Source: Bacteroidaceae bacterium
Lineage (GTDB): Bacteria > Bacteroidota > Bacteroidia > Bacteroidales > Bacteroidaceae
Direction of reading: 5' to 3'
Assembly (NCBI GenBank): GCA_017521285.1
Contig: JAFXDG010000074.1
Coordinates: 1 to 53,007, forward strand
Length of the DNA: 53,007 nucleotides
The stretch's first letter is position 1. Every line of letters starts with the position of its first letter. The notes under the pieces are model-generated. The model searched no databases. It worked only from the letters and a program-made list of their open reading frames with translations, and was not told where the DNA came from. The translations under genes were made by a program, and so were the position numbers. This document shows positions 1 to 53,007 of the stretch, one piece after another.

Positions 1-22
1 ATAGGTTGGGCCAGAATCCCCT

Positions 23-118
23 TTTTCACGCAGCCTGCTGCATTGGCCGATACAGCAGGCTGCGATGGCCAACACAGCCAGCTCCATCGGCCATCACAGC
101 CAGCTGTGTGAAAAAGGG
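23..118. repeat. Intergenic array of 22-bp units inside an inverted repeat
   Basis: GGCC occurs at 45, 67 and 89, exactly 22 bp apart. Each copy is followed by a related stretch (gatacagcaggct, aacacagccagct, atcacagccagct). The segment just upstream (30-44) carries the same core in the opposite orientation (gcagcctgctg pairs with 53-63). The array is framed by the inverted arms ccctttttcac (19-29) and gtgaaaaaggg (108-118). It lies just past the 3' end of the minus-strand gene at 142, so it may also act as that gene's terminator. The arrangement is seen directly; the function is unknown. Confidence 0.75.
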
Positions 119-141
119 CAATTCAGACATGGTGCGGAGAA

Positions 142-1884
142 TCATTTCATCATCACTTTCCCACTCTCGCGCCGTCCGTCGGGATAGGTCACGATGTAGA
201 GATACGTGGCTGGAGTTTTACCAACTCTTACGGCTGCTTCCCCATGGGTGAAACGGGCTTCGCCCACCTTTACGGCATCCATGGTGTAGATTTCCAATGT
301 TGTGGCATTGGGAGAATTGCAAACAAGGGTTGAACCCATGTTCTTCAAATGGCTGTCACTGATTGTTGGTTCCATTTGATCGGCTCCTTTTACCTCAAAT
401 TTGTATGTAAAGGTCTCTTTAATGTCTGTCGGCATAGTCTTGACCGTGTGAATCAGAGTGTATTCTCCCTCCTCCAAATGGCCTAAGGATGAATCATGCA
501 CAACGGGAAGCATGGTTGTTGTGGAATATCCATAGAACGAACTGCTTACATATACCGTGTGACCAACGATGCTATCCACCTTCTGGTAATATGATACATT
601 TCCGGGGAATGTCCCCAATAACACATTGAATCTTACCTCATCATCAATTGAAGGAGCTTCTGGGGTAATATAGGCATCATTGATTACGAGGGTAGCCGGT
701 TTTTTATCTTCCGTTTTTCTTTGATAAACAGATAAATTGCCGATTATGACACCTTGTAAGGTGTATTGGGTTCCTCCTGATATAGTAGGATCATTCATGA
801 TAAGGCCAGACTTGAGACTGCCAATACCTTCCACCCAAATGTCTTCGTCCAGAACGTTCTTCTTGACAGTCCCATCTTCTTTTGTTCTGCTGCTTATGTA
901 TTCCAGCATCAAACAACGTCTTTTTATACCGTCATTTAAAATGGTATCTTTTGTGCCAACCACCTGATAACCCATTTGGGTGTTTCCAGATTCATACATA
1001 GGTAGAAAATCTTCTTTATTCAAGGTAAAATCATAACCGTATGCATTGGGTGTATTCCCTTGTACCGGATAGATGTCTTCCTCAATGTCTCCATTTTCAA
1101 ATACGGTTCTCACATGTAGCTTTTTGTAATAGACCTCCTCAATCAGAGTGTCTCCTTGAACCGTATAAGTTCTTTTTGGATAAGAGTGCCCGTATTGTGG
1201 CGGTATAGATTGGTTTACTCCGATACACTCCCAGATTTTTCCTTCCTCGAAGAGAGGGAGAAGGGCACTCTCTTCTTCGTCATTCTTTATATGGGTAATG
1301 TGGTCAGGAATATCCTCCGCTTCCAAAAACACCTTTCCGTCAAATTCACAGTCGCTGAAACTTTCATAGCCTCCAGTCAGGTTTGGTCCTGAATGGCACG
1401 GGGCTGATTCTCCTCCAACGCCTTCTACCCATGTGAATTGAATAGTTTCCTCTCCTTCTGCTTTTGAAAGATGTAATACACGCAGAGATTCGTCTTTCAC
1501 TTTAATCTCTTCCACATTTTCCACCAGATATGTATAACTGGAGACTGATACCTCTTCTCCTTTCTTTGCGCCAAAATCATACAATAATCCGAAGTCCTTT
1601 TGGTTCGGATAGCAGCAGTACACCTTCTGGCCTTCTTCATACAGTGCCGCCTGATAGTTCCCCTTGTCGCTTTCTTTGCTGAACTTCAGATACATCTTCT
1701 TGGCTGTTATACCATTTATTACCGTATCACCTTGGAAGTAGTAGTACCTGTCTTCTAATCCCGTGAACGCCTGCTTCCATTTTTTGCAGTGCCACAACTT
1801 GGATTCGTTGACAAAAGAATGGATGGCAAACGCACTATTTATGCCCGCTAAAAGTAAAAAAATAATGGTTGTAATATGTTTCAT
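142..1884 (-). CDS. Exported two-repeat protein with T9SS-like C-terminal tail
   Basis: This 580-residue protein begins with a clear signal peptide (hydrophobic residues 5-19, cleavage near AFA). The N-terminal half has two copies of one module: an LWHCKKW... copy near residue 30 and an IWECIGV... copy near residue 217. Both contain the pattern QGDT followed by a YKK/AKK-K segment. The C-terminal 60 residues (LEIYTMDAVKVGEA through ESGKVMMK) look like the small beta-sandwich of type A T9SS sorting domains or a vestige of one. No enzymatic motif was recognised. The start at 1884 is the only ATG ahead of the signal peptide, 37 bp downstream of a TACTTTTG promoter box. It is probably a surface or periplasmic protein; function unknown. 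Confidence 0.8.
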   Translation of the reverse strand: MKHITTIIFLLLAGINSAFAIHSFVNESKLWHCKKWKQAFTGLEDRYYYFQGDTVINGITAKKMYLKFSKESDKGNYQAALYEEGQKVYCCYPNQKDFGLLYDFGAKKGEEVSVSSYTYLVENVEEIKVKDESLRVLHLSKAEGEETIQFTWVEGVGGESAPCHSGPNLTGGYESFSDCEFDGKVFLEAEDIPDHITHIKNDEEESALLPLFEEGKIWECIGVNQSIPPQYGHSYPKRTYTVQGDTLIEEVYYKKLHVRTVFENGDIEEDIYPVQGNTPNAYGYDFTLNKEDFLPMYESGNTQMGYQVVGTKDTILNDGIKRRCLMLEYISSRTKEDGTVKKNVLDEDIWVEGIGSLKSGLIMNDPTISGGTQYTLQGVIIGNLSVYQRKTEDKKPATLVINDAYITPEAPSIDDEVRFNVLLGTFPGNVSYYQKVDSIVGHTVYVSSSFYGYSTTTMLPVVHDSSLGHLEEGEYTLIHTVKTMPTDIKETFTYKFEVKGADQMEPTISDSHLKNMGSTLVCNSPNATTLEIYTMDAVKVGEARFTHGEAAVRVGKTPATYLYIVTYPDGRRESGKVMMK

Positions 1885-1920
1885 AGATCTTTATAATAAA
1901 GGGGTTAATGAATGTAACTG

Positions 1921-1928
1921 CAAAAGTA
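1921..1928 (-). promoter_or_regulatory. Bacteroidetes -7 box for the gene at 142-1884
   Basis: The reverse strand reads TACTTTTG, a full match to TAnnTTTG, 37 bp before the start codon. No convincing -33 TTTG was found. Confidence 0.6.
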
Positions 1929-1967
1929 TGTAATTTTGGGGGATAATGCAATGGGTTGGCCCCTTTT

Positions 1968-2378
1968 TTATTTTATTTTGCTGTTCACTTGGAAGTCTCC
2001 GCTCACGCTCTGTCCGTTCAAGTTATTGGTGACCGATACGGTGTATGTACCCATATTCAATCCTGCCACGGGTACAGTACAGATAGTTCCCGGCAAAGCC
2101 GTCATGGACTGTTGGGTGACCGTTCCTCCCGTGAGCGCGTTGTTTACCTTTACGGTTGCATGAGGCACAGTGCCCGTGAACTGCACGTTCAATACTTGGT
2201 TGTTTACTGTGGCGGTGACGGGAACTTGGAGGGTTTCCGTATTAGAACCGTGGTCGTTACTGTTTGTCAATGCAATTACCTTTTCTTCGTCCGGTGTGTT
2301 GTCATTGGCTACCATAATAGAGCCGAAAGGTATGATGCTGGCGAGCATCATGCACTTGAAAAATGCTTTCATTTTCAT
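1968..2378 (-). CDS. DUF3244-type small exported protein
   Basis: A 136-residue protein when started at the ATG at 2378 (MKMKAFFKCMM), which begins a good signal peptide ending near SIMVA. A longer reading from 2444 would add 22 residues before the signal and overlaps the promoter box at 2442-2449, so it is unlikely. The mature part is one Ig-like beta domain with the pattern GTVPHATVKVNN ... GLNMGTYTVSVTNNLNGQSV, typical of DUF3244 proteins in Bacteroides. These are short secreted proteins of unknown role. The stop is 83 bp upstream of the next gene on the same strand, which has its own promoter. Confidence 0.8.
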   Translation of the reverse strand: MKMKAFFKCMMLASIIPFGSIMVANDNTPDEEKVIALTNSNDHGSNTETLQVPVTATVNNQVLNVQFTGTVPHATVKVNNALTGGTVTQQSMTALPGTICTVPVAGLNMGTYTVSVTNNLNGQSVSGDFQVNSKIK

Positions 2379-2441
2379 GTCATTCGTTTTTTTGATGATT
2401 AATATTTTCTTTGCTAATTCTGACAGTACTGTTTCGTTTCG

Positions 2442-2449
2442 CAAAGTTA
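2442..2449 (-). promoter_or_regulatory. Bacteroidetes -7 box for the DUF3244 gene
   Basis: The reverse strand reads TAACTTTG, a full match to TAnnTTTG, 63 bp upstream of the chosen ATG. No clear -33 element. Confidence 0.6.
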
Positions 2450-2848
2450 CAGCTCTATTTTAATTTGGTCTATAGTTTTTTTCCGTTAAGGGGAGGTAGT
2501 CCTGTGCTGAGTGCTTCCTTAGAGAGGATTTGTTGTCTTGTAAATTATTGGTATTCAGAGTTAATGGTTGCTTCTCGTATTTCGCAAAGTGCGAAAGATA
2601 GTTGCGGTTTTGAATGCCATTTTGTGGCATTTCCTTTGTAGAGAGGTGTTGTTTCAGGCCTTTTTGTAAAGGCTAATTTGGGTATTCTAAGAAAAATAGG
2701 TTACTTTGTAGCAAATAAATTTTAGCAAGGAGTGTAGGAGTTACAGGAGTGCAGACAATACTGCTGCTGACGTTTACAGATCCTTCCTCCCAAAGTCGTC
2801 AGGATGACAGAGGCGGAATAAACCTTGAACTTTGAACTTTTATTGAAT
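2450..2848. other. Intergenic region with three small palindromes and an ggagt-word repeat
   Basis: About 400 bp without a gene between divergent units. It contains three short perfect or near-perfect palindromes: TTTCGCA/TGCGAAA centred near 2588, AATGCCA/TGGCATT centred near 2622 and GCCTTT/AAAGGC centred near 2665. The last two share TTTTGT in the loop, 42 bp apart. A run of ggagt-type words fills 2727-2760 and resembles the repeat at 15914-16071. The stretch 2822-2841 is ttgaactttgaac-like, as at 43188-43225. No coding potential was seen. Confidence 0.55.
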
Positions 2849-4756
2849 ATGAAACAAATGATGAAAATCGGGTTGCTGGTGGTGTTTTGCTCATTGGCAA
2901 TGGCTTGTGGAACTGACCCTGTGGAGCAATGGCTCACCCGTGCGGAGGAGTGCATGGAGGCCAATTCGGACAGTGCCTACCGGTGCCTGCAATATATAGA
3001 AGGTACGGGCGCGTGTAGCGACGAACAGCGTGCACGCTATGCGCTGCTTCGGACGCAGGCCATGCACAAGTGCCGCATTCCTTTGGAGAGTGATTCGCTT
3101 ATCAATGTGGCGGTGGCGTACTATACCAATAGCGACGATCGCCATCGGTTGGCCTTATCGTTATTGTATAAAGGGCTGGTGCATAAGCAGAACCATCAGG
3201 TGGAGCAGGCTGTGGAGGCTTTCGTGGACAGTGAACAGGCATTTGAGGGGGTGGAGGATAACCAGTACAAAGCGTTGCTGTGTTCTCATTACGGATCCTT
3301 ATTGATGAAGCAGGGAATGTATGAAGGGGCAATAGATTATTATAAAAAATCGTATCAATATAAATTGTTGGGTGATTCGCTTCACTATGTGGTTTCAACT
3401 TGTGGACAGATTGCCAATATGTATGAAATGATGAGTATGCAGGATAGTGCTGTGATCTATTTTGAACTTGGTTTGTCGTATGCGGATAGGCTAAGTAAGG
3501 AAAAAAGGAGGTATTATTATTTATTGTTACATGATTATGCTGCATTTTGGATGAATTGTAAAAACTATACTGAAGCAGAACGTCTGTTGCAAGATTGCAT
3601 TGGCAACTTAGAGAAATCAGAGTATAGTTATACGTTATATTCAGCTCTGACCACCCTTTATTACGAAAAAAATGATTTGAAGAAAGCTCTTTCTTATGGT
3701 CAACAGATTTTGGCAAGCGCCGACAGTCTGACGGTATGCGGTGGATACTTGAGGCTATACAATATATATAAGAGTATGGGGCAAATGGATTCAGCATTGC
3801 ATTACCATAACCTGTACCGACAATATAACAGTGACATTACCCTGCGGCGACAGACAGCTAAGGTGGCAGCCATACCGCACCTGATAAAGAGCAAAGCATT
3901 GATGGAAGAGAATCGTGTATTGATGGGGTGGCGGCTGTGGTTGGCGGTTTCTCTTGTGACAGGGGCATTAGTGGCAACTGTAATCTATTTCAGCGTCAAG
4001 AGGAAGCATCGCCTTGAACAGACGGAGAAGGAACAGGAATTGTCCGAATCCCAAACTTCGTTGCACGAAACACAGACCTCGTTGGCTGACACACAACATC
4101 AGTTGACCAAGACAAAGGTAGATTTGGGGCAGGTGAGGGGAGTGTTGACTCATCAGACCCATGCCTTCGACAGGATGAAACAGAGCTTGGAAGAGATGAA
4201 GAAAAAGCATCAGACAGACATCAGGCAACTGAAAGAGAACATCCGAAAATTGGAGGCGGATATTCAGGTATTGAAGGAGAATGACCGTACCCGAAGCCAT
4301 GCGGAATCGGAGTTGAAGCAGAGTATAAAGGGATTGGGGCTGCAATTGAAAGCGCAAACCGACAAATTGCAACATGTGGAGCATCAGTGGGCGATAGACC
4401 AACGGATAGAGTATTTTTTGTCAAGCGGAAATGATTCTATTGCAGTGGACTTGTTGCTGCAGTTGCGAATGGACAAGCGAGGGACATTCCGGTACGACAT
4501 CAAGCCGTCGGAGTATCTGCCCTTGCTGAAAGTGTTGCTTGAACAGGAAAGTCCCGCACTGCATGAGCGGTTGGAAAACAGTGGATTGGAATGGAAGAAA
4601 CTGACAATGTGTTACCTGATGGCCCTCGGTCTGGACGATGTGGAGATGATGAGCCGTGCCGCTTGCTTGGCCGTCAGTTCTGTGAAGAGGTATCGCAAGG
4701 AGTGCAGGGAGGTGGTTGAGTCATTGAGTCGTTCGGCGTTGAGTCGAGGACAGTGA
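2849..4756 (+). CDS. TPR-transmembrane-coiled-coil protein with putative C-terminal HTH
   Basis: A 635-residue protein started at the ATG at 2849; the upstream TTG at 2825 would only add residues before the signal. An N-terminal hydrophobic signal ends in a lipobox-like LAMAC. Residues about 30-350 are helical TPR-type repeats (for example QVEQAVEAFVDSEQAFEG, MYEGAIDYYKKSYQYK). A transmembrane segment lies near 362-384, followed by a long heptad coiled coil to about 545. A C-terminal helical domain (about 560-630, ending SSVKRYRKECREVVESL) resembles a helix-turn-helix. Bacteroidales have many membrane regulators with periplasmic TPRs and cytoplasmic DNA-binding ends; I infer that layout here. 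The lipobox and the internal membrane segment together are unusual. Confidence 0.75.
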   Translation: MKQMMKIGLLVVFCSLAMACGTDPVEQWLTRAEECMEANSDSAYRCLQYIEGTGACSDEQRARYALLRTQAMHKCRIPLESDSLINVAVAYYTNSDDRHRLALSLLYKGLVHKQNHQVEQAVEAFVDSEQAFEGVEDNQYKALLCSHYGSLLMKQGMYEGAIDYYKKSYQYKLLGDSLHYVVSTCGQIANMYEMMSMQDSAVIYFELGLSYADRLSKEKRRYYYLLLHDYAAFWMNCKNYTEAERLLQDCIGNLEKSEYSYTLYSALTTLYYEKNDLKKALSYGQQILASADSLTVCGGYLRLYNIYKSMGQMDSALHYHNLYRQYNSDITLRRQTAKVAAIPHLIKSKALMEENRVLMGWRLWLAVSLVTGALVATVIYFSVKRKHRLEQTEKEQELSESQTSLHETQTSLADTQHQLTKTKVDLGQVRGVLTHQTHAFDRMKQSLEEMKKKHQTDIRQLKENIRKLEADIQVLKENDRTRSHAESELKQSIKGLGLQLKAQTDKLQHVEHQWAIDQRIEYFLSSGNDSIAVDLLLQLRMDKRGTFRYDIKPSEYLPLLKVLLEQESPALHERLENSGLEWKKLTMCYLMALGLDDVEMMSRAACLAVSSVKRYRKECREVVESLSRSALSRGQ

Positions 4757-4768
4757 AGAGTGGGTTTA

Positions 4769-4849
4769 AAGGTCAAAGGTCGAGGGTCGAAGGACTAAGG
4801 TCTAAGGTCGGAGGCAAAGATTGATGCGTTGAGACGTTGATGCGTTGAG
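4769..4849. repeat. Short-word repeats aaggtc and gttgatgcgttgag
   Basis: Degenerate tandem words: aaggtc/gagggtc/ctaaggtc run through 4769-4810, then gttgatgcgttgag twice in 4820-4849. They lie directly after the stop of the TPR gene. Low-complexity spacer of a kind seen elsewhere in this window. Confidence 0.7.
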
Positions 4850-4980
4850 GGGGGCATCGCCATCAGCCTTAGTTTAAGGGGCAATCAGCTACATGTGATG
4901 CATTTTTCTTCTGCCATGCAACAAATGATAAGTTGCAGTAAAAAATAGCGGATAATAGTTGTATTTTCAATGATTTTATA

Positions 4981-4988
4981 TACCTTTG
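4981..4988 (+). promoter_or_regulatory. Bacteroidetes -7 box for the DUF4160-DUF2442 pair
   Basis: TACCTTTG matches TAnnTTTG fully and lies 27 bp before the ATG at 5016. It decides against the alternative TTG start at 4986, which falls inside the box. Confidence 0.7.
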
Positions 4989-5015
4989 CTGCCAATTAAT
5001 GATAAGAGATTTGTT

Positions 5016-5267
5016 ATGAGTCCAAAGTTTAAGCAAGAAGAAGGGTTTGTTTTCAGAATTTTCTCCAATGAAGAGGTACGAATGCATATCCATGTCGTAA
5101 AGGCTGAAAATGAAGCCAAGTTTTGGCTTGAACCCCAGATTGAGCTTGCAGAGAACTTTGGATTTACAAATAAAGATTTGAAGAAAATAACTAAAATGGT
5201 AGAGAACTATGGAGACGAGTTCAAGAGACTTTATGCAGAACACATCGGTCGCCGTGTTGATGATTAA
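5016..5267 (+). CDS. DUF4160 protein (putative toxin-antitoxin-like component)
   Basis: An 83-residue protein with the DUF4160 signature: an FRIFSNEE ... HIHV core, a KFWLEP segment, then FGFTNKDLKKI and an ENYGDEFKRLY helix. Proteins of this family are usually encoded beside a DUF2442 partner, as here, and the pair has been proposed as a toxin-antitoxin-like module; the activity is not established. The start at 5016 sits just after a good promoter. The stop overlaps the start of the next gene by 8 bp, indicating translational coupling. Confidence 0.85.
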   Translation: MSPKFKQEEGFVFRIFSNEEVRMHIHVVKAENEAKFWLEPQIELAENFGFTNKDLKKITKMVENYGDEFKRLYAEHIGRRVDD

Positions 5268-5496
5268 TTCTCAGGGTATGATGTTGTCCGTCCAAGGACA
5301 GGATTATTTCGTTTCGTATAACCGTGTGCCATGGTTGCGCGATGCACGGGTCGGCAGTGTGCTGAATGTGCAGATGTGTGGTCGGAATGCCATAGAGTGG
5401 CCAGAGCTAGATGTGGATCTTGAGATTGATAGTTTGCGGCATCCCGAACGTTATCCGTTAGTGATGAAACGTAATATGCTGGATGTGGTCGGTTGA
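5260..5496 (+). CDS. DUF2442 protein, partner of the DUF4160 gene
   Basis: A 78-residue protein from the ATG at 5260, which overlaps the end of the DUF4160 gene (atgattaa). ATG 5278 is an alternative start. The family pattern is clear: a short beta region, RVPWLRDAR, then AIEWPELDVDLEIDSLRHPERYP, where the W-LD-DL motif is the DUF2442 hallmark. It is tightly paired with DUF4160, so I infer a two-gene stress or TA-like unit. No DNA-binding motif is obvious. Confidence 0.8.
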   Translation: MINSQGMMLSVQGQDYFVSYNRVPWLRDARVGSVLNVQMCGRNAIEWPELDVDLEIDSLRHPERYPLVMKRNMLDVVG

Positions 5497-5563
5497 TTTG
5501 CAGGTTGGAATACGCTCTTATTATTAATATTTCTTTTGAATCCGTTAATTTCAGGGGAATTGT

Positions 5564-5594
5564 TTTGTCTTTCCCTCGGTTTGTACTATCTTCG
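5564..5594 (+). promoter_or_regulatory. Promoter of the DUF4105-phosphodiesterase unit
   Basis: TTTG at 5564-5567, a 19-bp gap, then TATCTTCG at 5587-5594 (one mismatch to TAnnTTTG). Spacing fits the Bacteroidetes consensus. The ATG is at 5627. Confidence 0.65.
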
Positions 5595-5626
5595 CGGCTT
5601 AAATATAATAAGGTATAGAAAGAGAC

Positions 5627-6814
5627 ATGCGAAATAGAATCATCCGGTTGTTGGTCTGCTTGTGTTCCTTGTGGCCGTTGGTGGCTGAGGGACGCGATTC
5701 GTTGCAGTTCAGTCTGCTTACTTGTGCTCCGGGCCAGCAAGTGTATGAACTCTTTGGACATACGGCTATCCGTTGCCGTAATTTCACCCGAGGGACCGAT
5801 GTGGTGTACAACTATGGCATGTTCGACTTTGGTGCTCCCAATTTTGTGATGCGCTTTGTGCGTGGTGAAACTGATTATGAATTGGGGGTAGTTCCTTTCC
5901 GGCGTTTTGAGTATGAATATGCGATGCGTGGCTCTTCGGTGAAGGAGCAGGTGCTCGGGCTGAATCATTACGAAGCCCTTCGTTTGGATAGTCTGTTGCG
6001 TGCGAACAGCCTGCCAGAGAATCGTGTGTATCGCTACAATTATTTCTACGACAATTGCACCTCGCGTGCCCGTGACCGCATTGAGGATGCTCTGGGTGGA
6101 TGGATTATGTATCCGCCTGGGGTGGAGGGGGCTACCTTTCGTGATTGGGTTCATCAATATACGGAAAATCATCCGTGGACAGACTTTGGTATCAGTCTCT
6201 GTCTTGGAGCCGAAGCCGACCGTCCCATCAATGGGCGCAGCCAGATGTTTCTGCCCGACAATCTCCGTCAGGCAATGAACCATGCTACTGTGCGTGGGGG
6301 CGACGAGCGTCCTATCCGCAAATTGGTGAAAAGTGAGACGGAGATATTACCCTCGGTGAAGGATGCGGGCGAGGATATGCCCGGTTTTCCGTTGACACCG
6401 ATGCAGACGGCTTTGTTGCTGTTGGCCGTGGTGGCAGGGTGTAGTGTTTGGGAGTGGAAGCGTCGCCGTGTGATGTGGGGCATGGATGTATTGCTCTTCT
6501 TGTTGCAAGGCGTGGCGGGATGTGTCATTGCATTCCTCTTTTTCTTCTCGGTACATCCTACGGTAGGTTCCAATTTCCTGCTGATACTCTTTAATCCACT
6601 TCCCTTGATAGGGTTGCCGTGGATGGTTATTTGTGCAAGAAAAGGTAAAAAATGTCTGTATGATATGGCAAATGCGGCAATATTAACACTTTTTATAGCC
6701 TTTTTGCCTTTAATACCCCAAAAAATCAGTTTAGTAGTTGTACCTTTGGCACTGAATTTGTTGATACGTTCAGTGTTGCACCTTGCAGTTGCCCGTTCCA
6801 AGCGGCAGGCATAG
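5627..6814 (+). CDS. DUF4105 (Lnb-type) membrane protein
   Basis: A 395-residue protein with a signal peptide (residues 1-22). A periplasmic DUF4105 domain spans roughly 25-240, recognisable from LLTCAPGQQVYELFGHTAIR, GMFDFGAPNF and the NYFYDNCTSRARD motif with conserved Asn, Cys and Arg. After a linker there are about five hydrophobic segments (from about residue 258 to the end). The family shares its N-terminal region with Lnb-type lacto-N-biosidase proteins, but the substrate here is unknown. The next gene follows after 20 bp, suggesting co-transcription. Confidence 0.85.
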   Translation: MRNRIIRLLVCLCSLWPLVAEGRDSLQFSLLTCAPGQQVYELFGHTAIRCRNFTRGTDVVYNYGMFDFGAPNFVMRFVRGETDYELGVVPFRRFEYEYAMRGSSVKEQVLGLNHYEALRLDSLLRANSLPENRVYRYNYFYDNCTSRARDRIEDALGGWIMYPPGVEGATFRDWVHQYTENHPWTDFGISLCLGAEADRPINGRSQMFLPDNLRQAMNHATVRGGDERPIRKLVKSETEILPSVKDAGEDMPGFPLTPMQTALLLLAVVAGCSVWEWKRRRVMWGMDVLLFLLQGVAGCVIAFLFFFSVHPTVGSNFLLILFNPLPLIGLPWMVICARKGKKCLYDMANAAILTLFIAFLPLIPQKISLVVVPLALNLLIRSVLHLAVARSKRQA

Positions 6815-6834
6815 GGTGTGGATAATGGATAAGA

Positions 6835-8409
6835 ATGAAAGAAAAGATACTCTCATCGCTGTTGACAGTCCTTGCCTTTTCGGCATTGCAGGCGCAGAAT
6901 ACCGCTGTGCCCGTTGCGCCGCGTCTTGTGGTGGGCATTACCATTGACCAGTTGCGCTCGGATTATCTGGAGGCGTTTATCTCTCTCTATGGCGATCGGG
7001 GCTTCAAACGGTTGTGGAAAGAGGGTAAGGTGTATAGCCAAGTGTCGTACAGCTTCAAACAGGTTGACCGCGCTTCGGCTCAGGCTGCCATTTATACTGG
7101 TACAGTTCCCTTCAAGAACGGAATTGTGGCCACCCAATGGTTGGATCGTGAGACTTTGCGTCCGGTTGATTGTGCCGATGACCGTGATTTTATAGGTTAT
7201 TATACCGAAGAGTGCACTTCGCCCAAGAATCTGTTGGTGTCAACCCTGACTGACGAACTGGAAATTGCCACCCGCGGGGCTTCGATGGTCTATGCCATTG
7301 CCCCTCACAGGGAAATGGCTGTGATGTCGGCCGGACATGCTGGCGACGGAGCCTATTGGCTGAACAGTGAGACGGGCGAATGGGCGGCTTCGAGCTACTA
7401 CGGTGACTGTCCGCGGTGGTTGGAACGGTATAACGAAGGAGATGGAGTCCCCACTCGCATCAATGCCTTGCAGTGGGAGCCGCTGTTGCCTATGTCGTCC
7501 TACGACAATCCCATCCGTGAAGGGGCTTTCAATTATGGTTTTGTGGGAAACTACCGCTTCCGCAAACTGAAGGCATCGCCTTGCATGAACGATGAGGTGA
7601 ACCGCATGGCTGCTGCTCTGCTCGATGCTACTTCGTTGGGAGAAGATGAGGTGACAGACTTCTTGTCGGTAACCTACAATGCCGGTTCGTACCAGAGCGA
7701 AAGTTGGCACGAGTCCTATCTGGAAATGCAAGACACATACGCCCGCTTGGATAGGGACGTGGCTTCACTGATTGATCTGATAGACAAGAAGGTGGGGTTG
7801 GAGCACACCTTGTTTGTGGTTACTTCTACGGGATATGCCGATTGTGTACCATTGGACTATACGCTCTATCGGGTTCCTGCGGGAGAATTTTATATCAACC
7901 GTGCAACTGCCTTGTTGAATATGTATCTGATGGCCCTTTATGGCGAAGGCCAATATGTGGAGGGGTATCACGGATTACAGATATATTTGAATCGCAGCCT
8001 GTTGGAGCAGAAACAGTTGCGATTGAAGGATGTGCTTGAACGGAGCGCCGAGTTCTTGGCTGAACTGAGCGGCGTGCAGAAGGTCTATACTGCCCACGAT
8101 TTTCTGTTGGGAGGAATGTCGGCAGAATATGAGTTGATGCGTAACTCCTACAATGTACACCGTTCGGGAGATTTGCTCATCGAAGTGAATGCCGGATGGA
8201 AACTGATGAATACCGAGACACGCGATGTGAAACTCGTGTATGACGGACACGTCGCCTTTCCACTGGTCTTTATGGGGGCGGGAGTCAGTGCCGGAGTTGT
8301 GGATACTCCTGTGACCACTGACCATATTGCTCCGACTTTGGCGCTGTTGATGCGCATCAGGGCACCGAGTGGAAGTCATGCACCGCCCGTACCGCAACTA
8401 CGGAGATAG
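6835..8409 (+). CDS. Alkaline-phosphatase-superfamily exported phosphodiesterase-like protein
   Basis: A 524-residue protein with a cleavable signal peptide (MKEKILSSLLTVLAFSALQAQ). The N-terminal metal site of the type I phosphodiesterase/nucleotide pyrophosphatase fold is visible as VGITIDQLRSDYL. The nucleophile region is ASAQAAIYTGTVPFKNGIV, with Ser/Thr candidates, followed by VMSAGHAGDGAYWL and the C-terminal TTDHIAPTLALLM with Asp and His. Homologues are commonly found next to secA in Bacteroides. The substrate is not known. The last residues (RAPSGSHAPPVPQLRR) end in a basic tail. It lies 20 bp after the DUF4105 gene and 74 bp before secA. Confidence 0.8.
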   Translation: MKEKILSSLLTVLAFSALQAQNTAVPVAPRLVVGITIDQLRSDYLEAFISLYGDRGFKRLWKEGKVYSQVSYSFKQVDRASAQAAIYTGTVPFKNGIVATQWLDRETLRPVDCADDRDFIGYYTEECTSPKNLLVSTLTDELEIATRGASMVYAIAPHREMAVMSAGHAGDGAYWLNSETGEWAASSYYGDCPRWLERYNEGDGVPTRINALQWEPLLPMSSYDNPIREGAFNYGFVGNYRFRKLKASPCMNDEVNRMAAALLDATSLGEDEVTDFLSVTYNAGSYQSESWHESYLEMQDTYARLDRDVASLIDLIDKKVGLEHTLFVVTSTGYADCVPLDYTLYRVPAGEFYINRATALLNMYLMALYGEGQYVEGYHGLQIYLNRSLLEQKQLRLKDVLERSAEFLAELSGVQKVYTAHDFLLGGMSAEYELMRNSYNVHRSGDLLIEVNAGWKLMNTETRDVKLVYDGHVAFPLVFMGAGVSAGVVDTPVTTDHIAPTLALLMRIRAPSGSHAPPVPQLRR

Positions 8410-8483
8410 TCTTTTTGAGACAAACAGAAGAGTGTGTGACTATTTAATTAAGATGAAATAAAAATAATAAATAAAATAAGGAC

Positions 8484-11400
8484 ATGGGATTTAATGAATT
8501 TTTGAGCAAGATATTCGGAAACAAATCTACCCGTGACATGAAGGAAATCCAACCTTGGGTGGAGAAGGTGAAGAAAGCCTATGAGAATATCTCGAAATTG
8601 AGCAACGACGAACTGCGTGCCAAAACAGAAGAACTGAAGCGCATCATCCGCGAATCAGCCACACAAGAGAATGAGAAACTGGCCGAATTGAAAGGCAAGA
8701 TTGAAGAGACTCCGATTGAGAACCGTGAGCCCCTGTTTACCCAAATAGACAAGTTGGAAAAAGAGGTGCTCGAACGTTACGAGGAGGCTCTGAACGAAGT
8801 GTTGCCCGATGCATTTGCCATTGTGAAAGATACGGCCCGCCGTTTCACTGAGAATGGCGAAGTGGAGGTGACTGCAACTGATTTTGACCGTAATTTGGCG
8901 GCACAAGGTAAGGACTTTGTGCGCATTGAAGGTGACAAGGCCATTTGGCAGAATCATTGGACTGCAGGTGGAAACGATACCATTTGGAACATGGTACACT
9001 ACGATGTGCAGCTGTTCGGTGGTGTGGTACTCCACAAGGGAAAGATTGCCGAGATGGCAACGGGTGAAGGTAAGACATTGGTGGCTACCTTGCCTGTATT
9101 CTTGAATGCTTTGACCGGAAACGGTGTACATGTGGTGACCGTGAACGACTACTTGTCTAAGCGTGACTCGGAGTGGATGGGTCCCCTTTATCAGTTCCAT
9201 GGACTGAGCGTGGATTGTATCGACAAGCATCAGCCCAACAGTGAGGCACGTCGTAAGGCTTATCGTGCTGATATCACTTTTGGTACGAACAACGAGTTCG
9301 GTTTTGACTACTTGCGTGACAATATGGCAAGCAATCCCCGTGAGTTGGTGCAGCGTATGCATAACTATGCCATTGTCGATGAGGTTGACTCGGTATTGAT
9401 TGACGATGCCCGTACTCCGTTGATTATCTCTGGTCCTGTGCCCAAGGGTGGTGACCAGTTGTTTGAAGAGTTGCGTCCTCAGGTAGAACGCTTGATGGAA
9501 GCACAGCGCAAATTGGCTACTCAATTATTGGCAGACTCAAAGCGCTTGATTGCGAGTGAGAACAAGGAGGAACAAGAAGCCGGTTTCCTCTCACTTTTCC
9601 GTAGTCATAAGGCATTGCCCAAGAACAAACCGTTAATCAAGTTCCTCAGTGAGCCTGGCATCAAGGCCGGTATGCTCAAGACCGAGGAAATCTATATGGA
9701 GCAGAACAACAAGCGTATGCCCGAGGCTGTAGAACCGCTTTACTTCGTTATCGACGAAAAAATGCGTAGTGTGGATCTCACTGATAAGGGTATTGACTTG
9801 ATTTCAGGTACAACATCTGATCCCAATTTCTTTGTACTTCCTGATATTACCGCTCAGTTGGCCGAATTGGAGAACGAGCCGTTGACTGATGAAGAGCGTT
9901 TGGCCAAGAAGGATGCCCTGTTGGCTGACTATGCCGTGAAGAGCGAGCGTGTGCACACCATCAATCAGTTGCTCAAGGCTTATGCCATGTTTGAGCGCGA
10001 TACTGAATATGTGGTGATGGACGGACAGGTGAAGATTGTGGACGAGCAGACCGGCCGTATCATGGAGGGTCGCCGCTATTCCGATGGTTTGCATCAGGCA
10101 ATCGAGGCTAAGGAACGTGTGAAGGTGGAAGCTGCCACACAGACTTTTGCTACCATTACGTTGCAGAACTACTTCCGTATGTACCATAAACTTTCGGGTA
10201 TGACTGGTACGGCCGAGACGGAAGCAGGCGAGTTTTGGGATATCTACAAGTTGGATGTTGTGGTCATTCCCACGAACCGTCCCATTGCCCGCGTAGATAT
10301 GAACGACCGCGTCTATAAGACAAAGCGCGAGAAATACAAGGCTGTTATTGAAGAAGTGGAGAAGATGGTACAGGCCGGACGTCCCGTATTGGTTGGTACC
10401 ACTTCTGTGGAAATCAGTGAAATGCTGAGCAAGATGCTGACCATGCGCAAGATTGAACACAATGTGTTGAATGCGAAACTCCATCAGAAAGAGGCCGATA
10501 TCGTGGCTCGTGCCGGTCAGAAGAGTATTGTTACCATTGCTACCAACATGGCCGGTCGTGGTACCGATATCAAGCTGAGTCCTGAAGTAAAAGCTGCCGG
10601 TGGTTTGGCCATTATTGGTACAGAGCGTCACGAGAGCCGTCGTGTCGATCGCCAGTTGCGTGGTCGTGCCGGTCGTCAGGGAGACCCGGGTTCTTCTGTG
10701 TTCTTCGTATCGTTGGAAGATGATTTGATGCGTCTCTTCTCATCCGATCGTATTGCTTCGGTGATGGATAAACTCGGATTCAAGGAGGGTGAAGTGATTG
10801 AGCACAAGATGATTTCCAACTCTATCGAGCGTGCACAGAAGAAGGTGGAAGAGAATCACTTCGGTAGCCGTAAACGTCTGCTTGAGTATGATGATGTGAT
10901 GAACAAACAGCGTACTGTGGTGTATGACAAGCGTCGTCATGCCTTGATGGGTGAACGTATCGGCATGGATATTGTAAATATGGTGTGGGACCGCTGTGCC
11001 AACGTTGTAGAAAATCACGATTACGAAGGTGCCAAGATGGAAGTCCTCAAGACATTGGCCATGGAATTGCCCCTTACCGAAAAGGAATTCAACGAAGGCA
11101 AGAAGGAAGAGCTGGCTGAAAAGGTATTTGCTCAGGCAATGGAGAACTTCAAGCGTCGTGCTGACCAATTGGCGGGAATAGCTTATCCCGTTATCAAGAA
11201 GATTTATGAGGAAAATGGTCACATGTACGAGAATATTCTGATTCCTATCACCGACGGACGTCGTCTGTATCAGATTCCTGTCAGCTTGAAGACTGCTTAC
11301 GAAACCGAGTGTAAGGAAGTAGTGAAGGAATTCCAGAAGGCCATCATGCTGCATACGATTGATGAGGCTTGGAAAGAGAACCTCCGTGAGTTGGACGAAT

Positions 11401-11786
11401 TGAAACATTCGGTTCAGAATGCCAGCTACGAGCAGAAAGACCCGTTGTTGATCTTCAAGTTCGAGTCTGTAACACTGTTCGATAGCATGGTTGGTAAGAT
11501 TAACGATCAGACCGTATCTGTCTTGATGCGTGCTCAAATACCTGTGCGTGAACCTGAACAGGTACAGCAGCAACCGGCAGCACCTGAACGTCCTGCTCCC
11601 CGTCAGCAGCAGTATCAGGAAACAAAAACAGATTTGACTGATCCGAATCAGCGTCAGGCGGCAGCCCGTGATACTCGTGAGGTGAAGCGTGAACCGGTAC
11701 GTGCCCAACATACGGTCGGCCGTAATGATCCTTGTCCTTGTGGTAGCGGAAAGAAGTTCAAGCACTGTCACGGAAAAGGATTGTAA
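8484..11786 (+). CDS. secA: Preprotein translocase ATPase SecA
   Basis: A 1100-residue SecA, the motor that drives secretory proteins through SecYEG. Visible features: Walker A MATGEGKT at residues 191-198, the DEAD-type box VDEVDS, the helicase motif [29 protein letters not shown], and a C-terminal zinc-binding site with C1084, C1086, C1095 and H1096 ([13 protein letters not shown]). It is about 200 residues longer than E. coli SecA. Some of the excess is an insertion around residues 340-420, charged and rich in Lys and Glu, as is usual in Bacteroidetes. The start [12 protein letters not shown] is the normal N-terminus. An AT-rich 74-bp leader precedes it. Confidence 0.98.
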
Positions 11787-11807
11787 ATCGTAGTTAAGAT
11801 AGTTTTT

Positions 11808-11883
11808 AGGCACGGATTACACGGATGGACACAGGTTTACGGAATGAAACCTCTGTGTAATCCTTGTAATCCGTGCCTTTTTT
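11808..11883 (+). terminator. Long imperfect hairpin and T-run after secA
   Basis: The left arm at 11808-11826 (aggcacggattacacggat) pairs with 11860-11878 with one mismatch, with further pairing inside (acaggttt/aaacct), and is followed by five T. The arms are built from the word cggattaca, a repeated intergenic word type. Likely the secA terminator. Confidence 0.75.
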
Positions 11884-11919
11884 AGTATAATCCTTATAGT
11901 TCTTATAATATAATAAGGT

Positions 11920-12891
11920 ATGAAACGGAATCTCTTGTCAAAGCTCATTGCTGCTATGTTGGTGTGTGTGGTATTCGCCTCATGCAGTTCGATCAAATGG
12001 GTAAGTGTCGATCGCCTGGTGCCAGCTGAGGTGGATTTGTCAGATCGGGTACGTCGGATAGCGGTATTGAACAATCAGCCGAATATGGAAGATGATGAGA
12101 TCAGTGGAGAATTTTTCTTTAATTCAAAGGCTGTTGTGGATACGTTGGCGCAATATTTGGCGGATGCGGCCTATTTTGATGAAGTCGTAGTGGGAGATAC
12201 CGTGTTGCCTGACGATGTGACGCACTATTATCGTGGACGTAAACTACGTCCGACGACGGTAGCAAAACTTTGCGAAACGTTCGGGGTGGATATGTTGGTG
12301 ACGGTAGATAACATCTCGTTTCAGCCTTATGGAGTGAACTTCCCTTTTGTGAGAGGACAAGTCTGGCTGAGTGTGACTTGTTACGAAAATATGGCTATGG
12401 AGCCAATTGCAACCATTCAAAAGCATTACACCTTTGATTGGGAACTCTGGCACGAACTGAAATCAGAAGTTGTGCGCTTGGCTGCATTGTGGGCCTTGCC
12501 AACTATTGTGCCGCAATGGCAAATGGAGGAGTTCCCTTTCTATACAGGTGCCAATGTGGGACAACGCGATGCTGCCGTATATGTGCGTGAAGGAAATTGG
12601 GACGGGGCTGCTGCATTGTGGCGTCAGCAATTGAATCATAAGAATCGTCGTCGTCGGATGGAGGCCCATCTGAATATGGCTGTTTATCATGAGCTTAAAG
12701 ATGAGGATGTGGCCGTGGCACGCACTTATGCAGAAAAAGCATTGGAACTGTCAAAGAAAGGCAAAAAAGGAAAGGATGAGAGTACGTATGACGGCCACCT
12801 GATTTCCGATTATGTGAAAGATATGGAGCGTCGCGGACGCAATTTAGAGCGGGTCAAGCAACAAATGCGCCGCTTTTCCAATGATTTTTAG
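11920..12891 (+). CDS. DUF6340 lipoprotein
   Basis: A 323-residue protein with a lipoprotein signal (lipobox VFASC, Cys at about residue 22). The N-terminal half carries the DUF6340 pattern: SVDRLVPAEVDLSDRVRRIAVLNN, then a segment on AQYLADAAYFDEVVVGD and LCETFGVDMLVTVDNISF. The C-terminal part is helical and TPR-like (EGNWDGAAALWRQQLNHKNRRRRMEAHLNMAVYHEL, ARTYAEKALELSKKG). It is probably an outer-membrane or periplasmic-facing lipoprotein; function unknown. The gene stands alone between the secA terminator and the promoter at 12901-12930. Confidence 0.85.
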   Translation: MKRNLLSKLIAAMLVCVVFASCSSIKWVSVDRLVPAEVDLSDRVRRIAVLNNQPNMEDDEISGEFFFNSKAVVDTLAQYLADAAYFDEVVVGDTVLPDDVTHYYRGRKLRPTTVAKLCETFGVDMLVTVDNISFQPYGVNFPFVRGQVWLSVTCYENMAMEPIATIQKHYTFDWELWHELKSEVVRLAALWALPTIVPQWQMEEFPFYTGANVGQRDAAVYVREGNWDGAAALWRQQLNHKNRRRRMEAHLNMAVYHELKDEDVAVARTYAEKALELSKKGKKGKDESTYDGHLISDYVKDMERRGRNLERVKQQMRRFSNDF

Positions 12892-12900
12892 GCAAGAATG

Positions 12901-12930
12901 TTTGCACGATAGATTTTTTTTGTACTTTTG
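12901..12930 (+). promoter_or_regulatory. Promoter of the small acidic protein gene
   Basis: TTTG at 12901-12904, an 18-bp gap and TACTTTTG at 12923-12930. This is a near-perfect Bacteroidetes promoter 38 bp before the ATG. Confidence 0.75.
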
Positions 12931-12967
12931 AGGGCAAATAAGGAACATCTCTAAATTAAGCAGTGCA

Positions 12968-13417
12968 ATGGAGTTAGGAAAGCAATCCCAAAAAGTAATC
13001 CAAGACGCCTTGAAAACGGCATTGGGTAAGTTGGCCGAATTGAGCGGACAGATGACAATGATTACCGATATTCACCTGCAACCTTGTATGGGAACGGGCG
13101 AATTGCTTGTGTTTGACGACGAAGATAATGAATTGGCATGTGTCGGGGTGGCAGAGTGGAGCGATTGCGTTCCTGAATCTTTTTACACTGAAGTTGCCCA
13201 ACAATTGCGTCCCATGATTGAACGTTTGGAACGGGATGGTCTGGTTGAAAATTTACCTTTGGCAAAACCTTATTCTTTTGTATTGGTAGATGATGAGCGC
13301 GAAACGGTGACCGAATTACTTCTGGTGGACGACGACACCATGATGTTGAGCGATGGCCTGCTGAAGGGGCTTGACGAAGAGTTGGATGCTTTCTTGAAAG
13401 AATTGCTGGAATCTTGA
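12968..13417 (+). CDS. Small acidic cytoplasmic protein of unknown function
   Basis: A 149-residue protein without signal peptide or membrane segment. The N-terminal third is helical (QKVIQDALKTALGKLAELSGQM). The middle is a beta-rich stretch (TDIHLQPCMGTGELLVFDDEDNELACVGVAEW). The C-terminus is strongly acidic (LVDDDTMMLSDGLLKGLDEELDAFLKELLES). I do not recognise the family. It has its own strong promoter and a long hairpin after the stop, so it is a real monocistronic gene. Confidence 0.75.
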   Translation: MELGKQSQKVIQDALKTALGKLAELSGQMTMITDIHLQPCMGTGELLVFDDEDNELACVGVAEWSDCVPESFYTEVAQQLRPMIERLERDGLVENLPLAKPYSFVLVDDERETVTELLLVDDDTMMLSDGLLKGLDEELDAFLKELLES

Positions 13418-13449
13418 TGCAAATCGAAGTCGTGTCATAATACACTTTT

Positions 13450-13532
13450 CAGACGCGGATGACGCGGATGACGCAGATAATTATAACCTAATGGTTAAGA
13501 TAAATCCGTGTCATCCGCGTCATCTGCGTCTG
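13450..13532. terminator. Bidirectional hairpin of gcggatgac words
   Basis: The 29-bp arms 13450-13478 and 13504-13532 pair with three mismatches and consist of the word gcggatgac repeated. The hairpin sits between two converging genes (stop at 13417 on plus, stop at 13571 on minus), so it may end transcription in both directions. Confidence 0.7.
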
Positions 13533-13570
13533 TCAGATATATTTTAGGCGTGCCTGAATCGTGAATGGTT

Positions 13571-14341
13571 TCAGGGTTCGGTCACACCCTCAATGAATTG
13601 TTCCAGGAAGATGTGCTCACCATCATATACGGCGTATGAGAAACAGTTGATCCAGTCGCCCAGGATGATGATGCGGCTTTCGCGTGCCAGCATCAGGTCC
13701 AGTTCGATGTGGCGATGGCCGAATATGAAGAAATTTATTTCGGGATGTCCCTTCAAATAGTCTTTGGCATAGAGCACCAAGCCCTCCTTGTCTTCGCCTT
13801 GATAGGGCGGTTCTTTGCCTTCTACCCGTTTCAGGCGGCTGTGCTTTGCCCATTCCAGTCCAAAATCGACACTCCAACGAGGGTGCAAGGTGGAGAATAG
13901 CCGTTGCAATGTCTTGCTGCGAAAAATGGTTTGTATCAAGCGTACTTTCCAATGGCGGTCGGCATAGTCCAAGCCGTCGCCGTGAGCCATATAGAACACT
14001 TTGCCTCCAATCTCACACGTTTGTGGTTCGCGGTGCAATATCACTCCACACTCCTTTTCCAAATAGTCACCACACCACATGTCGTGGTTGCCCACAAAGT
14101 AGTGTACCTCTACTCCTAAATCTGTCAGTTCCGATATTTTCCCCAAGAAACGGGTATAGCCTTTGGGTACCACTAACTTGAATTCATACCAGAAATCAAA
14201 CATGTCTCCCAACAGATAAACAGCTTCGGCCTTGTGCTTGATGCTGTCGAGGAAGTTTACCAGTCTGCGTTCGTGTGTGCGGTTATGTTCTATGGCACGC
14301 GAACCCAGGTGGGCATCCGAAAGGAAATAGATATTCTTCAT
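13571..14341 (-). CDS. lpxH: UDP-2,3-diacylglucosamine diphosphatase LpxH
   Basis: A 256-residue metallophosphoesterase of lipid A synthesis that cleaves UDP-2,3-diacylglucosamine to lipid X and UMP. The metal-binding set is complete: D9 and H11 in LSDAHLG, D46 in LGDMFDFW, N85/H86 in GNHD, and FGHRH near residue 211. The ATG at 14341 (MKNIYFLSDAHLG) is chosen because the family begins just before the first metal motif; an upstream start at 14368 would add nine residues not expected in the family. It lies 44 bp after the SufT-like gene and probably shares its promoter. Confidence 0.92.
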   Translation of the reverse strand: MKNIYFLSDAHLGSRAIEHNRTHERRLVNFLDSIKHKAEAVYLLGDMFDFWYEFKLVVPKGYTRFLGKISELTDLGVEVHYFVGNHDMWCGDYLEKECGVILHREPQTCEIGGKVFYMAHGDGLDYADRHWKVRLIQTIFRSKTLQRLFSTLHPRWSVDFGLEWAKHSRLKRVEGKEPPYQGEDKEGLVLYAKDYLKGHPEINFFIFGHRHIELDLMLARESRIIILGDWINCFSYAVYDGEHIFLEQFIEGVTEP

Positions 14342-14385
14342 ATAAGGTGTAGGGATTAGGGTTGTCACTCGTAGTTAGTCGCCAA

Positions 14386-14703
14386 TCACAAGAAGCCCAA
14401 CTCAAGTTTGGCTTCTTCACTCATCATGTCTTTGTCCCATTCGGGTTCAAACACCAGATTGACAGTGGCTGTGTTCACTCCTTGCACCGACTCTACTTTT
14501 TGTCGCACGTCTTCCATGATAAAGTCGGCGGCCGGACAGTTGGGGGCTGTCAGGGTCATATCTATCAGCACGATTCCGTTCTCTTCCACCTCTATCTTGT
14601 AAATCAATCCCAAGTCATAGACATTGACCGGTATTTCGGGGTCAAACACGGTCTTCAACATCTCGATGATGCGCTCTTCTATCGCGAATTTCTCGGTACT
14701 CAT
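14386..14703 (-). CDS. MIP18/SufT-like iron-sulfur assembly protein (DUF59)
   Basis: A 105-residue single-domain DUF59 protein. The family core is evident: VFDPEIPVNVYDLGLIYKIEV and LTAPNCPAADFI with the conserved Cys. Members act in maturation of Fe-S proteins. The ATG at 14703 (MSTEKFAIEE) is preferred over the frame's extension to 14742, which would run over the promoter box at 14729-14736. It is the first gene of a two-gene unit with lpxH. Confidence 0.88.
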   Translation of the reverse strand: MSTEKFAIEERIIEMLKTVFDPEIPVNVYDLGLIYKIEVEENGIVLIDMTLTAPNCPAADFIMEDVRQKVESVQGVNTATVNLVFEPEWDKDMMSEEAKLELGFL

Positions 14704-14728
14704 GTTTCTTCTTCTTAATAATTGAGAG

Positions 14729-14736
14729 CAAAGATA
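14729..14736 (-). promoter_or_regulatory. Bacteroidetes -7 box for sufT-like/lpxH
   Basis: The reverse strand reads TATCTTTG, a full match to TAnnTTTG, 26 bp upstream of the ATG at 14703. Confidence 0.6.
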
Positions 14737-14779
14737 CAACAAAGTGGAAAATAAGCACTGCCAACTGACGTTTTTTTTC

Positions 14780-14787
14780 TACCTTTG
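14780..14787 (+). promoter_or_regulatory. Bacteroidetes -7 box for the DUF1573 gene
   Basis: TACCTTTG, a full match to TAnnTTTG, 45 bp before the ATG at 14832; preceded by a T8 run. Confidence 0.6.
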
Positions 14788-14831
14788 CCCGAAATAGCAG
14801 TTCAAAAGACTAATTTAACAACGAAAAGCTG

Positions 14832-15899
14832 ATGAAACGTATTGCCTTCATGGCCCTATTCTCACTCCTTGCCGCTGTGGCCACAGCACAGCCGGCTCCT
14901 TTTTTTGACCGTACAGAAGCAGACCTGGGGACAGTCCTTTGGAAAGAACCTGTGACGGCCACTTTCTCCATTGCCAATCGGGGCAACGAGCCTTTGGTCA
15001 TCTCATACGTGGGTACCGATTGCGGGTGTACCGAAGCCAAATGGACTGAAACACCCATTGCTCCAGGTAAAAGCGGAGAAATATCTGCCATCTTCGATGC
15101 CGGACTTTTGGGGCGTTTCCAAAAAATGGTCGGAGTTTATACCAATGCCGATGAGGCCCCCTACTACCTGACTTTGCGCGGACATGTGGTGAGCAAGTTG
15201 GACGATTACGACGAGACGCATCCTTATCAAATGGGAAATATCCGACTGAACCGCAATACGGTAGATTTTGCCGATGCCTACAAGGGCGATCGTCCTATGG
15301 TGGAAATCAATATCATCAATACAGGTGATGCACCCTATACTCCTGTGCTGATGCATCTTCCATCGTACATCTCCGTGAAGTCTGTTCCGGAAACATTGCG
15401 ACGCAAACAGGCGGGTATTCTGCAACTGACGTTGAATACCGAAGAACTTACTCATTTGGGATTGACACAGTCGTCGGTCTTTCTGTCACGATATATGGGC
15501 GACAAGGTGTCTGAAGAGAACGAGATAGCCGTGTCGGCCACCCTGCTTCCCGACTTCTCTGCGTTGACAGCAGCGCAACGGGCACAGGCTCCGAAAGCCG
15601 AACTGTCCGATATGGATATAGACTTTGGCCCGTTTGGAAATAAGAAGAAGTTTAGCAAAACGCTCACATTGAGCAACACGGGTAAGTCTGCGTTGGAGAT
15701 TCAGGAACTTCAGGTCTCTGACCCGGCGCTGAGCGTCAGTCTGAAAAAGAGCGTTCTGCCTCCTGGAGAACATACCAAACTGAAGGTGACAGCCACAGCC
15801 AAATATATGAAGAAAAGTTCGGTTGAGGCCCGTGTGTTGCTCATTACCAACGACCCCGACCAGCCGAAATTGGAGATAGACATTCCACTGAGTTTATAA
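14832..15899 (+). CDS. DUF1573 exported protein with Ig-like repeats
   Basis: A 355-residue protein with a signal peptide (cleavage after ATAQ). The first module (about residues 22-115) is a typical DUF1573 domain: DLGTVLWKEPVTATFSIANRGNEPL, then YVGTDCGCTEAKW with its CGC motif. At least two further ASH/Ig-like modules follow (DFADAYKGDRPMVEINIINTG; DIDFGPFGNKKKFSKTLTLSNTG). The family is abundant in Bacteroidetes and periplasmic or surface exposed; the role is unknown. A small inverted-repeat element separates it from meaB. Confidence 0.88.
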   Translation: MKRIAFMALFSLLAAVATAQPAPFFDRTEADLGTVLWKEPVTATFSIANRGNEPLVISYVGTDCGCTEAKWTETPIAPGKSGEISAIFDAGLLGRFQKMVGVYTNADEAPYYLTLRGHVVSKLDDYDETHPYQMGNIRLNRNTVDFADAYKGDRPMVEINIINTGDAPYTPVLMHLPSYISVKSVPETLRRKQAGILQLTLNTEELTHLGLTQSSVFLSRYMGDKVSEENEIAVSATLLPDFSALTAAQRAQAPKAELSDMDIDFGPFGNKKKFSKTLTLSNTGKSALEIQELQVSDPALSVSLKKSVLPPGEHTKLKVTATAKYMKKSSVEARVLLITNDPDQPKLEIDIPLSL

Positions 15900-15913
15900 T
15901 ACCTTATTATCTA

Positions 15914-16071
15914 TTCAACTTTCGCAAGTATAAGAAGTTGAAGGAGTTATAGGGCCTCAGACGATAGTTTCGACTATACTTCATATGACGTTCAAATCTA
16001 TTGTCTGTAACTCCTGAGCGAAGCGAAGACTCCTGAACTCCTGCACTCCAGAAAGTTGAGCTTGCGAAACT
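15914..16071. repeat. Nested inverted repeat built from ggagtt words
   Basis: aactttcgcaag near 15918 recurs inverted near 16051-16069. aggagtta (15942-15949) recurs inverted at 16007-16014. agacgatag (15960) pairs with ctattgtct (15998). The right side also has tandem actcctg/aactcctg words. It occupies nearly the whole spacer between the DUF1573 gene and meaB, and resembles 2727-2760. Confidence 0.6.
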
Positions 16072-16083
16072 TAAATTATATAT

Positions 16084-17184
16084 ATGGACCATCCCGAGAA
16101 TAGTGAAGAGTACAAGGGCCTGACCGTAAACAAAGGTATCGAACAGCCCTCGACCATCAATCCGTACCGTAAATTCCAGCGCAAACCCAAGCGCCAGTTG
16201 CTCAGTGTGGGCGACTATGTAGAGGGTATTCTGAAAGGGAACACCACCCTGTTGAGTCAGGCTGTCACCTTGGTTGAGAGTACCTTGCCCGAACATCAGA
16301 CCATTGCCCAAGAGGTGATAGAGAAGTGTCTGCCCTACGCCGGACGCTCCATGCGTATCGGCATCAGCGGTGTGCCCGGTGCAGGAAAGAGCACTTCCAT
16401 CGATGCTTTCGGCCTCCATGTGTTGGAGCGTGGTGGCAAGTTGGCCGTCCTGGCCATCGACCCCAGCAGTGAGCGTAGCAAGGGAAGCATCCTTGGCGAC
16501 AAGACCCGCATGGAGAAGTTGAGCGTACATCCCAATTCGTTCATCCGTCCCAGTCCATCGGCCGGTTCTCTTGGCGGTGTGGCCCGCAAGACGCGCGAGA
16601 CCATCATTCTGTGCGAAGCTGCCGGATTTGACAAAATCTTTGTGGAGACCGTAGGTGTGGGACAGAGCGAGACGGCCGTACACTCCATGGTCGATTTCTT
16701 CCTGCTCATCCAACTGGCCGGTACGGGCGACGAGTTGCAGGGCATCAAGCGTGGCATCATGGAGATGGCCGACGGCATTGTCATCAACAAGGCCGACGGC
16801 AGCAACATCGAGAAGGCCAAGTTGGCCGCTGCCCACTTCCGCAATGCCCTCCACCTGTTCCCTGCTCCCGAGAGTGGATGGACACCCCGCGTGCTCACCT
16901 ACTCGGGTTTCTACGGATTGGGTATCAAGGAGATATGGGACATGGTCTATGAATACATCGACTTCGTCAAAGCCAACGGCTACTTCCAATACCGCCGCAA
17001 CGAGCAGGCCAAGTATTGGATGTACGAAAGCATCAACGAGCAACTGCGCAACAGTTTCTACAACAACCCGACCATCGCTTCCATGCTCGGCCAAAAGGAG
17101 AGCGAGGTGCTGGGCGGTACCGTCACCTCCTTCACTGCTGCACACCAATTGCTGGACACTTACTTCAAGCAGGCGAAGGAATAA
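16084..17184 (+). CDS. meaB: MeaB/ArgK-type GTPase (methylmalonyl-CoA mutase chaperone)
   Basis: A 366-residue G3E-family GTPase that protects and reloads the B12 enzyme methylmalonyl-CoA mutase. The P loop GVPGAGKS is at residues 96-103. It is followed by AIDPSSERSKGSILGDKTRM, VETVGVGQSE (G3) and VINKADG (NKxD). The length is near the family norm, with a C-terminal helical dimerisation arm. The mutase genes are not in this window. Codon use gives a long antisense open frame, which is a shadow. Confidence 0.93.
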   Translation: MDHPENSEEYKGLTVNKGIEQPSTINPYRKFQRKPKRQLLSVGDYVEGILKGNTTLLSQAVTLVESTLPEHQTIAQEVIEKCLPYAGRSMRIGISGVPGAGKSTSIDAFGLHVLERGGKLAVLAIDPSSERSKGSILGDKTRMEKLSVHPNSFIRPSPSAGSLGGVARKTRETIILCEAAGFDKIFVETVGVGQSETAVHSMVDFFLLIQLAGTGDELQGIKRGIMEMADGIVINKADGSNIEKAKLAAAHFRNALHLFPAPESGWTPRVLTYSGFYGLGIKEIWDMVYEYIDFVKANGYFQYRRNEQAKYWMYESINEQLRNSFYNNPTIASMLGQKESEVLGGTVTSFTAAHQLLDTYFKQAKE

Positions 17185-17308
17185 GCTATCTATTTCGCTC
17201 ACCAACAGCGAATTATACTTTTGTGGAGCATCCACGATGCTTAGGAACTTTCCAGCCATGAGGGTGTTAAAATAGGATTCTCCATAGAGTCCAAGTCATT
17301 TCTTTGTC

Positions 17309-17399
17309 ATTCTGAGCAGCGCGAAGAATCTGTAAACGTAAGCATATTAGCAATTTGGTAAAACGGTCACAGATTCTTCACTATGTTCAGAATGACAGA
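17309..17399. repeat. Inverted repeat of the tcattctgagc/agaatct type
   Basis: tgtcattctgagcagcgcg followed by aagaatctgt (17308-17335) faces acagattctt ... gttcagaatgaca (17370-17399). The sequence resembles a short palindromic element that I recall as common in Bacteroidetes intergenic regions. It may work as a terminator for meaB or be a small non-autonomous element. Confidence 0.65.
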
Positions 17400-17430
17400 G
17401 ACCGCATCTTGACACATCCCCGTGGCTGGA

Positions 17431-17518
17431 TAACGCTTAAGACTCACCGTGCTAACGCTTAAGCGTTACCAACTTATCTTTTAAGAGATTTCTCACTCAC
17501 GCTTAAGCGATTTTTCAG
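17431..17518. repeat. Array of 22-bp units centred on TTAAG
   Basis: TTAAG occurs at 17437, 17459, 17481 and 17503, exactly 22 bp apart. The second unit is a perfect 16-bp palindrome, TAACGCTTAAGCGTTA (17453-17468); the first and fourth keep CGCTTAAG; the third is TCTTTTAAGA. Spacing is strict while the flanks diverge. Confidence 0.85.
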
Positions 17519-17555
17519 TACGATTTTGCCGTTTTTTCTCGCTATTGAATCACCA

Positions 17556-17641
17556 ATTCGGCGAATAAAACAGCTATTCGCCGAATTTTTCCGGCGAATA
17601 GGAGGCGTATTCACCGAAAAGTAGTTATTTTTGCACCGAAT
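17556..17641. repeat. Array of ATTCG-n-CGAAT palindromes
   Basis: Copies of an 11-bp palindrome occur at 17556-17566 (ATTCGGCGAAT), 17576-17586 (ATTCGCCGAAT), 17589-17599, 17609-17619 and 17631-17641. The last three are degenerate. Start-to-start spacing is 20, 13, 20 and 22 bp. It ends inside the promoter region of the Fic remnant, right after the TTAAG array. Confidence 0.7.
17626..17633 (+). promoter_or_regulatory. Bacteroidetes -7 box upstream of the Fic remnant
   Basis: TATTTTTG, a full match to TAnnTTTG, 29 bp before the ATG at 17662. It suggests that the original promoter of the decayed gene survives. Confidence 0.55.
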
Positions 17642-17661
17642 TACAGTTTAAAAGGATAGAT

Positions 17662-17950
17662 ATGTACCTGCACGAGTATGACAATTGGTGGAACTTCCGC
17701 TACGACAAAGAGCGTGTGATACTCAAAGGAACACTTTGCACATCAGTCGGTAAACGAGCGACAACGTAAACTCATCAACATGCAGTTCGATGGTTTCTTC
17801 GGAAAACTCACTACAGGAAAATGGGCAAAGATTGCCAAATGTTCGTCTGACACAGCACTGAACGACATCAAAGACCTTTTGGCAAAAGGCATGTTGGTGA
17901 AAAACGAAGAGGGTGGACGAAGCACAAACTATTCACTTACAGAAGTGTAG
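17662..17950 (+). pseudogene. Fic-family gene remnant with large internal deletion
   Basis: The 5' part encodes MYLHEYDNWWNFRYDKERVI, typical of the N-terminus of DUF4172-type Fic proteins, then runs out of frame and stops at 17767. In another frame from about 17740 the sequence reads NERQRKLINMQFDGFFGKL, then KWAKIAKCSSDTALNDI, LLAKGMLV and GGRSTNYSL, ending at 17950. That is the winged-helix-like C-terminal tail of the same family. The roughly 250-residue centre with the HPFxxGNGR AMP-transfer motif is missing, so the gene cannot make an active Fic enzyme. It is preceded by repeat arrays and a surviving promoter box. Confidence 0.8.
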
Positions 17951-17980
17951 GCATAATACAAATATTAAAAGACTACAACC

Positions 17981-19441
17981 ATGATGAAAAGAAAAAGTGT
18001 TTTATGGGCGGCACTGCTGATGGCCGCCGTGAGCCTGCTTTCGTGTACGGAAGAAGGGGTGACCATTAAGGGAATGGTGGAGGACATGGAGAAGGAGAAA
18101 GACACCCCCATCTGTTTTCTCACAAGGAATCCGCTGACTACCGACACATGCTACGTGACACTGACGGCAGAGGGAACATTTGAACAACGTCTGCCAATAA
18201 AGGAGAGACGAGAACTCTACCTGATGGTAAACAAAAAAATTGTCGTCCGTTTTTTGGTGGAAAGAGGAGATATAGTGGATTTGTCGTGGAAAGGCTACAG
18301 TCCGTCAACGACCATACGGTTTGCAGACCCGGCCCGTGAACGGGAAAGAATGCTGAGCGAACTGTTGACGGAGCGGTTTAATCCCAAATGGAATGCCCTG
18401 TCAGAAAAGGTCTCCAGAGCCACCCCACCTTACGATGCGACTCTGCTGGACGACATAGAGAAATATGCGAATGAATATCGGCAGACGATAGAAGAGTTTG
18501 AGCAAGAGCACGGGGTATTACCTCACAAAGAAGCTTTTTTAGTGGATGGCTACTTCAATGCACTGGGTCCGGTGCAATACTCCCTTGAAGCTATAGAGCA
18601 GTTGAAGCAACGCGGACTTCGGAGCGGACTGCCTGAGGATACCGTAACGGGAAAAGCGGCCTACGAAGTGTTGCCCGCCCGCTACTTGGCACACAGGGCT
18701 TACCGCAGTTTCCTTTGGAACTGGACCAACCTGTACGTAAGGAAATTGACTGGTCCGGCGGATAGTGTGACCTCCCTGTACGAACGGTTCATCGAGCGTA
18801 TGGACACCACATTCCGCATCATGCAGGACAGGGAAACAGCCGAATGGGCATTGGCCTACCGTGCTCCCTTCACCGAGTTTGATTTGGCACAAAATGAAGC
18901 CCTGTCCTATCTGAATCATCTGAAAAACGAACTCACGTTCTCTTGGGCAAAGGAGTATGTACAGCAGACAATAGACAAATTGACCCCTTACCAAGCGGGG
19001 AAACAAGCACCTGATTTCCTTCTGGTAGATGAATCGGGAAAGGAATATACGTTAGCCGACTTTCGTGGGAAGTATCTCTACATAGGATTCTGGAGCAGAG
19101 GATGCCGTGTGTGCCACAGGGAATTCAAGCATATTCCCGCTCTGCGCGAGAAATACCGTGCTTTTGATGACAGGCTTGCATACGCATTCGTCTATCTCGG
19201 AGAAGAGGAGGATGAAGTTTGGCTCAAGTCAATTGAGAAACATGGTTCGCGCCAAGGCATCAATCTGCGTGCGGCAAAACGCGATGACAATGTGTACAAC
19301 ATTACTGGCTTCCCCACCTACATCCTTATCGGCCCCGATGGAAAGATGGTGGAACACCACACCGCCCGTCCTTCGGAACTTCTGCAAACCGGGGAGAATG
19401 TGTTAGACAAGGCATTGCAGGGGAAACAGAAGCAAGATTAA
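17981..19441 (+). CDS. Thioredoxin-fold (TlpA-like) lipoprotein
   Basis: A 486-residue protein with a lipoprotein signal (lipobox SLLSC). The N-terminal half (about 25-330) is the helical and beta region found ahead of TlpA domains in Bacteroides thiol-disulfide proteins. Residues about 345-480 form a thioredoxin fold: GKQAPDFLLVDESGKEYTLADFRGKYLYIGFW, redox pair CRVC within SRGCRVCHRE, and the cis-proline region TGFPTYILIGPDGK. The active site is CRVC rather than the common C-G/x-P-C. It probably acts in envelope thiol redox. Followed by a strong terminator. Confidence 0.85.
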   Translation: MMKRKSVLWAALLMAAVSLLSCTEEGVTIKGMVEDMEKEKDTPICFLTRNPLTTDTCYVTLTAEGTFEQRLPIKERRELYLMVNKKIVVRFLVERGDIVDLSWKGYSPSTTIRFADPARERERMLSELLTERFNPKWNALSEKVSRATPPYDATLLDDIEKYANEYRQTIEEFEQEHGVLPHKEAFLVDGYFNALGPVQYSLEAIEQLKQRGLRSGLPEDTVTGKAAYEVLPARYLAHRAYRSFLWNWTNLYVRKLTGPADSVTSLYERFIERMDTTFRIMQDRETAEWALAYRAPFTEFDLAQNEALSYLNHLKNELTFSWAKEYVQQTIDKLTPYQAGKQAPDFLLVDESGKEYTLADFRGKYLYIGFWSRGCRVCHREFKHIPALREKYRAFDDRLAYAFVYLGEEEDEVWLKSIEKHGSRQGINLRAAKRDDNVYNITGFPTYILIGPDGKMVEHHTARPSELLQTGENVLDKALQGKQKQD

Positions 19442-19471
19442 AATTAAGGAAAGAATAAAAACAAGACAATG

Positions 19472-19529
19472 AAGAGGGGAGAAATCCTGTGGGCTTTGCA
19501 GATGAAACCACAGAATTTCTCCCCTCTTT
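19472..19529 (+). terminator. Rho-independent terminator after the thioredoxin-fold gene
   Basis: The 21-bp arms 19472-19492 and 19508-19528 (core gaggggagaaat) pair with one mismatch around a 15-nt loop and run into TTT. It separates this gene from the BlaI-like unit. Confidence 0.8.
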
Positions 19530-19538
19530 ACATCTTTT

Positions 19539-19576
19539 AACGGTAAAGATTCGTTTTATAACGGAAAGATTTCGTT
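19539..19576. promoter_or_regulatory. Two tandem AACG-n9-CGTT dyads (candidate BlaI-like operator)
   Basis: aacggtaaagattcgtt (19539-19555) and aacggaaagatttcgtt (19560-19576) are 17-bp imperfect dyads whose starts are exactly 21 bp apart. The second overlaps a promoter-like box TTCCTTTG (19575-19582). Position and symmetry fit an autoregulatory operator for the repressor encoded at 19624. Inferred, not known. Confidence 0.65.
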
Positions 19577-19582
19577 CCTTTG
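19575..19582 (+). promoter_or_regulatory. Likely -7 box of the BlaI-like/M56 unit
   Basis: TTCCTTTG, one mismatch to TAnnTTTG, 41 bp before the ATG at 19624, overlapping the second operator-like dyad. Confidence 0.5.
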
Positions 19583-19623
19583 CAGCGTAAGTTTAGTTTA
19601 TAACCCGTAAAAGAGAGAAAACG

Positions 19624-20019
19624 ATGAAGAATCTGAGTCCGAAAGAAGAGATTATCATGAACCTGTTGTGGGACAACGGCCCCATGTTTGTGAAGGAGAT
19701 GCTGGCGTTCTACGATGACCCGAAGCCCCACTTCAATACCGTGTCCACCTTTGTACGCATCCTGGAGGATGAAGGCTACATCGGGCACCGTGCCTTCGGT
19801 GTGTCGTACCAGTACTATCCGCTTGTCAGCCGCAACGACTACCACAAGCGCACCGTGCGCAATGTCATCAGCAAGTATTTCAACAACTCTTACATGGGAC
19901 TGGTGTCAGCCTTAGTGAAGGAAGAGGAGATTTCCCTCGACGAACTGAAGGAACTGATACGTCAGGTGGAAGAGGCTCCCTCCAACTCCCCCAAAGGGGA
20001 AGAGGCCCAAGAACAGTAA
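19624..20019 (+). CDS. BlaI/MecI/CopY-family repressor
   Basis: A 131-residue winged-helix repressor. The N-terminal half reads LSPKEEIIMNLLWDNGPMFVKEML, then NTVSTFVRILEDEGYIGHRAFG, the recognition helix and wing of the BlaI family. The C-terminal half is the dimerisation helix set (YHKRTVRNVISKYFNNSYMGLVSALVKEEEIS). The family is normally released from DNA by proteolysis triggered by a BlaR1/M56 sensor, which is the next gene. The target genes are unknown; nothing here is a beta-lactamase. Candidate operators lie at 19539-19576. Confidence 0.93.
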   Translation: MKNLSPKEEIIMNLLWDNGPMFVKEMLAFYDDPKPHFNTVSTFVRILEDEGYIGHRAFGVSYQYYPLVSRNDYHKRTVRNVISKYFNNSYMGLVSALVKEEEISLDELKELIRQVEEAPSNSPKGEEAQEQ

Positions 20020-20101
20020 ATGAGAATTAATAACAATGTAAAATGTACCATTCCTCATTCCTTCCCTTCCGGGGAGGGTCAGGGAGAGACTTTTTTAACT
20101 T

Positions 20102-22888
20102 ATGACCACCTTTTTCCTATACCTGATGAAGTCGGTGCTCTGTCTGGCGCTGTTCTATCCATTCTACATGGTGCTGCTCAGCCGCGAGACCTTCCACCGC
20201 TTCAACCGCATGGCGCTCATCAGCATCCTGCTGGCGTCGGTAGTCATTCCTGCCTGCCGCATCACCACCGAGGAACCTATGCTGCTGAGCCAGCTCTACC
20301 AGCGGTGGGAACATTGGCTGACGGGGCAAGAGGTTGAAACGGCTACAGCTGTAGCCTATGCAGATTGGGCCGACGTGGAGTTTGCCACTATGTCCCTTGC
20401 TGACGACGACACATTAGCAGTGGCTCCGGCCTTTTCGCTCGGCGATTTCTTGAGCGAACATTGGGGCGACCTGCTCTTTCTGATCTATGTCGCAGGCATC
20501 CTTTTCCTGATTGGCCGCCACATCGCTTCCCTGGTCCGCCTCTTCGGTCTGCTCAAGCGGGGACAGATGCAACGCCTCGACGATGGCACCTGCCTCTATC
20601 TCCATCAGCAGACTGACATTGCACCGTTCAGTTGGATGAAGTACATCGTCATCTCCGAAGCGGACTACCGCGAAAACGGGCGTCAGATTGTGACTCACGA
20701 ACAGGCCCACATCAGTAACCGTCATTCGTGGGACCTGTTGCTGGTGGAGGTCTGCCTGCTGGCCCAGTGGTTCAATCCCGCAGCCTGGTTGCTCCGTCAG
20801 GAGTTGCAGAACATCCACGAATACGAAGCCGACGATACCGTGCTTCGCCGGGGCATCAATGCCAGGGAATACCAATTATTGATTATAAAAAAGGCCGTCG
20901 GCGCAAGGCTCTACTCTCTTGCCAACAGCCTTAATCACAGTTCACTTAAAAAACGTCTAACTATGATGATGAAAGAAAAGTCACATCCATGGGCACGGTT
21001 GAAGTACCTCTATGTACTCCCGTTGGCCGCTATTTCAATGGTAGCGTTCGCCCACACTGAAGCCGCGAATAACAGTAACGGCATTTCAGAGGCCAAAGGT
21101 ACGGAAGTTTTGGCAAATAACCAAATTCCCGGTGTAAAATCTTCAGAAAATGAGAAAGTCCTGATTGTGGTGGACGGCAAACTGACCATTCAGGAAACCG
21201 AACCGATAGATTGGACGAATGAAGACCTTGCCAAGCACATCGGTGTCACTCCCGAAGAGATTGCCCAGATAGAGGTGATAAAGAAGCCCGAAATACTGGC
21301 GCAGTGGAATATTCCCGGAGCAACTGGAGCCATACTGGTCACCACCAAGAAGGCAAAAGCGGCTGATGAGACAGCCGAGGCAGCCAAGGAGAAGTTCACC
21401 GTCACCGTCAACGATGCAGGTGAATACAGCTACGGTCCCATGGGCAGCACACTGAAGAAGGGAACGCTGGACGATATCTATCAGTATATCTGTGATATGC
21501 AGAGGAAACTCCAAGCCGACGGTGGAGGAAGACACTTCTTGGTGAATGTGGAAGCCAGCCCCAAAGCTCCGAGAAAGAGCGTAGAGAAAGTGAAGGAGAC
21601 ACTCCGCAAAGCTTGGGCATTAAGAATTACATACAGCCAAAAAGAAGAGAAAGAGACTGTCGTTGACCATCTGATACTAATCGGCAAACCTAAGCATAAC
21701 GAAAAAGAGGGCAACATAGAGGTGGAACGTGCCGAAGAAGTCTTCATGGTAGTAGAAAACATGCCCGAGTTCCCCGGTGGCAATGCCGAATTGATGAAGT
21801 TCCTTGCCAAGAATATCAAATATCCCGCCGAGGCTCAGCAGAAGGGCGAGCAGGGACGAGTGATGGTACAGTTCGTTGTGGGCAAGGACGGCAAGTTGAG
21901 CGACATTAAAATAATGAGAAGCATTTCGCCCACTTTGGATGCCGAAGCCATCCGCGTAATCAAGGCCATGCCCACATGGAAACCCGGCACTCAGCGCGGA
22001 CAGGCGGTAGCGGTGAAATATACCATTCCCATTTCCTTCCGTCTGCAAGGAAGTAAAGGTGACGATAAGCCCGTAGCCAGTGACATACAGGTGGTGAGTG
22101 TGACTAAAGCCAACAATGAGAACTCCAAGCCCATTCCCACAGACCCCGTCAAGGATTCCAACGGCGAGGAAGTCTTCATGGTTGTTGAGAAGATGCCCGA
22201 GTTCCCCGGTGGCACAGCTGAGCTGATGAAGTTCTTGCAACAGAACATCAAATACCCCGAGCAAGCCCGGAAGGACAGCATCCAAGGCCGCGTCATTGTG
22301 CAGTTCACCATCAAGAAGACAGGTGAGGTCAGCAACACGACCGTTATTCGTAGCGTTTCCCCCGAACTGGATGCCGAAGCCATCCGTGTAATCAACGCCA
22401 TGCCCCTTTGGACTCCCGGTGAGCAAAAAGGTGAACCTGTAAACGTGAAGTTCACACTGCCCATCCAATTCCGATTGGTAAGCGGAAAGGGAAAAAGCAC
22501 GCAGTTTACCGCTGTGGTCAATGGAAAGACCATCGTGGTAGAGTCGCAACCTACAACAAGAGCAAGATATGCCGAAGGGCGAGAAGCCATGTTGAGCTTC
22601 TTCCAAAGTCGTCTGAAGTTTGACAAAAGTCTTTCGGATAAGGTTGCGGAACACGTCCTGTTGCAGGCTTTCATCAGCCCCGAGGGCAAATTGATTGGAT
22701 ATAACGACATCACCAGAAAGAACAATTTGGAAACCCCCGATGCGCTGATTCAAGAGGCCCATCGGGTAGCCGACCTGCTCCCCAAAGAGGGATGGGTTCC
22801 TGCCGTGCTCAACGGAAAGCCCGTGAATGGTAGTGTCGCAATTCCTGTATCCTTCCGATTCAAGGGGATTCCCCAGAAAGGTGTTTGA
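20102..22888 (+). CDS. M56 (BlaR1-like) membrane peptidase fused to three TonB C-terminal-like domains
   Basis: A 928-residue protein. Residues 1-320 are a BlaR1-type M56 peptidase: several membrane segments (first near 5-27), zinc motif HEQAH at 199-203 and a downstream HEYEAD around 238-243. A further membrane helix (YVLPLAAISMVAFAH) is followed by a periplasmic part. That part has a carboxypeptidase-like/TonB-plug-like stretch (IGVTPEEIAQIEVIKKPEI ... GAILVTTKK), then TonB_C domains at about 548-650 and 689-792 (both starting MVVE-MPEFPGG) and a degenerate third at about 829-922. M56-TonB fusions occur in Bacteroidetes; I infer that it senses an envelope signal and inactivates the adjacent repressor. 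A tri-TonB tail is notable. Confidence 0.88.
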   Translation: MTTFFLYLMKSVLCLALFYPFYMVLLSRETFHRFNRMALISILLASVVIPACRITTEEPMLLSQLYQRWEHWLTGQEVETATAVAYADWADVEFATMSLADDDTLAVAPAFSLGDFLSEHWGDLLFLIYVAGILFLIGRHIASLVRLFGLLKRGQMQRLDDGTCLYLHQQTDIAPFSWMKYIVISEADYRENGRQIVTHEQAHISNRHSWDLLLVEVCLLAQWFNPAAWLLRQELQNIHEYEADDTVLRRGINAREYQLLIIKKAVGARLYSLANSLNHSSLKKRLTMMMKEKSHPWARLKYLYVLPLAAISMVAFAHTEAANNSNGISEAKGTEVLANNQIPGVKSSENEKVLIVVDGKLTIQETEPIDWTNEDLAKHIGVTPEEIAQIEVIKKPEILAQWNIPGATGAILVTTKKAKAADETAEAAKEKFTVTVNDAGEYSYGPMGSTLKKGTLDDIYQYICDMQRKLQADGGGRHFLVNVEASPKAPRKSVEKVKETLRKAWALRITYSQKEEKETVVDHLILIGKPKHNEKEGNIEVERAEEVFMVVENMPEFPGGNAELMKFLAKNIKYPAEAQQKGEQGRVMVQFVVGKDGKLSDIKIMRSISPTLDAEAIRVIKAMPTWKPGTQRGQAVAVKYTIPISFRLQGSKGDDKPVASDIQVVSVTKANNENSKPIPTDPVKDSNGEEVFMVVEKMPEFPGGTAELMKFLQQNIKYPEQARKDSIQGRVIVQFTIKKTGEVSNTTVIRSVSPELDAEAIRVINAMPLWTPGEQKGEPVNVKFTLPIQFRLVSGKGKSTQFTAVVNGKTIVVESQPTTRARYAEGREAMLSFFQSRLKFDKSLSDKVAEHVLLQAFISPEGKLIGYNDITRKNNLETPDALIQEAHRVADLLPKEGWVPAVLNGKPVNGSVAIPVSFRFKGIPQKGV

Positions 22889-22937
22889 CTACTCAAAGCT
22901 GATGGCTGATTAGCTCAGTCAATCATGATTCATACCC

Positions 22938-22992
22938 TCTCAGTCATTTTTCGGACGAAGTCCTCAACAACTCGTCCGAAAAATGACTGAGA
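22938..22992. repeat. Perfect 21-bp hairpin containing gtcatttttcggacg
   Basis: 22938-22958 and 22972-22992 are perfect inverted copies around a 13-nt loop. The 15-mer gtcatttttcggacg recurs at 27186-27200 just after the shortened trkA. There is no T-run, so a simple terminator is only one option. It lies between the M56 gene and the WG-repeat gene. Confidence 0.8.
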
Positions 22993-23046
22993 CCGTCCCC
23001 AAAAACAGGGAAATGAATGTTTTATCTACAAAACTCCTGCTATGTG

Positions 23047-24393
23047 ATGAAAAAACTCTTTTTACTCACTTGTTCCCTTTTTCTTGCAGCAGCTTACGGC
23101 TTTGCACAAGAGGACGATATATTGGAATATCAATATGATCCCGTAACTGACAAAGGTATTGGCTTTGCCAATTCTAAGGGGGAAATCGTCATACCTGCCG
23201 ACAGATTCGGACATGTATATGAATCCCGTTTGGACAAAATCACATTTGTTCTTTTTAATGACGGTCCCAAGGGCATTTATGCCATCAATCGGAAAGGGGA
23301 ACCACTGTTCGAAGTGTTCTGCTTCGACAATGGTCCCGACTACGTTCAGGAAGGAGTGTTCCGCATCTTGAAAGATGGGAAAATGGGCTTTGCCAATATG
23401 GACGGCGAAGTGGTCATCAAACCTCAATTCGATTTTGTATGGCCTTTCCAAGAATGCGGATATGCTGTATTCAATACGGGAGGTAAGAGGGTCATATATG
23501 ATACTCACAATAACTATTCGACATGGAAAGGCGGGAAATGGGGAATCATCAATAAAAAAGGAGAAATGGTTTTACCACCCACCTATGAAGAAAATTATGG
23601 TCCTCGCGGTTTCATCATAGACGGCAAGCGTGTACCCATTGAAGAAGTCATTGAAGCGAGAGGTTTGCCCAAGATGTACGATACCTCCCACTTGCAGGCG
23701 GTTGACACTGCCCGAATAAAAGACCCATTCTTCAAGGTCCTGTACAAACGTTACCTCACCACCCTGCCCTTTGAACGTAACGTGTTGAACAAGCAAGTAG
23801 GAAACACTCTGCCCTATCGGACTAACAGCTATTTTCAAAAGACATATCCCTTCTATTACGATAGTGAGTACATAGAGCCGAAGGACTTGAACCTCTATTG
23901 CCACTACAACGACACGGTGAAGGAACCCTGTGAAGAGGCATTCATCCAAGTGATAGGCCAGACGACGGGGGATTACCTCCTGGCTGTGCTCTACATGATT
24001 GGAGCCGACCACTCCACATTCCAATACTCCATCGTCACCTACGACTACGAAGGGAACTACATCGACCAATTGCCATTCACCAAACGTTATGACAGAGGGT
24101 ACAGAAAAGAGGGACTTATCAGGGAAGACCTGAAAATATTCACCTATGAACTGACCTTCGACACACCGCAAATGGTCTATACCACATCTCCCCGACCAAC
24201 GGGAGCAAAGTTCGATGACAAAATCGGACAACGCATGGACTGTATCTATACCATCACCGAAGATGGTCACTTCAAACTTGTGAAGAAATACCTCTTCGAT
24301 CCCAAACTCTATACCAGCGACTATTTCTTCAACAAAGGGTTGATTAAAAAAGGGGACGAAACTTCAATATGGACTCTTCAACCCAACAATTGA
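23047..24393 (+). CDS. WG-repeat exported protein
   Basis: A 448-residue protein from the ATG at 23047 with a signal peptide ending AYGFAQ; the longer reading from 23017 adds ten residues before the signal. It has WG-type repeats: GIGFANSKGEIVIPA, GIYAINRKGEPLFE, KMGFANMDGEVVIKPQFDFVWPF and KWGIINKKGEMVLPPTYEE. The C-terminal half (about 200-448) has no recognised motif. WG-repeat proteins form beta structures of unknown, often binding, function. No promoter box was found; it follows the hairpin at 22938. Confidence 0.85.
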   Translation: MKKLFLLTCSLFLAAAYGFAQEDDILEYQYDPVTDKGIGFANSKGEIVIPADRFGHVYESRLDKITFVLFNDGPKGIYAINRKGEPLFEVFCFDNGPDYVQEGVFRILKDGKMGFANMDGEVVIKPQFDFVWPFQECGYAVFNTGGKRVIYDTHNNYSTWKGGKWGIINKKGEMVLPPTYEENYGPRGFIIDGKRVPIEEVIEARGLPKMYDTSHLQAVDTARIKDPFFKVLYKRYLTTLPFERNVLNKQVGNTLPYRTNSYFQKTYPFYYDSEYIEPKDLNLYCHYNDTVKEPCEEAFIQVIGQTTGDYLLAVLYMIGADHSTFQYSIVTYDYEGNYIDQLPFTKRYDRGYRKEGLIREDLKIFTYELTFDTPQMVYTTSPRPTGAKFDDKIGQRMDCIYTITEDGHFKLVKKYLFDPKLYTSDYFFNKGLIKKGDETSIWTLQPNN

Positions 24394-24518
24394 GAGTAAG
24401 TCAACCAACATCAAAAATAAAGTTTAACCCGGTCAACCCAAACTACAAATAAGACTGAAAGTAGTCGACTAAAATCGTTAGCATACATTCAAAAACATAA
24501 AATGATGCTTCACTTCTT

Positions 24519-24603
24519 TATTTCACGTCACGAAACAAATATTTCACGTCGTGAAATGAGTATTCCAAAGCGTGAAATGACTATTCTGCGACGTGAAATG
24601 AAG
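24519..24603. repeat. Array of 21-bp units with TTTCACG/CGTGAAA cores
   Basis: Four units begin at 24519-24520, 24541, 24561 and 24582. TTTCACGT occurs at 24521 and 24542 (21 bp apart), and GTGAAA-type words at 24530, 24551, 24572 and 24593 (21 bp each). Unit 2 is nearly a perfect palindrome, ATTTCACGTCGTGAAAT. The left end has the TTTCACG orientation and the right end CGTGAAA, so 24511-24531 and 24586-24606 can pair with few mismatches. Confidence 0.85.
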
Positions 24604-24900
24604 AAATGATACAGTTGTTTTTGTTTTTATGGCCACATTTTCAATGTTTTATGCCGTACTTCTCTTATTTCATAGCTTGGAGATTCAATAGGGGCAGTTT
24701 GAAAAGTCGGGTTGTATATAATAGGTTTTATCGGACAGCAATAATTTCAGTATAAGACAAAGAGTCGCTGAATAGTCACCCCAAAAAGCAACAGATTTGA
24801 AAACATGTGAAATGATGTTAGGCACAATAACCAAACTATGAATTGGGGTTAATCTTTTATAAAAAAATTACTTTTGGACAGGGTTTGTGTTTTTTATAGA

Positions 24901-24908
24901 TAACTTTG
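24901..24908 (+). promoter_or_regulatory. Bacteroidetes -7 box very close to trkH
   Basis: TAACTTTG, a full match to TAnnTTTG, only 7 bp before the ATG at 24916. It implies a leaderless or nearly leaderless mRNA if both promoter and start are correct. TTTG words occur at 24873 and 24884, but neither has standard spacing. Confidence 0.5.
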
Positions 24909-24915
24909 TGCAGTT

Positions 24916-26736
24916 ATGATAAAAACAATTTTGTCAGACATATTGTCCCCTTCTGTGCGTGCAGTCCTGTTCATGTGGGTACGGATGTTCATGTTCTTTG
25001 TTTCCATCGTGACGGTAAGTGCCGTTGTGGTTGACTATGGTTTTGTGCTTGACGAGGGAGAAATGAAGGTGGTCCAACATGTCTATAGCCATGCCTGGTG
25101 GATATATTTCATCTCCTACATCATTCACTTGTGTCTCGATTGGATGAATATCAACCGCAAAACCGTTTTTATGACTACTCTTTTAGGTCTTTTGCTTGTA
25201 CTGACGGCAGTGTCCGAAATCTTTGTTCCTCCTGCGGATGGTCATGCGTTTGCTTGGTTATGGGATGTATCTTCCAATAAGTTTATAGTCATAGCTACAT
25301 TGCTTCTGTTTGCTGCATTGGAAATCTCTAAAGGGGTAGTAAGTTTCATCAATAAGAATACCAATCCAGCTCTGTTGATGGCAGTTTGTTTTGCGGTTAT
25401 CATCCTTTTTGGTGCCCTTTTGCTTTTGTTACCACGCTCTACGCACGAGCATATCCGTTTGTCGTTGATTGATGCCCTGTTTGTTTCCACCAGTGCCGTG
25501 TGCGTGACGGGGCTTTCCACCGTGGATGTGGCTCAGACCTTTTCATTGGAGGGGCAGATTGTCATTGCCTTGCTCATCCAGATTGGCGGGTTGGGCGTGA
25601 TGACCATCACCAGTTTTTTTGCCATGTTCTTCATGGGAGGTACAGGGTTATACAATCAGTTTGCTTTGCGCGACATGGTTGGGTCAGACACGTTCAGTTC
25701 CCTCATCTCCACTTTATTATATATATTGGGATTCACGTTCTCTATCGAGTTGTTAGGTGCTTGTTGCATTTGGTTCAGCATTCACGGCACATTGGGGCTG
25801 ACGTTGCACGAAGAATTGTTCTTCTCCGTGTTTCATGCAATCTCAGCCTTTTGTAATGCCGGTTTTTCCACACTTACGGGCAATCTGGGGAACGACGCCA
25901 TCCTGTATGGGCATAATTCGTTTTTTCTCATCATCTCGGTACTGGTCATATTAGGAGGTATCGGATTCCCTATCCTCATGAATTTCAAAAGGGTTGTTGC
26001 TTATTCTTTGCGTAAATTCCTGTGGAGAAAGCCGGAGGACCAATCCCGTCCGCGGTATATTCATCTGACAAACATCAACACAAAGATTGTCCTTGTCACT
26101 ACGGTCTTCTTACTAATTGGTGGAACATTGCTGGTTGCCTTGTTGGAATGGAATGGAGCCTTTGCGGGAATGACAACAGGCGAACGCCTTGTCCAATCCT
26201 TCTTTACGGCTGTAGTGCCGCGTACGGCAGGGTTCAACAGTGTTGATTTGACCGGATTCTCTTTGCTGACAATTCTTGTCTATATGTTTTTGATGTGGAT
26301 AGGCGGAGCCTCCCAGTCAACGGCCGGAGGTATCAAAGTGAATACCTTTGCCGTGGCACTGGCCAATATGCGTGCTGTCGTCTATGGCGAGAATGCAGTG
26401 GTGTTGTTCAAGCGTGAAATTACCCCCGATTCCGTCAGCCGTGCATCGGCTGTTATATTCGGTTCTATTGTGACAATACTTTTTTCGTTCGTTACATTGC
26501 TGTTTCTCGAGCCCAACCTCTCTCCCAAGGGATTGCTGTTTGAGGTTGTATCGGCTTACAGTACAGTAGGTGCAAGCCTCAATGTGACACCCGAGTTAGG
26601 GAATGCAGGCAAACTGCTGATTGTCGCATTGATGTTTGTTGGACGTGTAGGGTTGATAACGGTACTCATGAGTATGACCCGACAACGGGGAAGCCGCAAA
26701 TTCCGTTATCCGAAAGGAAATGTAATCATTAACTGA
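24916..26736 (+). CDS. trkH: TrkH/KtrB-type potassium transporter
   Basis: A 606-residue membrane protein forming the K+ conducting subunit. The four selectivity-filter loops are visible: STSAVCVTGLST, ISAFCNAGFSTLTG, VVPRTAGFNSV and VSAYSTVGASLNV. It is about 120 residues longer than many TrkH proteins because of extra N-terminal hydrophobic segments (residues about 15-170). The start MIKTILSDIL is the first ATG; a later Met near residue 20 is possible given the close promoter. The regulatory TrkA gene follows after 13 bp. Confidence 0.93.
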   Translation: MIKTILSDILSPSVRAVLFMWVRMFMFFVSIVTVSAVVVDYGFVLDEGEMKVVQHVYSHAWWIYFISYIIHLCLDWMNINRKTVFMTTLLGLLLVLTAVSEIFVPPADGHAFAWLWDVSSNKFIVIATLLLFAALEISKGVVSFINKNTNPALLMAVCFAVIILFGALLLLLPRSTHEHIRLSLIDALFVSTSAVCVTGLSTVDVAQTFSLEGQIVIALLIQIGGLGVMTITSFFAMFFMGGTGLYNQFALRDMVGSDTFSSLISTLLYILGFTFSIELLGACCIWFSIHGTLGLTLHEELFFSVFHAISAFCNAGFSTLTGNLGNDAILYGHNSFFLIISVLVILGGIGFPILMNFKRVVAYSLRKFLWRKPEDQSRPRYIHLTNINTKIVLVTTVFLLIGGTLLVALLEWNGAFAGMTTGERLVQSFFTAVVPRTAGFNSVDLTGFSLLTILVYMFLMWIGGASQSTAGGIKVNTFAVALANMRAVVYGENAVVLFKREITPDSVSRASAVIFGSIVTILFSFVTLLFLEPNLSPKGLLFEVVSAYSTVGASLNVTPELGNAGKLLIVALMFVGRVGLITVLMSMTRQRGSRKFRYPKGNVIIN

Positions 26737-26749
26737 TGTATAGTACAAT

Positions 26750-27169
26750 ATGAAATGTTTGATTATTGGATTGGGATGTTTTGGAAGGACACTTGCCGAA
26801 GCATTGACTGACAAGGGACACGATGTGATAGGTGTGGATAGTAACGAGCACCGTGTAGAAGAGGTGAAAGACCGTATTTCTGTGGCTTATATTATGGATG
26901 CCACCGAGCGTGTGGCCTTGAAGGAACTTCCGTTGGGCGAGATTGATTGTGCCATTGTGGCTATCGGGCAAAGCATGGATTTCTCCTTGCGGGCGGTGGC
27001 TGCCTTGAAGGAACTTTCCGTAGGTAAAATCTATGCTCGCGCATTGGACCAGACACATCTCTCCATCCTACGGGCTATGAATATCCAAAAGATTTTTATT
27101 CCTGAGAGTTTTGCCGCTCGTATTTTTGCCGACCATCTGCTTACAGACAAAATGGGGGAGATGGTATAA
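26750..27169 (+). CDS. trkA: Shortened TrkA/KtrA (RCK-N domain only)
   Basis: A 139-residue protein with a full NAD-binding RCK-N domain: G7-L-G9-C-F-G12 motif, acidic D30 at the end of beta 2, MDATERVALKELPLGEIDCAIVAIG, and the end IPESFAARIFADHLL. Typical TrkA/KtrA proteins run to about 220-230 residues with a C-terminal RCK-C domain. Here the stop comes at MGEMV, where RCK-C should start, and no RCK-C coding remnant is visible downstream. The repeat word gtcatttttcggacg begins 17 bp after the stop. It is likely co-transcribed with trkH and may be a truncated product. Confidence 0.85.
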   Translation: MKCLIIGLGCFGRTLAEALTDKGHDVIGVDSNEHRVEEVKDRISVAYIMDATERVALKELPLGEIDCAIVAIGQSMDFSLRAVAALKELSVGKIYARALDQTHLSILRAMNIQKIFIPESFAARIFADHLLTDKMGEMV

Positions 27170-27185
27170 ACATATTGTTGTTTTT

Positions 27186-27231
27186 GTCATTTTTCGGACG
27201 GCATGATTTACTACTGAGTTTTTCGGACTGA
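27186..27231. repeat. Copies of the ttttcggac repeat after trkA
   Basis: gtcatttttcggacg (27186-27200) is identical to the core of the hairpin arms at 22938-22992. A second related word, gagtttttcggactgac, follows at 27215-27231. Confidence 0.7.
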
Positions 27232-27247
27232 CCCTTCAAGACGGGAT

Positions 27248-27293
27248 GAAAAAAATGGGGCGCATCACTGCACGCGTGCAATGAATGCGCCCC
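27248..27293 (-). terminator. Terminator of the glmM unit with nested palindrome
   Basis: GGGGCGCAT (27257-27265) pairs with ATGCGCCCC (27285-27293). The loop contains a further perfect palindrome, TGCACGCGTGCA (27269-27280). On the minus strand the hairpin is followed by a T-run (A-run 27249-27255). It lies past the glmM stop and opposite the trkA end. Confidence 0.85.
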
Positions 27294-27340
27294 GGGGAGG
27301 GAGGGGAAATGTTGATGGCTTACATGCCTGTGCCTTGCAA

Positions 27341-28726
27341 TCAGGCCAAGCTGTAAACTACGTCCATAATCTGTTTGCCCAATTCATCGGCAGCTTCCAT
27401 GGTAGAGGCTTCGCTATATACACGGATGATGGGCTCGGTGTTGCTCTTGCGCAAGTGTACCCAACGGTCGGGGAAGTCAATCTTCACACCGTCGATGTCG
27501 TTCACCTGTTCGTCCTTGTAGAGTTCCTTCACCTTTTCCAGAATTAAATCCACATTGGTGTCAGGTGTCAGGTCAATGCGATTCTTGGCAATGAAGTAGG
27601 GAGGATAAGTGGTACGCAACTGGCTCACCGTCACACCCTCGTGTGCCAGATGACTGAGGAAGAGGGCAATACCCACAAGTGCATCGCGACCATAGTGGCT
27701 GGCGGGATAGATGACTCCACCATTACCTTCGCCACCGATGACGGCACCTGTCTCTTTCATCTTGGTGGTGACGTTCACTTCGCCCACAGCGGCAGCATTG
27801 TACTGCTGGCCATACTTGGCGGTGACGTCGCGCAGGGCGCGGGTACTGCTCAGGTTGCTCACTGTGTTTCCGGGAGTATGTTTCAGCACATAGTCGGCCA
27901 CAGTCACCAGCGTGTATTCTTCGCCGTACATTTCGCCATTCTCGCAAATCATGGCCAGACGATCCACATCGGGGTCAACCACGAAAGCTACGTCGTGACC
28001 GCCCTGTTTCATCAGGCCCATGATGTCGCCCAAGTTCTTTTCCAACGGTTCGGGATTGTGCTGGAAGTCGCCGGTAGGTTCGCCATAGAGCACTTCCACT
28101 TGGTTCACGCCCAACTGGTTGAGCAGCTTGGGGAGAATGATGCCTCCCACGGAGTTGACCGCATCGATGGCCACACGGAAATTGGCATTGCGGATAGCCT
28201 CCACATCGACCAGGTCGAGTGCCAAAACGGCATCGATATGCTTCTGGTCATAGGTGTTGTCCTCGGTGTATTTGCCCAAATGCTCCACATCGGCATAGTC
28301 GAACTCTTCGGCATCGGCAATGCGCAACAACTCGTTACCTTCGGCGGCATTGAGGAATTCGCCATGTTCGTTGAGCAGTTTCAGTGCATTCCACTGACGG
28401 GGATTGTGGCTGGCAGTGAGGATGATACCACCGCAAGCACCTTCCATGGTGACGGCCAGCTCGGTGGTGGGGGTTGAGGCCAGACCGATGTTGACAACAT
28501 CGAAGCCCATGCCCATAAGGGTGCCGCACACGATGTTCTTCACCATCTCGCCTGAGATGCGGGCATCGCGTCCGACAACGATTTTATTGCTTGTTACTTT
28601 AGTGGTGCGACGAATGAACGTGGCATACGCTGAAGTGAACTTTACAACATCCAGCGGAGTCAGTCCCCCGCCTACGGCTCCGCCAATGGTTCCGCGGATA
28701 CCTGAGATAGATTTGATAAGTGTCAT
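27341..28726 (-). CDS. glmM: Phosphoglucosamine mutase GlmM
   Basis: A 461-residue phosphohexomutase that interconverts glucosamine-6-phosphate and glucosamine-1-phosphate for UDP-GlcNAc synthesis. Phosphoserine loop TASHNP with S106, metal loop D251-P-D253-V-D255-R, sugar loop GEGNGG 332-337 and phosphate-binding RKSNTEP 426-432. A phosphomannomutase role cannot be fully excluded by sequence alone. The start codon overlaps the stop of the DUF4827 gene (ATGA), so translation is probably coupled. Last gene of the block; terminator at 27248-27293. Confidence 0.88.
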   Translation of the reverse strand: MTLIKSISGIRGTIGGAVGGGLTPLDVVKFTSAYATFIRRTTKVTSNKIVVGRDARISGEMVKNIVCGTLMGMGFDVVNIGLASTPTTELAVTMEGACGGIILTASHNPRQWNALKLLNEHGEFLNAAEGNELLRIADAEEFDYADVEHLGKYTEDNTYDQKHIDAVLALDLVDVEAIRNANFRVAIDAVNSVGGIILPKLLNQLGVNQVEVLYGEPTGDFQHNPEPLEKNLGDIMGLMKQGGHDVAFVVDPDVDRLAMICENGEMYGEEYTLVTVADYVLKHTPGNTVSNLSSTRALRDVTAKYGQQYNAAAVGEVNVTTKMKETGAVIGGEGNGGVIYPASHYGRDALVGIALFLSHLAHEGVTVSQLRTTYPPYFIAKNRIDLTPDTNVDLILEKVKELYKDEQVNDIDGVKIDFPDRWVHLRKSNTEPIIRVYSEASTMEAADELGKQIMDVVYSLA

Positions 28727-29337
28727 CTTCCTTTTCTGTAAGTTATTTCGTAAAAACAGGGATAAACATAAGATGTGGCGTTGGACTGTCCTTCACTGTG
28801 GGGTACAATCAGACGCACTTTGGCGATAGGTTCCTTACGCCCGATGTTGAGGTAGGGCATGGGTATCAGCCATCCCGAAGGGACGGAACTTCCATAGGCT
28901 GAATGCATGTAGCCCGAAGTGAAGGAGCCGCTGTAGCTTCCATTCTTGTTCTCGATGGTGAGCATGTCGGGGTTGGAGGCATCGTAGAGATTACCTGTCA
29001 GGGTGTCCCCCTCCTTGATGTTCACTTCGTAGTATCGGGCTATGACCTCGGCCCGTTCGCCATCAGCAATGGGAGAGCCTTCGCCCTTACGCACAATCTG
29101 CATATATACACCGTTGTCCTTGAAGAGGACGTACTCGTTTTGAGAAACGTCGGTGGTGGAATCTTGTGCATAGAACTGTTCGAGGGAGATGACCTTGATG
29201 CTTTCGGACTTGATGTAGGCATCGATGGCCTTACGCTCCTTCTCTTTCATGTCGGCGTAGGTCTCGGTGTCGTCGCACGCCTGAAAACAGGTCCCCATGA
29301 CCAGCAGGGCGACGAGTGAATAGAGTAATTTCTTCAT
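28723..29337 (-). CDS. DUF4827 lipoprotein
   Basis: A 204-residue protein from the ATG at 29337, which begins a lipoprotein signal (MKKLLYSLVALLVMGTCFQAC). The DUF4827 pattern is visible: KEKERKAIDAYIKSESIKVI, YVLFKDNGVYMQIVRKGEG, ERAEVIARYYEVNIKEGDT and VPSGWLIPMPYLNIG near the end. The fold resembles FKBP-like domains, but no isomerase activity is established. It overlaps glmM by 4 bp and has its own promoter box. Confidence 0.88.
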   Translation of the reverse strand: MKKLLYSLVALLVMGTCFQACDDTETYADMKEKERKAIDAYIKSESIKVISLEQFYAQDSTTDVSQNEYVLFKDNGVYMQIVRKGEGSPIADGERAEVIARYYEVNIKEGDTLTGNLYDASNPDMLTIENKNGSYSGSFTSGYMHSAYGSSVPSGWLIPMPYLNIGRKEPIAKVRLIVPHSEGQSNATSYVYPCFYEITYRKGR

Positions 29338-29368
29338 AGTTAAACTCCTGATATGTTTTCTTTGGCCG

Positions 29369-29376
29369 CAAAAGTA
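29369..29376 (-). promoter_or_regulatory. Bacteroidetes -7 box for DUF4827-glmM
   Basis: The reverse strand reads TACTTTTG (full match), 32 bp upstream of the ATG at 29337. Confidence 0.6.
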
Positions 29377-29429
29377 CAAAAAACGGGACAAACGGCCATA
29401 CTCATTGGCTGGCAATTAGTGTAATATAA

Positions 29430-30464
29430 CTATTTTTTCAACAAAAGGGGCTGGAATTTGACCAAAGCGGCCTTGAAACGCTCCAAAGCTTCGTCCATGG
29501 TGCCATATACTTCACCGCCCGAAGCATTGAGGTGTCCGCCTCCGCCAAAGAATTCGGAAGCCACTTGGTTGCAGGGGAAACTGCCGGTGGAGCGTAGGGA
29601 GACTTTAATCATGTCTTTCTCGGTATCTTCGCGCAAGAAGACGGAGAAGACAATCCCCTTCATGGACAAGGGCATGTTGACAAAGCCCTCGGCATCGCCA
29701 CGCATATAGTTGAAACGGCTCTGCTCCTTCTTGGTCAGGGTGGTGAGGGCGGCGCGGAAGTCGGGATAGACATGCATGTGGGTGAGCACATGCCCCATCA
29801 GGCGCAGACGTGCTTCGGAATAGGTGTTGAAGACGTTGCGGTAAATCTGGTCCTTGTCGATGCCCTTGCTGAGGAGCTGGCTGATGATGTAGTATATTTC
29901 GGGATTGTTGCTGTTGTAGGTGAATCCGCCCGTGTCGGTCATCATACCGGTGTAGATGCACTCGGCGCACTCGGTGGTGATGTCTTCGAAATACCCTAAC
30001 CGGCAAATGAGGCGGAAAACCAACTCGGAGGCCGAAGCTATTTGGGGATGAGAAATGGTTATCCGACAGAAGTCCTCAGGGTCGAGGTGGTGATCAATCA
30101 GAATCTTGCGGGCAGGCGATTCGCCTACGGCCTTGCCCATGTTGTCAATGCGCTTCAGACAATTGAAATCGACGCAACAGATGACGTCTGCTCCGGCTAT
30201 CAGCTTGTCGGCTTCGTCGGGGTGTTTGTCGTAGCGCAGAATCTGCTGGGCACCATCCATCCAACGGAGGAAATCGGGGAATGCGTTGGGGACTATGACG
30301 CGGACGTTCTTGTCCTGGCCTTCAAGGAAATGGGCTAATCCCAACGATGAACCAATGGCGTCGCCATCGGGAGAGACATGGGTCACAATGACCATATTTT
30401 CTGCCTTGTCCAACCACTTGGCAAAGTGGTCAATATTGGCTTGATCGATTACTTTAGTCAACAT
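29430..30464 (-). CDS. DHH-family phosphoesterase (NrnA-like)
   Basis: A 344-residue DHH/DHHA1 protein from the ATG at 30464. The upstream extension to 30524 crosses the promoter and the comEC end. Motif I is VSPDGDAIGSSLG with D33 and D35, motif III DHH at 124-126, and the DHHA1 glycine-rich motif FGGGGHLNASGG is near the C-terminus. Members are nanoRNases and/or 3'-phosphoadenosine-5'-phosphate phosphatases. It lies directly after comEC but has its own strong promoter inside the comEC end. Confidence 0.9.
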   Translation of the reverse strand: MLTKVIDQANIDHFAKWLDKAENMVIVTHVSPDGDAIGSSLGLAHFLEGQDKNVRVIVPNAFPDFLRWMDGAQQILRYDKHPDEADKLIAGADVICCVDFNCLKRIDNMGKAVGESPARKILIDHHLDPEDFCRITISHPQIASASELVFRLICRLGYFEDITTECAECIYTGMMTDTGGFTYNSNNPEIYYIISQLLSKGIDKDQIYRNVFNTYSEARLRLMGHVLTHMHVYPDFRAALTTLTKKEQSRFNYMRGDAEGFVNMPLSMKGIVFSVFLREDTEKDMIKVSLRSTGSFPCNQVASEFFGGGGHLNASGGEVYGTMDEALERFKAALVKFQPLLLKK

Positions 30465-30482
30465 AATACTGTAATTTGCGTG

Positions 30483-30513
30483 CAAAAGTAGTATAAACTG
30501 AGCGGAGAACAAA
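30483..30513 (-). promoter_or_regulatory. Promoter of the DHH phosphoesterase gene
   Basis: On the minus strand TTTG (30510-30513), a 19-bp gap, then TACTTTTG (30483-30490). A full consensus match, 19 bp before the ATG. Confidence 0.75.
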
Positions 30514-30530
30514 GGAAATTGCACTAATTT

Positions 30531-32123
30531 TTAGACAAAGATGCGGCAAAGTAGTCCTGCACACAGAGAGGCCAATACCCACACAACTGCCTGTCTCTTG
30601 CGTTGCATCCATCCGTAGAAGAGGAAGAACAGGGCGGCGTAGAGACATACGGTTTCGGGTAGAGAAAAGGAGAAATGGGCAATGTCGGCTCCCGGCAGAC
30701 GGTTGCACAGGGCCAGACCGTGGTTCATCAGCTTGATGGCATGGGTGAGTAACCAGGCCATGCCGGCTTGTAAGGCCGGAAGTGGGAACAGGGAGAGCAA
30801 CAGGAAGGGGACGGACAGGCTGACAACGAGGAATGCAAGCGGCACGACCCACAGATTGACCAACAGGGCATAGGGGGAGAAGCGTGAAAAGTAGTAAAGA
30901 ATCAAGGGAATGACTCCTATCTGAGCTGACAGGGAAACGGTGGTCAGTCCCCAAACGTAACGTATGGCGGCATAGCGTGAACGGGGAAGCAGAGACTCTA
31001 ACCAGGGTTGTAGAAGGAGTAGGGAGGCTACGGCGGCAAAGGACAATTGGAAACCGACGTCGAACAGGAGGAAGGGATTGTAGAGCAACATTCCGAAGGC
31101 TGTAAGTGCCAACGTGTTGAGGGAAAAGCCTACACGGGTGAAACAACTTCCCACAATCAGCAGGCTGAACATAATCGCCGCACGCACGGCCGACACGGGA
31201 AGTCCCACCATGAAGACAAAACCCCACACCAAAGGGAGTACCAGCAACTTGCGCATCAGGAACCATCGCTTGCCAGGCAGAAACAGGGAGCAACAGAGGG
31301 TAAGCACCGTGCAGAGAATACCGATGTGGAGACCGGAAAGCGCCAAGACATGGCTGGCGCCGGAGATGTTGTAAAGTTGGCGCACCTCTTCGCTCAACTC
31401 TCTTTTGTAGCCCAGCGTAAGAGCCGAAAGTACGGCTCCTTCATCGCCCGTTATTCCTGTGTGGCGATAGTAATCCAACAGGTGTTCGCGCTCTTGCAGG
31501 GCACGGGCTTGCCATCCTTCGGAGAGGGTGTCGGCCATTTGCCAGTGGCGGGTATAGAGGGTGCCTGTCACATGGCGGTGGCGGAGGTAGCGCACATAGT
31601 CGAATGCAGGAGTGAAGTTCGTGGGTGGCTTCACGATGCCGTAAAAGCGGACGGCTTCCCCAGCTTTCAAGGCGGAGACAGTGCTGTCCTTGGGCAGATA
31701 GAGGAGGATTTCCGTGTCAAGCGGGCGGCAGGTGTCTCCCTCCCAACAGGCGGTGAGGTGCAAGGAACAGAGATAACTCCGCGCTTTGGGAGTGGGACCG
31801 TCGGTGAGGCGTCCTTCATATACCATGGCTCCCGTCGGCCACGTCACTTGTGTCCGTCTCCAATGATAGGAGCAGGAGGCAAACCCCACGGCAAAGAAAA
31901 AAAGAAGGGACAGCGCACCAAACCAGGCGCGTCTGTCCCATGTATGTGTCAAGTGGGCGATGAACATCAGCGCCCCTATGGATGTCAGAATGGACAATAC
32001 ATATATATAAGGTATATGGCAGAATCCGTCTCCTGCATCGGCCACCACAATGCCCGCCATCAGTGGAAGGAACAACCGCACAAAAGGGCGGGCCTCCAAG
32101 AAGCGCAACACGGGATGCTTCAT
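30531..32123 (-). CDS. comEC: ComEC/Rec2-type channel protein without lactamase domain
   Basis: A 530-residue polytopic membrane protein. The N-terminus has two hydrophobic helices and a DUF4131-type OB-like region (GAMVYEGRLTDGPTPKARSYLCSL). The Competence domain core is clear: NISGASHVLALSGLHIGILCTVL, MVGLPVSAVRAAIMFSLLIVGS and FQLSFAAVASLLLLQPWL. It ends after the last membrane helices, with no C-terminal metallo-beta-lactamase domain. ComEC carries single-stranded DNA across the inner membrane. It begins 1 bp after the rpe stop, so the two are probably one transcript. Confidence 0.88.
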   Translation of the reverse strand: MKHPVLRFLEARPFVRLFLPLMAGIVVADAGDGFCHIPYIYVLSILTSIGALMFIAHLTHTWDRRAWFGALSLLFFFAVGFASCSYHWRRTQVTWPTGAMVYEGRLTDGPTPKARSYLCSLHLTACWEGDTCRPLDTEILLYLPKDSTVSALKAGEAVRFYGIVKPPTNFTPAFDYVRYLRHRHVTGTLYTRHWQMADTLSEGWQARALQEREHLLDYYRHTGITGDEGAVLSALTLGYKRELSEEVRQLYNISGASHVLALSGLHIGILCTVLTLCCSLFLPGKRWFLMRKLLVLPLVWGFVFMVGLPVSAVRAAIMFSLLIVGSCFTRVGFSLNTLALTAFGMLLYNPFLLFDVGFQLSFAAVASLLLLQPWLESLLPRSRYAAIRYVWGLTTVSLSAQIGVIPLILYYFSRFSPYALLVNLWVVPLAFLVVSLSVPFLLLSLFPLPALQAGMAWLLTHAIKLMNHGLALCNRLPGADIAHFSFSLPETVCLYAALFFLFYGWMQRKRQAVVWVLASLCAGLLCRIFV

Positions 32124-32124
32124 G

Positions 32125-32775
32125 TCAGAGAGTCTTCAGCGAATGGATGGTCTCTTCGGGCGAAGGTGACTTGAAGACATAGCTGCCTGTCACAAGGACA
32201 TCGGCACCGGCTTCAACCAACAGGGGGGCGGTCTCGTCGTTCACTCCACCATCCACTTCTATCAGAGCGGAAGAACCGGTGCGTCCGATGAGGGCACGCA
32301 ACTCTTTCACCTTCTCCAATGTGTGGGGGATGAACTCTTGGCCACCAAAACCAGGGTTGACACTCATGAGGAGCACCATATCGACATCGCGTATGATGTC
32401 GGTCAAAAGGGATACGGGAGTGGCAGGATTCAGGGTGACACCGGCCTTCATGCCCGCTTCCTTGATTTGCTGGACAACGCGGTGCAGATGGGGACAGGCT
32501 TCGTAGTGCACATTCATCATGTAGGCACCCAATGCCTTCACCTCGGGGATGAACTTCTCGGGGCTGACAATCATCAGATGCACGTCGAGCGGCTTGTGGC
32601 AGAGTTTGGCCACATGCTTCAACACAGGAAAACCAAAGGAGATGTTCGGCACAAACACACCGTCCATGATGTCCAAGTGGAGCCAGTCGGCTTCGCTACG
32701 GTTTATCATATCCATGTCGGCCCGCAAATCTGAAAAATTGGCGGCCAACAACGAAGGAGCAATTTTCAATCCCAT
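32125..32775 (-). CDS. rpe: Ribulose-phosphate 3-epimerase
   Basis: A 216-residue TIM-barrel enzyme of the pentose phosphate pathway that interconverts ribulose-5-phosphate and xylulose-5-phosphate. Metal and catalytic residues are present: H33 and D35 (HLDIMDGVFVPN), H66 (LDVHLMI), and D175 in VDGGVND. Length is typical. First gene of the rpe-comEC unit with a promoter box 29 bp upstream. Confidence 0.96.
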   Translation of the reverse strand: MGLKIAPSLLAANFSDLRADMDMINRSEADWLHLDIMDGVFVPNISFGFPVLKHVAKLCHKPLDVHLMIVSPEKFIPEVKALGAYMMNVHYEACPHLHRVVQQIKEAGMKAGVTLNPATPVSLLTDIIRDVDMVLLMSVNPGFGGQEFIPHTLEKVKELRALIGRTGSSALIEVDGGVNDETAPLLVEAGADVLVTGSYVFKSPSPEETIHSLKTL

Positions 32776-32803
32776 AATCTTTCAGTTCATTGAAATGTTT
32801 CTG

Positions 32804-32811
32804 CAAAGATA
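32804..32811 (-). promoter_or_regulatory. Bacteroidetes -7 box for rpe-comEC
   Basis: The reverse strand reads TATCTTTG (full match), 29 bp upstream of the rpe ATG. Confidence 0.65.
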
Positions 32812-32824
32812 GAGAATTTATCGG

Positions 32825-33004
32825 TTATCCCAACACAAAACCCGGTAAAGTTTCGGGTAAGAGCGAAGAAGCGCGGTAATTGCGGGCGAATGTGCGCAAA
32901 AAGGCTAATGTCTTTTCGCTCGGAGAGCGGCGGGCGCGGTAGGATTCGCGACGTTCACGGGATGTTCCGTAGGAATAGGTAGAAGGAGTAATGTTTTCGT
33001 TCAT
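32825..33004 (-). CDS. Small arginine-rich protein downstream of the ECF sigma gene
   Basis: A 59-residue frame from the ATG at 33004 (MNENITPSTYSYGTSRERR). The sequence is rich in Arg and Ser (ERRESYRARRSPSEKTLAFLRTFARNYRAS). I recall similar short proteins with a TLxFLRxFAR-like segment in Bacteroides, but this is not certain. No signal or membrane segment. It lies between the sigma-factor gene and rpe. A perfect 15-bp hairpin ends 4 nt before its ATG, so its translation could be controlled by that structure. It might be a chance frame. Confidence 0.5.
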   Translation of the reverse strand: MNENITPSTYSYGTSRERRESYRARRSPSEKTLAFLRTFARNYRASSLLPETLPGFVLG

Positions 33005-33008
33005 AGGC

Positions 33009-33056
33009 AATGCCAGTTATCTGTTTTCAATAATAGAAACGCAGATAACTGGCATT
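33009..33056 (-). promoter_or_regulatory. Perfect 15-bp hairpin just upstream of the small ORF start
   Basis: aatgccagttatctg (33009-33023) and cagataactggcatt (33042-33056) are perfect inverse copies around an 18-nt loop. It lies 27 bp after the sigma-factor stop and 4 nt before the ATG at 33004. It has no T-run on the minus strand, so it could be a processing, attenuation or start-masking structure rather than a classic terminator. Confidence 0.7.
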
Positions 33057-33082
33057 TAGTATATGAACGGAGATTAAATTTT

Positions 33083-33676
33083 TTAATAAATTGTCAATTC
33101 GATGTTTTTCTCTTCGGCCATGCGGCGAAGGTTCAGCAGGGCGTAGCGCATACGGCCGAGGGCGGTGTTGATGCTCACACCTGTGATTTCAGAGATTTCC
33201 TTGAAGGAAAGGTCTTGATAGAAGCGCATATAGACAACCTCGCGCTGGTTGTCGGGCAGAAACTCTACCAGACGGCGCACATCACGAAGCACCTGTTCGT
33301 TCACCAACTTTGTTTCGATGTTGTCGTCGGAGAGTTTGATGTCGTTGAACAAGTCGATTTCGGTTTCGTCGTTGGACACCACATTCTCGTTCTTCTCCTG
33401 ACGGAAAAGGTCGATAATCAAGTTGTGGGCAATGCGGGTAATCCAAGCGGCAAATTTGCCGTTTTCGGTGTAGCGTCCTTGTTGGAGGGTGACGATGGCT
33501 TTCACGAAAGTCTCCTGAAAGATGTCTTCAGCCAGTTCGTCGTTGCGCACAGAGAAATAGATATAGGAATAAACTTTATCCTTATATCTCTCCAACAGAA
33601 TATCAAAAGCCTGATTATTGCCTTTTGAGTACAAAGCGACCAATGCTTCGTCGGTCATCTTCTGCATATTTTCCAT
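33083..33676 (-). CDS. ECF-type RNA polymerase sigma factor
   Basis: A 197-residue sigma-70 family protein. Region 2 is ALYSKGNNQAFDILLERYKDKVYSYIYF followed by DELAEDIFQETFVKAI. The NGKFAAWITRIAHNLIIDLFRQEK segment completes it. An acidic linker (about 108-130) leads to region 4: LPDNQREVVYMRFYQDLSF and EISEITGVSINTALGRMRYALLNL. No anti-sigma gene adjoins it. It has a promoter-like element about 90 bp upstream and a stable hairpin downstream. The regulon is unknown. Confidence 0.93.
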   Translation of the reverse strand: MENMQKMTDEALVALYSKGNNQAFDILLERYKDKVYSYIYFSVRNDELAEDIFQETFVKAIVTLQQGRYTENGKFAAWITRIAHNLIIDLFRQEKNENVVSNDETEIDLFNDIKLSDDNIETKLVNEQVLRDVRRLVEFLPDNQREVVYMRFYQDLSFKEISEITGVSINTALGRMRYALLNLRRMAEEKNIELTIY

Positions 33677-33763
33677 TACTTCTTCTTTTTTTGTTTCTTA
33701 GAGTAATGTCTTTCTTATAGGCAATTCGTTTTTAGGTTCGTAGAATATTGTTCTTATCGGGTG

Positions 33764-33795
33764 CAAATAAACGCATTATTTATGAGTTCCGCAAA
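33764..33795 (-). promoter_or_regulatory. Likely promoter of the ECF sigma gene
   Basis: On the minus strand TTTG (33792-33795), a 20-bp gap, then TTTATTTG (33764-33771), one mismatch to TAnnTTTG. It leaves a leader of about 85 nt. Confidence 0.5.
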
Positions 33796-33818
33796 TTTTT
33801 TAATACTTTTCTTGCCCG

Positions 33819-34796
33819 TTATCGCACACAGAGCCCCTCTGTTACCTTCAATCCGCGCAAAAAGTCGGCTACAGGCATACGTTTCTTGCCTGCCAATTGC
33901 AACGATTTGATGTTCAGATACCCGTCTGCCAAAGCCACGCGCAAGTAGGTTTTCCCATCGGTTGACACGGTGCCGATTTCTTCCCCGTGGGAGAAAAAGT
34001 TTTTCTCCGTCTGGAAAATTTTCAGCACTTGTGAAGTGCCGTCGGCGCTGACCAACTCTGTCCATGCGGCAGGGTAGGGAGAGAGGCCACGCACAAAGTC
34101 ATAGACGGCCTTTACTCCTTTCGTCCAATCGATGCGGCATGTGTCCTTGAATATTTTGGGAGCCGGGCGCAACTCTTCTTCCGAAAGGTTTATCAGCTCC
34201 TCCTGAGGCACAGGTTTCACCGTGCCGGCCAAAATGGCATCCACCGTTTCGGTCACCAAACGTCCGCCCAAGTTCATCAGTTTGTCGTGAATCACTTCCA
34301 CATTGTCCTCGTCGGCGATGGGGATGCGCACCTGTTGGATGACTTCGCCCGTGTCAATCTCATGCTTGAGGAAGAAGGTGGTGATGCCCGTCTCCGTGTC
34401 GCCATTGATGATGGCCCAATTGATGGGCGCAGCTCCGCGATATTGGGGAAGCAGGGAGGCATGGAGGTTGAAGGTGCCCATGGGCGGCATATTCCACACC
34501 ACCTCGGGAAGCATACGGAAAGCCACCACAATCTGCAGGTCGGCCTTCAGCGAACGGAGTTCTTCCACAAATGCCTCGTCCTTCAAGTTCACCGGTTGGA
34601 GCACCCGAAGGCCCTTCTCCACGGCATATTGCTTCACCGGACTTGGTTGGAGCACACTTCCGTGTCGTCCCATCGGCTTGTCGGGCATAGTGATGACGCC
34701 TACTACATTATATCCTCCCTCGACCAATTGACGCAAACTCTCTACGGCAAAGTCGGGGGTTCCCATATATACGATTCTCAAATCTTCTTTCTGCAT
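33819..34796 (-). CDS. fmt: Methionyl-tRNA formyltransferase
   Basis: A 325-residue enzyme that formylates initiator Met-tRNA with 10-formyl-tetrahydrofolate. Catalytic residues N110, H112 and D149 are in place within FNLHASLLPQYRGAAPINWA and KHEIDTGE. The C-terminal OB domain reads GKTYLRVALADGYLNIKSLQLAGKKRM. N-terminal RIVYMGTPDFAV is typical. It lies between the AAA/PD-DEXK gene and the sigma gene. Confidence 0.96.
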   Translation of the reverse strand: MQKEDLRIVYMGTPDFAVESLRQLVEGGYNVVGVITMPDKPMGRHGSVLQPSPVKQYAVEKGLRVLQPVNLKDEAFVEELRSLKADLQIVVAFRMLPEVVWNMPPMGTFNLHASLLPQYRGAAPINWAIINGDTETGITTFFLKHEIDTGEVIQQVRIPIADEDNVEVIHDKLMNLGGRLVTETVDAILAGTVKPVPQEELINLSEEELRPAPKIFKDTCRIDWTKGVKAVYDFVRGLSPYPAAWTELVSADGTSQVLKIFQTEKNFFSHGEEIGTVSTDGKTYLRVALADGYLNIKSLQLAGKKRMPVADFLRGLKVTEGLCVR

Positions 34797-34838
34797 GATT
34801 ATGTTTTTTCTTCTATTACAGGGTTTCTTTTACGCCAT

Positions 34839-36410
34839 TCAACGTCGTATTTCCTCTTCTATTTTCCATTCTCCGATGGAGCGGGTCGCACTGTCGAAAT
34901 TTACACCTATCTTATATATACGGCGTCCGTCTGGTTGATAAGGGATGGTATAACCCTTATTGTTGATTTGCGCAAGCGCCTCTTCGGGTGTACCGTCGAA
35001 TTTGAATTCAAACACATAGATGGCATCATCGAGTTTCACCACGGCATCGGCACGTCCGGTGGCATTCTTTACCTCGGTCTCCACATACTGTCCCATCAGA
35101 CGGAAGAGCAGGTAAAAGATAGTCTGATAGTGCTTCTCCGTCTTGTTTTCCAAATCGTAGGGAATTTCAGCAAAAAAGGAACGGGTGCGCTCCAAGCAGT
35201 TCTCTATGTCACCGCGCATCAAATCCTTGATAAATTCGACAGCATAAAAGGTGTTTTCGCGTGGAAACCGTTGTACATAATTGGGTAAGAGGGCTTCGGT
35301 GAAGCCATAACGCACTTCGCTATTGGGATAAGCCAACGTGTATTGGCGGAAAATGGGGTCATAACTCTTGATGGTGAGATAGCCGCTCTGGTAAAGCACA
35401 GGAATGGGGTCGGAAATGGTGTCCGTGGGAGCATCAAACTGGACATCGGTAGCCGTCATTCCATCTAATTGGCGCACATCGAACTGAGCGGCCTTGAGCA
35501 CATCTATCAGGAAAGTGGGAGTCCCCGTTGAGAACCAGAAATTCTTGTAATCCTTCTGGTTAAAGGCATTTATCAGGCTGAAAGGATTGTAGATATCCTC
35601 GCAATTCTTACTGAAATGATACCCATCATACCACTTTTTCAAGTGGGCGCAAGCCTCTTCGTATGTCTCCCCATTTTGGGCTGCTATCTGTTCTATGCCT
35701 CTGCGCATTTGGGTCAGCATCTCATGTTCGGTAATACCGCAAATGGCGCTGAATTCATCAGTTATACTGATATTTTGCAGATTATTAAGCTCGCTGAAGA
35801 TGCTCAACTGGCTGAATTTGCTGATACCTGTCAGGAAGAGGAAACGCAGGTATTGTCCCGCTCCCTTCAACGGACTGAAGAAACGTCGCAATTCATTACG
35901 CAGCTGTTTCTGTAGGGTACTCTCTGAATTACTGTCGAGCAATGGTGCATCGTATTCGTCTATCAACACCACCACTTGCCGCCCCGTCTGTTCGTATGCA
36001 CGGCGGATAACGCCCTCAAAACGTTCTGCCGGAGTGCCTTCTGGCTCATCCTTTCCATAAATCTTTTCCCAACGGTTCAGATTGATATTGAGCAATCCTG
36101 TCAAATCTTCCAGCCCCAGATACTTCGTCATGCTGAAATCAATGTGTAGCACGGGATAGACCGCCCACTCTGTCTCTAATTGCTCCATGGCCAAACCCGT
36201 AAACAGTTCCTTCTTGCCTTGGAAATAAGCTTCAAGAGTAGAGATAAGCAAACTCTTGCCAAAACGGCGCGGGCGGCTCAGAAAATATATGCTGTCCGAA
36301 TGCACCAACTTGTGGATAAGGGCCGTCTTGTCCACATATAGGCAATCATTATTGCGTAATTGTTCAAAGTTCTGTATCCCTATCGGATAACGAATGTAAT
36401 CAGCATTCAT
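34839..36410 (-). CDS. AAA-ATPase/PD-(D/E)XK family protein (DUF1703-type)
   Basis: A 523-residue protein with the characteristic start YPIGIQNFEQLRNNDCLYVDKTALIHKL, followed by FLSRPRRFGKSLLISTLEAYF (Walker-A-like FGKS). Then VVLIDEYDAPLL (Walker B) and FLFLTGISKFSQLSIFSELNNL (sensor). The C-terminal part ends in a PD-(D/E)XK-like fold, GRADAVVKLDDAIYVFEFKFDGT with D and E-x-K. The family is very common and often multicopy in Bacteroidales, with no settled function. It has its own promoter and sits inside an otherwise housekeeping block, suggesting insertion. Confidence 0.9.
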   Translation of the reverse strand: MNADYIRYPIGIQNFEQLRNNDCLYVDKTALIHKLVHSDSIYFLSRPRRFGKSLLISTLEAYFQGKKELFTGLAMEQLETEWAVYPVLHIDFSMTKYLGLEDLTGLLNINLNRWEKIYGKDEPEGTPAERFEGVIRRAYEQTGRQVVVLIDEYDAPLLDSNSESTLQKQLRNELRRFFSPLKGAGQYLRFLFLTGISKFSQLSIFSELNNLQNISITDEFSAICGITEHEMLTQMRRGIEQIAAQNGETYEEACAHLKKWYDGYHFSKNCEDIYNPFSLINAFNQKDYKNFWFSTGTPTFLIDVLKAAQFDVRQLDGMTATDVQFDAPTDTISDPIPVLYQSGYLTIKSYDPIFRQYTLAYPNSEVRYGFTEALLPNYVQRFPRENTFYAVEFIKDLMRGDIENCLERTRSFFAEIPYDLENKTEKHYQTIFYLLFRLMGQYVETEVKNATGRADAVVKLDDAIYVFEFKFDGTPEEALAQINNKGYTIPYQPDGRRIYKIGVNFDSATRSIGEWKIEEEIRR

Positions 36411-36445
36411 GGCTCAATGAATTCCGTTGGTTTGTAAAAACGGAA

Positions 36446-36453
36446 CAAAGGTA
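36446..36453 (-). promoter_or_regulatory. Bacteroidetes -7 box for the AAA/PD-DEXK gene
   Basis: The reverse strand reads TACCTTTG (full match), 36 bp upstream of the ATG at 36410. Confidence 0.65.
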
Positions 36454-36503
36454 ACTGTTTTTTTTCAGTAAACCACTAAAATGAATGGAAATATCCATGT
36501 TTA

Positions 36504-38315
36504 TTACTCCTCCGAAAAGTCCACCAACATCTGGCGATACGAGGCAAAGACTTTTGACTTGGAGACGAAGCCGAGGTATCTGCCGTCGGCATCATCTACG
36601 GGGAGATTCCAGGCACCGGTGTCGTCGAACTTGCGGATGACCACCTCCATGGAGTCGTTCACACTCAAGCGGCAGGGGGCCTCAATCATCAGTTTGTCAA
36701 CGGTGAAACGGCGGTATAGCTCCTGACGGAACATGATGTGGCGTATGTCGTCCATCTGTACGATGCCCAACAGGCGTCCTCCGTTATCGACTACGGGGAA
36801 GAGGTTTCGTTTGGCGCGGGAAATGACCCCTACCAGTTTTCCTAACTCCATTTCAGGGCTGACGGTTTCGAAGTTCTTCTCCACCACACTCTCTACCTTC
36901 ATCAGGGTGAGCACGGCCTTATCCTTGTCGTGGGTGAGTAACTCGCCCTTCTTGGCCAGACGGGTAGAGTAGATACTATGAGGCTCGAACACGACGATGG
37001 TCAGATAAGCCGATACGGAGGTAATCATCAGCGGAAGGAAAAGGTCGAATCCACCTGTCAGCTCCGCTATCAGGAATATGCCCATCAAGGGAGCGTGCAT
37101 GACTCCCGACATCAAACCGGCCATACCAAGGAGGGCAAAGTTCTTTTCGGTCACTTCAATGCCTCCCAAAGTGAGCAAGTTGCTGATGCGTGCCCATACA
37201 AATCCGGTGATGCATCCGAGGAAAAGGCTGGGGGCAAAGATTCCTCCGCATCCGCCGCCACCATTGGTGGCACTGCTGGCGAACACCTTGAAGAGTACTA
37301 TTAATATAAGGTATAGGAGCAATACGTTGCCGAAACCATAGAAAAGTGAATTGTTCATCAGTGTGTCCCACTCGGCAGGAGTCGTGCCGTTGAGCAACAA
37401 TGTGATGGTGTTGTATCCTTCGCCGTACAGGGGTGGGAAAAGGAAGATGAGAATGCTCAGCATCAAGCCGCCTATCAGCAATTTTATGTAGGGCTGTTGG
37501 GCAAAGCGGCGAAACATATTTTCGCACCTGTTCATCATGCGGGTGAAGTAGAGTGACACCAATCCACAGAGGATGCCCAAGAGAATGACGTGGGGGATGC
37601 GCTCCATTTCGAAGGGTGAATCCATGTTGAATTCGAACATCGCTTCTGTGCCCGTAAAGATGTAAGACACGGTGGTAGCCGTGATGCACGACACCATCAG
37701 GGGAAGAAGGGACGACATGGTGAGGTCAATCATCAGCACCTCAATGGTGAATACCAATCCGGCAATGGGGGCTTTGAAAATGCCGGCAATGGCTCCAGCG
37801 GCACCACACCCCACGAGCAACATCAATTTCCGCCGTTCGATATGGAAGAATTGGCCTAAATTGGAGCCTATGGCCGATCCGGTCAACACGATAGGTGCCT
37901 CGGCTCCTACCGAACCTCCGAAGCCGATGGTCAGCGCACTGGCTACGACGGACGAATACATGTTGTGCCCTTTGATGCGTGCCTTCTTTTGCGAAATGGC
38001 GTAGAGGATTTTGGTCACACCATGGCTGATGTCGTCCCTCACCACATAGCGGATAAAGAGCATGGTGAGGAAGATACCCACAGCGGGATATATCAGGTAA
38101 AGCCAGTTGGCGCTCGTCGCATCGAAATGTTCGGTCAGGAAGTTCTGTATCAAGTGAATCATTCCCTTCAACAAAAGGGCGGCTGCTGCCGTACAGATAC
38201 CTACCAAGAAACTGAGAATCAGGATGAACTGTCTCTCGCTGATATGCTCCTGACGCCATTGGAGGAAGCGTTGCATTACCGAAGGATTGTGGTGGCTGTT
38301 ATGTTGCTTTTTCAT
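36504..38315 (-). CDS. clcA: ClC-type chloride channel/antiporter with CBS domains
   Basis: A 603-residue protein. The ClC part (about 1-450) shows GFGGSVGAEAPIVLTGSAIGS, where the Glu of the gating motif is kept, and GGGCGGIFAPSLFLGCITG. The cytoplasmic end carries a CBS pair (about 475-600: VVEKNFETVSPEMELGKLVGVISRAKRNLFPVVDNGGRLLG and VNDSMEVVIRKFDDTGAWNLPVDDADGRYLGFV). It probably exchanges chloride for protons under CBS control. The start overlaps the stop of the Sua5 gene by 4 bp. Confidence 0.93.
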   Translation of the reverse strand: MKKQHNSHHNPSVMQRFLQWRQEHISERQFILILSFLVGICTAAAALLLKGMIHLIQNFLTEHFDATSANWLYLIYPAVGIFLTMLFIRYVVRDDISHGVTKILYAISQKKARIKGHNMYSSVVASALTIGFGGSVGAEAPIVLTGSAIGSNLGQFFHIERRKLMLLVGCGAAGAIAGIFKAPIAGLVFTIEVLMIDLTMSSLLPLMVSCITATTVSYIFTGTEAMFEFNMDSPFEMERIPHVILLGILCGLVSLYFTRMMNRCENMFRRFAQQPYIKLLIGGLMLSILIFLFPPLYGEGYNTITLLLNGTTPAEWDTLMNNSLFYGFGNVLLLYLILIVLFKVFASSATNGGGGCGGIFAPSLFLGCITGFVWARISNLLTLGGIEVTEKNFALLGMAGLMSGVMHAPLMGIFLIAELTGGFDLFLPLMITSVSAYLTIVVFEPHSIYSTRLAKKGELLTHDKDKAVLTLMKVESVVEKNFETVSPEMELGKLVGVISRAKRNLFPVVDNGGRLLGIVQMDDIRHIMFRQELYRRFTVDKLMIEAPCRLSVNDSMEVVIRKFDDTGAWNLPVDDADGRYLGFVSKSKVFASYRQMLVDFSEE

Positions 38316-38875
38316 TCCCTTATCACTTTCACTTGTCCGCCGACTCCTAACTTGATGATACTGGAGGCTTTGCCCGCCCCTTTCTCTTTCTGACGATAGC
38401 CAACGATGTAGTCCACCGCTTGTTTGATGTCGTCAGATATTTCTTCAAAATTCCTGGGCGACGGTTCGCCACTGATGTTGGCCGAGGTTGAGACGATAGC
38501 CTTGCGGAAGCGGAAACAGAGCTGGCGCGAAAACTCCTCGTCGGTCACACGGATGCCCACGCTTCCGTCGTCGGCAATCAGGTTTTCGGCCAAATTGCGT
38601 GCTCCGTCGTAGATGATGGTCAACGGCTTTGTGGTCAGCTCTACCAGGTCCCAGGCCATAGGGGGGACATCCTTCACGTAGAAATTGAGTTTGGCCGGAG
38701 AGTCGATGAGCACCAGCATGGCTTTACTGTCCACGCGTTGCTTTATTTCATATACCCGCTTTACGGCTTCGGGGTTGGTGGCATCGCATCCTATTCCCCA
38801 AATGGTGTCGGTGGGATAGAGTATCACACCACCTTTGTATAGCACATCCAGTGCCTGTCTGATATCTTCGTTCAT
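38312..38875 (-). CDS. L-threonylcarbamoyladenylate synthase (Sua5/YciO/YrdC)
   Basis: A 187-residue YrdC-domain protein for the first step of t6A synthesis at position 37 of ANN-decoding tRNAs. The motifs are GGVILYPTDTIWGIGCDATN, KQRVDSKAMLVLI, VGIRVTDEEFSRQLC and IVSTSANISGEPSPRNFEEI. It is a single-domain form without the Sua5 C-terminal domain. First gene of the minus-strand block; the spacer upstream is a repeat tract. Confidence 0.93.
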   Translation of the reverse strand: MNEDIRQALDVLYKGGVILYPTDTIWGIGCDATNPEAVKRVYEIKQRVDSKAMLVLIDSPAKLNFYVKDVPPMAWDLVELTTKPLTIIYDGARNLAENLIADDGSVGIRVTDEEFSRQLCFRFRKAIVSTSANISGEPSPRNFEEISDDIKQAVDYIVGYRQKEKGAGKASSIIKLGVGGQVKVIRE

Positions 38876-38884
38876 AGTCTCTCT

Positions 38885-39048
38885 TTAATGTGCTAATCTG
38901 TAAATGTGCTAATGTGCCAATGACCATGCGGCACTATTTTATCACATTGTCACATTGTTACATTGGCATATTATCATATTTGCACATTAGCACATTAGCA
39001 CATTAGCATATTAGCATATTAGCATATTAGCATATTGTCATATTGTCA
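38885..39048. repeat. AT-rich tract of attagcac/attagcat words
   Basis: Words of 9-10 bp (cacattagc, catattagc, catattgtc) are tandemly repeated through 38940-39048. The inverse word (atgtgctaat) is at 38888-38918, so the two ends can fold into a long imperfect hairpin. It fills the whole spacer between the BNR-4 gene and the Sua5 gene. Confidence 0.85.
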
Positions 39049-39050
39049 CA

Positions 39051-40355
39051 TTACTCTACCGTCAACACAAATACCGGTCTTGCATCTACGGCTACACTCT
39101 GTTCTCCGTCACCCTGATAGGCACATTGTACGTAAATGTCCAATTGATGGCGGTTTTTCCACAATTCGGTGTCGTGGCTCGGTTCCCATGCTTCGACACT
39201 GAAATTGGTCAAATCCTTCATTTGCCATGGCTTGTTGCCCAAGTCGGTGGTGTAAGCCATTGATACACGGCTGCCACGCTCTACATCGCGATAGATATAG
39301 TAAGCCTCCTTGCGGCCTTCCACTTCGCGGATGGCCAATCGGGGACGGGCAATAGGAATACACTTGGTTCCTCCACCGCTGAGGCTGAAGGGGGTCTTGC
39401 GCTGGCTCACTTGCTCTTGTTTCCAGGTGTTTCCATCGTGCCATACCAGACGGTATTGGGGTACTTGGCTATTGGCGCTCCGCCAATAGATGGCTATGTA
39501 GGGACGGCCTTCGGCATCAGCCGTCATGCTTGTCTGGTTTATCAATTCGCTTCGTTGGGGAATCTGACAAGCAATCTCGGCATTGGCCATGGTGATAGGC
39601 AAACTGTAGGCCTCGCCGGTAGATTTCTGCCATGTGCGTCCTCCGTCGGTTGAACGGGCATAGCAAAGGTCGTGGTTGGTTGCCACGTCAGGTGTCTCGC
39701 GCCATACCCAGCTGACGTGTATTGTGCCCTTGGCATCCACATAAAGCTGCCAATAGGCATTGCGCTTGCGCTCGCCATCAATCAATACGTCTTGTACGCG
39801 GCTCCACTTCTGAGTGCTCACATCGTAACGGTTCATTACCAGATTGCCCCGGCCTGATCCTCCCGAACGGTAAGCGAAGAGCAGATTGCCCCCTTCCAAG
39901 TTGTAAAACTCGGGGTAGGTCACATCGCGTTCATCAACTCCCGTCATGGGTTGCAGGTCGCCCAACTGAAGCGAACCTGGTGCCACCGAACGGCAATAGC
40001 GCAACGGATTGTTGTGATGGTCGAAGGAAACGTGCAGGTATCCTTTTCCGTCCACTCCGATACTGATGACGTTGTGCGCATCCTGGCAATTTCCTTTGTA
40101 TTGGGTACGCTCGACCGTCCAATTGTCTGTTCCGACGGGGCGTTTGCCCAATGTGAGGAAACCTTCGGCATCGTAGTAGGCAATGTATTGCGTGTCTCCG
40201 TGTGTGGTCAATGAATTGTTTCTGAATACGGTGGTGTTCACTGAATTACGGCTCCATCCGAATCCGACAGGACTCAACTTTTGTGCGTAAATCGTTTGGC
40301 TTGTCCAAGTGAGGAAAGCTGTCAATAAACAAAGTTTGGCTATTGTTCTTTTCAT
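39051..40355 (-). CDS. BNR-4 repeat exported protein
   Basis: A 434-residue protein with a signal peptide (MKRTIAKLCLLTAFLTWTSQTIYAQ). The body is a beta-propeller of BNR-4 type: GDTQYIAYYDAEGFLTLGKRP, NCQDAHNVISIGVDGKGYLHVSFDHHNNPL, EGGNLLFAYRSGGSGRGNLVMNRYD, ARSTDGGRTW and ADAEGRPYIAIYWRS. Related propellers occur in polysaccharide lyases and sialidase-like proteins. The conserved His pairs would suit a lyase or glycan-binding role, but I cannot assign a substrate. Monocistronic with a full-consensus promoter. Confidence 0.85.
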   Translation of the reverse strand: MKRTIAKLCLLTAFLTWTSQTIYAQKLSPVGFGWSRNSVNTTVFRNNSLTTHGDTQYIAYYDAEGFLTLGKRPVGTDNWTVERTQYKGNCQDAHNVISIGVDGKGYLHVSFDHHNNPLRYCRSVAPGSLQLGDLQPMTGVDERDVTYPEFYNLEGGNLLFAYRSGGSGRGNLVMNRYDVSTQKWSRVQDVLIDGERKRNAYWQLYVDAKGTIHVSWVWRETPDVATNHDLCYARSTDGGRTWQKSTGEAYSLPITMANAEIACQIPQRSELINQTSMTADAEGRPYIAIYWRSANSQVPQYRLVWHDGNTWKQEQVSQRKTPFSLSGGGTKCIPIARPRLAIREVEGRKEAYYIYRDVERGSRVSMAYTTDLGNKPWQMKDLTNFSVEAWEPSHDTELWKNRHQLDIYVQCAYQGDGEQSVAVDARPVFVLTVE

Positions 40356-40386
40356 AACATGTCGTTATAAATGGTTAAGTTGCGGA

Positions 40387-40417
40387 CAAAAGTACTAAAA
40401 ATGTTGTATAGAACAAA
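40387..40417 (-). promoter_or_regulatory. Promoter of the BNR-4 gene
   Basis: On the minus strand TTTG (40414-40417), a 19-bp gap, then TACTTTTG (40387-40394). A full consensus match, 32 bp before the ATG. Confidence 0.78.
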
Positions 40418-40428
40418 GCATCAGCCCC

Positions 40429-40971
40429 TTATTTTGTCCGGCCATATACATTCTGATGAATGGTCTGGCAGATGAGTTCGTAATCGTGTTCAAAGGAAAG
40501 CACTGGAGTTACCATTAGATAGAGGGGTAACCATTCGTCGGACTCCCGATAAGGCGGTTGCAGATAATCGCATCTCCAAAGAGCGAGGCCGCAATGTTCA
40601 TAGAAGTTGATGCGTCGGCGGCTTGCCTCGTCGGTGGGATGCTCCACTTCCAACACCACAGGCTTTGTGTGTGAGCCAAGAAATGTGCCTAATACATCTT
40701 TCCCATACCCTTTGCCGCGCAATGCTTCATCAATAGCCAGGTGCTCTATATATAAAAAGGTATCGAAATCCCAATAAGTGAGTACCCCTACAGGACTTTT
40801 ATCGTCTGATACCAACAGACAATGAAACTGCTCTTCGTTGTCCGCATTCCACCGCTGCCTGTCATCATCGCGCCGCTCGTTCTCAGGAAATGCAGTGTGC
40901 AACAGTGCTTCCACAAATCCGTAGTGCTCATGCTCGCTCCCAATCTCTTGTAACTTCACCATATTCTTCAT
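40429..40971 (-). CDS. GNAT-family N-acetyltransferase
   Basis: A 180-residue acetyltransferase. The acetyl-CoA site is LYIEHLAIDEALRGKGYGKDVL (R/Q-x-x-G-x-G/A type), then VVLEVEHPTDEASRRRINFYEHCGL. The substrate is unknown. Starts at 40971 or 40962 (MVKLQEIG) are equally possible; both lie at the edge of a ttcactc repeat tract. The BNR-4 promoter lies beyond its stop. Confidence 0.88.
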   Translation of the reverse strand: MKNMVKLQEIGSEHEHYGFVEALLHTAFPENERRDDDRQRWNADNEEQFHCLLVSDDKSPVGVLTYWDFDTFLYIEHLAIDEALRGKGYGKDVLGTFLGSHTKPVVLEVEHPTDEASRRRINFYEHCGLALWRCDYLQPPYRESDEWLPLYLMVTPVLSFEHDYELICQTIHQNVYGRTK

Positions 40972-41017
40972 TCTTCACTCTTCACTCTTCATTCTTCACT
41001 CATCACTCTTCACTCTC
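40966..41017. repeat. ttcactc-word repeat between GNAT and MscS genes
   Basis: Words ttcactc/ttcattc/atcactc are repeated about seven times. The tract covers the 3' end of the MscS-type gene (its last residues VKSDE and stop at 40996) and reaches the start of the GNAT gene. A similar tract is at 48939-48963. Confidence 0.75.
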
Positions 41018-42195
41018 AACTCCCTCACATCTTCCCCCATCGGACTTTGGAATACATGGAGACCGTACTGGGGTACTGAGGCCATCACATAATCAAACAC
41101 ATCGGCTTGCAACGTCTCGTATGCAACCCATTGTTTGTCGGCCGAGAAGAAATAGAGTTCCAATGGCATACCTTGTGGAGTGGGCTGCAGTTGGCGCACC
41201 ATTACCATCAGGTCCTGATTCACGCGCGGATTCTCCTTCAAGTATTTCATCAACGCGCGGCGGAGCATGGTGATGTTGGTCAGTTCCTCTTGGCGGTCTT
41301 CGGGGAATATCAGACCTCGCTCTTCATATTTCTTCATCTCTTCGGGGGTGCAGAAGCGTACGCTCGTCATGTCGATGTTGATGGAGCGTTTGATGCGCCG
41401 GCCGCCACTCTCGAACATGCCCCGCCAGTTCTGGAATGAGTCACTCACCAGCGTGTATGGTGGTACGGTCACGGTCGTGTTGTCCCAGTTGCGCACCTTT
41501 ACGGTCGTAAGGTTCACTTCGAACACCACACCGTCGGCACCGTATTTGGGCATCGTTATCCAGTCGCCCGGGCGCAGCATATCGTTGGCCGACAGTTGTA
41601 CACCGGCCACCAGGCCCACGATGGTGTCTTTGAATACGAGCATCAGCACCGTAGCCGCAGCTCCCAGTCCGACAAACAGGTCAATGGGCGATTTCTCAAG
41701 CAGTATGCTGAATATCAGTATGAGCCCTACGCATACGGCCAGCACCTTTATCATCTGGAATACCCCCTTCAATGGGCGGTTCTTGGTCTTCTCCCGCTCG
41801 TTGCTCAAGGCATAGAGCGAGTTGGAGAAACTGAAGACCAACCTCAATGTGGTGGCAATGATGTATATTTCGCAAAGCTTTATCAGGAACGATTGCAGCA
41901 GCGGAGTGGTGGTGAACACGAATGGCATCAGCAGATTGGCCACAAAGGCAGGGATGATGTGACACATGTCGTCCAGCACACGGTCGCTCAGCAAATGGTC
42001 GTCCCAAGTGACGTTGGTCCGTTTGACTACAGCCTTGATGGAGGGGACAATCAATCGGCGGCATACAAGGTCGGCCAGCCATGCCAGCGCAATGACGAAG
42101 GCAATGCCTGCAATCTGTTCGGTCAGAGTGATGCTTCCTTGGTTCATCCCCATGCTGGAGAGCCATTGTGCGAAGCTTTCTTTTATTGAATCCAT
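40996..42195 (-). CDS. MscS-family mechanosensitive channel (YbdG-like)
   Basis: A 399-residue protein from the ATG at 42195 (MDSIKESFAQ). Several N-terminal membrane helices are followed by the pore helix and beta domain of MscS: IDLFVGLGAAATVLMLVFKDTIVGLVAGVQLSANDMLRPGDWI, then FEVNLTTVKVRNWDNTTVTVPPYTLVSDSFQNW. The insertion RRIKRSINIDMTSVRF resembles the YbdG subgroup, which gives small-conductance, osmotic-stress-linked channels. The C-terminal residues are encoded within the ttcactc repeat. Confidence 0.9.
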   Translation of the reverse strand: MDSIKESFAQWLSSMGMNQGSITLTEQIAGIAFVIALAWLADLVCRRLIVPSIKAVVKRTNVTWDDHLLSDRVLDDMCHIIPAFVANLLMPFVFTTTPLLQSFLIKLCEIYIIATTLRLVFSFSNSLYALSNEREKTKNRPLKGVFQMIKVLAVCVGLILIFSILLEKSPIDLFVGLGAAATVLMLVFKDTIVGLVAGVQLSANDMLRPGDWITMPKYGADGVVFEVNLTTVKVRNWDNTTVTVPPYTLVSDSFQNWRGMFESGGRRIKRSINIDMTSVRFCTPEEMKKYEERGLIFPEDRQEELTNITMLRRALMKYLKENPRVNQDLMVMVRQLQPTPQGMPLELYFFSADKQWVAYETLQADVFDYVMASVPQYGLHVFQSPMGEDVRELRVKSDE

Positions 42196-42219
42196 GTCTT
42201 TATGTGTTGTAATTGATGG

Positions 42220-42227
42220 CAAAATTA
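42220..42227 (-). promoter_or_regulatory. Bacteroidetes -7 box for the MscS-type gene
   Basis: The reverse strand reads TAATTTTG (full match), 25 bp upstream of the ATG at 42195. Confidence 0.6.
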
Positions 42228-42290
42228 GAATAAAATATGCAAGTATGAAGAATGTTGGGGCAGGAATTTCGCAGATTCTTGTTTATTTCT

Positions 42291-42298
42291 TATCTTTG
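42291..42298 (+). promoter_or_regulatory. Bacteroidetes -7 box for the aspartate-dehydrogenase-like gene
   Basis: TATCTTTG (full match), 24 bp before the ATG at 42322. TTTC at 42267-42270 with a 20-bp gap is a weak -33 element. Confidence 0.6.
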
Positions 42299-42321
42299 GG
42301 GCAAAAACAAGAGTGTAGAAT

Positions 42322-43101
42322 ATGAAGAAACTGGTAATTGTAGGCTGTGGCAAGTTGGGCAACATTGTTGTTGACGCTCTGCTGAAGGGCCTGTTGAGTG
42401 AGTATGCATTAGTGGGAGCCTGTTCGCGTACACGCGAGAAGGCCGAGGCATTGGCTGCCCGTGTGGATGGTTGCCAAGTGTGTGACAGTGTAGAAGAGTT
42501 ATTGGCTTTGAAGCCCGACTTTGTCGTCGAGGCTGCTTCGCCGGCGGCCATGCGTCAGTTGGCTTTGCCCGCTTTGCGTCAGGGCACGTCCGTCGTCACC
42601 CTTTCTATCGGCGCCTTTGCTGATGATGCTTTCTATGCCGAAGTGATGCAGGCGGCCCGCGAGGGTGGGGCACATGTCTATGTGGTGTCCGGTGCTACGG
42701 GAGGTTTTGATGTCCTTCAGACGGCCACTTTGATGGGTGGAGCCACGGCATGCTTCTTCAACGAGAAAGGCCCCAATGCCTTGAAGGGAACCCCCGTGTA
42801 CGATGAGGCTCTGCAAACCGAGCAACGCACTGTCTTTCAGGGTACGGCCACCGAAGCCATTGCCCAGTTCCCTACGAAAGTGAATGTTACGGTAGCCGCT
42901 TCGCGTGCATCTGTCGGCCCTCAGAATATGCAAGTGACCATGCAGTCCACTCCCGGTTTTGTGGGCGATACCCAACGGGTGGAAATCAAGAACGAACAGG
43001 TGCATGCCGTCATCGATGTATATAGTGCAACGGCTGAAATTGCCGGTTGGTCGGTAGTGAACACCCTGCGCAACATCGTTTCCCCCATTGTCTTCTGCTG
43101 A
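42322..43101 (+). CDS. Aspartate-dehydrogenase-like protein (DUF108)
   Basis: A 259-residue protein with an N-terminal Rossmann fold (VIVGCGKLGNIVVDALL; EAASPAAMRQLALPAL; TLSIGAFADDAFY). Its catalytic domain contains VSGATGGFDVL and FPTKVNVTVAASRASVG. Family members use NAD(P) to make iminoaspartate from aspartate (NadX). At the place where NadX proteins usually have a His-Glu-Ile, this one reads DTQRVEI. My rough alignment therefore suggests the usual catalytic His is replaced by Gln, and a related but different reaction is possible. Monocistronic, with a terminator-like hairpin at 43142. Confidence 0.82.
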   Translation: MKKLVIVGCGKLGNIVVDALLKGLLSEYALVGACSRTREKAEALAARVDGCQVCDSVEELLALKPDFVVEAASPAAMRQLALPALRQGTSVVTLSIGAFADDAFYAEVMQAAREGGAHVYVVSGATGGFDVLQTATLMGGATACFFNEKGPNALKGTPVYDEALQTEQRTVFQGTATEAIAQFPTKVNVTVAASRASVGPQNMQVTMQSTPGFVGDTQRVEIKNEQVHAVIDVYSATAEIAGWSVVNTLRNIVSPIVFC

Positions 43102-43141
43102 AAAGCTTAGGGGATTTAATAGTCATCTGTGATTATGATAT

Positions 43142-43180
43142 AACAAGAGGTGCACGTCATTGGGATGTGTACCTTTTGTT
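43142..43180 (+). terminator. Hairpin after the aspartate-dehydrogenase-like gene
   Basis: aacaagaggtgcac (43142-43155) pairs with gtgtaccttttgtt (43167-43180); two positions are G-U pairs in RNA. It is followed by a T-rich run. Confidence 0.65.
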
Positions 43181-43187
43181 TATTTTG

Positions 43188-43225
43188 TTGAACTTTGAAC
43201 CCTTAAACTTTGAACCTTGAACTTG
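43188..43225. repeat. ttgaactttgaac-word repeat
   Basis: Words ttgaactttgaac, aaactttgaac and cttgaacttgg follow one another, with a further copy at 43259-43276. The same word occurs at 2822-2841. Confidence 0.65.
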
Positions 43226-43278
43226 GAGCTATCTCATCACTCGTAGCTTGCCACTCTAATTGAACTTTAAATCTTGAC

Positions 43279-43341
43279 TATGAAAGTCAGCGTATGGATT
43301 ATGGAAGTCCATGCTTGGGTTATGGAAGTGCAGCGATAGCA
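43279..43341. repeat. Array of 21-bp units beginning TATGGAAGT
   Basis: TATGAAAGT at 43279, TATGGAAGT at 43300 and TATGGAAGT at 43321, exactly 21 bp apart; the remaining 12 bp of each unit diverge. Local dyads (atgga/tccat, agtgc/gcact) are present. Read in phase it would be a seven-codon repeat, but no start or conserved frame supports coding. Confidence 0.75.
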
Positions 43342-43383
43342 CTGCTGCAGGCATTTTCGGATATTCCCCTTTGTCGGACAGGT

Positions 43384-43425
43384 AAAAAAAACAAGCTCCG
43401 CAGATTGCATAGAACCTGCGGAGCT
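43384..43425 (-). terminator. Terminator of the rpsF-rpsR-rplI unit
   Basis: agctccgcag (43394-43403) and ctgcggagct (43416-43425) form a perfect 10-bp stem. On the minus strand it is followed by a T8 run (A-run 43384-43391). It lies after the rplI stop. Confidence 0.9.
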
Positions 43426-43457
43426 TTGATATTTATGTGTCGCTAATTACACGCGGA

Positions 43458-43904
43458 TTACTCAGCTTCAGCAACTACCTCGAAAGGAACTTCAACAGAA
43501 ACTTCCTTGTGGAGTTTAACGGTAGCCTTGTAAGAACCAACTTCCTTCACTGCGCCTACAACGATAATCTTGCGATCGATGTTGTGACCCAACTTCTGGA
43601 GTTCTTCTGCAATCTGGATGCTACCTACAGAACCGAAGATGGTGCCTGTTGCGCTAACCTTAGTGGCGATGGTCAATGAAACCTCTGCCAACTGGGCTGC
43701 CAAAGCCTCGGCATCAGCCTTGATCTTGGCCAACTTGTGAGCGCGCTGCTTCAAATCCTCAGCCAACATCTTCTTGGCAGCGGGTGAAGCGATAACGGCT
43801 TTACCGGTAGGAATAAGATAGTTACGGCCGTAGCCAGACTTTACGGTTACGATATCGTTCTTGTAACCCAAACCTTGAACGTCTTCTTTCAAAATGATTT
43901 CCAT
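43458..43904 (-). CDS. rplI: 50S ribosomal protein L9
   Basis: A 148-residue bL9. N-terminal MEIILKEDVQGLGYKNDIVTVKSGYGRNYLIPTGKA is diagnostic, followed by the long connecting helix (KKMLAEDLKQRAHKLAKIKADAEALAAQLAEV) and the C-terminal domain. Last gene of the S6-S18-L9 unit, 19 bp after rpsR. Confidence 0.98.
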   Translation of the reverse strand: MEIILKEDVQGLGYKNDIVTVKSGYGRNYLIPTGKAVIASPAAKKMLAEDLKQRAHKLAKIKADAEALAAQLAEVSLTIATKVSATGTIFGSVGSIQIAEELQKLGHNIDRKIIVVGAVKEVGSYKATVKLHKEVSVEVPFEVVAEAE

Positions 43905-43923
43905 ACAAATTCCTCCTTCTTTA

Positions 43924-44190
43924 TTATTTCATCATGTCAGTTACGAATGGGAGCAAAGCCAAGTGACGAGCACGCTTAACGGCCTGAGCCACACGACGCT
44001 GATACTTCAATGAAGTACCGGTGATACGACGGGGCAAAATCTTACCCTGCTCGTTCAAGAACTTCTTCAAGAATTCGGGATCCTTGTAATCAATATACTT
44101 GATACCGCTCTTTTTGAAACGGCAGTATTTCTTCTTCTTAACATCTACGGTCGGCGGAGTTAAATATCTGATTTCTGATTGCTGTGCCAT
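43924..44190 (-). CDS. rpsR: 30S ribosomal protein S18
   Basis: An 88-residue bS18. [64 protein letters not shown] is the family core. It begins 2 bp after the rpsF stop, in the usual S6-S18-L9 order. Confidence 0.98.
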
Positions 44191-44192
44191 GA

Positions 44193-44537
44193 TTATGCCT
44201 CCTTATTAGTTGATTTAACACTTCTTCTCTTAGCTGCGTACTCAGCTGCATACTTGTCAAGTTTGGTAGTCAGGTAGCGGATTACACGCTCGTCACGACG
44301 ATAGTTCAATTCCAACTTGGCGATGGCAGTAGGCTCAGCCTTAAACTCGATCAACTGATAAAAACCAGTAGATTTCTTCTCGATGGGGTATGCCAATTTC
44401 TTCAAGCCCCAGTTCTCTTCATTGATAATCTCTGCGCCTTCAGCTGCGAGAATACCTTTGAATTTCTCTACCGCTTCCTTCATCTGAACATCAGACAAAA
44501 CGGGAGTCAAAATGAAAACGGTTTCGTATTGATTCAT
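44193..44537 (-). CDS. rpsF: 30S ribosomal protein S6
   Basis: A 114-residue bS6: [57 protein letters not shown] and [20 protein letters not shown]. First gene of the unit, with a promoter box about 47 bp upstream. I saw no clear S6:S18 leader structure in the short A/T-rich leader. Confidence 0.97.
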
Positions 44538-44583
44538 ACTACTTGTTAATTAATAAATAATGTATTAAATTGAAAATCGGCCG

Positions 44584-44591
44584 CAAAGGTA
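44584..44591 (-). promoter_or_regulatory. Bacteroidetes -7 box for rpsF-rpsR-rplI
   Basis: The reverse strand reads TACCTTTG (full match), 47 bp upstream of the rpsF ATG. Confidence 0.68.
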
Positions 44592-44684
44592 CGCTTTTAT
44601 TTTGGATGGAGGAAGCTTTCTGCCTGTTTTTTTGAGTTTTATTCGTTTTTTTTGCTTCTTGGGGATGTTTTTTTCGCTGAATTG

Positions 44685-44714
44685 TTGCTGTTAAACGATA
44701 AATTTGTACCTTTG
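44685..44714 (+). promoter_or_regulatory. Promoter of the MarR-family gene
   Basis: TTG (44685-44687), a 19-bp gap, then TACCTTTG (44707-44714), 27 bp before the ATG at 44742. Confidence 0.65.
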
Positions 44715-44741
44715 TCCGTTGTTTAGACAATTGTTTCAATC

Positions 44742-45194
44742 ATGGCAGAACCTTTTAATTTTGATATCAGTCTCATCTTTGCCATACTCAATGGAAAAGT
44801 GTCGGCGGCCATCAATCGCAGGCTTGTCCGTAACTTCCGTGAAAATGGTATGGACATTACTCCCGAGCAATGGACTGTGCTGCTCTTCCTGTGGGAGAAG
44901 GATGGGGTTTCGCAACAGGAACTGTGCAATGCAACCTATAAGGACAAGCCCAGCATGACCCGCTTGATAGACAATATGGAGCGGCAGAGTCTGGTGGTGC
45001 GTATTGCCAGCAAGAGTGACCGGCGTACCAATTTGATATACCTGACCCGCCAAGGACGGGAGCTGGAAGACCGTGCCCGCACCGTGGCCAACCGCACACT
45101 GAAAGAGGCGTTGGCAGGACTGACAATTGAGGAACTCCGTATCAGCCAAGAGGTGTTGAGGAAGGTGTTTTCCAATGCAAAAAGTGAAATATAA
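44742..45194 (+). CDS. MarR-family transcriptional regulator
   Basis: A 150-residue winged-helix regulator. N-terminal dimerisation helix (SLIFAILNGKVSAAINRRLVRNF), then DITPEQWTVLLFLWEKDGVSQQELCNATYKDKPSMTRLIDNMERQSLVVRIASKSDRRTNLIYLT, which contains the recognition helix and the DRR wing. The ligand and targets are unknown. A small membrane protein gene follows 123 bp downstream with its own possible promoter. Confidence 0.93.
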   Translation: MAEPFNFDISLIFAILNGKVSAAINRRLVRNFRENGMDITPEQWTVLLFLWEKDGVSQQELCNATYKDKPSMTRLIDNMERQSLVVRIASKSDRRTNLIYLTRQGRELEDRARTVANRTLKEALAGLTIEELRISQEVLRKVFSNAKSEI

Positions 45195-45245
45195 GGCCGA
45201 AAAACAAGAGAAAAACGGTAAATTAAAACTTTTTTCACTGAAATA

Positions 45246-45277
45246 TTTCGTCCATTAGAGAATTATGCTTTCCTTTG
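45246..45277 (+). promoter_or_regulatory. Possible promoter of the small membrane protein gene
   Basis: TTTC (45246-45249), a 20-bp gap, then TTCCTTTG (45270-45277), each with one mismatch to consensus. It lies 40 bp before the ATG at 45318. Confidence 0.45.
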
Positions 45278-45317
45278 TAGCAAGAAAATAAACTAAATAA
45301 ATAAAACTAAGATCATA

Positions 45318-45491
45318 ATGAATACATTTTTGAAAAATTTGGGCCTGATACTGGTGGCTATTGGCGCAATCATCCTGATTGTTTGCTTCTTCACCGGTAA
45401 TGTGAACGAAAATGGCTATCTGATTGCTGGTGCAGCTTCTATCATTGTAGGAATCATTGCTTATATTGTCATCAACAAGCGTATTGCTTGA
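45318..45491 (+). CDS. Small two-helix membrane protein (57 residues)
   Basis: A 57-residue protein, MNTFLKNLGLILVAIG and onward, with two hydrophobic helices (about 7-26 and 35-52) separated by a short polar loop (GNVNENGY). It ends in NKRIA, giving a basic C-terminus. Short proteins of this shape recur in Bacteroides, but the function is unknown. It is flanked by a candidate promoter (45246-45277) and a good terminator (45523-45561), which supports a real transcript. Confidence 0.75.
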   Translation: MNTFLKNLGLILVAIGAIILIVCFFTGNVNENGYLIAGAASIIVGIIAYIVINKRIA

Positions 45492-45522
45492 TTGGATAGA
45501 ACTGTAGCGTAGAGAAAAAGAC

Positions 45523-45561
45523 AAGAGGCTGTGTCAAAAGTACAGAGCCTCTTATTTTTTT
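45523..45561 (+). terminator. Terminator after the small membrane protein gene
   Basis: aagaggct (45523-45530) and agcctctt (45546-45553) form the stem, followed by a long T-run. The loop carries gtgtcaaaagtacag. Confidence 0.85.
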
Positions 45562-45603
45562 ATCTGTGTGTGTAACAGACAAAGGCTGTAGAATAAAAGA
45601 GGT

Positions 45604-46167
45604 ATGATAGAAAAACAGATAACTCCGTCCCTTGCTGATGATGGGCAAATCCGTTCTCTCTATGAGACGGCTTTCCCGGCAGAAGAACAAATCCCGTACG
45701 AAGACTTGAAGCGCCTGATGGTGGAAATGCCGCTTGACTTTACCGCTTATTATGAGGGTGAGGAATTTTTGGGCTTTACCATCGTGTATCCTCGGAAAGC
45801 GTTCAATTGGTTTTGGTACTTTGCTGTGCGTGAGGAGTTTCGCGGGCAGGGGCGTGGACAGCAAATTCTCACCCGACTACTCGAACGCTATCGGGAGAAA
45901 ATGAATATTCTGGATATGGAGTCGCCAACTCAGGTGTGTGACAATATGGAGCAACGTCGTCGGCGTCATGCCTTTTATTTGCGCAATGGTTTCTGTGATA
46001 CGGGAGTGGGCAAGTCCTTCGATGGAGTGGATATGACTATCCTGAAGCAGGGTGAGGGTGCTTTTACATTGCATGACTATGAAACGGTGCTCGGTGAATT
46101 GCGTTCATTCTGGAGTGCTATGCCTGAGGAAGAACAAAAACCTTATTTGACAGAACGACCATCATGA
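45604..46167 (+). CDS. GNAT-family N-acetyltransferase
   Basis: A 187-residue acetyltransferase. GFTIVYPRKAFNWFWYFAVREEFRGQGRGQQILTRLLERY holds the acetyl-CoA binding motif (R-G-Q-G-R-G). Then LDMESPTQV and RRRRHAFYLRNGFCDTG complete the fold. The substrate is unknown. Its stop overlaps the start of the radical SAM gene by 4 bp, so the two are translated together. Confidence 0.88.
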   Translation: MIEKQITPSLADDGQIRSLYETAFPAEEQIPYEDLKRLMVEMPLDFTAYYEGEEFLGFTIVYPRKAFNWFWYFAVREEFRGQGRGQQILTRLLERYREKMNILDMESPTQVCDNMEQRRRRHAFYLRNGFCDTGVGKSFDGVDMTILKQGEGAFTLHDYETVLGELRSFWSAMPEEEQKPYLTERPS

Positions 46168-47831
46168 AACTGGTGTGGATAGACCTGAATTGTTCGTATG
46201 CCCATAGTTCGTTGGCACTTCCGGCTCTTCATGCTCAAGTGATGGGGCGTCCGGATGTGGAGTGGCAGGTGGTGCGCACGACGAACAACGAGGCTGTAGG
46301 GACTACAGTGGATGCCGTGTATGCTTGCCGGCCGGATGTGGTGGCTGCTACGGCATGGCTTTTCACACACGAGCAGTTGTTGCACATTATAGGAAGGGTG
46401 AAAGCCTTGATGCCCGGTGTGAAAGTCATCTTGGGAGGACCCGAGTTTTTGGGTGACAATGAAGGATATTTGTGTCATCATCCCGAGGTCGATATAGTGT
46501 TTCGTGGCGAGGGGGAAGAGAGCTTTGCCCGCTGGATAAACGTGTGGAACCGTCCTGAAGAGTGGGCTGCCATTCCGGGATTGTGCTATATGTGGGAGGA
46601 TGAGTATCACGATGGTGGGCTTGCCCGTGTGATGAACTTCGACAGTCTGCTTCCTCCCGAAGAAAGCCCTTTGTTCATGTGGGATAAGCCATTTGTCCAA
46701 ATGGAGACCACGCGTGGATGTTTCAACACTTGCGCTTTTTGTGTCAGTGGAATGGGTGACCCTATCCGTCCGCTTCCTTTGAACGCAATTCGTCAGCGCC
46801 TTTGCCGTATCCGTGAACGGGGTATCCGCGATGTGCGCATCCTTGACCGTACATTCAACCATCGCCCCCTTCAAGCTGTAGTGCTGTTAGAACTGTTTGC
46901 TGAGTTTCATCCTCATTTGCGTTTTCATTTGGAAATTCATCCGGCTCTGCTTCCGCAATCGGTACGTGAGGTATTGGTATCTCTTCCCGATGGGTTGCTC
47001 CATTTGGAGGCAGGGATTCAGAGTCTGCGTCAGGAGGTGTTGGACATGAGTCGTCGCAAAGGACGGTTGGAACAGGCGTTGGATGGCCTTCGTTTTCTTT
47101 GTTCGTTGCCAAATCTGGTGACTCATGCCGACTTGATAGCCGGTCTTCCATGCTATGGCCTGTCGCAAATTTATGAAGATATCCGTACGCTGGCTGCTTT
47201 TCAGGCTGGCGAAATTCAATTGGAATTGCTGAAATTGTTGCCAGGTACGGCGATGCGGCGCGATGCAGCAGAGTTAGGAATCAAGTATTCGCCGCTTCCT
47301 CCTTATGAAGTGTTGGAGACTGAAGCTATCAGCAGTGCCCAATTGCAGGAAGTCCGTCGCCTTTCGCGTTTGCTTGATGCTTATTATAATACCTCTGCAT
47401 GGCAATCGTTGACCCGTCGCTTGATTGTAGAGGAAGACTGGTTCTTGCATCGCTTCCTTGATTTCCTGACGGAAAACAACTATATTGACCAACCGATGAG
47501 TCTGGAGCGGAGAGGAGAATTGCTGTATATCTTTTGTTGCGGACATTACCCGATGTTTGTTGTTGAAGCAACTGTGGCGTGGATAGAAGCCGGCATGTCT
47601 TTGCGCAAACGGCCGGCTGAACGTGTGCAACGCGGGCATCTGCAACCTCCAGCTGACTGGCAAGTGGTGTATGGGGCTTATGACGAATCACTCCGCCTTT
47701 GCTATCTTCCTACCGGTGTCGGTGGGGAAGGGTATTGGTTCGGCTACGACAGTACTTCCCAGCGCCCGGCTCCGATATTTAAGGCTGTGTCTAAAATGAA
47801 TGATGACACCCTTTCCTGTATTGGGATATAA
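46164..47831 (+). CDS. B12-binding-type radical SAM protein (DUF4080)
   Basis: A 555-residue protein. The N-terminal part (about 1-140) is a B12-binding-like Rossmann domain (IDLNCSYAHSSLALPAL; GVKVILGGPEFLGDNEGYL; DIVFRGEGEESFARW). The radical SAM cluster motif is C186-F-N-T-C190-A-F-C193 after METTRG. The TIM-barrel part contains LHLEAGIQSLRQEVLDMSRRKG and LIAGLPCYG. The C-terminal 150 residues are DUF4080. Members probably modify a cellular substrate of unknown nature; a related group is involved in anaerobic metabolism. Coupled to the GNAT upstream. Confidence 0.9.
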   Translation: MKLVWIDLNCSYAHSSLALPALHAQVMGRPDVEWQVVRTTNNEAVGTTVDAVYACRPDVVAATAWLFTHEQLLHIIGRVKALMPGVKVILGGPEFLGDNEGYLCHHPEVDIVFRGEGEESFARWINVWNRPEEWAAIPGLCYMWEDEYHDGGLARVMNFDSLLPPEESPLFMWDKPFVQMETTRGCFNTCAFCVSGMGDPIRPLPLNAIRQRLCRIRERGIRDVRILDRTFNHRPLQAVVLLELFAEFHPHLRFHLEIHPALLPQSVREVLVSLPDGLLHLEAGIQSLRQEVLDMSRRKGRLEQALDGLRFLCSLPNLVTHADLIAGLPCYGLSQIYEDIRTLAAFQAGEIQLELLKLLPGTAMRRDAAELGIKYSPLPPYEVLETEAISSAQLQEVRRLSRLLDAYYNTSAWQSLTRRLIVEEDWFLHRFLDFLTENNYIDQPMSLERRGELLYIFCCGHYPMFVVEATVAWIEAGMSLRKRPAERVQRGHLQPPADWQVVYGAYDESLRLCYLPTGVGGEGYWFGYDSTSQRPAPIFKAVSKMNDDTLSCIGI

Positions 47832-47874
47832 TAAAGAGGATTCTCCGATTGGTCTTGAATGTCGTTGGGAGAAA

Positions 47875-48921
47875 TTATTTTTCATCTTTCAAGGGATTCC
47901 ATCCCTGTGCTTTCAACTCAAACTCTTGTCCGTCACGGGTAATGAGTGCGCAACCAAGTTCCTCTTTAGTGATGTGTCCGATGAGTTTGACTCCTTCCAT
48001 CTTGGAAATCTTCTCGTGATCGGCAATGGGAATGGTAAACAACAGTTCGTAATCTTCGCCTCCATTAAGGGCGCAGGTGGTGACGTTCATATTCAACTCT
48101 TCAGCCATGACTGCTGTCTGGTAGTCGATGGGCAGATGTTCTTCGTAGATGCGGCATCCCACTTTGCTTTGAGTGCAGATGTGCATCAGTTCACTGGAAA
48201 GTCCGTCGCTGATATCCATCATGGCAGTAGGTTTTACGCCTGCTTCGGCTAATTTCCGGATAATGTCCCGTCGGGCTTCGGGTTTCAATTGGCGCTCTAA
48301 CAGATATTCCTTTCCTGCAAAGTCGGGTTGAATCTCTTTCTCCCCCTTGAATACTGCCTTTTCACGCTCAAGCAATTGTAGTCCCATATAGGCTGCACCG
48401 AGGTCTCCAGTTACACAGATGAGGTTCGTCTCCTTGGCTCCGTTGCGATAGACGATATCTTCCTTACGGGCTTCTCCGATACAGGTGATGCTGATGGCCA
48501 ATCTGGTCAGGCTGGAAGTGGTGTCGCCTCCTACGATATCTACTCCATGTTGTTCGCATGCCAAGCGTATGCCGGCATAGAGGTCTTCGATGTCCTCTAT
48601 GCAGAAGCGTTTGCTCAGTGCTAATGAGACGGTTAGTTGGCGCGGTGTGCCATTCATGGCATAGATGTCGCTCAGATTTACCATGGCGGCTTTGTAGCCT
48701 AAATGCTTTAGAGGGACGTAAGTGAGGTCGAAATGGACACCTTCCATCAGCATGTCGGTGGTAACTAATACTTTGTGATCAGCAGGGTAGGAGAGTACGG
48801 CGCAATCATCGCCTACACCATAGCAGGTGGATTCGTTTACCAATTTGATGTCGTCGGTCAGTCGTCGGATGAGCCCAAACTCGCCGAGAGTGGCTATTTC
48901 TGTTCTTTGTTGTTCGTTCAT
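47875..48921 (-). CDS. thiL: Thiamine-monophosphate kinase
   Basis: A 348-residue enzyme from the ATG at 48921 (MNEQQRTEIATLGEFGLI) that phosphorylates thiamine monophosphate to the diphosphate. Motifs: GVGDDCAVLSYPADHKVLVTTDMLMEGVHFDLTYVPLKHLGYKAAMVNLSDIYAMNG, then DIVGGDTTSS and MMDISDGLSSEL. The C-terminal part is GGEDYELLFTIP. Last gene of the sppA-lpxK-punA-thiL unit. Confidence 0.93.
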   Translation of the reverse strand: MNEQQRTEIATLGEFGLIRRLTDDIKLVNESTCYGVGDDCAVLSYPADHKVLVTTDMLMEGVHFDLTYVPLKHLGYKAAMVNLSDIYAMNGTPRQLTVSLALSKRFCIEDIEDLYAGIRLACEQHGVDIVGGDTTSSLTRLAISITCIGEARKEDIVYRNGAKETNLICVTGDLGAAYMGLQLLEREKAVFKGEKEIQPDFAGKEYLLERQLKPEARRDIIRKLAEAGVKPTAMMDISDGLSSELMHICTQSKVGCRIYEEHLPIDYQTAVMAEELNMNVTTCALNGGEDYELLFTIPIADHEKISKMEGVKLIGHITKEELGCALITRDGQEFELKAQGWNPLKDEK

Positions 48922-48938
48922 TGTTTCGTTGTTTGTTT

Positions 48939-48963
48939 TTTCACTCTTCACTCTTCACTTTCT
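48939..48963. repeat. Short ttcactc-word repeat between punA and thiL
   Basis: Three to four copies of the word cttcact lie in the 41-bp spacer and touch the punA stop at 48963. Same word family as 40966-41017. Confidence 0.6.
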
Positions 48964-49766
48964 TACTGTATCATCTCTCTCATGATGGCTGTCATGCGTG
49001 GTTGGGCGGCATCAGCAGCCCGTTGCACGTCTTCATGGCTTACTTCTACGATTTTACCTTCAACACCCAAGTCGGTGATGACGGAAATGCCAAACACGCG
49101 GATGCCACAATGATTGGCTACGATGACTTCAGGTACGGTGGACATACCTACAGCATCGGCTCCCCAGCGGGCAAACATGCGGTATTCGGCTGGGGTTTCA
49201 TAAGTGGGACCTTGGGTGCCCAAGTAGATTCCTTCGCGTATGGTGATGCCTTTTTGTGCTGCTATTTCCTTGGCGCGTGCAATGAGGGTGTGGTCATACG
49301 CTTCACTCATGTCGGGGAAGCGGGGACCGTAGCTGATGTTCTTGCCGCGTAAAGGGTGTTCGGGAAAGAAATTGATGTGGTCGGTGATAATCATCAGGTC
49401 GCCAATTTCAAAGGATGGATTAGTGCCTCCGGCTGCGTTGGAGACGAAAAGTTTCTTTATCCCTAATTCGCGCATGACCCTGATGGGGTAAGTGACCTCT
49501 TTCATGCCATATCCTTCGTAGTAATGGAAACGGCCTTGCATGGTCATGATATCCTTGTCGCCTAACTTCCCGAATATCAGTCGGCCGGTGTGACCTTCGA
49601 CGGTCGATACGGGGAAGTGTGGGATTTCCTTATAATCAATTTCGTATGTGTCGGTCAGTTCATCAACCAGTTTGCCTAATCCGCTACCTAAGATGACGGC
49701 TGTTTCAGGAGCGGTTTGCATCTTTGTCTTGATGAAGGATGCTGTTTCTTGAATTTGCTCTAACAT
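48963..49766 (-). CDS. punA: Purine nucleoside phosphorylase I
   Basis: A 267-residue trimeric-type PNP that cleaves purine nucleosides with phosphate. Phosphate loop GSGLG at residues 27-31, H59 and the RFHYYEGY motif from residue 79, NAAGGTN, and EYRMFARWGADAVGMSTVPE for base recognition. The ATG at 49766 lies 62 bp inside lpxK; a later Met at 49721 (MQTAPETAVILG) would still overlap. Its C-terminus is near the ttcactc repeat. Confidence 0.95.
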   Translation of the reverse strand: MLEQIQETASFIKTKMQTAPETAVILGSGLGKLVDELTDTYEIDYKEIPHFPVSTVEGHTGRLIFGKLGDKDIMTMQGRFHYYEGYGMKEVTYPIRVMRELGIKKLFVSNAAGGTNPSFEIGDLMIITDHINFFPEHPLRGKNISYGPRFPDMSEAYDHTLIARAKEIAAQKGITIREGIYLGTQGPTYETPAEYRMFARWGADAVGMSTVPEVIVANHCGIRVFGISVITDLGVEGKIVEVSHEDVQRAADAAQPRMTAIMREMIQ

Positions 49767-50838
49767 AGCCTATGATTTTTTCATTGAATGATTCTTGTTG
49801 TCCTTGCAGAAACTCAATCTCTACGGGCAGGATGTAGATGGAGGCCTTCAGTGTCTCATCCAGTTGGGAGTGGTTGATAAGGCGGGTGGCATCCTTTTCG
49901 GTGGTGATAATGAGTTTTTTGCCTTCTCCCATTTGCTCAAAGCGTTGTTTGATTGTTGCCAAATCCTTGGCGGTGAAGGCATGGTGGTCGGGAAAAGTGA
50001 CCGTTTCAATATGTGGTGTGTATTGCTCCAAATCATGCAGCAATTGTTGGGGTGATGCGATTCCTGTCAACAACAATACTTTCTCGTCTTTTCCCAACGA
50101 ATTGAGCGTGCGGGTGTCTGAATCATCAGAAGGGTGGCCGAGCGGAGTCAATTTACCGTATGTAAGTGTAGAAAAGTACAACTTTTGATAAGGAAAAAGG
50201 TCTATCTGTTTGCTGATGATGCGGTAGTCCATCGGTTTGATGTCGCGTGGACATTTGGTGATGATGACAATGTTGGCGCGGTTTTTCCCTCGCTCGGACT
50301 CGCGTAGGCGTCCGGCGGGAAGTAGGGCATCTTCGCCTATCATGCGATGATAATCGACAAGCAGGATATTGATGCCCGGTTTGACATAGCGGTGTTGATA
50401 GGCATCATCCAGAAGTACCACTTCTACTTCGGGAATAATATTGGGGGCACAAAGTTGCTCGATTCCGTTTCGTCGGTCGGCATCTACGGCCACATGTACA
50501 TGGGGGTACTTCTGCTTCATCTGGTAAGGCTCGTCTCCAATTTTTGACATGGGAGTATCGGGGGTTGCCAACACGAATCCTTTGGATTGTCGTTTGTACC
50601 CTCGGCTGAGTACGGCTACTTGAAAGTCTTTTTGAAGCAACTTTATCAGATACTCTGTGTGGGGGGTCTTGCCTGTGCCGCCTACGGTGATATTGCCGAT
50701 GCTGATAACAGGCACATTGTAGCTGCGTGATGGAAGCATTTCCCAGTCAAACAACTGGTTGCGTAGGTTTACCCCCATTCCGTAGAGAAACGAAAGGGGG
50801 TAAAGCCATTTGTTGATTTTGATAAAGTCGCCTTCCAT
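49705..50838 (-). CDS. lpxK: Tetraacyldisaccharide 4'-kinase LpxK
   Basis: A 377-residue lipid A biosynthesis kinase adding the 4'-phosphate. An N-terminal membrane-associated segment (INKWLYPLSFLYGMGVNLRNQLFDW) precedes a Walker A loop ISIGNITVGGTGKTP with G53-T58. Then LSRGYKR, LDDAYQHRYVKPGINILLVDY and TEKDATRL follow. It overlaps punA by 62 bp. A 9-bp inverse repeat (ttaaggtgg/ccaccttaa) spans the spacer to sppA. Confidence 0.95.
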   Translation of the reverse strand: MEGDFIKINKWLYPLSFLYGMGVNLRNQLFDWEMLPSRSYNVPVISIGNITVGGTGKTPHTEYLIKLLQKDFQVAVLSRGYKRQSKGFVLATPDTPMSKIGDEPYQMKQKYPHVHVAVDADRRNGIEQLCAPNIIPEVEVVLLDDAYQHRYVKPGINILLVDYHRMIGEDALLPAGRLRESERGKNRANIVIITKCPRDIKPMDYRIISKQIDLFPYQKLYFSTLTYGKLTPLGHPSDDSDTRTLNSLGKDEKVLLLTGIASPQQLLHDLEQYTPHIETVTFPDHHAFTAKDLATIKQRFEQMGEGKKLIITTEKDATRLINHSQLDETLKASIYILPVEIEFLQGQQESFNEKIIGYVRANSRNSILHQDKDANRS

Positions 50839-50927
50839 TTTTTGTCATTAAGGTGGGTCCTATAAATTCGCTTTAACGGCAAGTACTCACCATTGTTAAT
50901 AATCTGTGGGAATTTATTGCATCCACC

Positions 50928-52700
50928 TTAAATGTTTGGGTAGTATCCCATGTGAGCCTGTATGAGGTTGGCATGTTGCAGACGGTTTATGATATTCAGG
51001 TAATCATAATAGTTGCCGGCTGCTTTTTTCAGTTGGGTACTGATGTATTCGTCTTTGCCCTTTTGCATCAGTTGGGTGAAGGGATCGACTTTTTCGGGAT
51101 AGGATGAAAGGACGTATTCTTCCAGATTGGCTTTCTCTGAGGCTGCTTTTATAGCTTCGTTGATGCCTCCTAACTCATCTACCAGTCCCAGTTCTTTAGC
51201 CATGGCACCTGTCCATACTCGGCCTTCTGCCACTTTTCGGATGGATTCTTCGCTCATGCCTCGTCCGTCGGCACATCGTTTTACGAACAGGGCGTATCCG
51301 CGTTCAACATTTTTTTGCATGGCGTTCTTTTCAATCTCGGTCAATGCTCTGGTGGGGAAGCCCATGTCACTATGTTGATTGGTTTTTACGACATCGAGGT
51401 CTAAGCCTAAATTGTCAGAAAGCATCTCTTTTATGTTGGGTAATAAACCGAAGATTCCGATGGAGCCTGTCAATGTGGATGCTTCTGCAAAAATGCTGTC
51501 GGCAGCACACGAAATGTAGTATCCGCCAGAAGCGGCATAGTTACCCATTGATACGATGACGGGTTTCTTTGCTTTCAGTTTTACGACTTCATGCCAAATC
51601 TGCTCTGAGGCAAAGGCACTTCCTCCTGGGGAGTTTACGCGCAACACTACGGCTTTAACGTTGTCATCCTCGCGCAGACGGCTGAGGGCTTTGATAGTTT
51701 TGCTTCCGTCAATGCCTTCGGACGAACCTGATGCCATAGCCATGGCGTTGTCTGTGATTTCACCTACGGCATAATATACGGCAATAGTGTTCTTGGTTTT
51801 AGGAGTTTGGGCCTGTTTGATGTTTGCCATTTCGCTGATGCCCAATGATTTCAACTTTTTGTCTTCCTCAATTCCAACCAATTGCTTCAGGTAGGGGCTT
51901 ACTCCTTCCTTATGAGCCAAAGTATCCGCTAATCCAGCTCCGATGAAACTTTCGGCTGCTTCCATGGAAAGCATTTGGTCGGCGTATTCATTCAGTTGGG
52001 CGGTGTTCAAGTTGCGCGAGGTGGCCACGTCTTCCGTGATGCGCGCCCAGATGGAGCTCAGGTAAGCGCCTGTTTGCTCACGGTTAGCTTCGCTCATTTG
52101 AGTGTCAATGAATGGCTCGACGGCAGATTTGTAGGTTCCCACCTTGAATATCTGTACATCTATTCCCACTTTGTCCAACAATCTTTTGAAGAAGATGGGG
52201 CTTTCACTCAATCCCACCCATTCGATGATACCTTGCGGGTTCAGTATCACTTTGTCGGCCACACTACATAGGTAATACTCCTTTTGCGTGTAGTTGTCTC
52301 CGTATGCTACGATAAATTTACCGCTATCCTTGAAGTCGAGCAAAGCTCGGCGGATTTCTTCGAGAGTGGCGATAGGGAAATCAATATAGTATCCGGCTTC
52401 TATATAAATGCCGCGGATGTTTTCATGCTCTTTGGCTTTTTTGATAGCAGCCAAGATGTCATTCAGGCCTATACTTGCATACTCTTCTCCCATCAGCATG
52501 GCCAATGGATCTTCAGTTGCTCGCTCTTCTATGGTTTTGTTCAATTTTAGAGTCAAAATCGTGTTGGGTTGAACTTGTACAGACGGTTCAGATGATGCTG
52601 CTATAATTCCAACTAAGAAAAAGAAACCTACAAAAAGTAAGCATCCGGTTAATGCAAGTCCTGCAACGGTGGCAAGCGTGAATTTAATAAAATCTTTCAT
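50928..52700 (-). CDS. sppA: Signal peptide peptidase SppA, 67K type
   Basis: A 590-residue inner-membrane protease that degrades cleaved signal peptides. N-terminal membrane helix (FTLATVAGLALTGCLLFVGFFFLVG). The two halves are S49-type domains. The general base Lys is K191 (FKVGTYKSAVEPF) and the nucleophile S391 (NYAASGGYYIS), with VNSPGGSAFASE at 356-366. First gene of the sppA-lpxK-punA-thiL unit. Confidence 0.95.
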   Translation of the reverse strand: MKDFIKFTLATVAGLALTGCLLFVGFFFLVGIIAASSEPSVQVQPNTILTLKLNKTIEERATEDPLAMLMGEEYASIGLNDILAAIKKAKEHENIRGIYIEAGYYIDFPIATLEEIRRALLDFKDSGKFIVAYGDNYTQKEYYLCSVADKVILNPQGIIEWVGLSESPIFFKRLLDKVGIDVQIFKVGTYKSAVEPFIDTQMSEANREQTGAYLSSIWARITEDVATSRNLNTAQLNEYADQMLSMEAAESFIGAGLADTLAHKEGVSPYLKQLVGIEEDKKLKSLGISEMANIKQAQTPKTKNTIAVYYAVGEITDNAMAMASGSSEGIDGSKTIKALSRLREDDNVKAVVLRVNSPGGSAFASEQIWHEVVKLKAKKPVIVSMGNYAASGGYYISCAADSIFAEASTLTGSIGIFGLLPNIKEMLSDNLGLDLDVVKTNQHSDMGFPTRALTEIEKNAMQKNVERGYALFVKRCADGRGMSEESIRKVAEGRVWTGAMAKELGLVDELGGINEAIKAASEKANLEEYVLSSYPEKVDPFTQLMQKGKDEYISTQLKKAAGNYYDYLNIINRLQHANLIQAHMGYYPNI

Positions 52701-53007
52701 CGCGATATAAATGTATTATTATATTATGTATATTGCCGCAAAGGTAGTCATATTTTTCGGTTTTTTGCCGCATTTGATGGATAAAAGTCAAACAAATGCT
52801 AAAAGAACTTTAGAATTTGCCATATCGCGTATCCTGTTTCTCTTTTGTTTTCTTCTCTTCCCCTCTCTTTTTTTCTCCTATTACCTGGTCCTTTTTCCTC
52901 CCCCGTCCGGAAAAACATTTTCCCCAACCGGTTAAAAATTCTATCTCCGCGCTTCCCGTCGCGGATTCCCATCCCTCCCATTAACCCCACCAACCCCATC
53001 TCTCCCC
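52701..53007. other. Upstream region of sppA with pyrimidine-rich tract
   Basis: It contains the sppA promoter box and then, from about 52840 to the window end, a strongly C/T-rich strand (ttctcttttgttttcttctc, cctctctttttttctcc, cccatctctcccc). A small inverted pair tccgcg/cgcgga lies near 52945-52964. No gene is supported; a 66-codon minus-strand frame is low-complexity. Confidence 0.6.
52739..52746 (-). promoter_or_regulatory. Bacteroidetes -7 box for sppA-lpxK-punA-thiL
   Basis: The reverse strand reads TACCTTTG (full match), 39 bp upstream of the sppA ATG. Confidence 0.7.

Follow-up and report, generated by a model that had tools for sequence, protein, structure and literature searches.

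Intergenic repeat arrays with a common period of about 22 bp in a Bacteroidaceae genome and its relatives

Is there a class of intergenic arrays that is set by the period of its units rather than by their sequence? The question is raised by a short spacer in a Bacteroidaceae genome in which the word TTAAG recurs in regular steps. An earlier note on this DNA had taken the row for the best example of such a class and had proposed that the arrays are held to a helical spacing. The stretch analysed here (53,007 bp, hereafter the window) is the entire contig C99 of a 3.38 Mb draft genome with 141 contigs. The features referred to in the text are as follows.

Array A, positions 17431 to 17518, no strand assigned: four 22-bp units with the core TAACGCTTAAGCGTTA, both ends degraded; identified by word positions, relatives and a shuffle test.
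Repeat B, positions 17556 to 17641, plus strand: TTCGSCGAA palindromes at 20, 13 and 20, adjoining a promoter-like site upstream of a fic remnant.
Array C, positions 17 to 117, no strand assigned: four 22-bp units (GCAGCCTGCTGC plus ATTGGCCGAT) with the ends CCCCTTTTTCAC and GTGAAAAAGGG(G).
Array D, positions 24519 to 24603, no strand assigned: four 21-bp units on ATTTCACGTCGTGAAAT.
Array E, positions 43272 to 43341, no strand assigned: three 21-bp units of the GGACTATGGAAGTCCATGCGT type.
Module beside D arrays, window positions 24450 to 24520, also at loci L066, L069, L070, L072, L075, L078, L081, L084 and L086.

Array A and the dispersed families of the window

The TTAAG words of array A stand at 17437, 17459, 17481 and 17503, in the exact 22-bp steps that had been claimed for them, and the sequence likewise bears out the perfect 16-bp palindrome of unit 2 (TAACGCTTAAGCGTTA, 17453-17468). 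In the real window TTAAG is the sole 5-mer to recur four times with a single constant spacing between 15 and 30 bp; such fourfold 5-mers occurred in 0 of 2000 dinucleotide shuffles of the array A spacer and were absent from 200 shuffles of the 30 window spacers of at least 50 bp. By plain tandem identity array A is weak and is not among the window arrays that reach 28 of 42 matches. Array A is real, the case for it being the phased word together with its relatives. A search with its spacer against 41 genomes revealed further copies, mostly in the genomes G011, G012 and G014, and all 20 places of similarity retrieved carried rows of CTTAAG units. Exact matches to CTTAAG-N16-CTTAAG-N16-CTTAAG were present in seven of 15 genomes of the genus (32 in G012, 29 in G011, 18 in G014, 10 in G005, eight in G004, seven in G002 and three in the window's own genome), and the reversed control pattern matched in none of the 15. 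A GTDB scan with the CTTAAG pattern gave at least 119 stretches, 17 of which were inspected. The 80 matches listed came mostly from Bacteroidaceae, Prevotella-type and other Bacteroidales; among the matches listed few stretches lay outside Bacteroidales, e.g. in Streptococcus, Mycoplasmopsis and Pseudoalteromonas. A phage origin was considered too and not adopted; the pattern matched ten stretches of a viral collection. At nine loci (L035, L036 and L040-L046) an A array is followed by a shared 165-bp stretch and then by E-type units, so different families travel together. The window also holds a hairpin repeat at 17300-17402 (GTCATTCTGAG ... CAGAATGACAGAG), with similar pieces elsewhere in its own genome, which falls within the window stretch that aligns to the G011 array region.

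Four further arrays of like shape had been named in the window. Those at 1-118, 24519-24603 and 43279-43341 stood, and the one at 17556-17641 did not, its palindromes being set at 20, 13 and 20 (repeat B). The same 20/13/20 layout is found upstream of a homologous gene in G012, G003 and G016, and a 13/20 layout in G019; the intact G012 gene downstream of its repeat B copy consists of DUF4172 and Fic. A TAnnTTTG sequence, which we take to be promoter-like, comes after the palindromes. Judged by this arrangement, repeat B looks like an operator for the fic-family gene, and it falls outside the phased class. The window gene itself (17661-17950) is a fic remnant of the DUF4172 plus Fic family with its middle part missing, and intact relatives exist elsewhere, e.g. 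in G012.

The array sequences had been called unrelated, which is correct between families; each array belongs, however, to a dispersed multi-copy family and is not isolated. Array C occurs at 16 places in its own genome with an identity of 90-100 percent (one of these being the overlapping contig end of the same copy), diverged copies exist in five other genomes, the array has terminal inverted ends, and one copy is short of one unit. Array D was found at 14 places in its own genome and also in G014, G012 and G002. In all 21 D copies the match span equals the query span, and four units are retained even at 70 percent identity. Array E had 14 matches in its own genome and 12 in G014. Dispersal on this scale needs some copying process under any reading of the arrays. 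Five C copies (behind the window gene 142-1884 and at L099, L107, L113 and L114) lie 25 bp past the stop codon of related genes, which share the same C-terminus, of the TYLYIVTYPDGRRESGKVMMK type in most; Pfam gave no family for the window gene 142-1884. In G014 and G000 the same HU-HIG gene has a D array immediately upstream of it (L065, L079). The module TATGTTAACG ... TTAGTTGACTAC is found within about 70 bp of 10 of the 21 D arrays, often 28 bp away.

The arrays could be non-autonomous mobile elements, MITE- or REPIN-like, which owe their presence to their own spread and whose inner 22-bp repeats would be transposase contacts or mere passengers. The near-identical dispersed copies and the terminal inverted ends of array C favour this explanation, as do the flanks in common around the A copies of G011 and G012 and the module at the D copies. 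We nevertheless regard it as unlikely. No transposase was recognised by eye in the flanking ORFs inspected, and no 5-10 bp flanking direct repeat that could be a target-site duplication was seen at 10 of 13 C copies, the other three (5, 6 and 8 bp) stemming from many tried offsets. REP, BIME and REPIN elements are dispersed extragenic palindromes of 20-40 bp that are sometimes regularly spaced and protein-binding; REP palindromes bear a GTAG or CGTC tag at one end, and REPINs are tied to RAYT transposases; the arrays differ from them in that the Y1 (RAYT-type) transposase domain is absent from G008, the array-richest genome sampled. It is absent also from G011 and G019, with one weak match each in G000, G012 and G014 and four in Xylanibacter brevis.

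Searches of open-access literature turned up no account of a class of phased 22-bp arrays. The nearest described relative is BrickBuilt of Porphyromonas gingivalis, which is described as a minisatellite-MITE of Bacteroidales that is always intergenic, with 19 loci in one strain and 23-nt tandem units whose number varies by strain, 22- and 23-nt direct repeats being mentioned in W83 (PMC4596501). Its description as a MITE speaks for mobility of the present arrays as well, which are also intergenic and dispersed and have tandem units of 22-23 nt. BrickBuilt is, however, a single sequence family with IS5-like ends, confined to P. gingivalis and P. gulae (PMC4596501), whereas the arrays described here form many unrelated families that have only the period and, where tested, the phase in common. 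The IS5-like ends (GAGACCTTTGCA type) had no match with up to one mismatch within 400 bp of 20 A arrays; at up to two mismatches five scattered matches were found in the window, none of them within 250 bp of array A. PINSR, a 188-bp intergenic repeat of the Prevotella intermedia group with 177 and 184 copies in two strains, is without terminal inverted repeats (PMC4755523). It resembles the arrays in being intergenic and from Prevotella and differs in being described as one sequence family.

A period shared by unrelated sequences

We surveyed the spacer DNA of 14 genomes for tandem arrays of period 13-40 bp that reached a minimum of 28 matches in 42 comparisons. Genes were called and arrays detected with simple custom scripts, and the detector dropped microsatellites (repeats with a period of up to 12). 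The samples comprised 453 kb of the window's own genome including the window, 600 kb of the closed genome G008, 200 kb of G019, 40 kb of G016, and 20 or 40 kb each of ten more genomes of the genus. A period of 21-23 bp was found in 91 of 103 arrays (67 at 22 bp, 14 at 23 bp and 10 at 21 bp), with one array each at 20 and 24 bp and 10 elsewhere. When periods up to 75 were allowed and the window was left out, 91 of 104 arrays fell at 21-23, 42-46 or 65-69. The unit sequences differ widely among the surveyed arrays, and shuffled spacers gave almost none, in line with the shuffle check that the earlier note had proposed. Arrays of period 20-24 are present in 12 of the 14 sampled genomes, with none in the G006 and G009 samples, and are most abundant in G008 (46 in 600 kb). 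Taken together, the G008 density and the presence in 12 of 14 genomes mean that a visible share of the intergenic DNA in a dominant group of gut and rumen bacteria obeys one geometric rule. The proposal of a class of intergenic arrays set by period rather than sequence was borne out far beyond the window by these multi-genome scans.

Further samples were scanned outside this set. About 80 kb each of G022, G026, G031 and G032, which belong to other genera or families, contained 0-2 arrays at 20-24 per genome; G039, for which the gene caller gave no genes, was left out of account. In 100-kb samples with periods up to 75, seven of 12 arrays of X. brevis ATCC 19188 were at 22 bp, and so were four of four arrays of X. 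muris and three of four of Segatella copri Indica; Bacteroides xylanisolvens XB1A, with poor gene calls, was mixed (n=13, two at 21, one at 23 and four at 42-46). No 22-bp peak was seen in 50 kb of E. coli K-12, where one array had a period of 18. A chance origin of the arrays was ruled out by the shuffles, by the reversed-pattern control, by E. coli and by the arrays within G008 genes, whose periods are multiples of three, and a microsatellite artefact was ruled out by the removal of periods up to 12. Other repeats were noted in passing. In G000, rows with steps of 13 and 19 bp are what is left of CCATCG-type repeats, an 8/16/24-bp array of ATTAGCAT-type units at 38939-39053 of the window differs from the 22-bp class, and heptamer microsatellites (TTCACTC type) at 40954-41022 and 48940-48959 are common in these genomes.

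One period across many unrelated units, several of them plain direct repeats, is what would be expected if tandem units arose anywhere between genes by mutation or copying in fixed steps of about 22 bp, the arrays being otherwise neutral and homogenisation within arrays making the families. The C copy that lacks a unit fits this explanation as well. It appears improbable to us in view of the retention of four units in D copies down to 70 percent identity and of the indel frequencies given below; moreover, we know of no enzyme that makes fixed-size steps of about 22 bp.

Helical spacing, common phase and pairing

The step from one CTTAAG word to the next was measured at the 20 A loci that the similarity search had yielded; it is 22 bp in 61 cases, 21 bp in 29 and 42 bp in one, so that 90 of 91 spacings are 21 or 22. 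Indels per substitution amount to 0.049 in A arrays versus 0.187 in the 165-bp spacer of the same nine copies, which is about fourfold lower and is not expected from a mutational step; the ratio is 0.048 in D arrays. In C arrays it is 0.173 and not low, against a constraint on their pitch. None of these ratios comes from independent sequence pairs.

Arrays in G008 and X. brevis have arrays of a different sequence on their flanks. The relative phase of such neighbours was compared in 17 pairs of 22-bp arrays, a pair being kept if its units were unrelated (no more than 14 of 22 alike) and its dyads clear on both sides. The phase difference was 0-0.5 or 10.5-11 bp in 12 of 12 testable pairs, where random phase would give a chance of 3 in 22 per pair of falling so close; the 12 pairs (eight from G008, three from X. 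brevis and one from G012) are not independent because they come from eight spacers in three genomes, and the G012 pair touches and may be a single array. The five pairs that were dropped differ by 8, 6, 0, 2.5 and 1 bp. That unrelated sequences share a two-turn period, narrow spacing and one register argues that their helical position is constrained. The earlier claim to this effect is pointed to by the CTTAAG spacings, by the low indel frequency of A arrays (not of C arrays) and by the shared phase of unrelated neighbours. Neither the one period in unrelated sequences nor the common phase is explained by mobility alone.

Our preferred explanation, which we put forward tentatively and at somewhat below an even chance, is that DNA-coating proteins use the arrays as docking tracks of fixed pitch. 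Each track would offer about three to eight sites of two helical turns each (21-23 bp), and the bound proteins would be aligned on a single side of the helix, each in contact with the next. Palindromic units are the expectation for homodimers, other units being plain direct repeats, and different families would be sites for different proteins. Where neighbouring families share one register the assembly could cross the border between them, and the tracks would have been copied around the genome, in part along with flanking DNA. Period, dispersal, narrow spacing and common phase are observations, as are the conservation, replacement and absence at one orthologous site described below; the protein, its side-by-side assembly and any use to the cell are inferred. 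In plasmid iterons, protein binds side by side to tandem sites that are about 17-22 bp long and in helical register, next to a rep gene at the origin. The arrays resemble them as tandem sites in helical register and differ in that those of the window adjoin genes for MeaB, TrkH, ribosomal protein L9 and the like and that their families are dispersed. No replication initiator was found by Pfam in eight window genes (mostly array neighbours); other loci were inspected by eye. If proteins do read the arrays, they would constitute a chromosome-wide DNA-binding system of which we found no description in the open-access literature, and if no protein reads them, a mutational step of fixed size needs explaining. 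Either way, the period is a simple and testable marker.

How far the units are palindromic bears on docking tracks as well as on hairpins. Tested strictly over the entire consensus unit, 37 of 93 arrays come out as palindromic at p≤0.05 and 56 do not (palindromic per period: 35 of 67 at 22 bp, one of 14 at 23 bp and one of 10 at 21 bp). The test overlooks units whose palindromic core is short, and several surveyed units are direct repeats without dyad symmetry. Periodicity obliges any sequence that has a dyad to have another, offset by half the period, and the alternation of palindromes in array C calls for no cause beyond this. Three G008 families pair equally well within and across units (0.826/0.814, 0.850/0.844 and 0.718/0.721), the pattern expected for half-sites that are read separately. 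Within-unit pairing exceeds cross-unit pairing in D (0.837/0.738), A (0.582/0.478) and C (0.828/0.788), an excess that would also come from a hairpin and in this respect counts against docking tracks. No covariation of the arms was detected in the three G008 families. Together with the 56 of 93 arrays that are not palindromic by the strict test, this disfavours the idea that selection generally acts on a hairpin or on the cruciform of which the earlier note had spoken. With seven of eight pairs required in a dyad, the distance between successive dyads in G008 was 22 bp in 12 cases and 33-34 bp in another 12. The same scan gave no peak in G000 and G019, and palindromes alone thus do not reveal the class there.

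Gene context and orthologous sites

In G008 spacers of up to 1500 bp, with each array of a spacer counted singly, 15 of 39 arrays lie between convergent, 20 between tandem and four between divergent genes (22, 53 and 25 percent of spacer bases, respectively). This excess of convergent contexts would suit a role of the arrays as RNA, in which tandem hairpins at transcript 3' ends terminate transcription or protect mRNA. The position of 14 of the 20 tandem-context arrays closer to the upstream 3' end is in agreement with it, as are the five C copies 25 bp behind stop codons. Over all G008 spacers (n=50), however, the counts are 15 convergent, 27 tandem and eight divergent, near the base shares, the preference seen in short spacers weakening when long spacers are included. 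In the spacers of up to 1500 bp, distances from array to gene end do not differ from those under random placement. Hairpins require no pitch of 21-22 bp, many arrays are not palindromic, the arms do not covary in G008, and no Rfam family was found over arrays in the seven sources tested. We consider an RNA role very improbable. A promoter role for every array was also rejected. It fits repeat B at fic and array D upstream of HU-HIG, and others sit between convergent genes.

A comparison of the same locus in related genomes had been proposed earlier, and nine of 14 loci were read behind meaB. The site carries an A array with six CTTAAG words in G011, where the preceding DNA aligns to the window; in the window itself, the hairpin repeat lies within the stretch aligned to G011 and is followed by repeat B and the fic remnant. 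Repeat B and a fic remnant are present in G014. In G004 a different array of the same period (GTATCTTAAGATAC) replaces A, with CTTAAG at 112, 134 and 156, and no array was seen within 650 bp in G002, G012, G005, G006 and G008. One species hence shares the array with the window, a second has a different 22-bp array in its place, and five showed none. More speculatively than for docking as such, the arrays may be a chromosomal element defined by geometry, that is 22-bp docking tracks shared in one register by several unrelated proteins, in which the unit sequence would turn over with its protein and be kept or rewritten across Prevotella-lineage genomes.

Arrays were also compared with their flanks at orthologous loci. 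Between L041 and L046 the array and the adjoining 275 bp differ by 2 substitutions in 425, the other flank by 53 in 737; array and 275 bp are equally unchanged, which looks like a recombined tract. Between L079 and L065 the array has 20 substitutions in 95 and no indels, and the right flank 14 in 62 with two indels. In our view, selection on the sequence of the arrays is not clearly indicated by these comparisons.

The window carries array D ahead of trkH, where G006 and G002 have arrays of 23-bp period that contain two and six CAATCAGT words, respectively. This variation in unit number at an orthologous site (six in G002 versus two in G006, 23 bp apart) is a point in favour of the mutational step discussed above. 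At both loci (L358 and L357) the 23-bp array, with six units in G002 and two in G006, lies between a 5S rRNA-like sequence and trkH.
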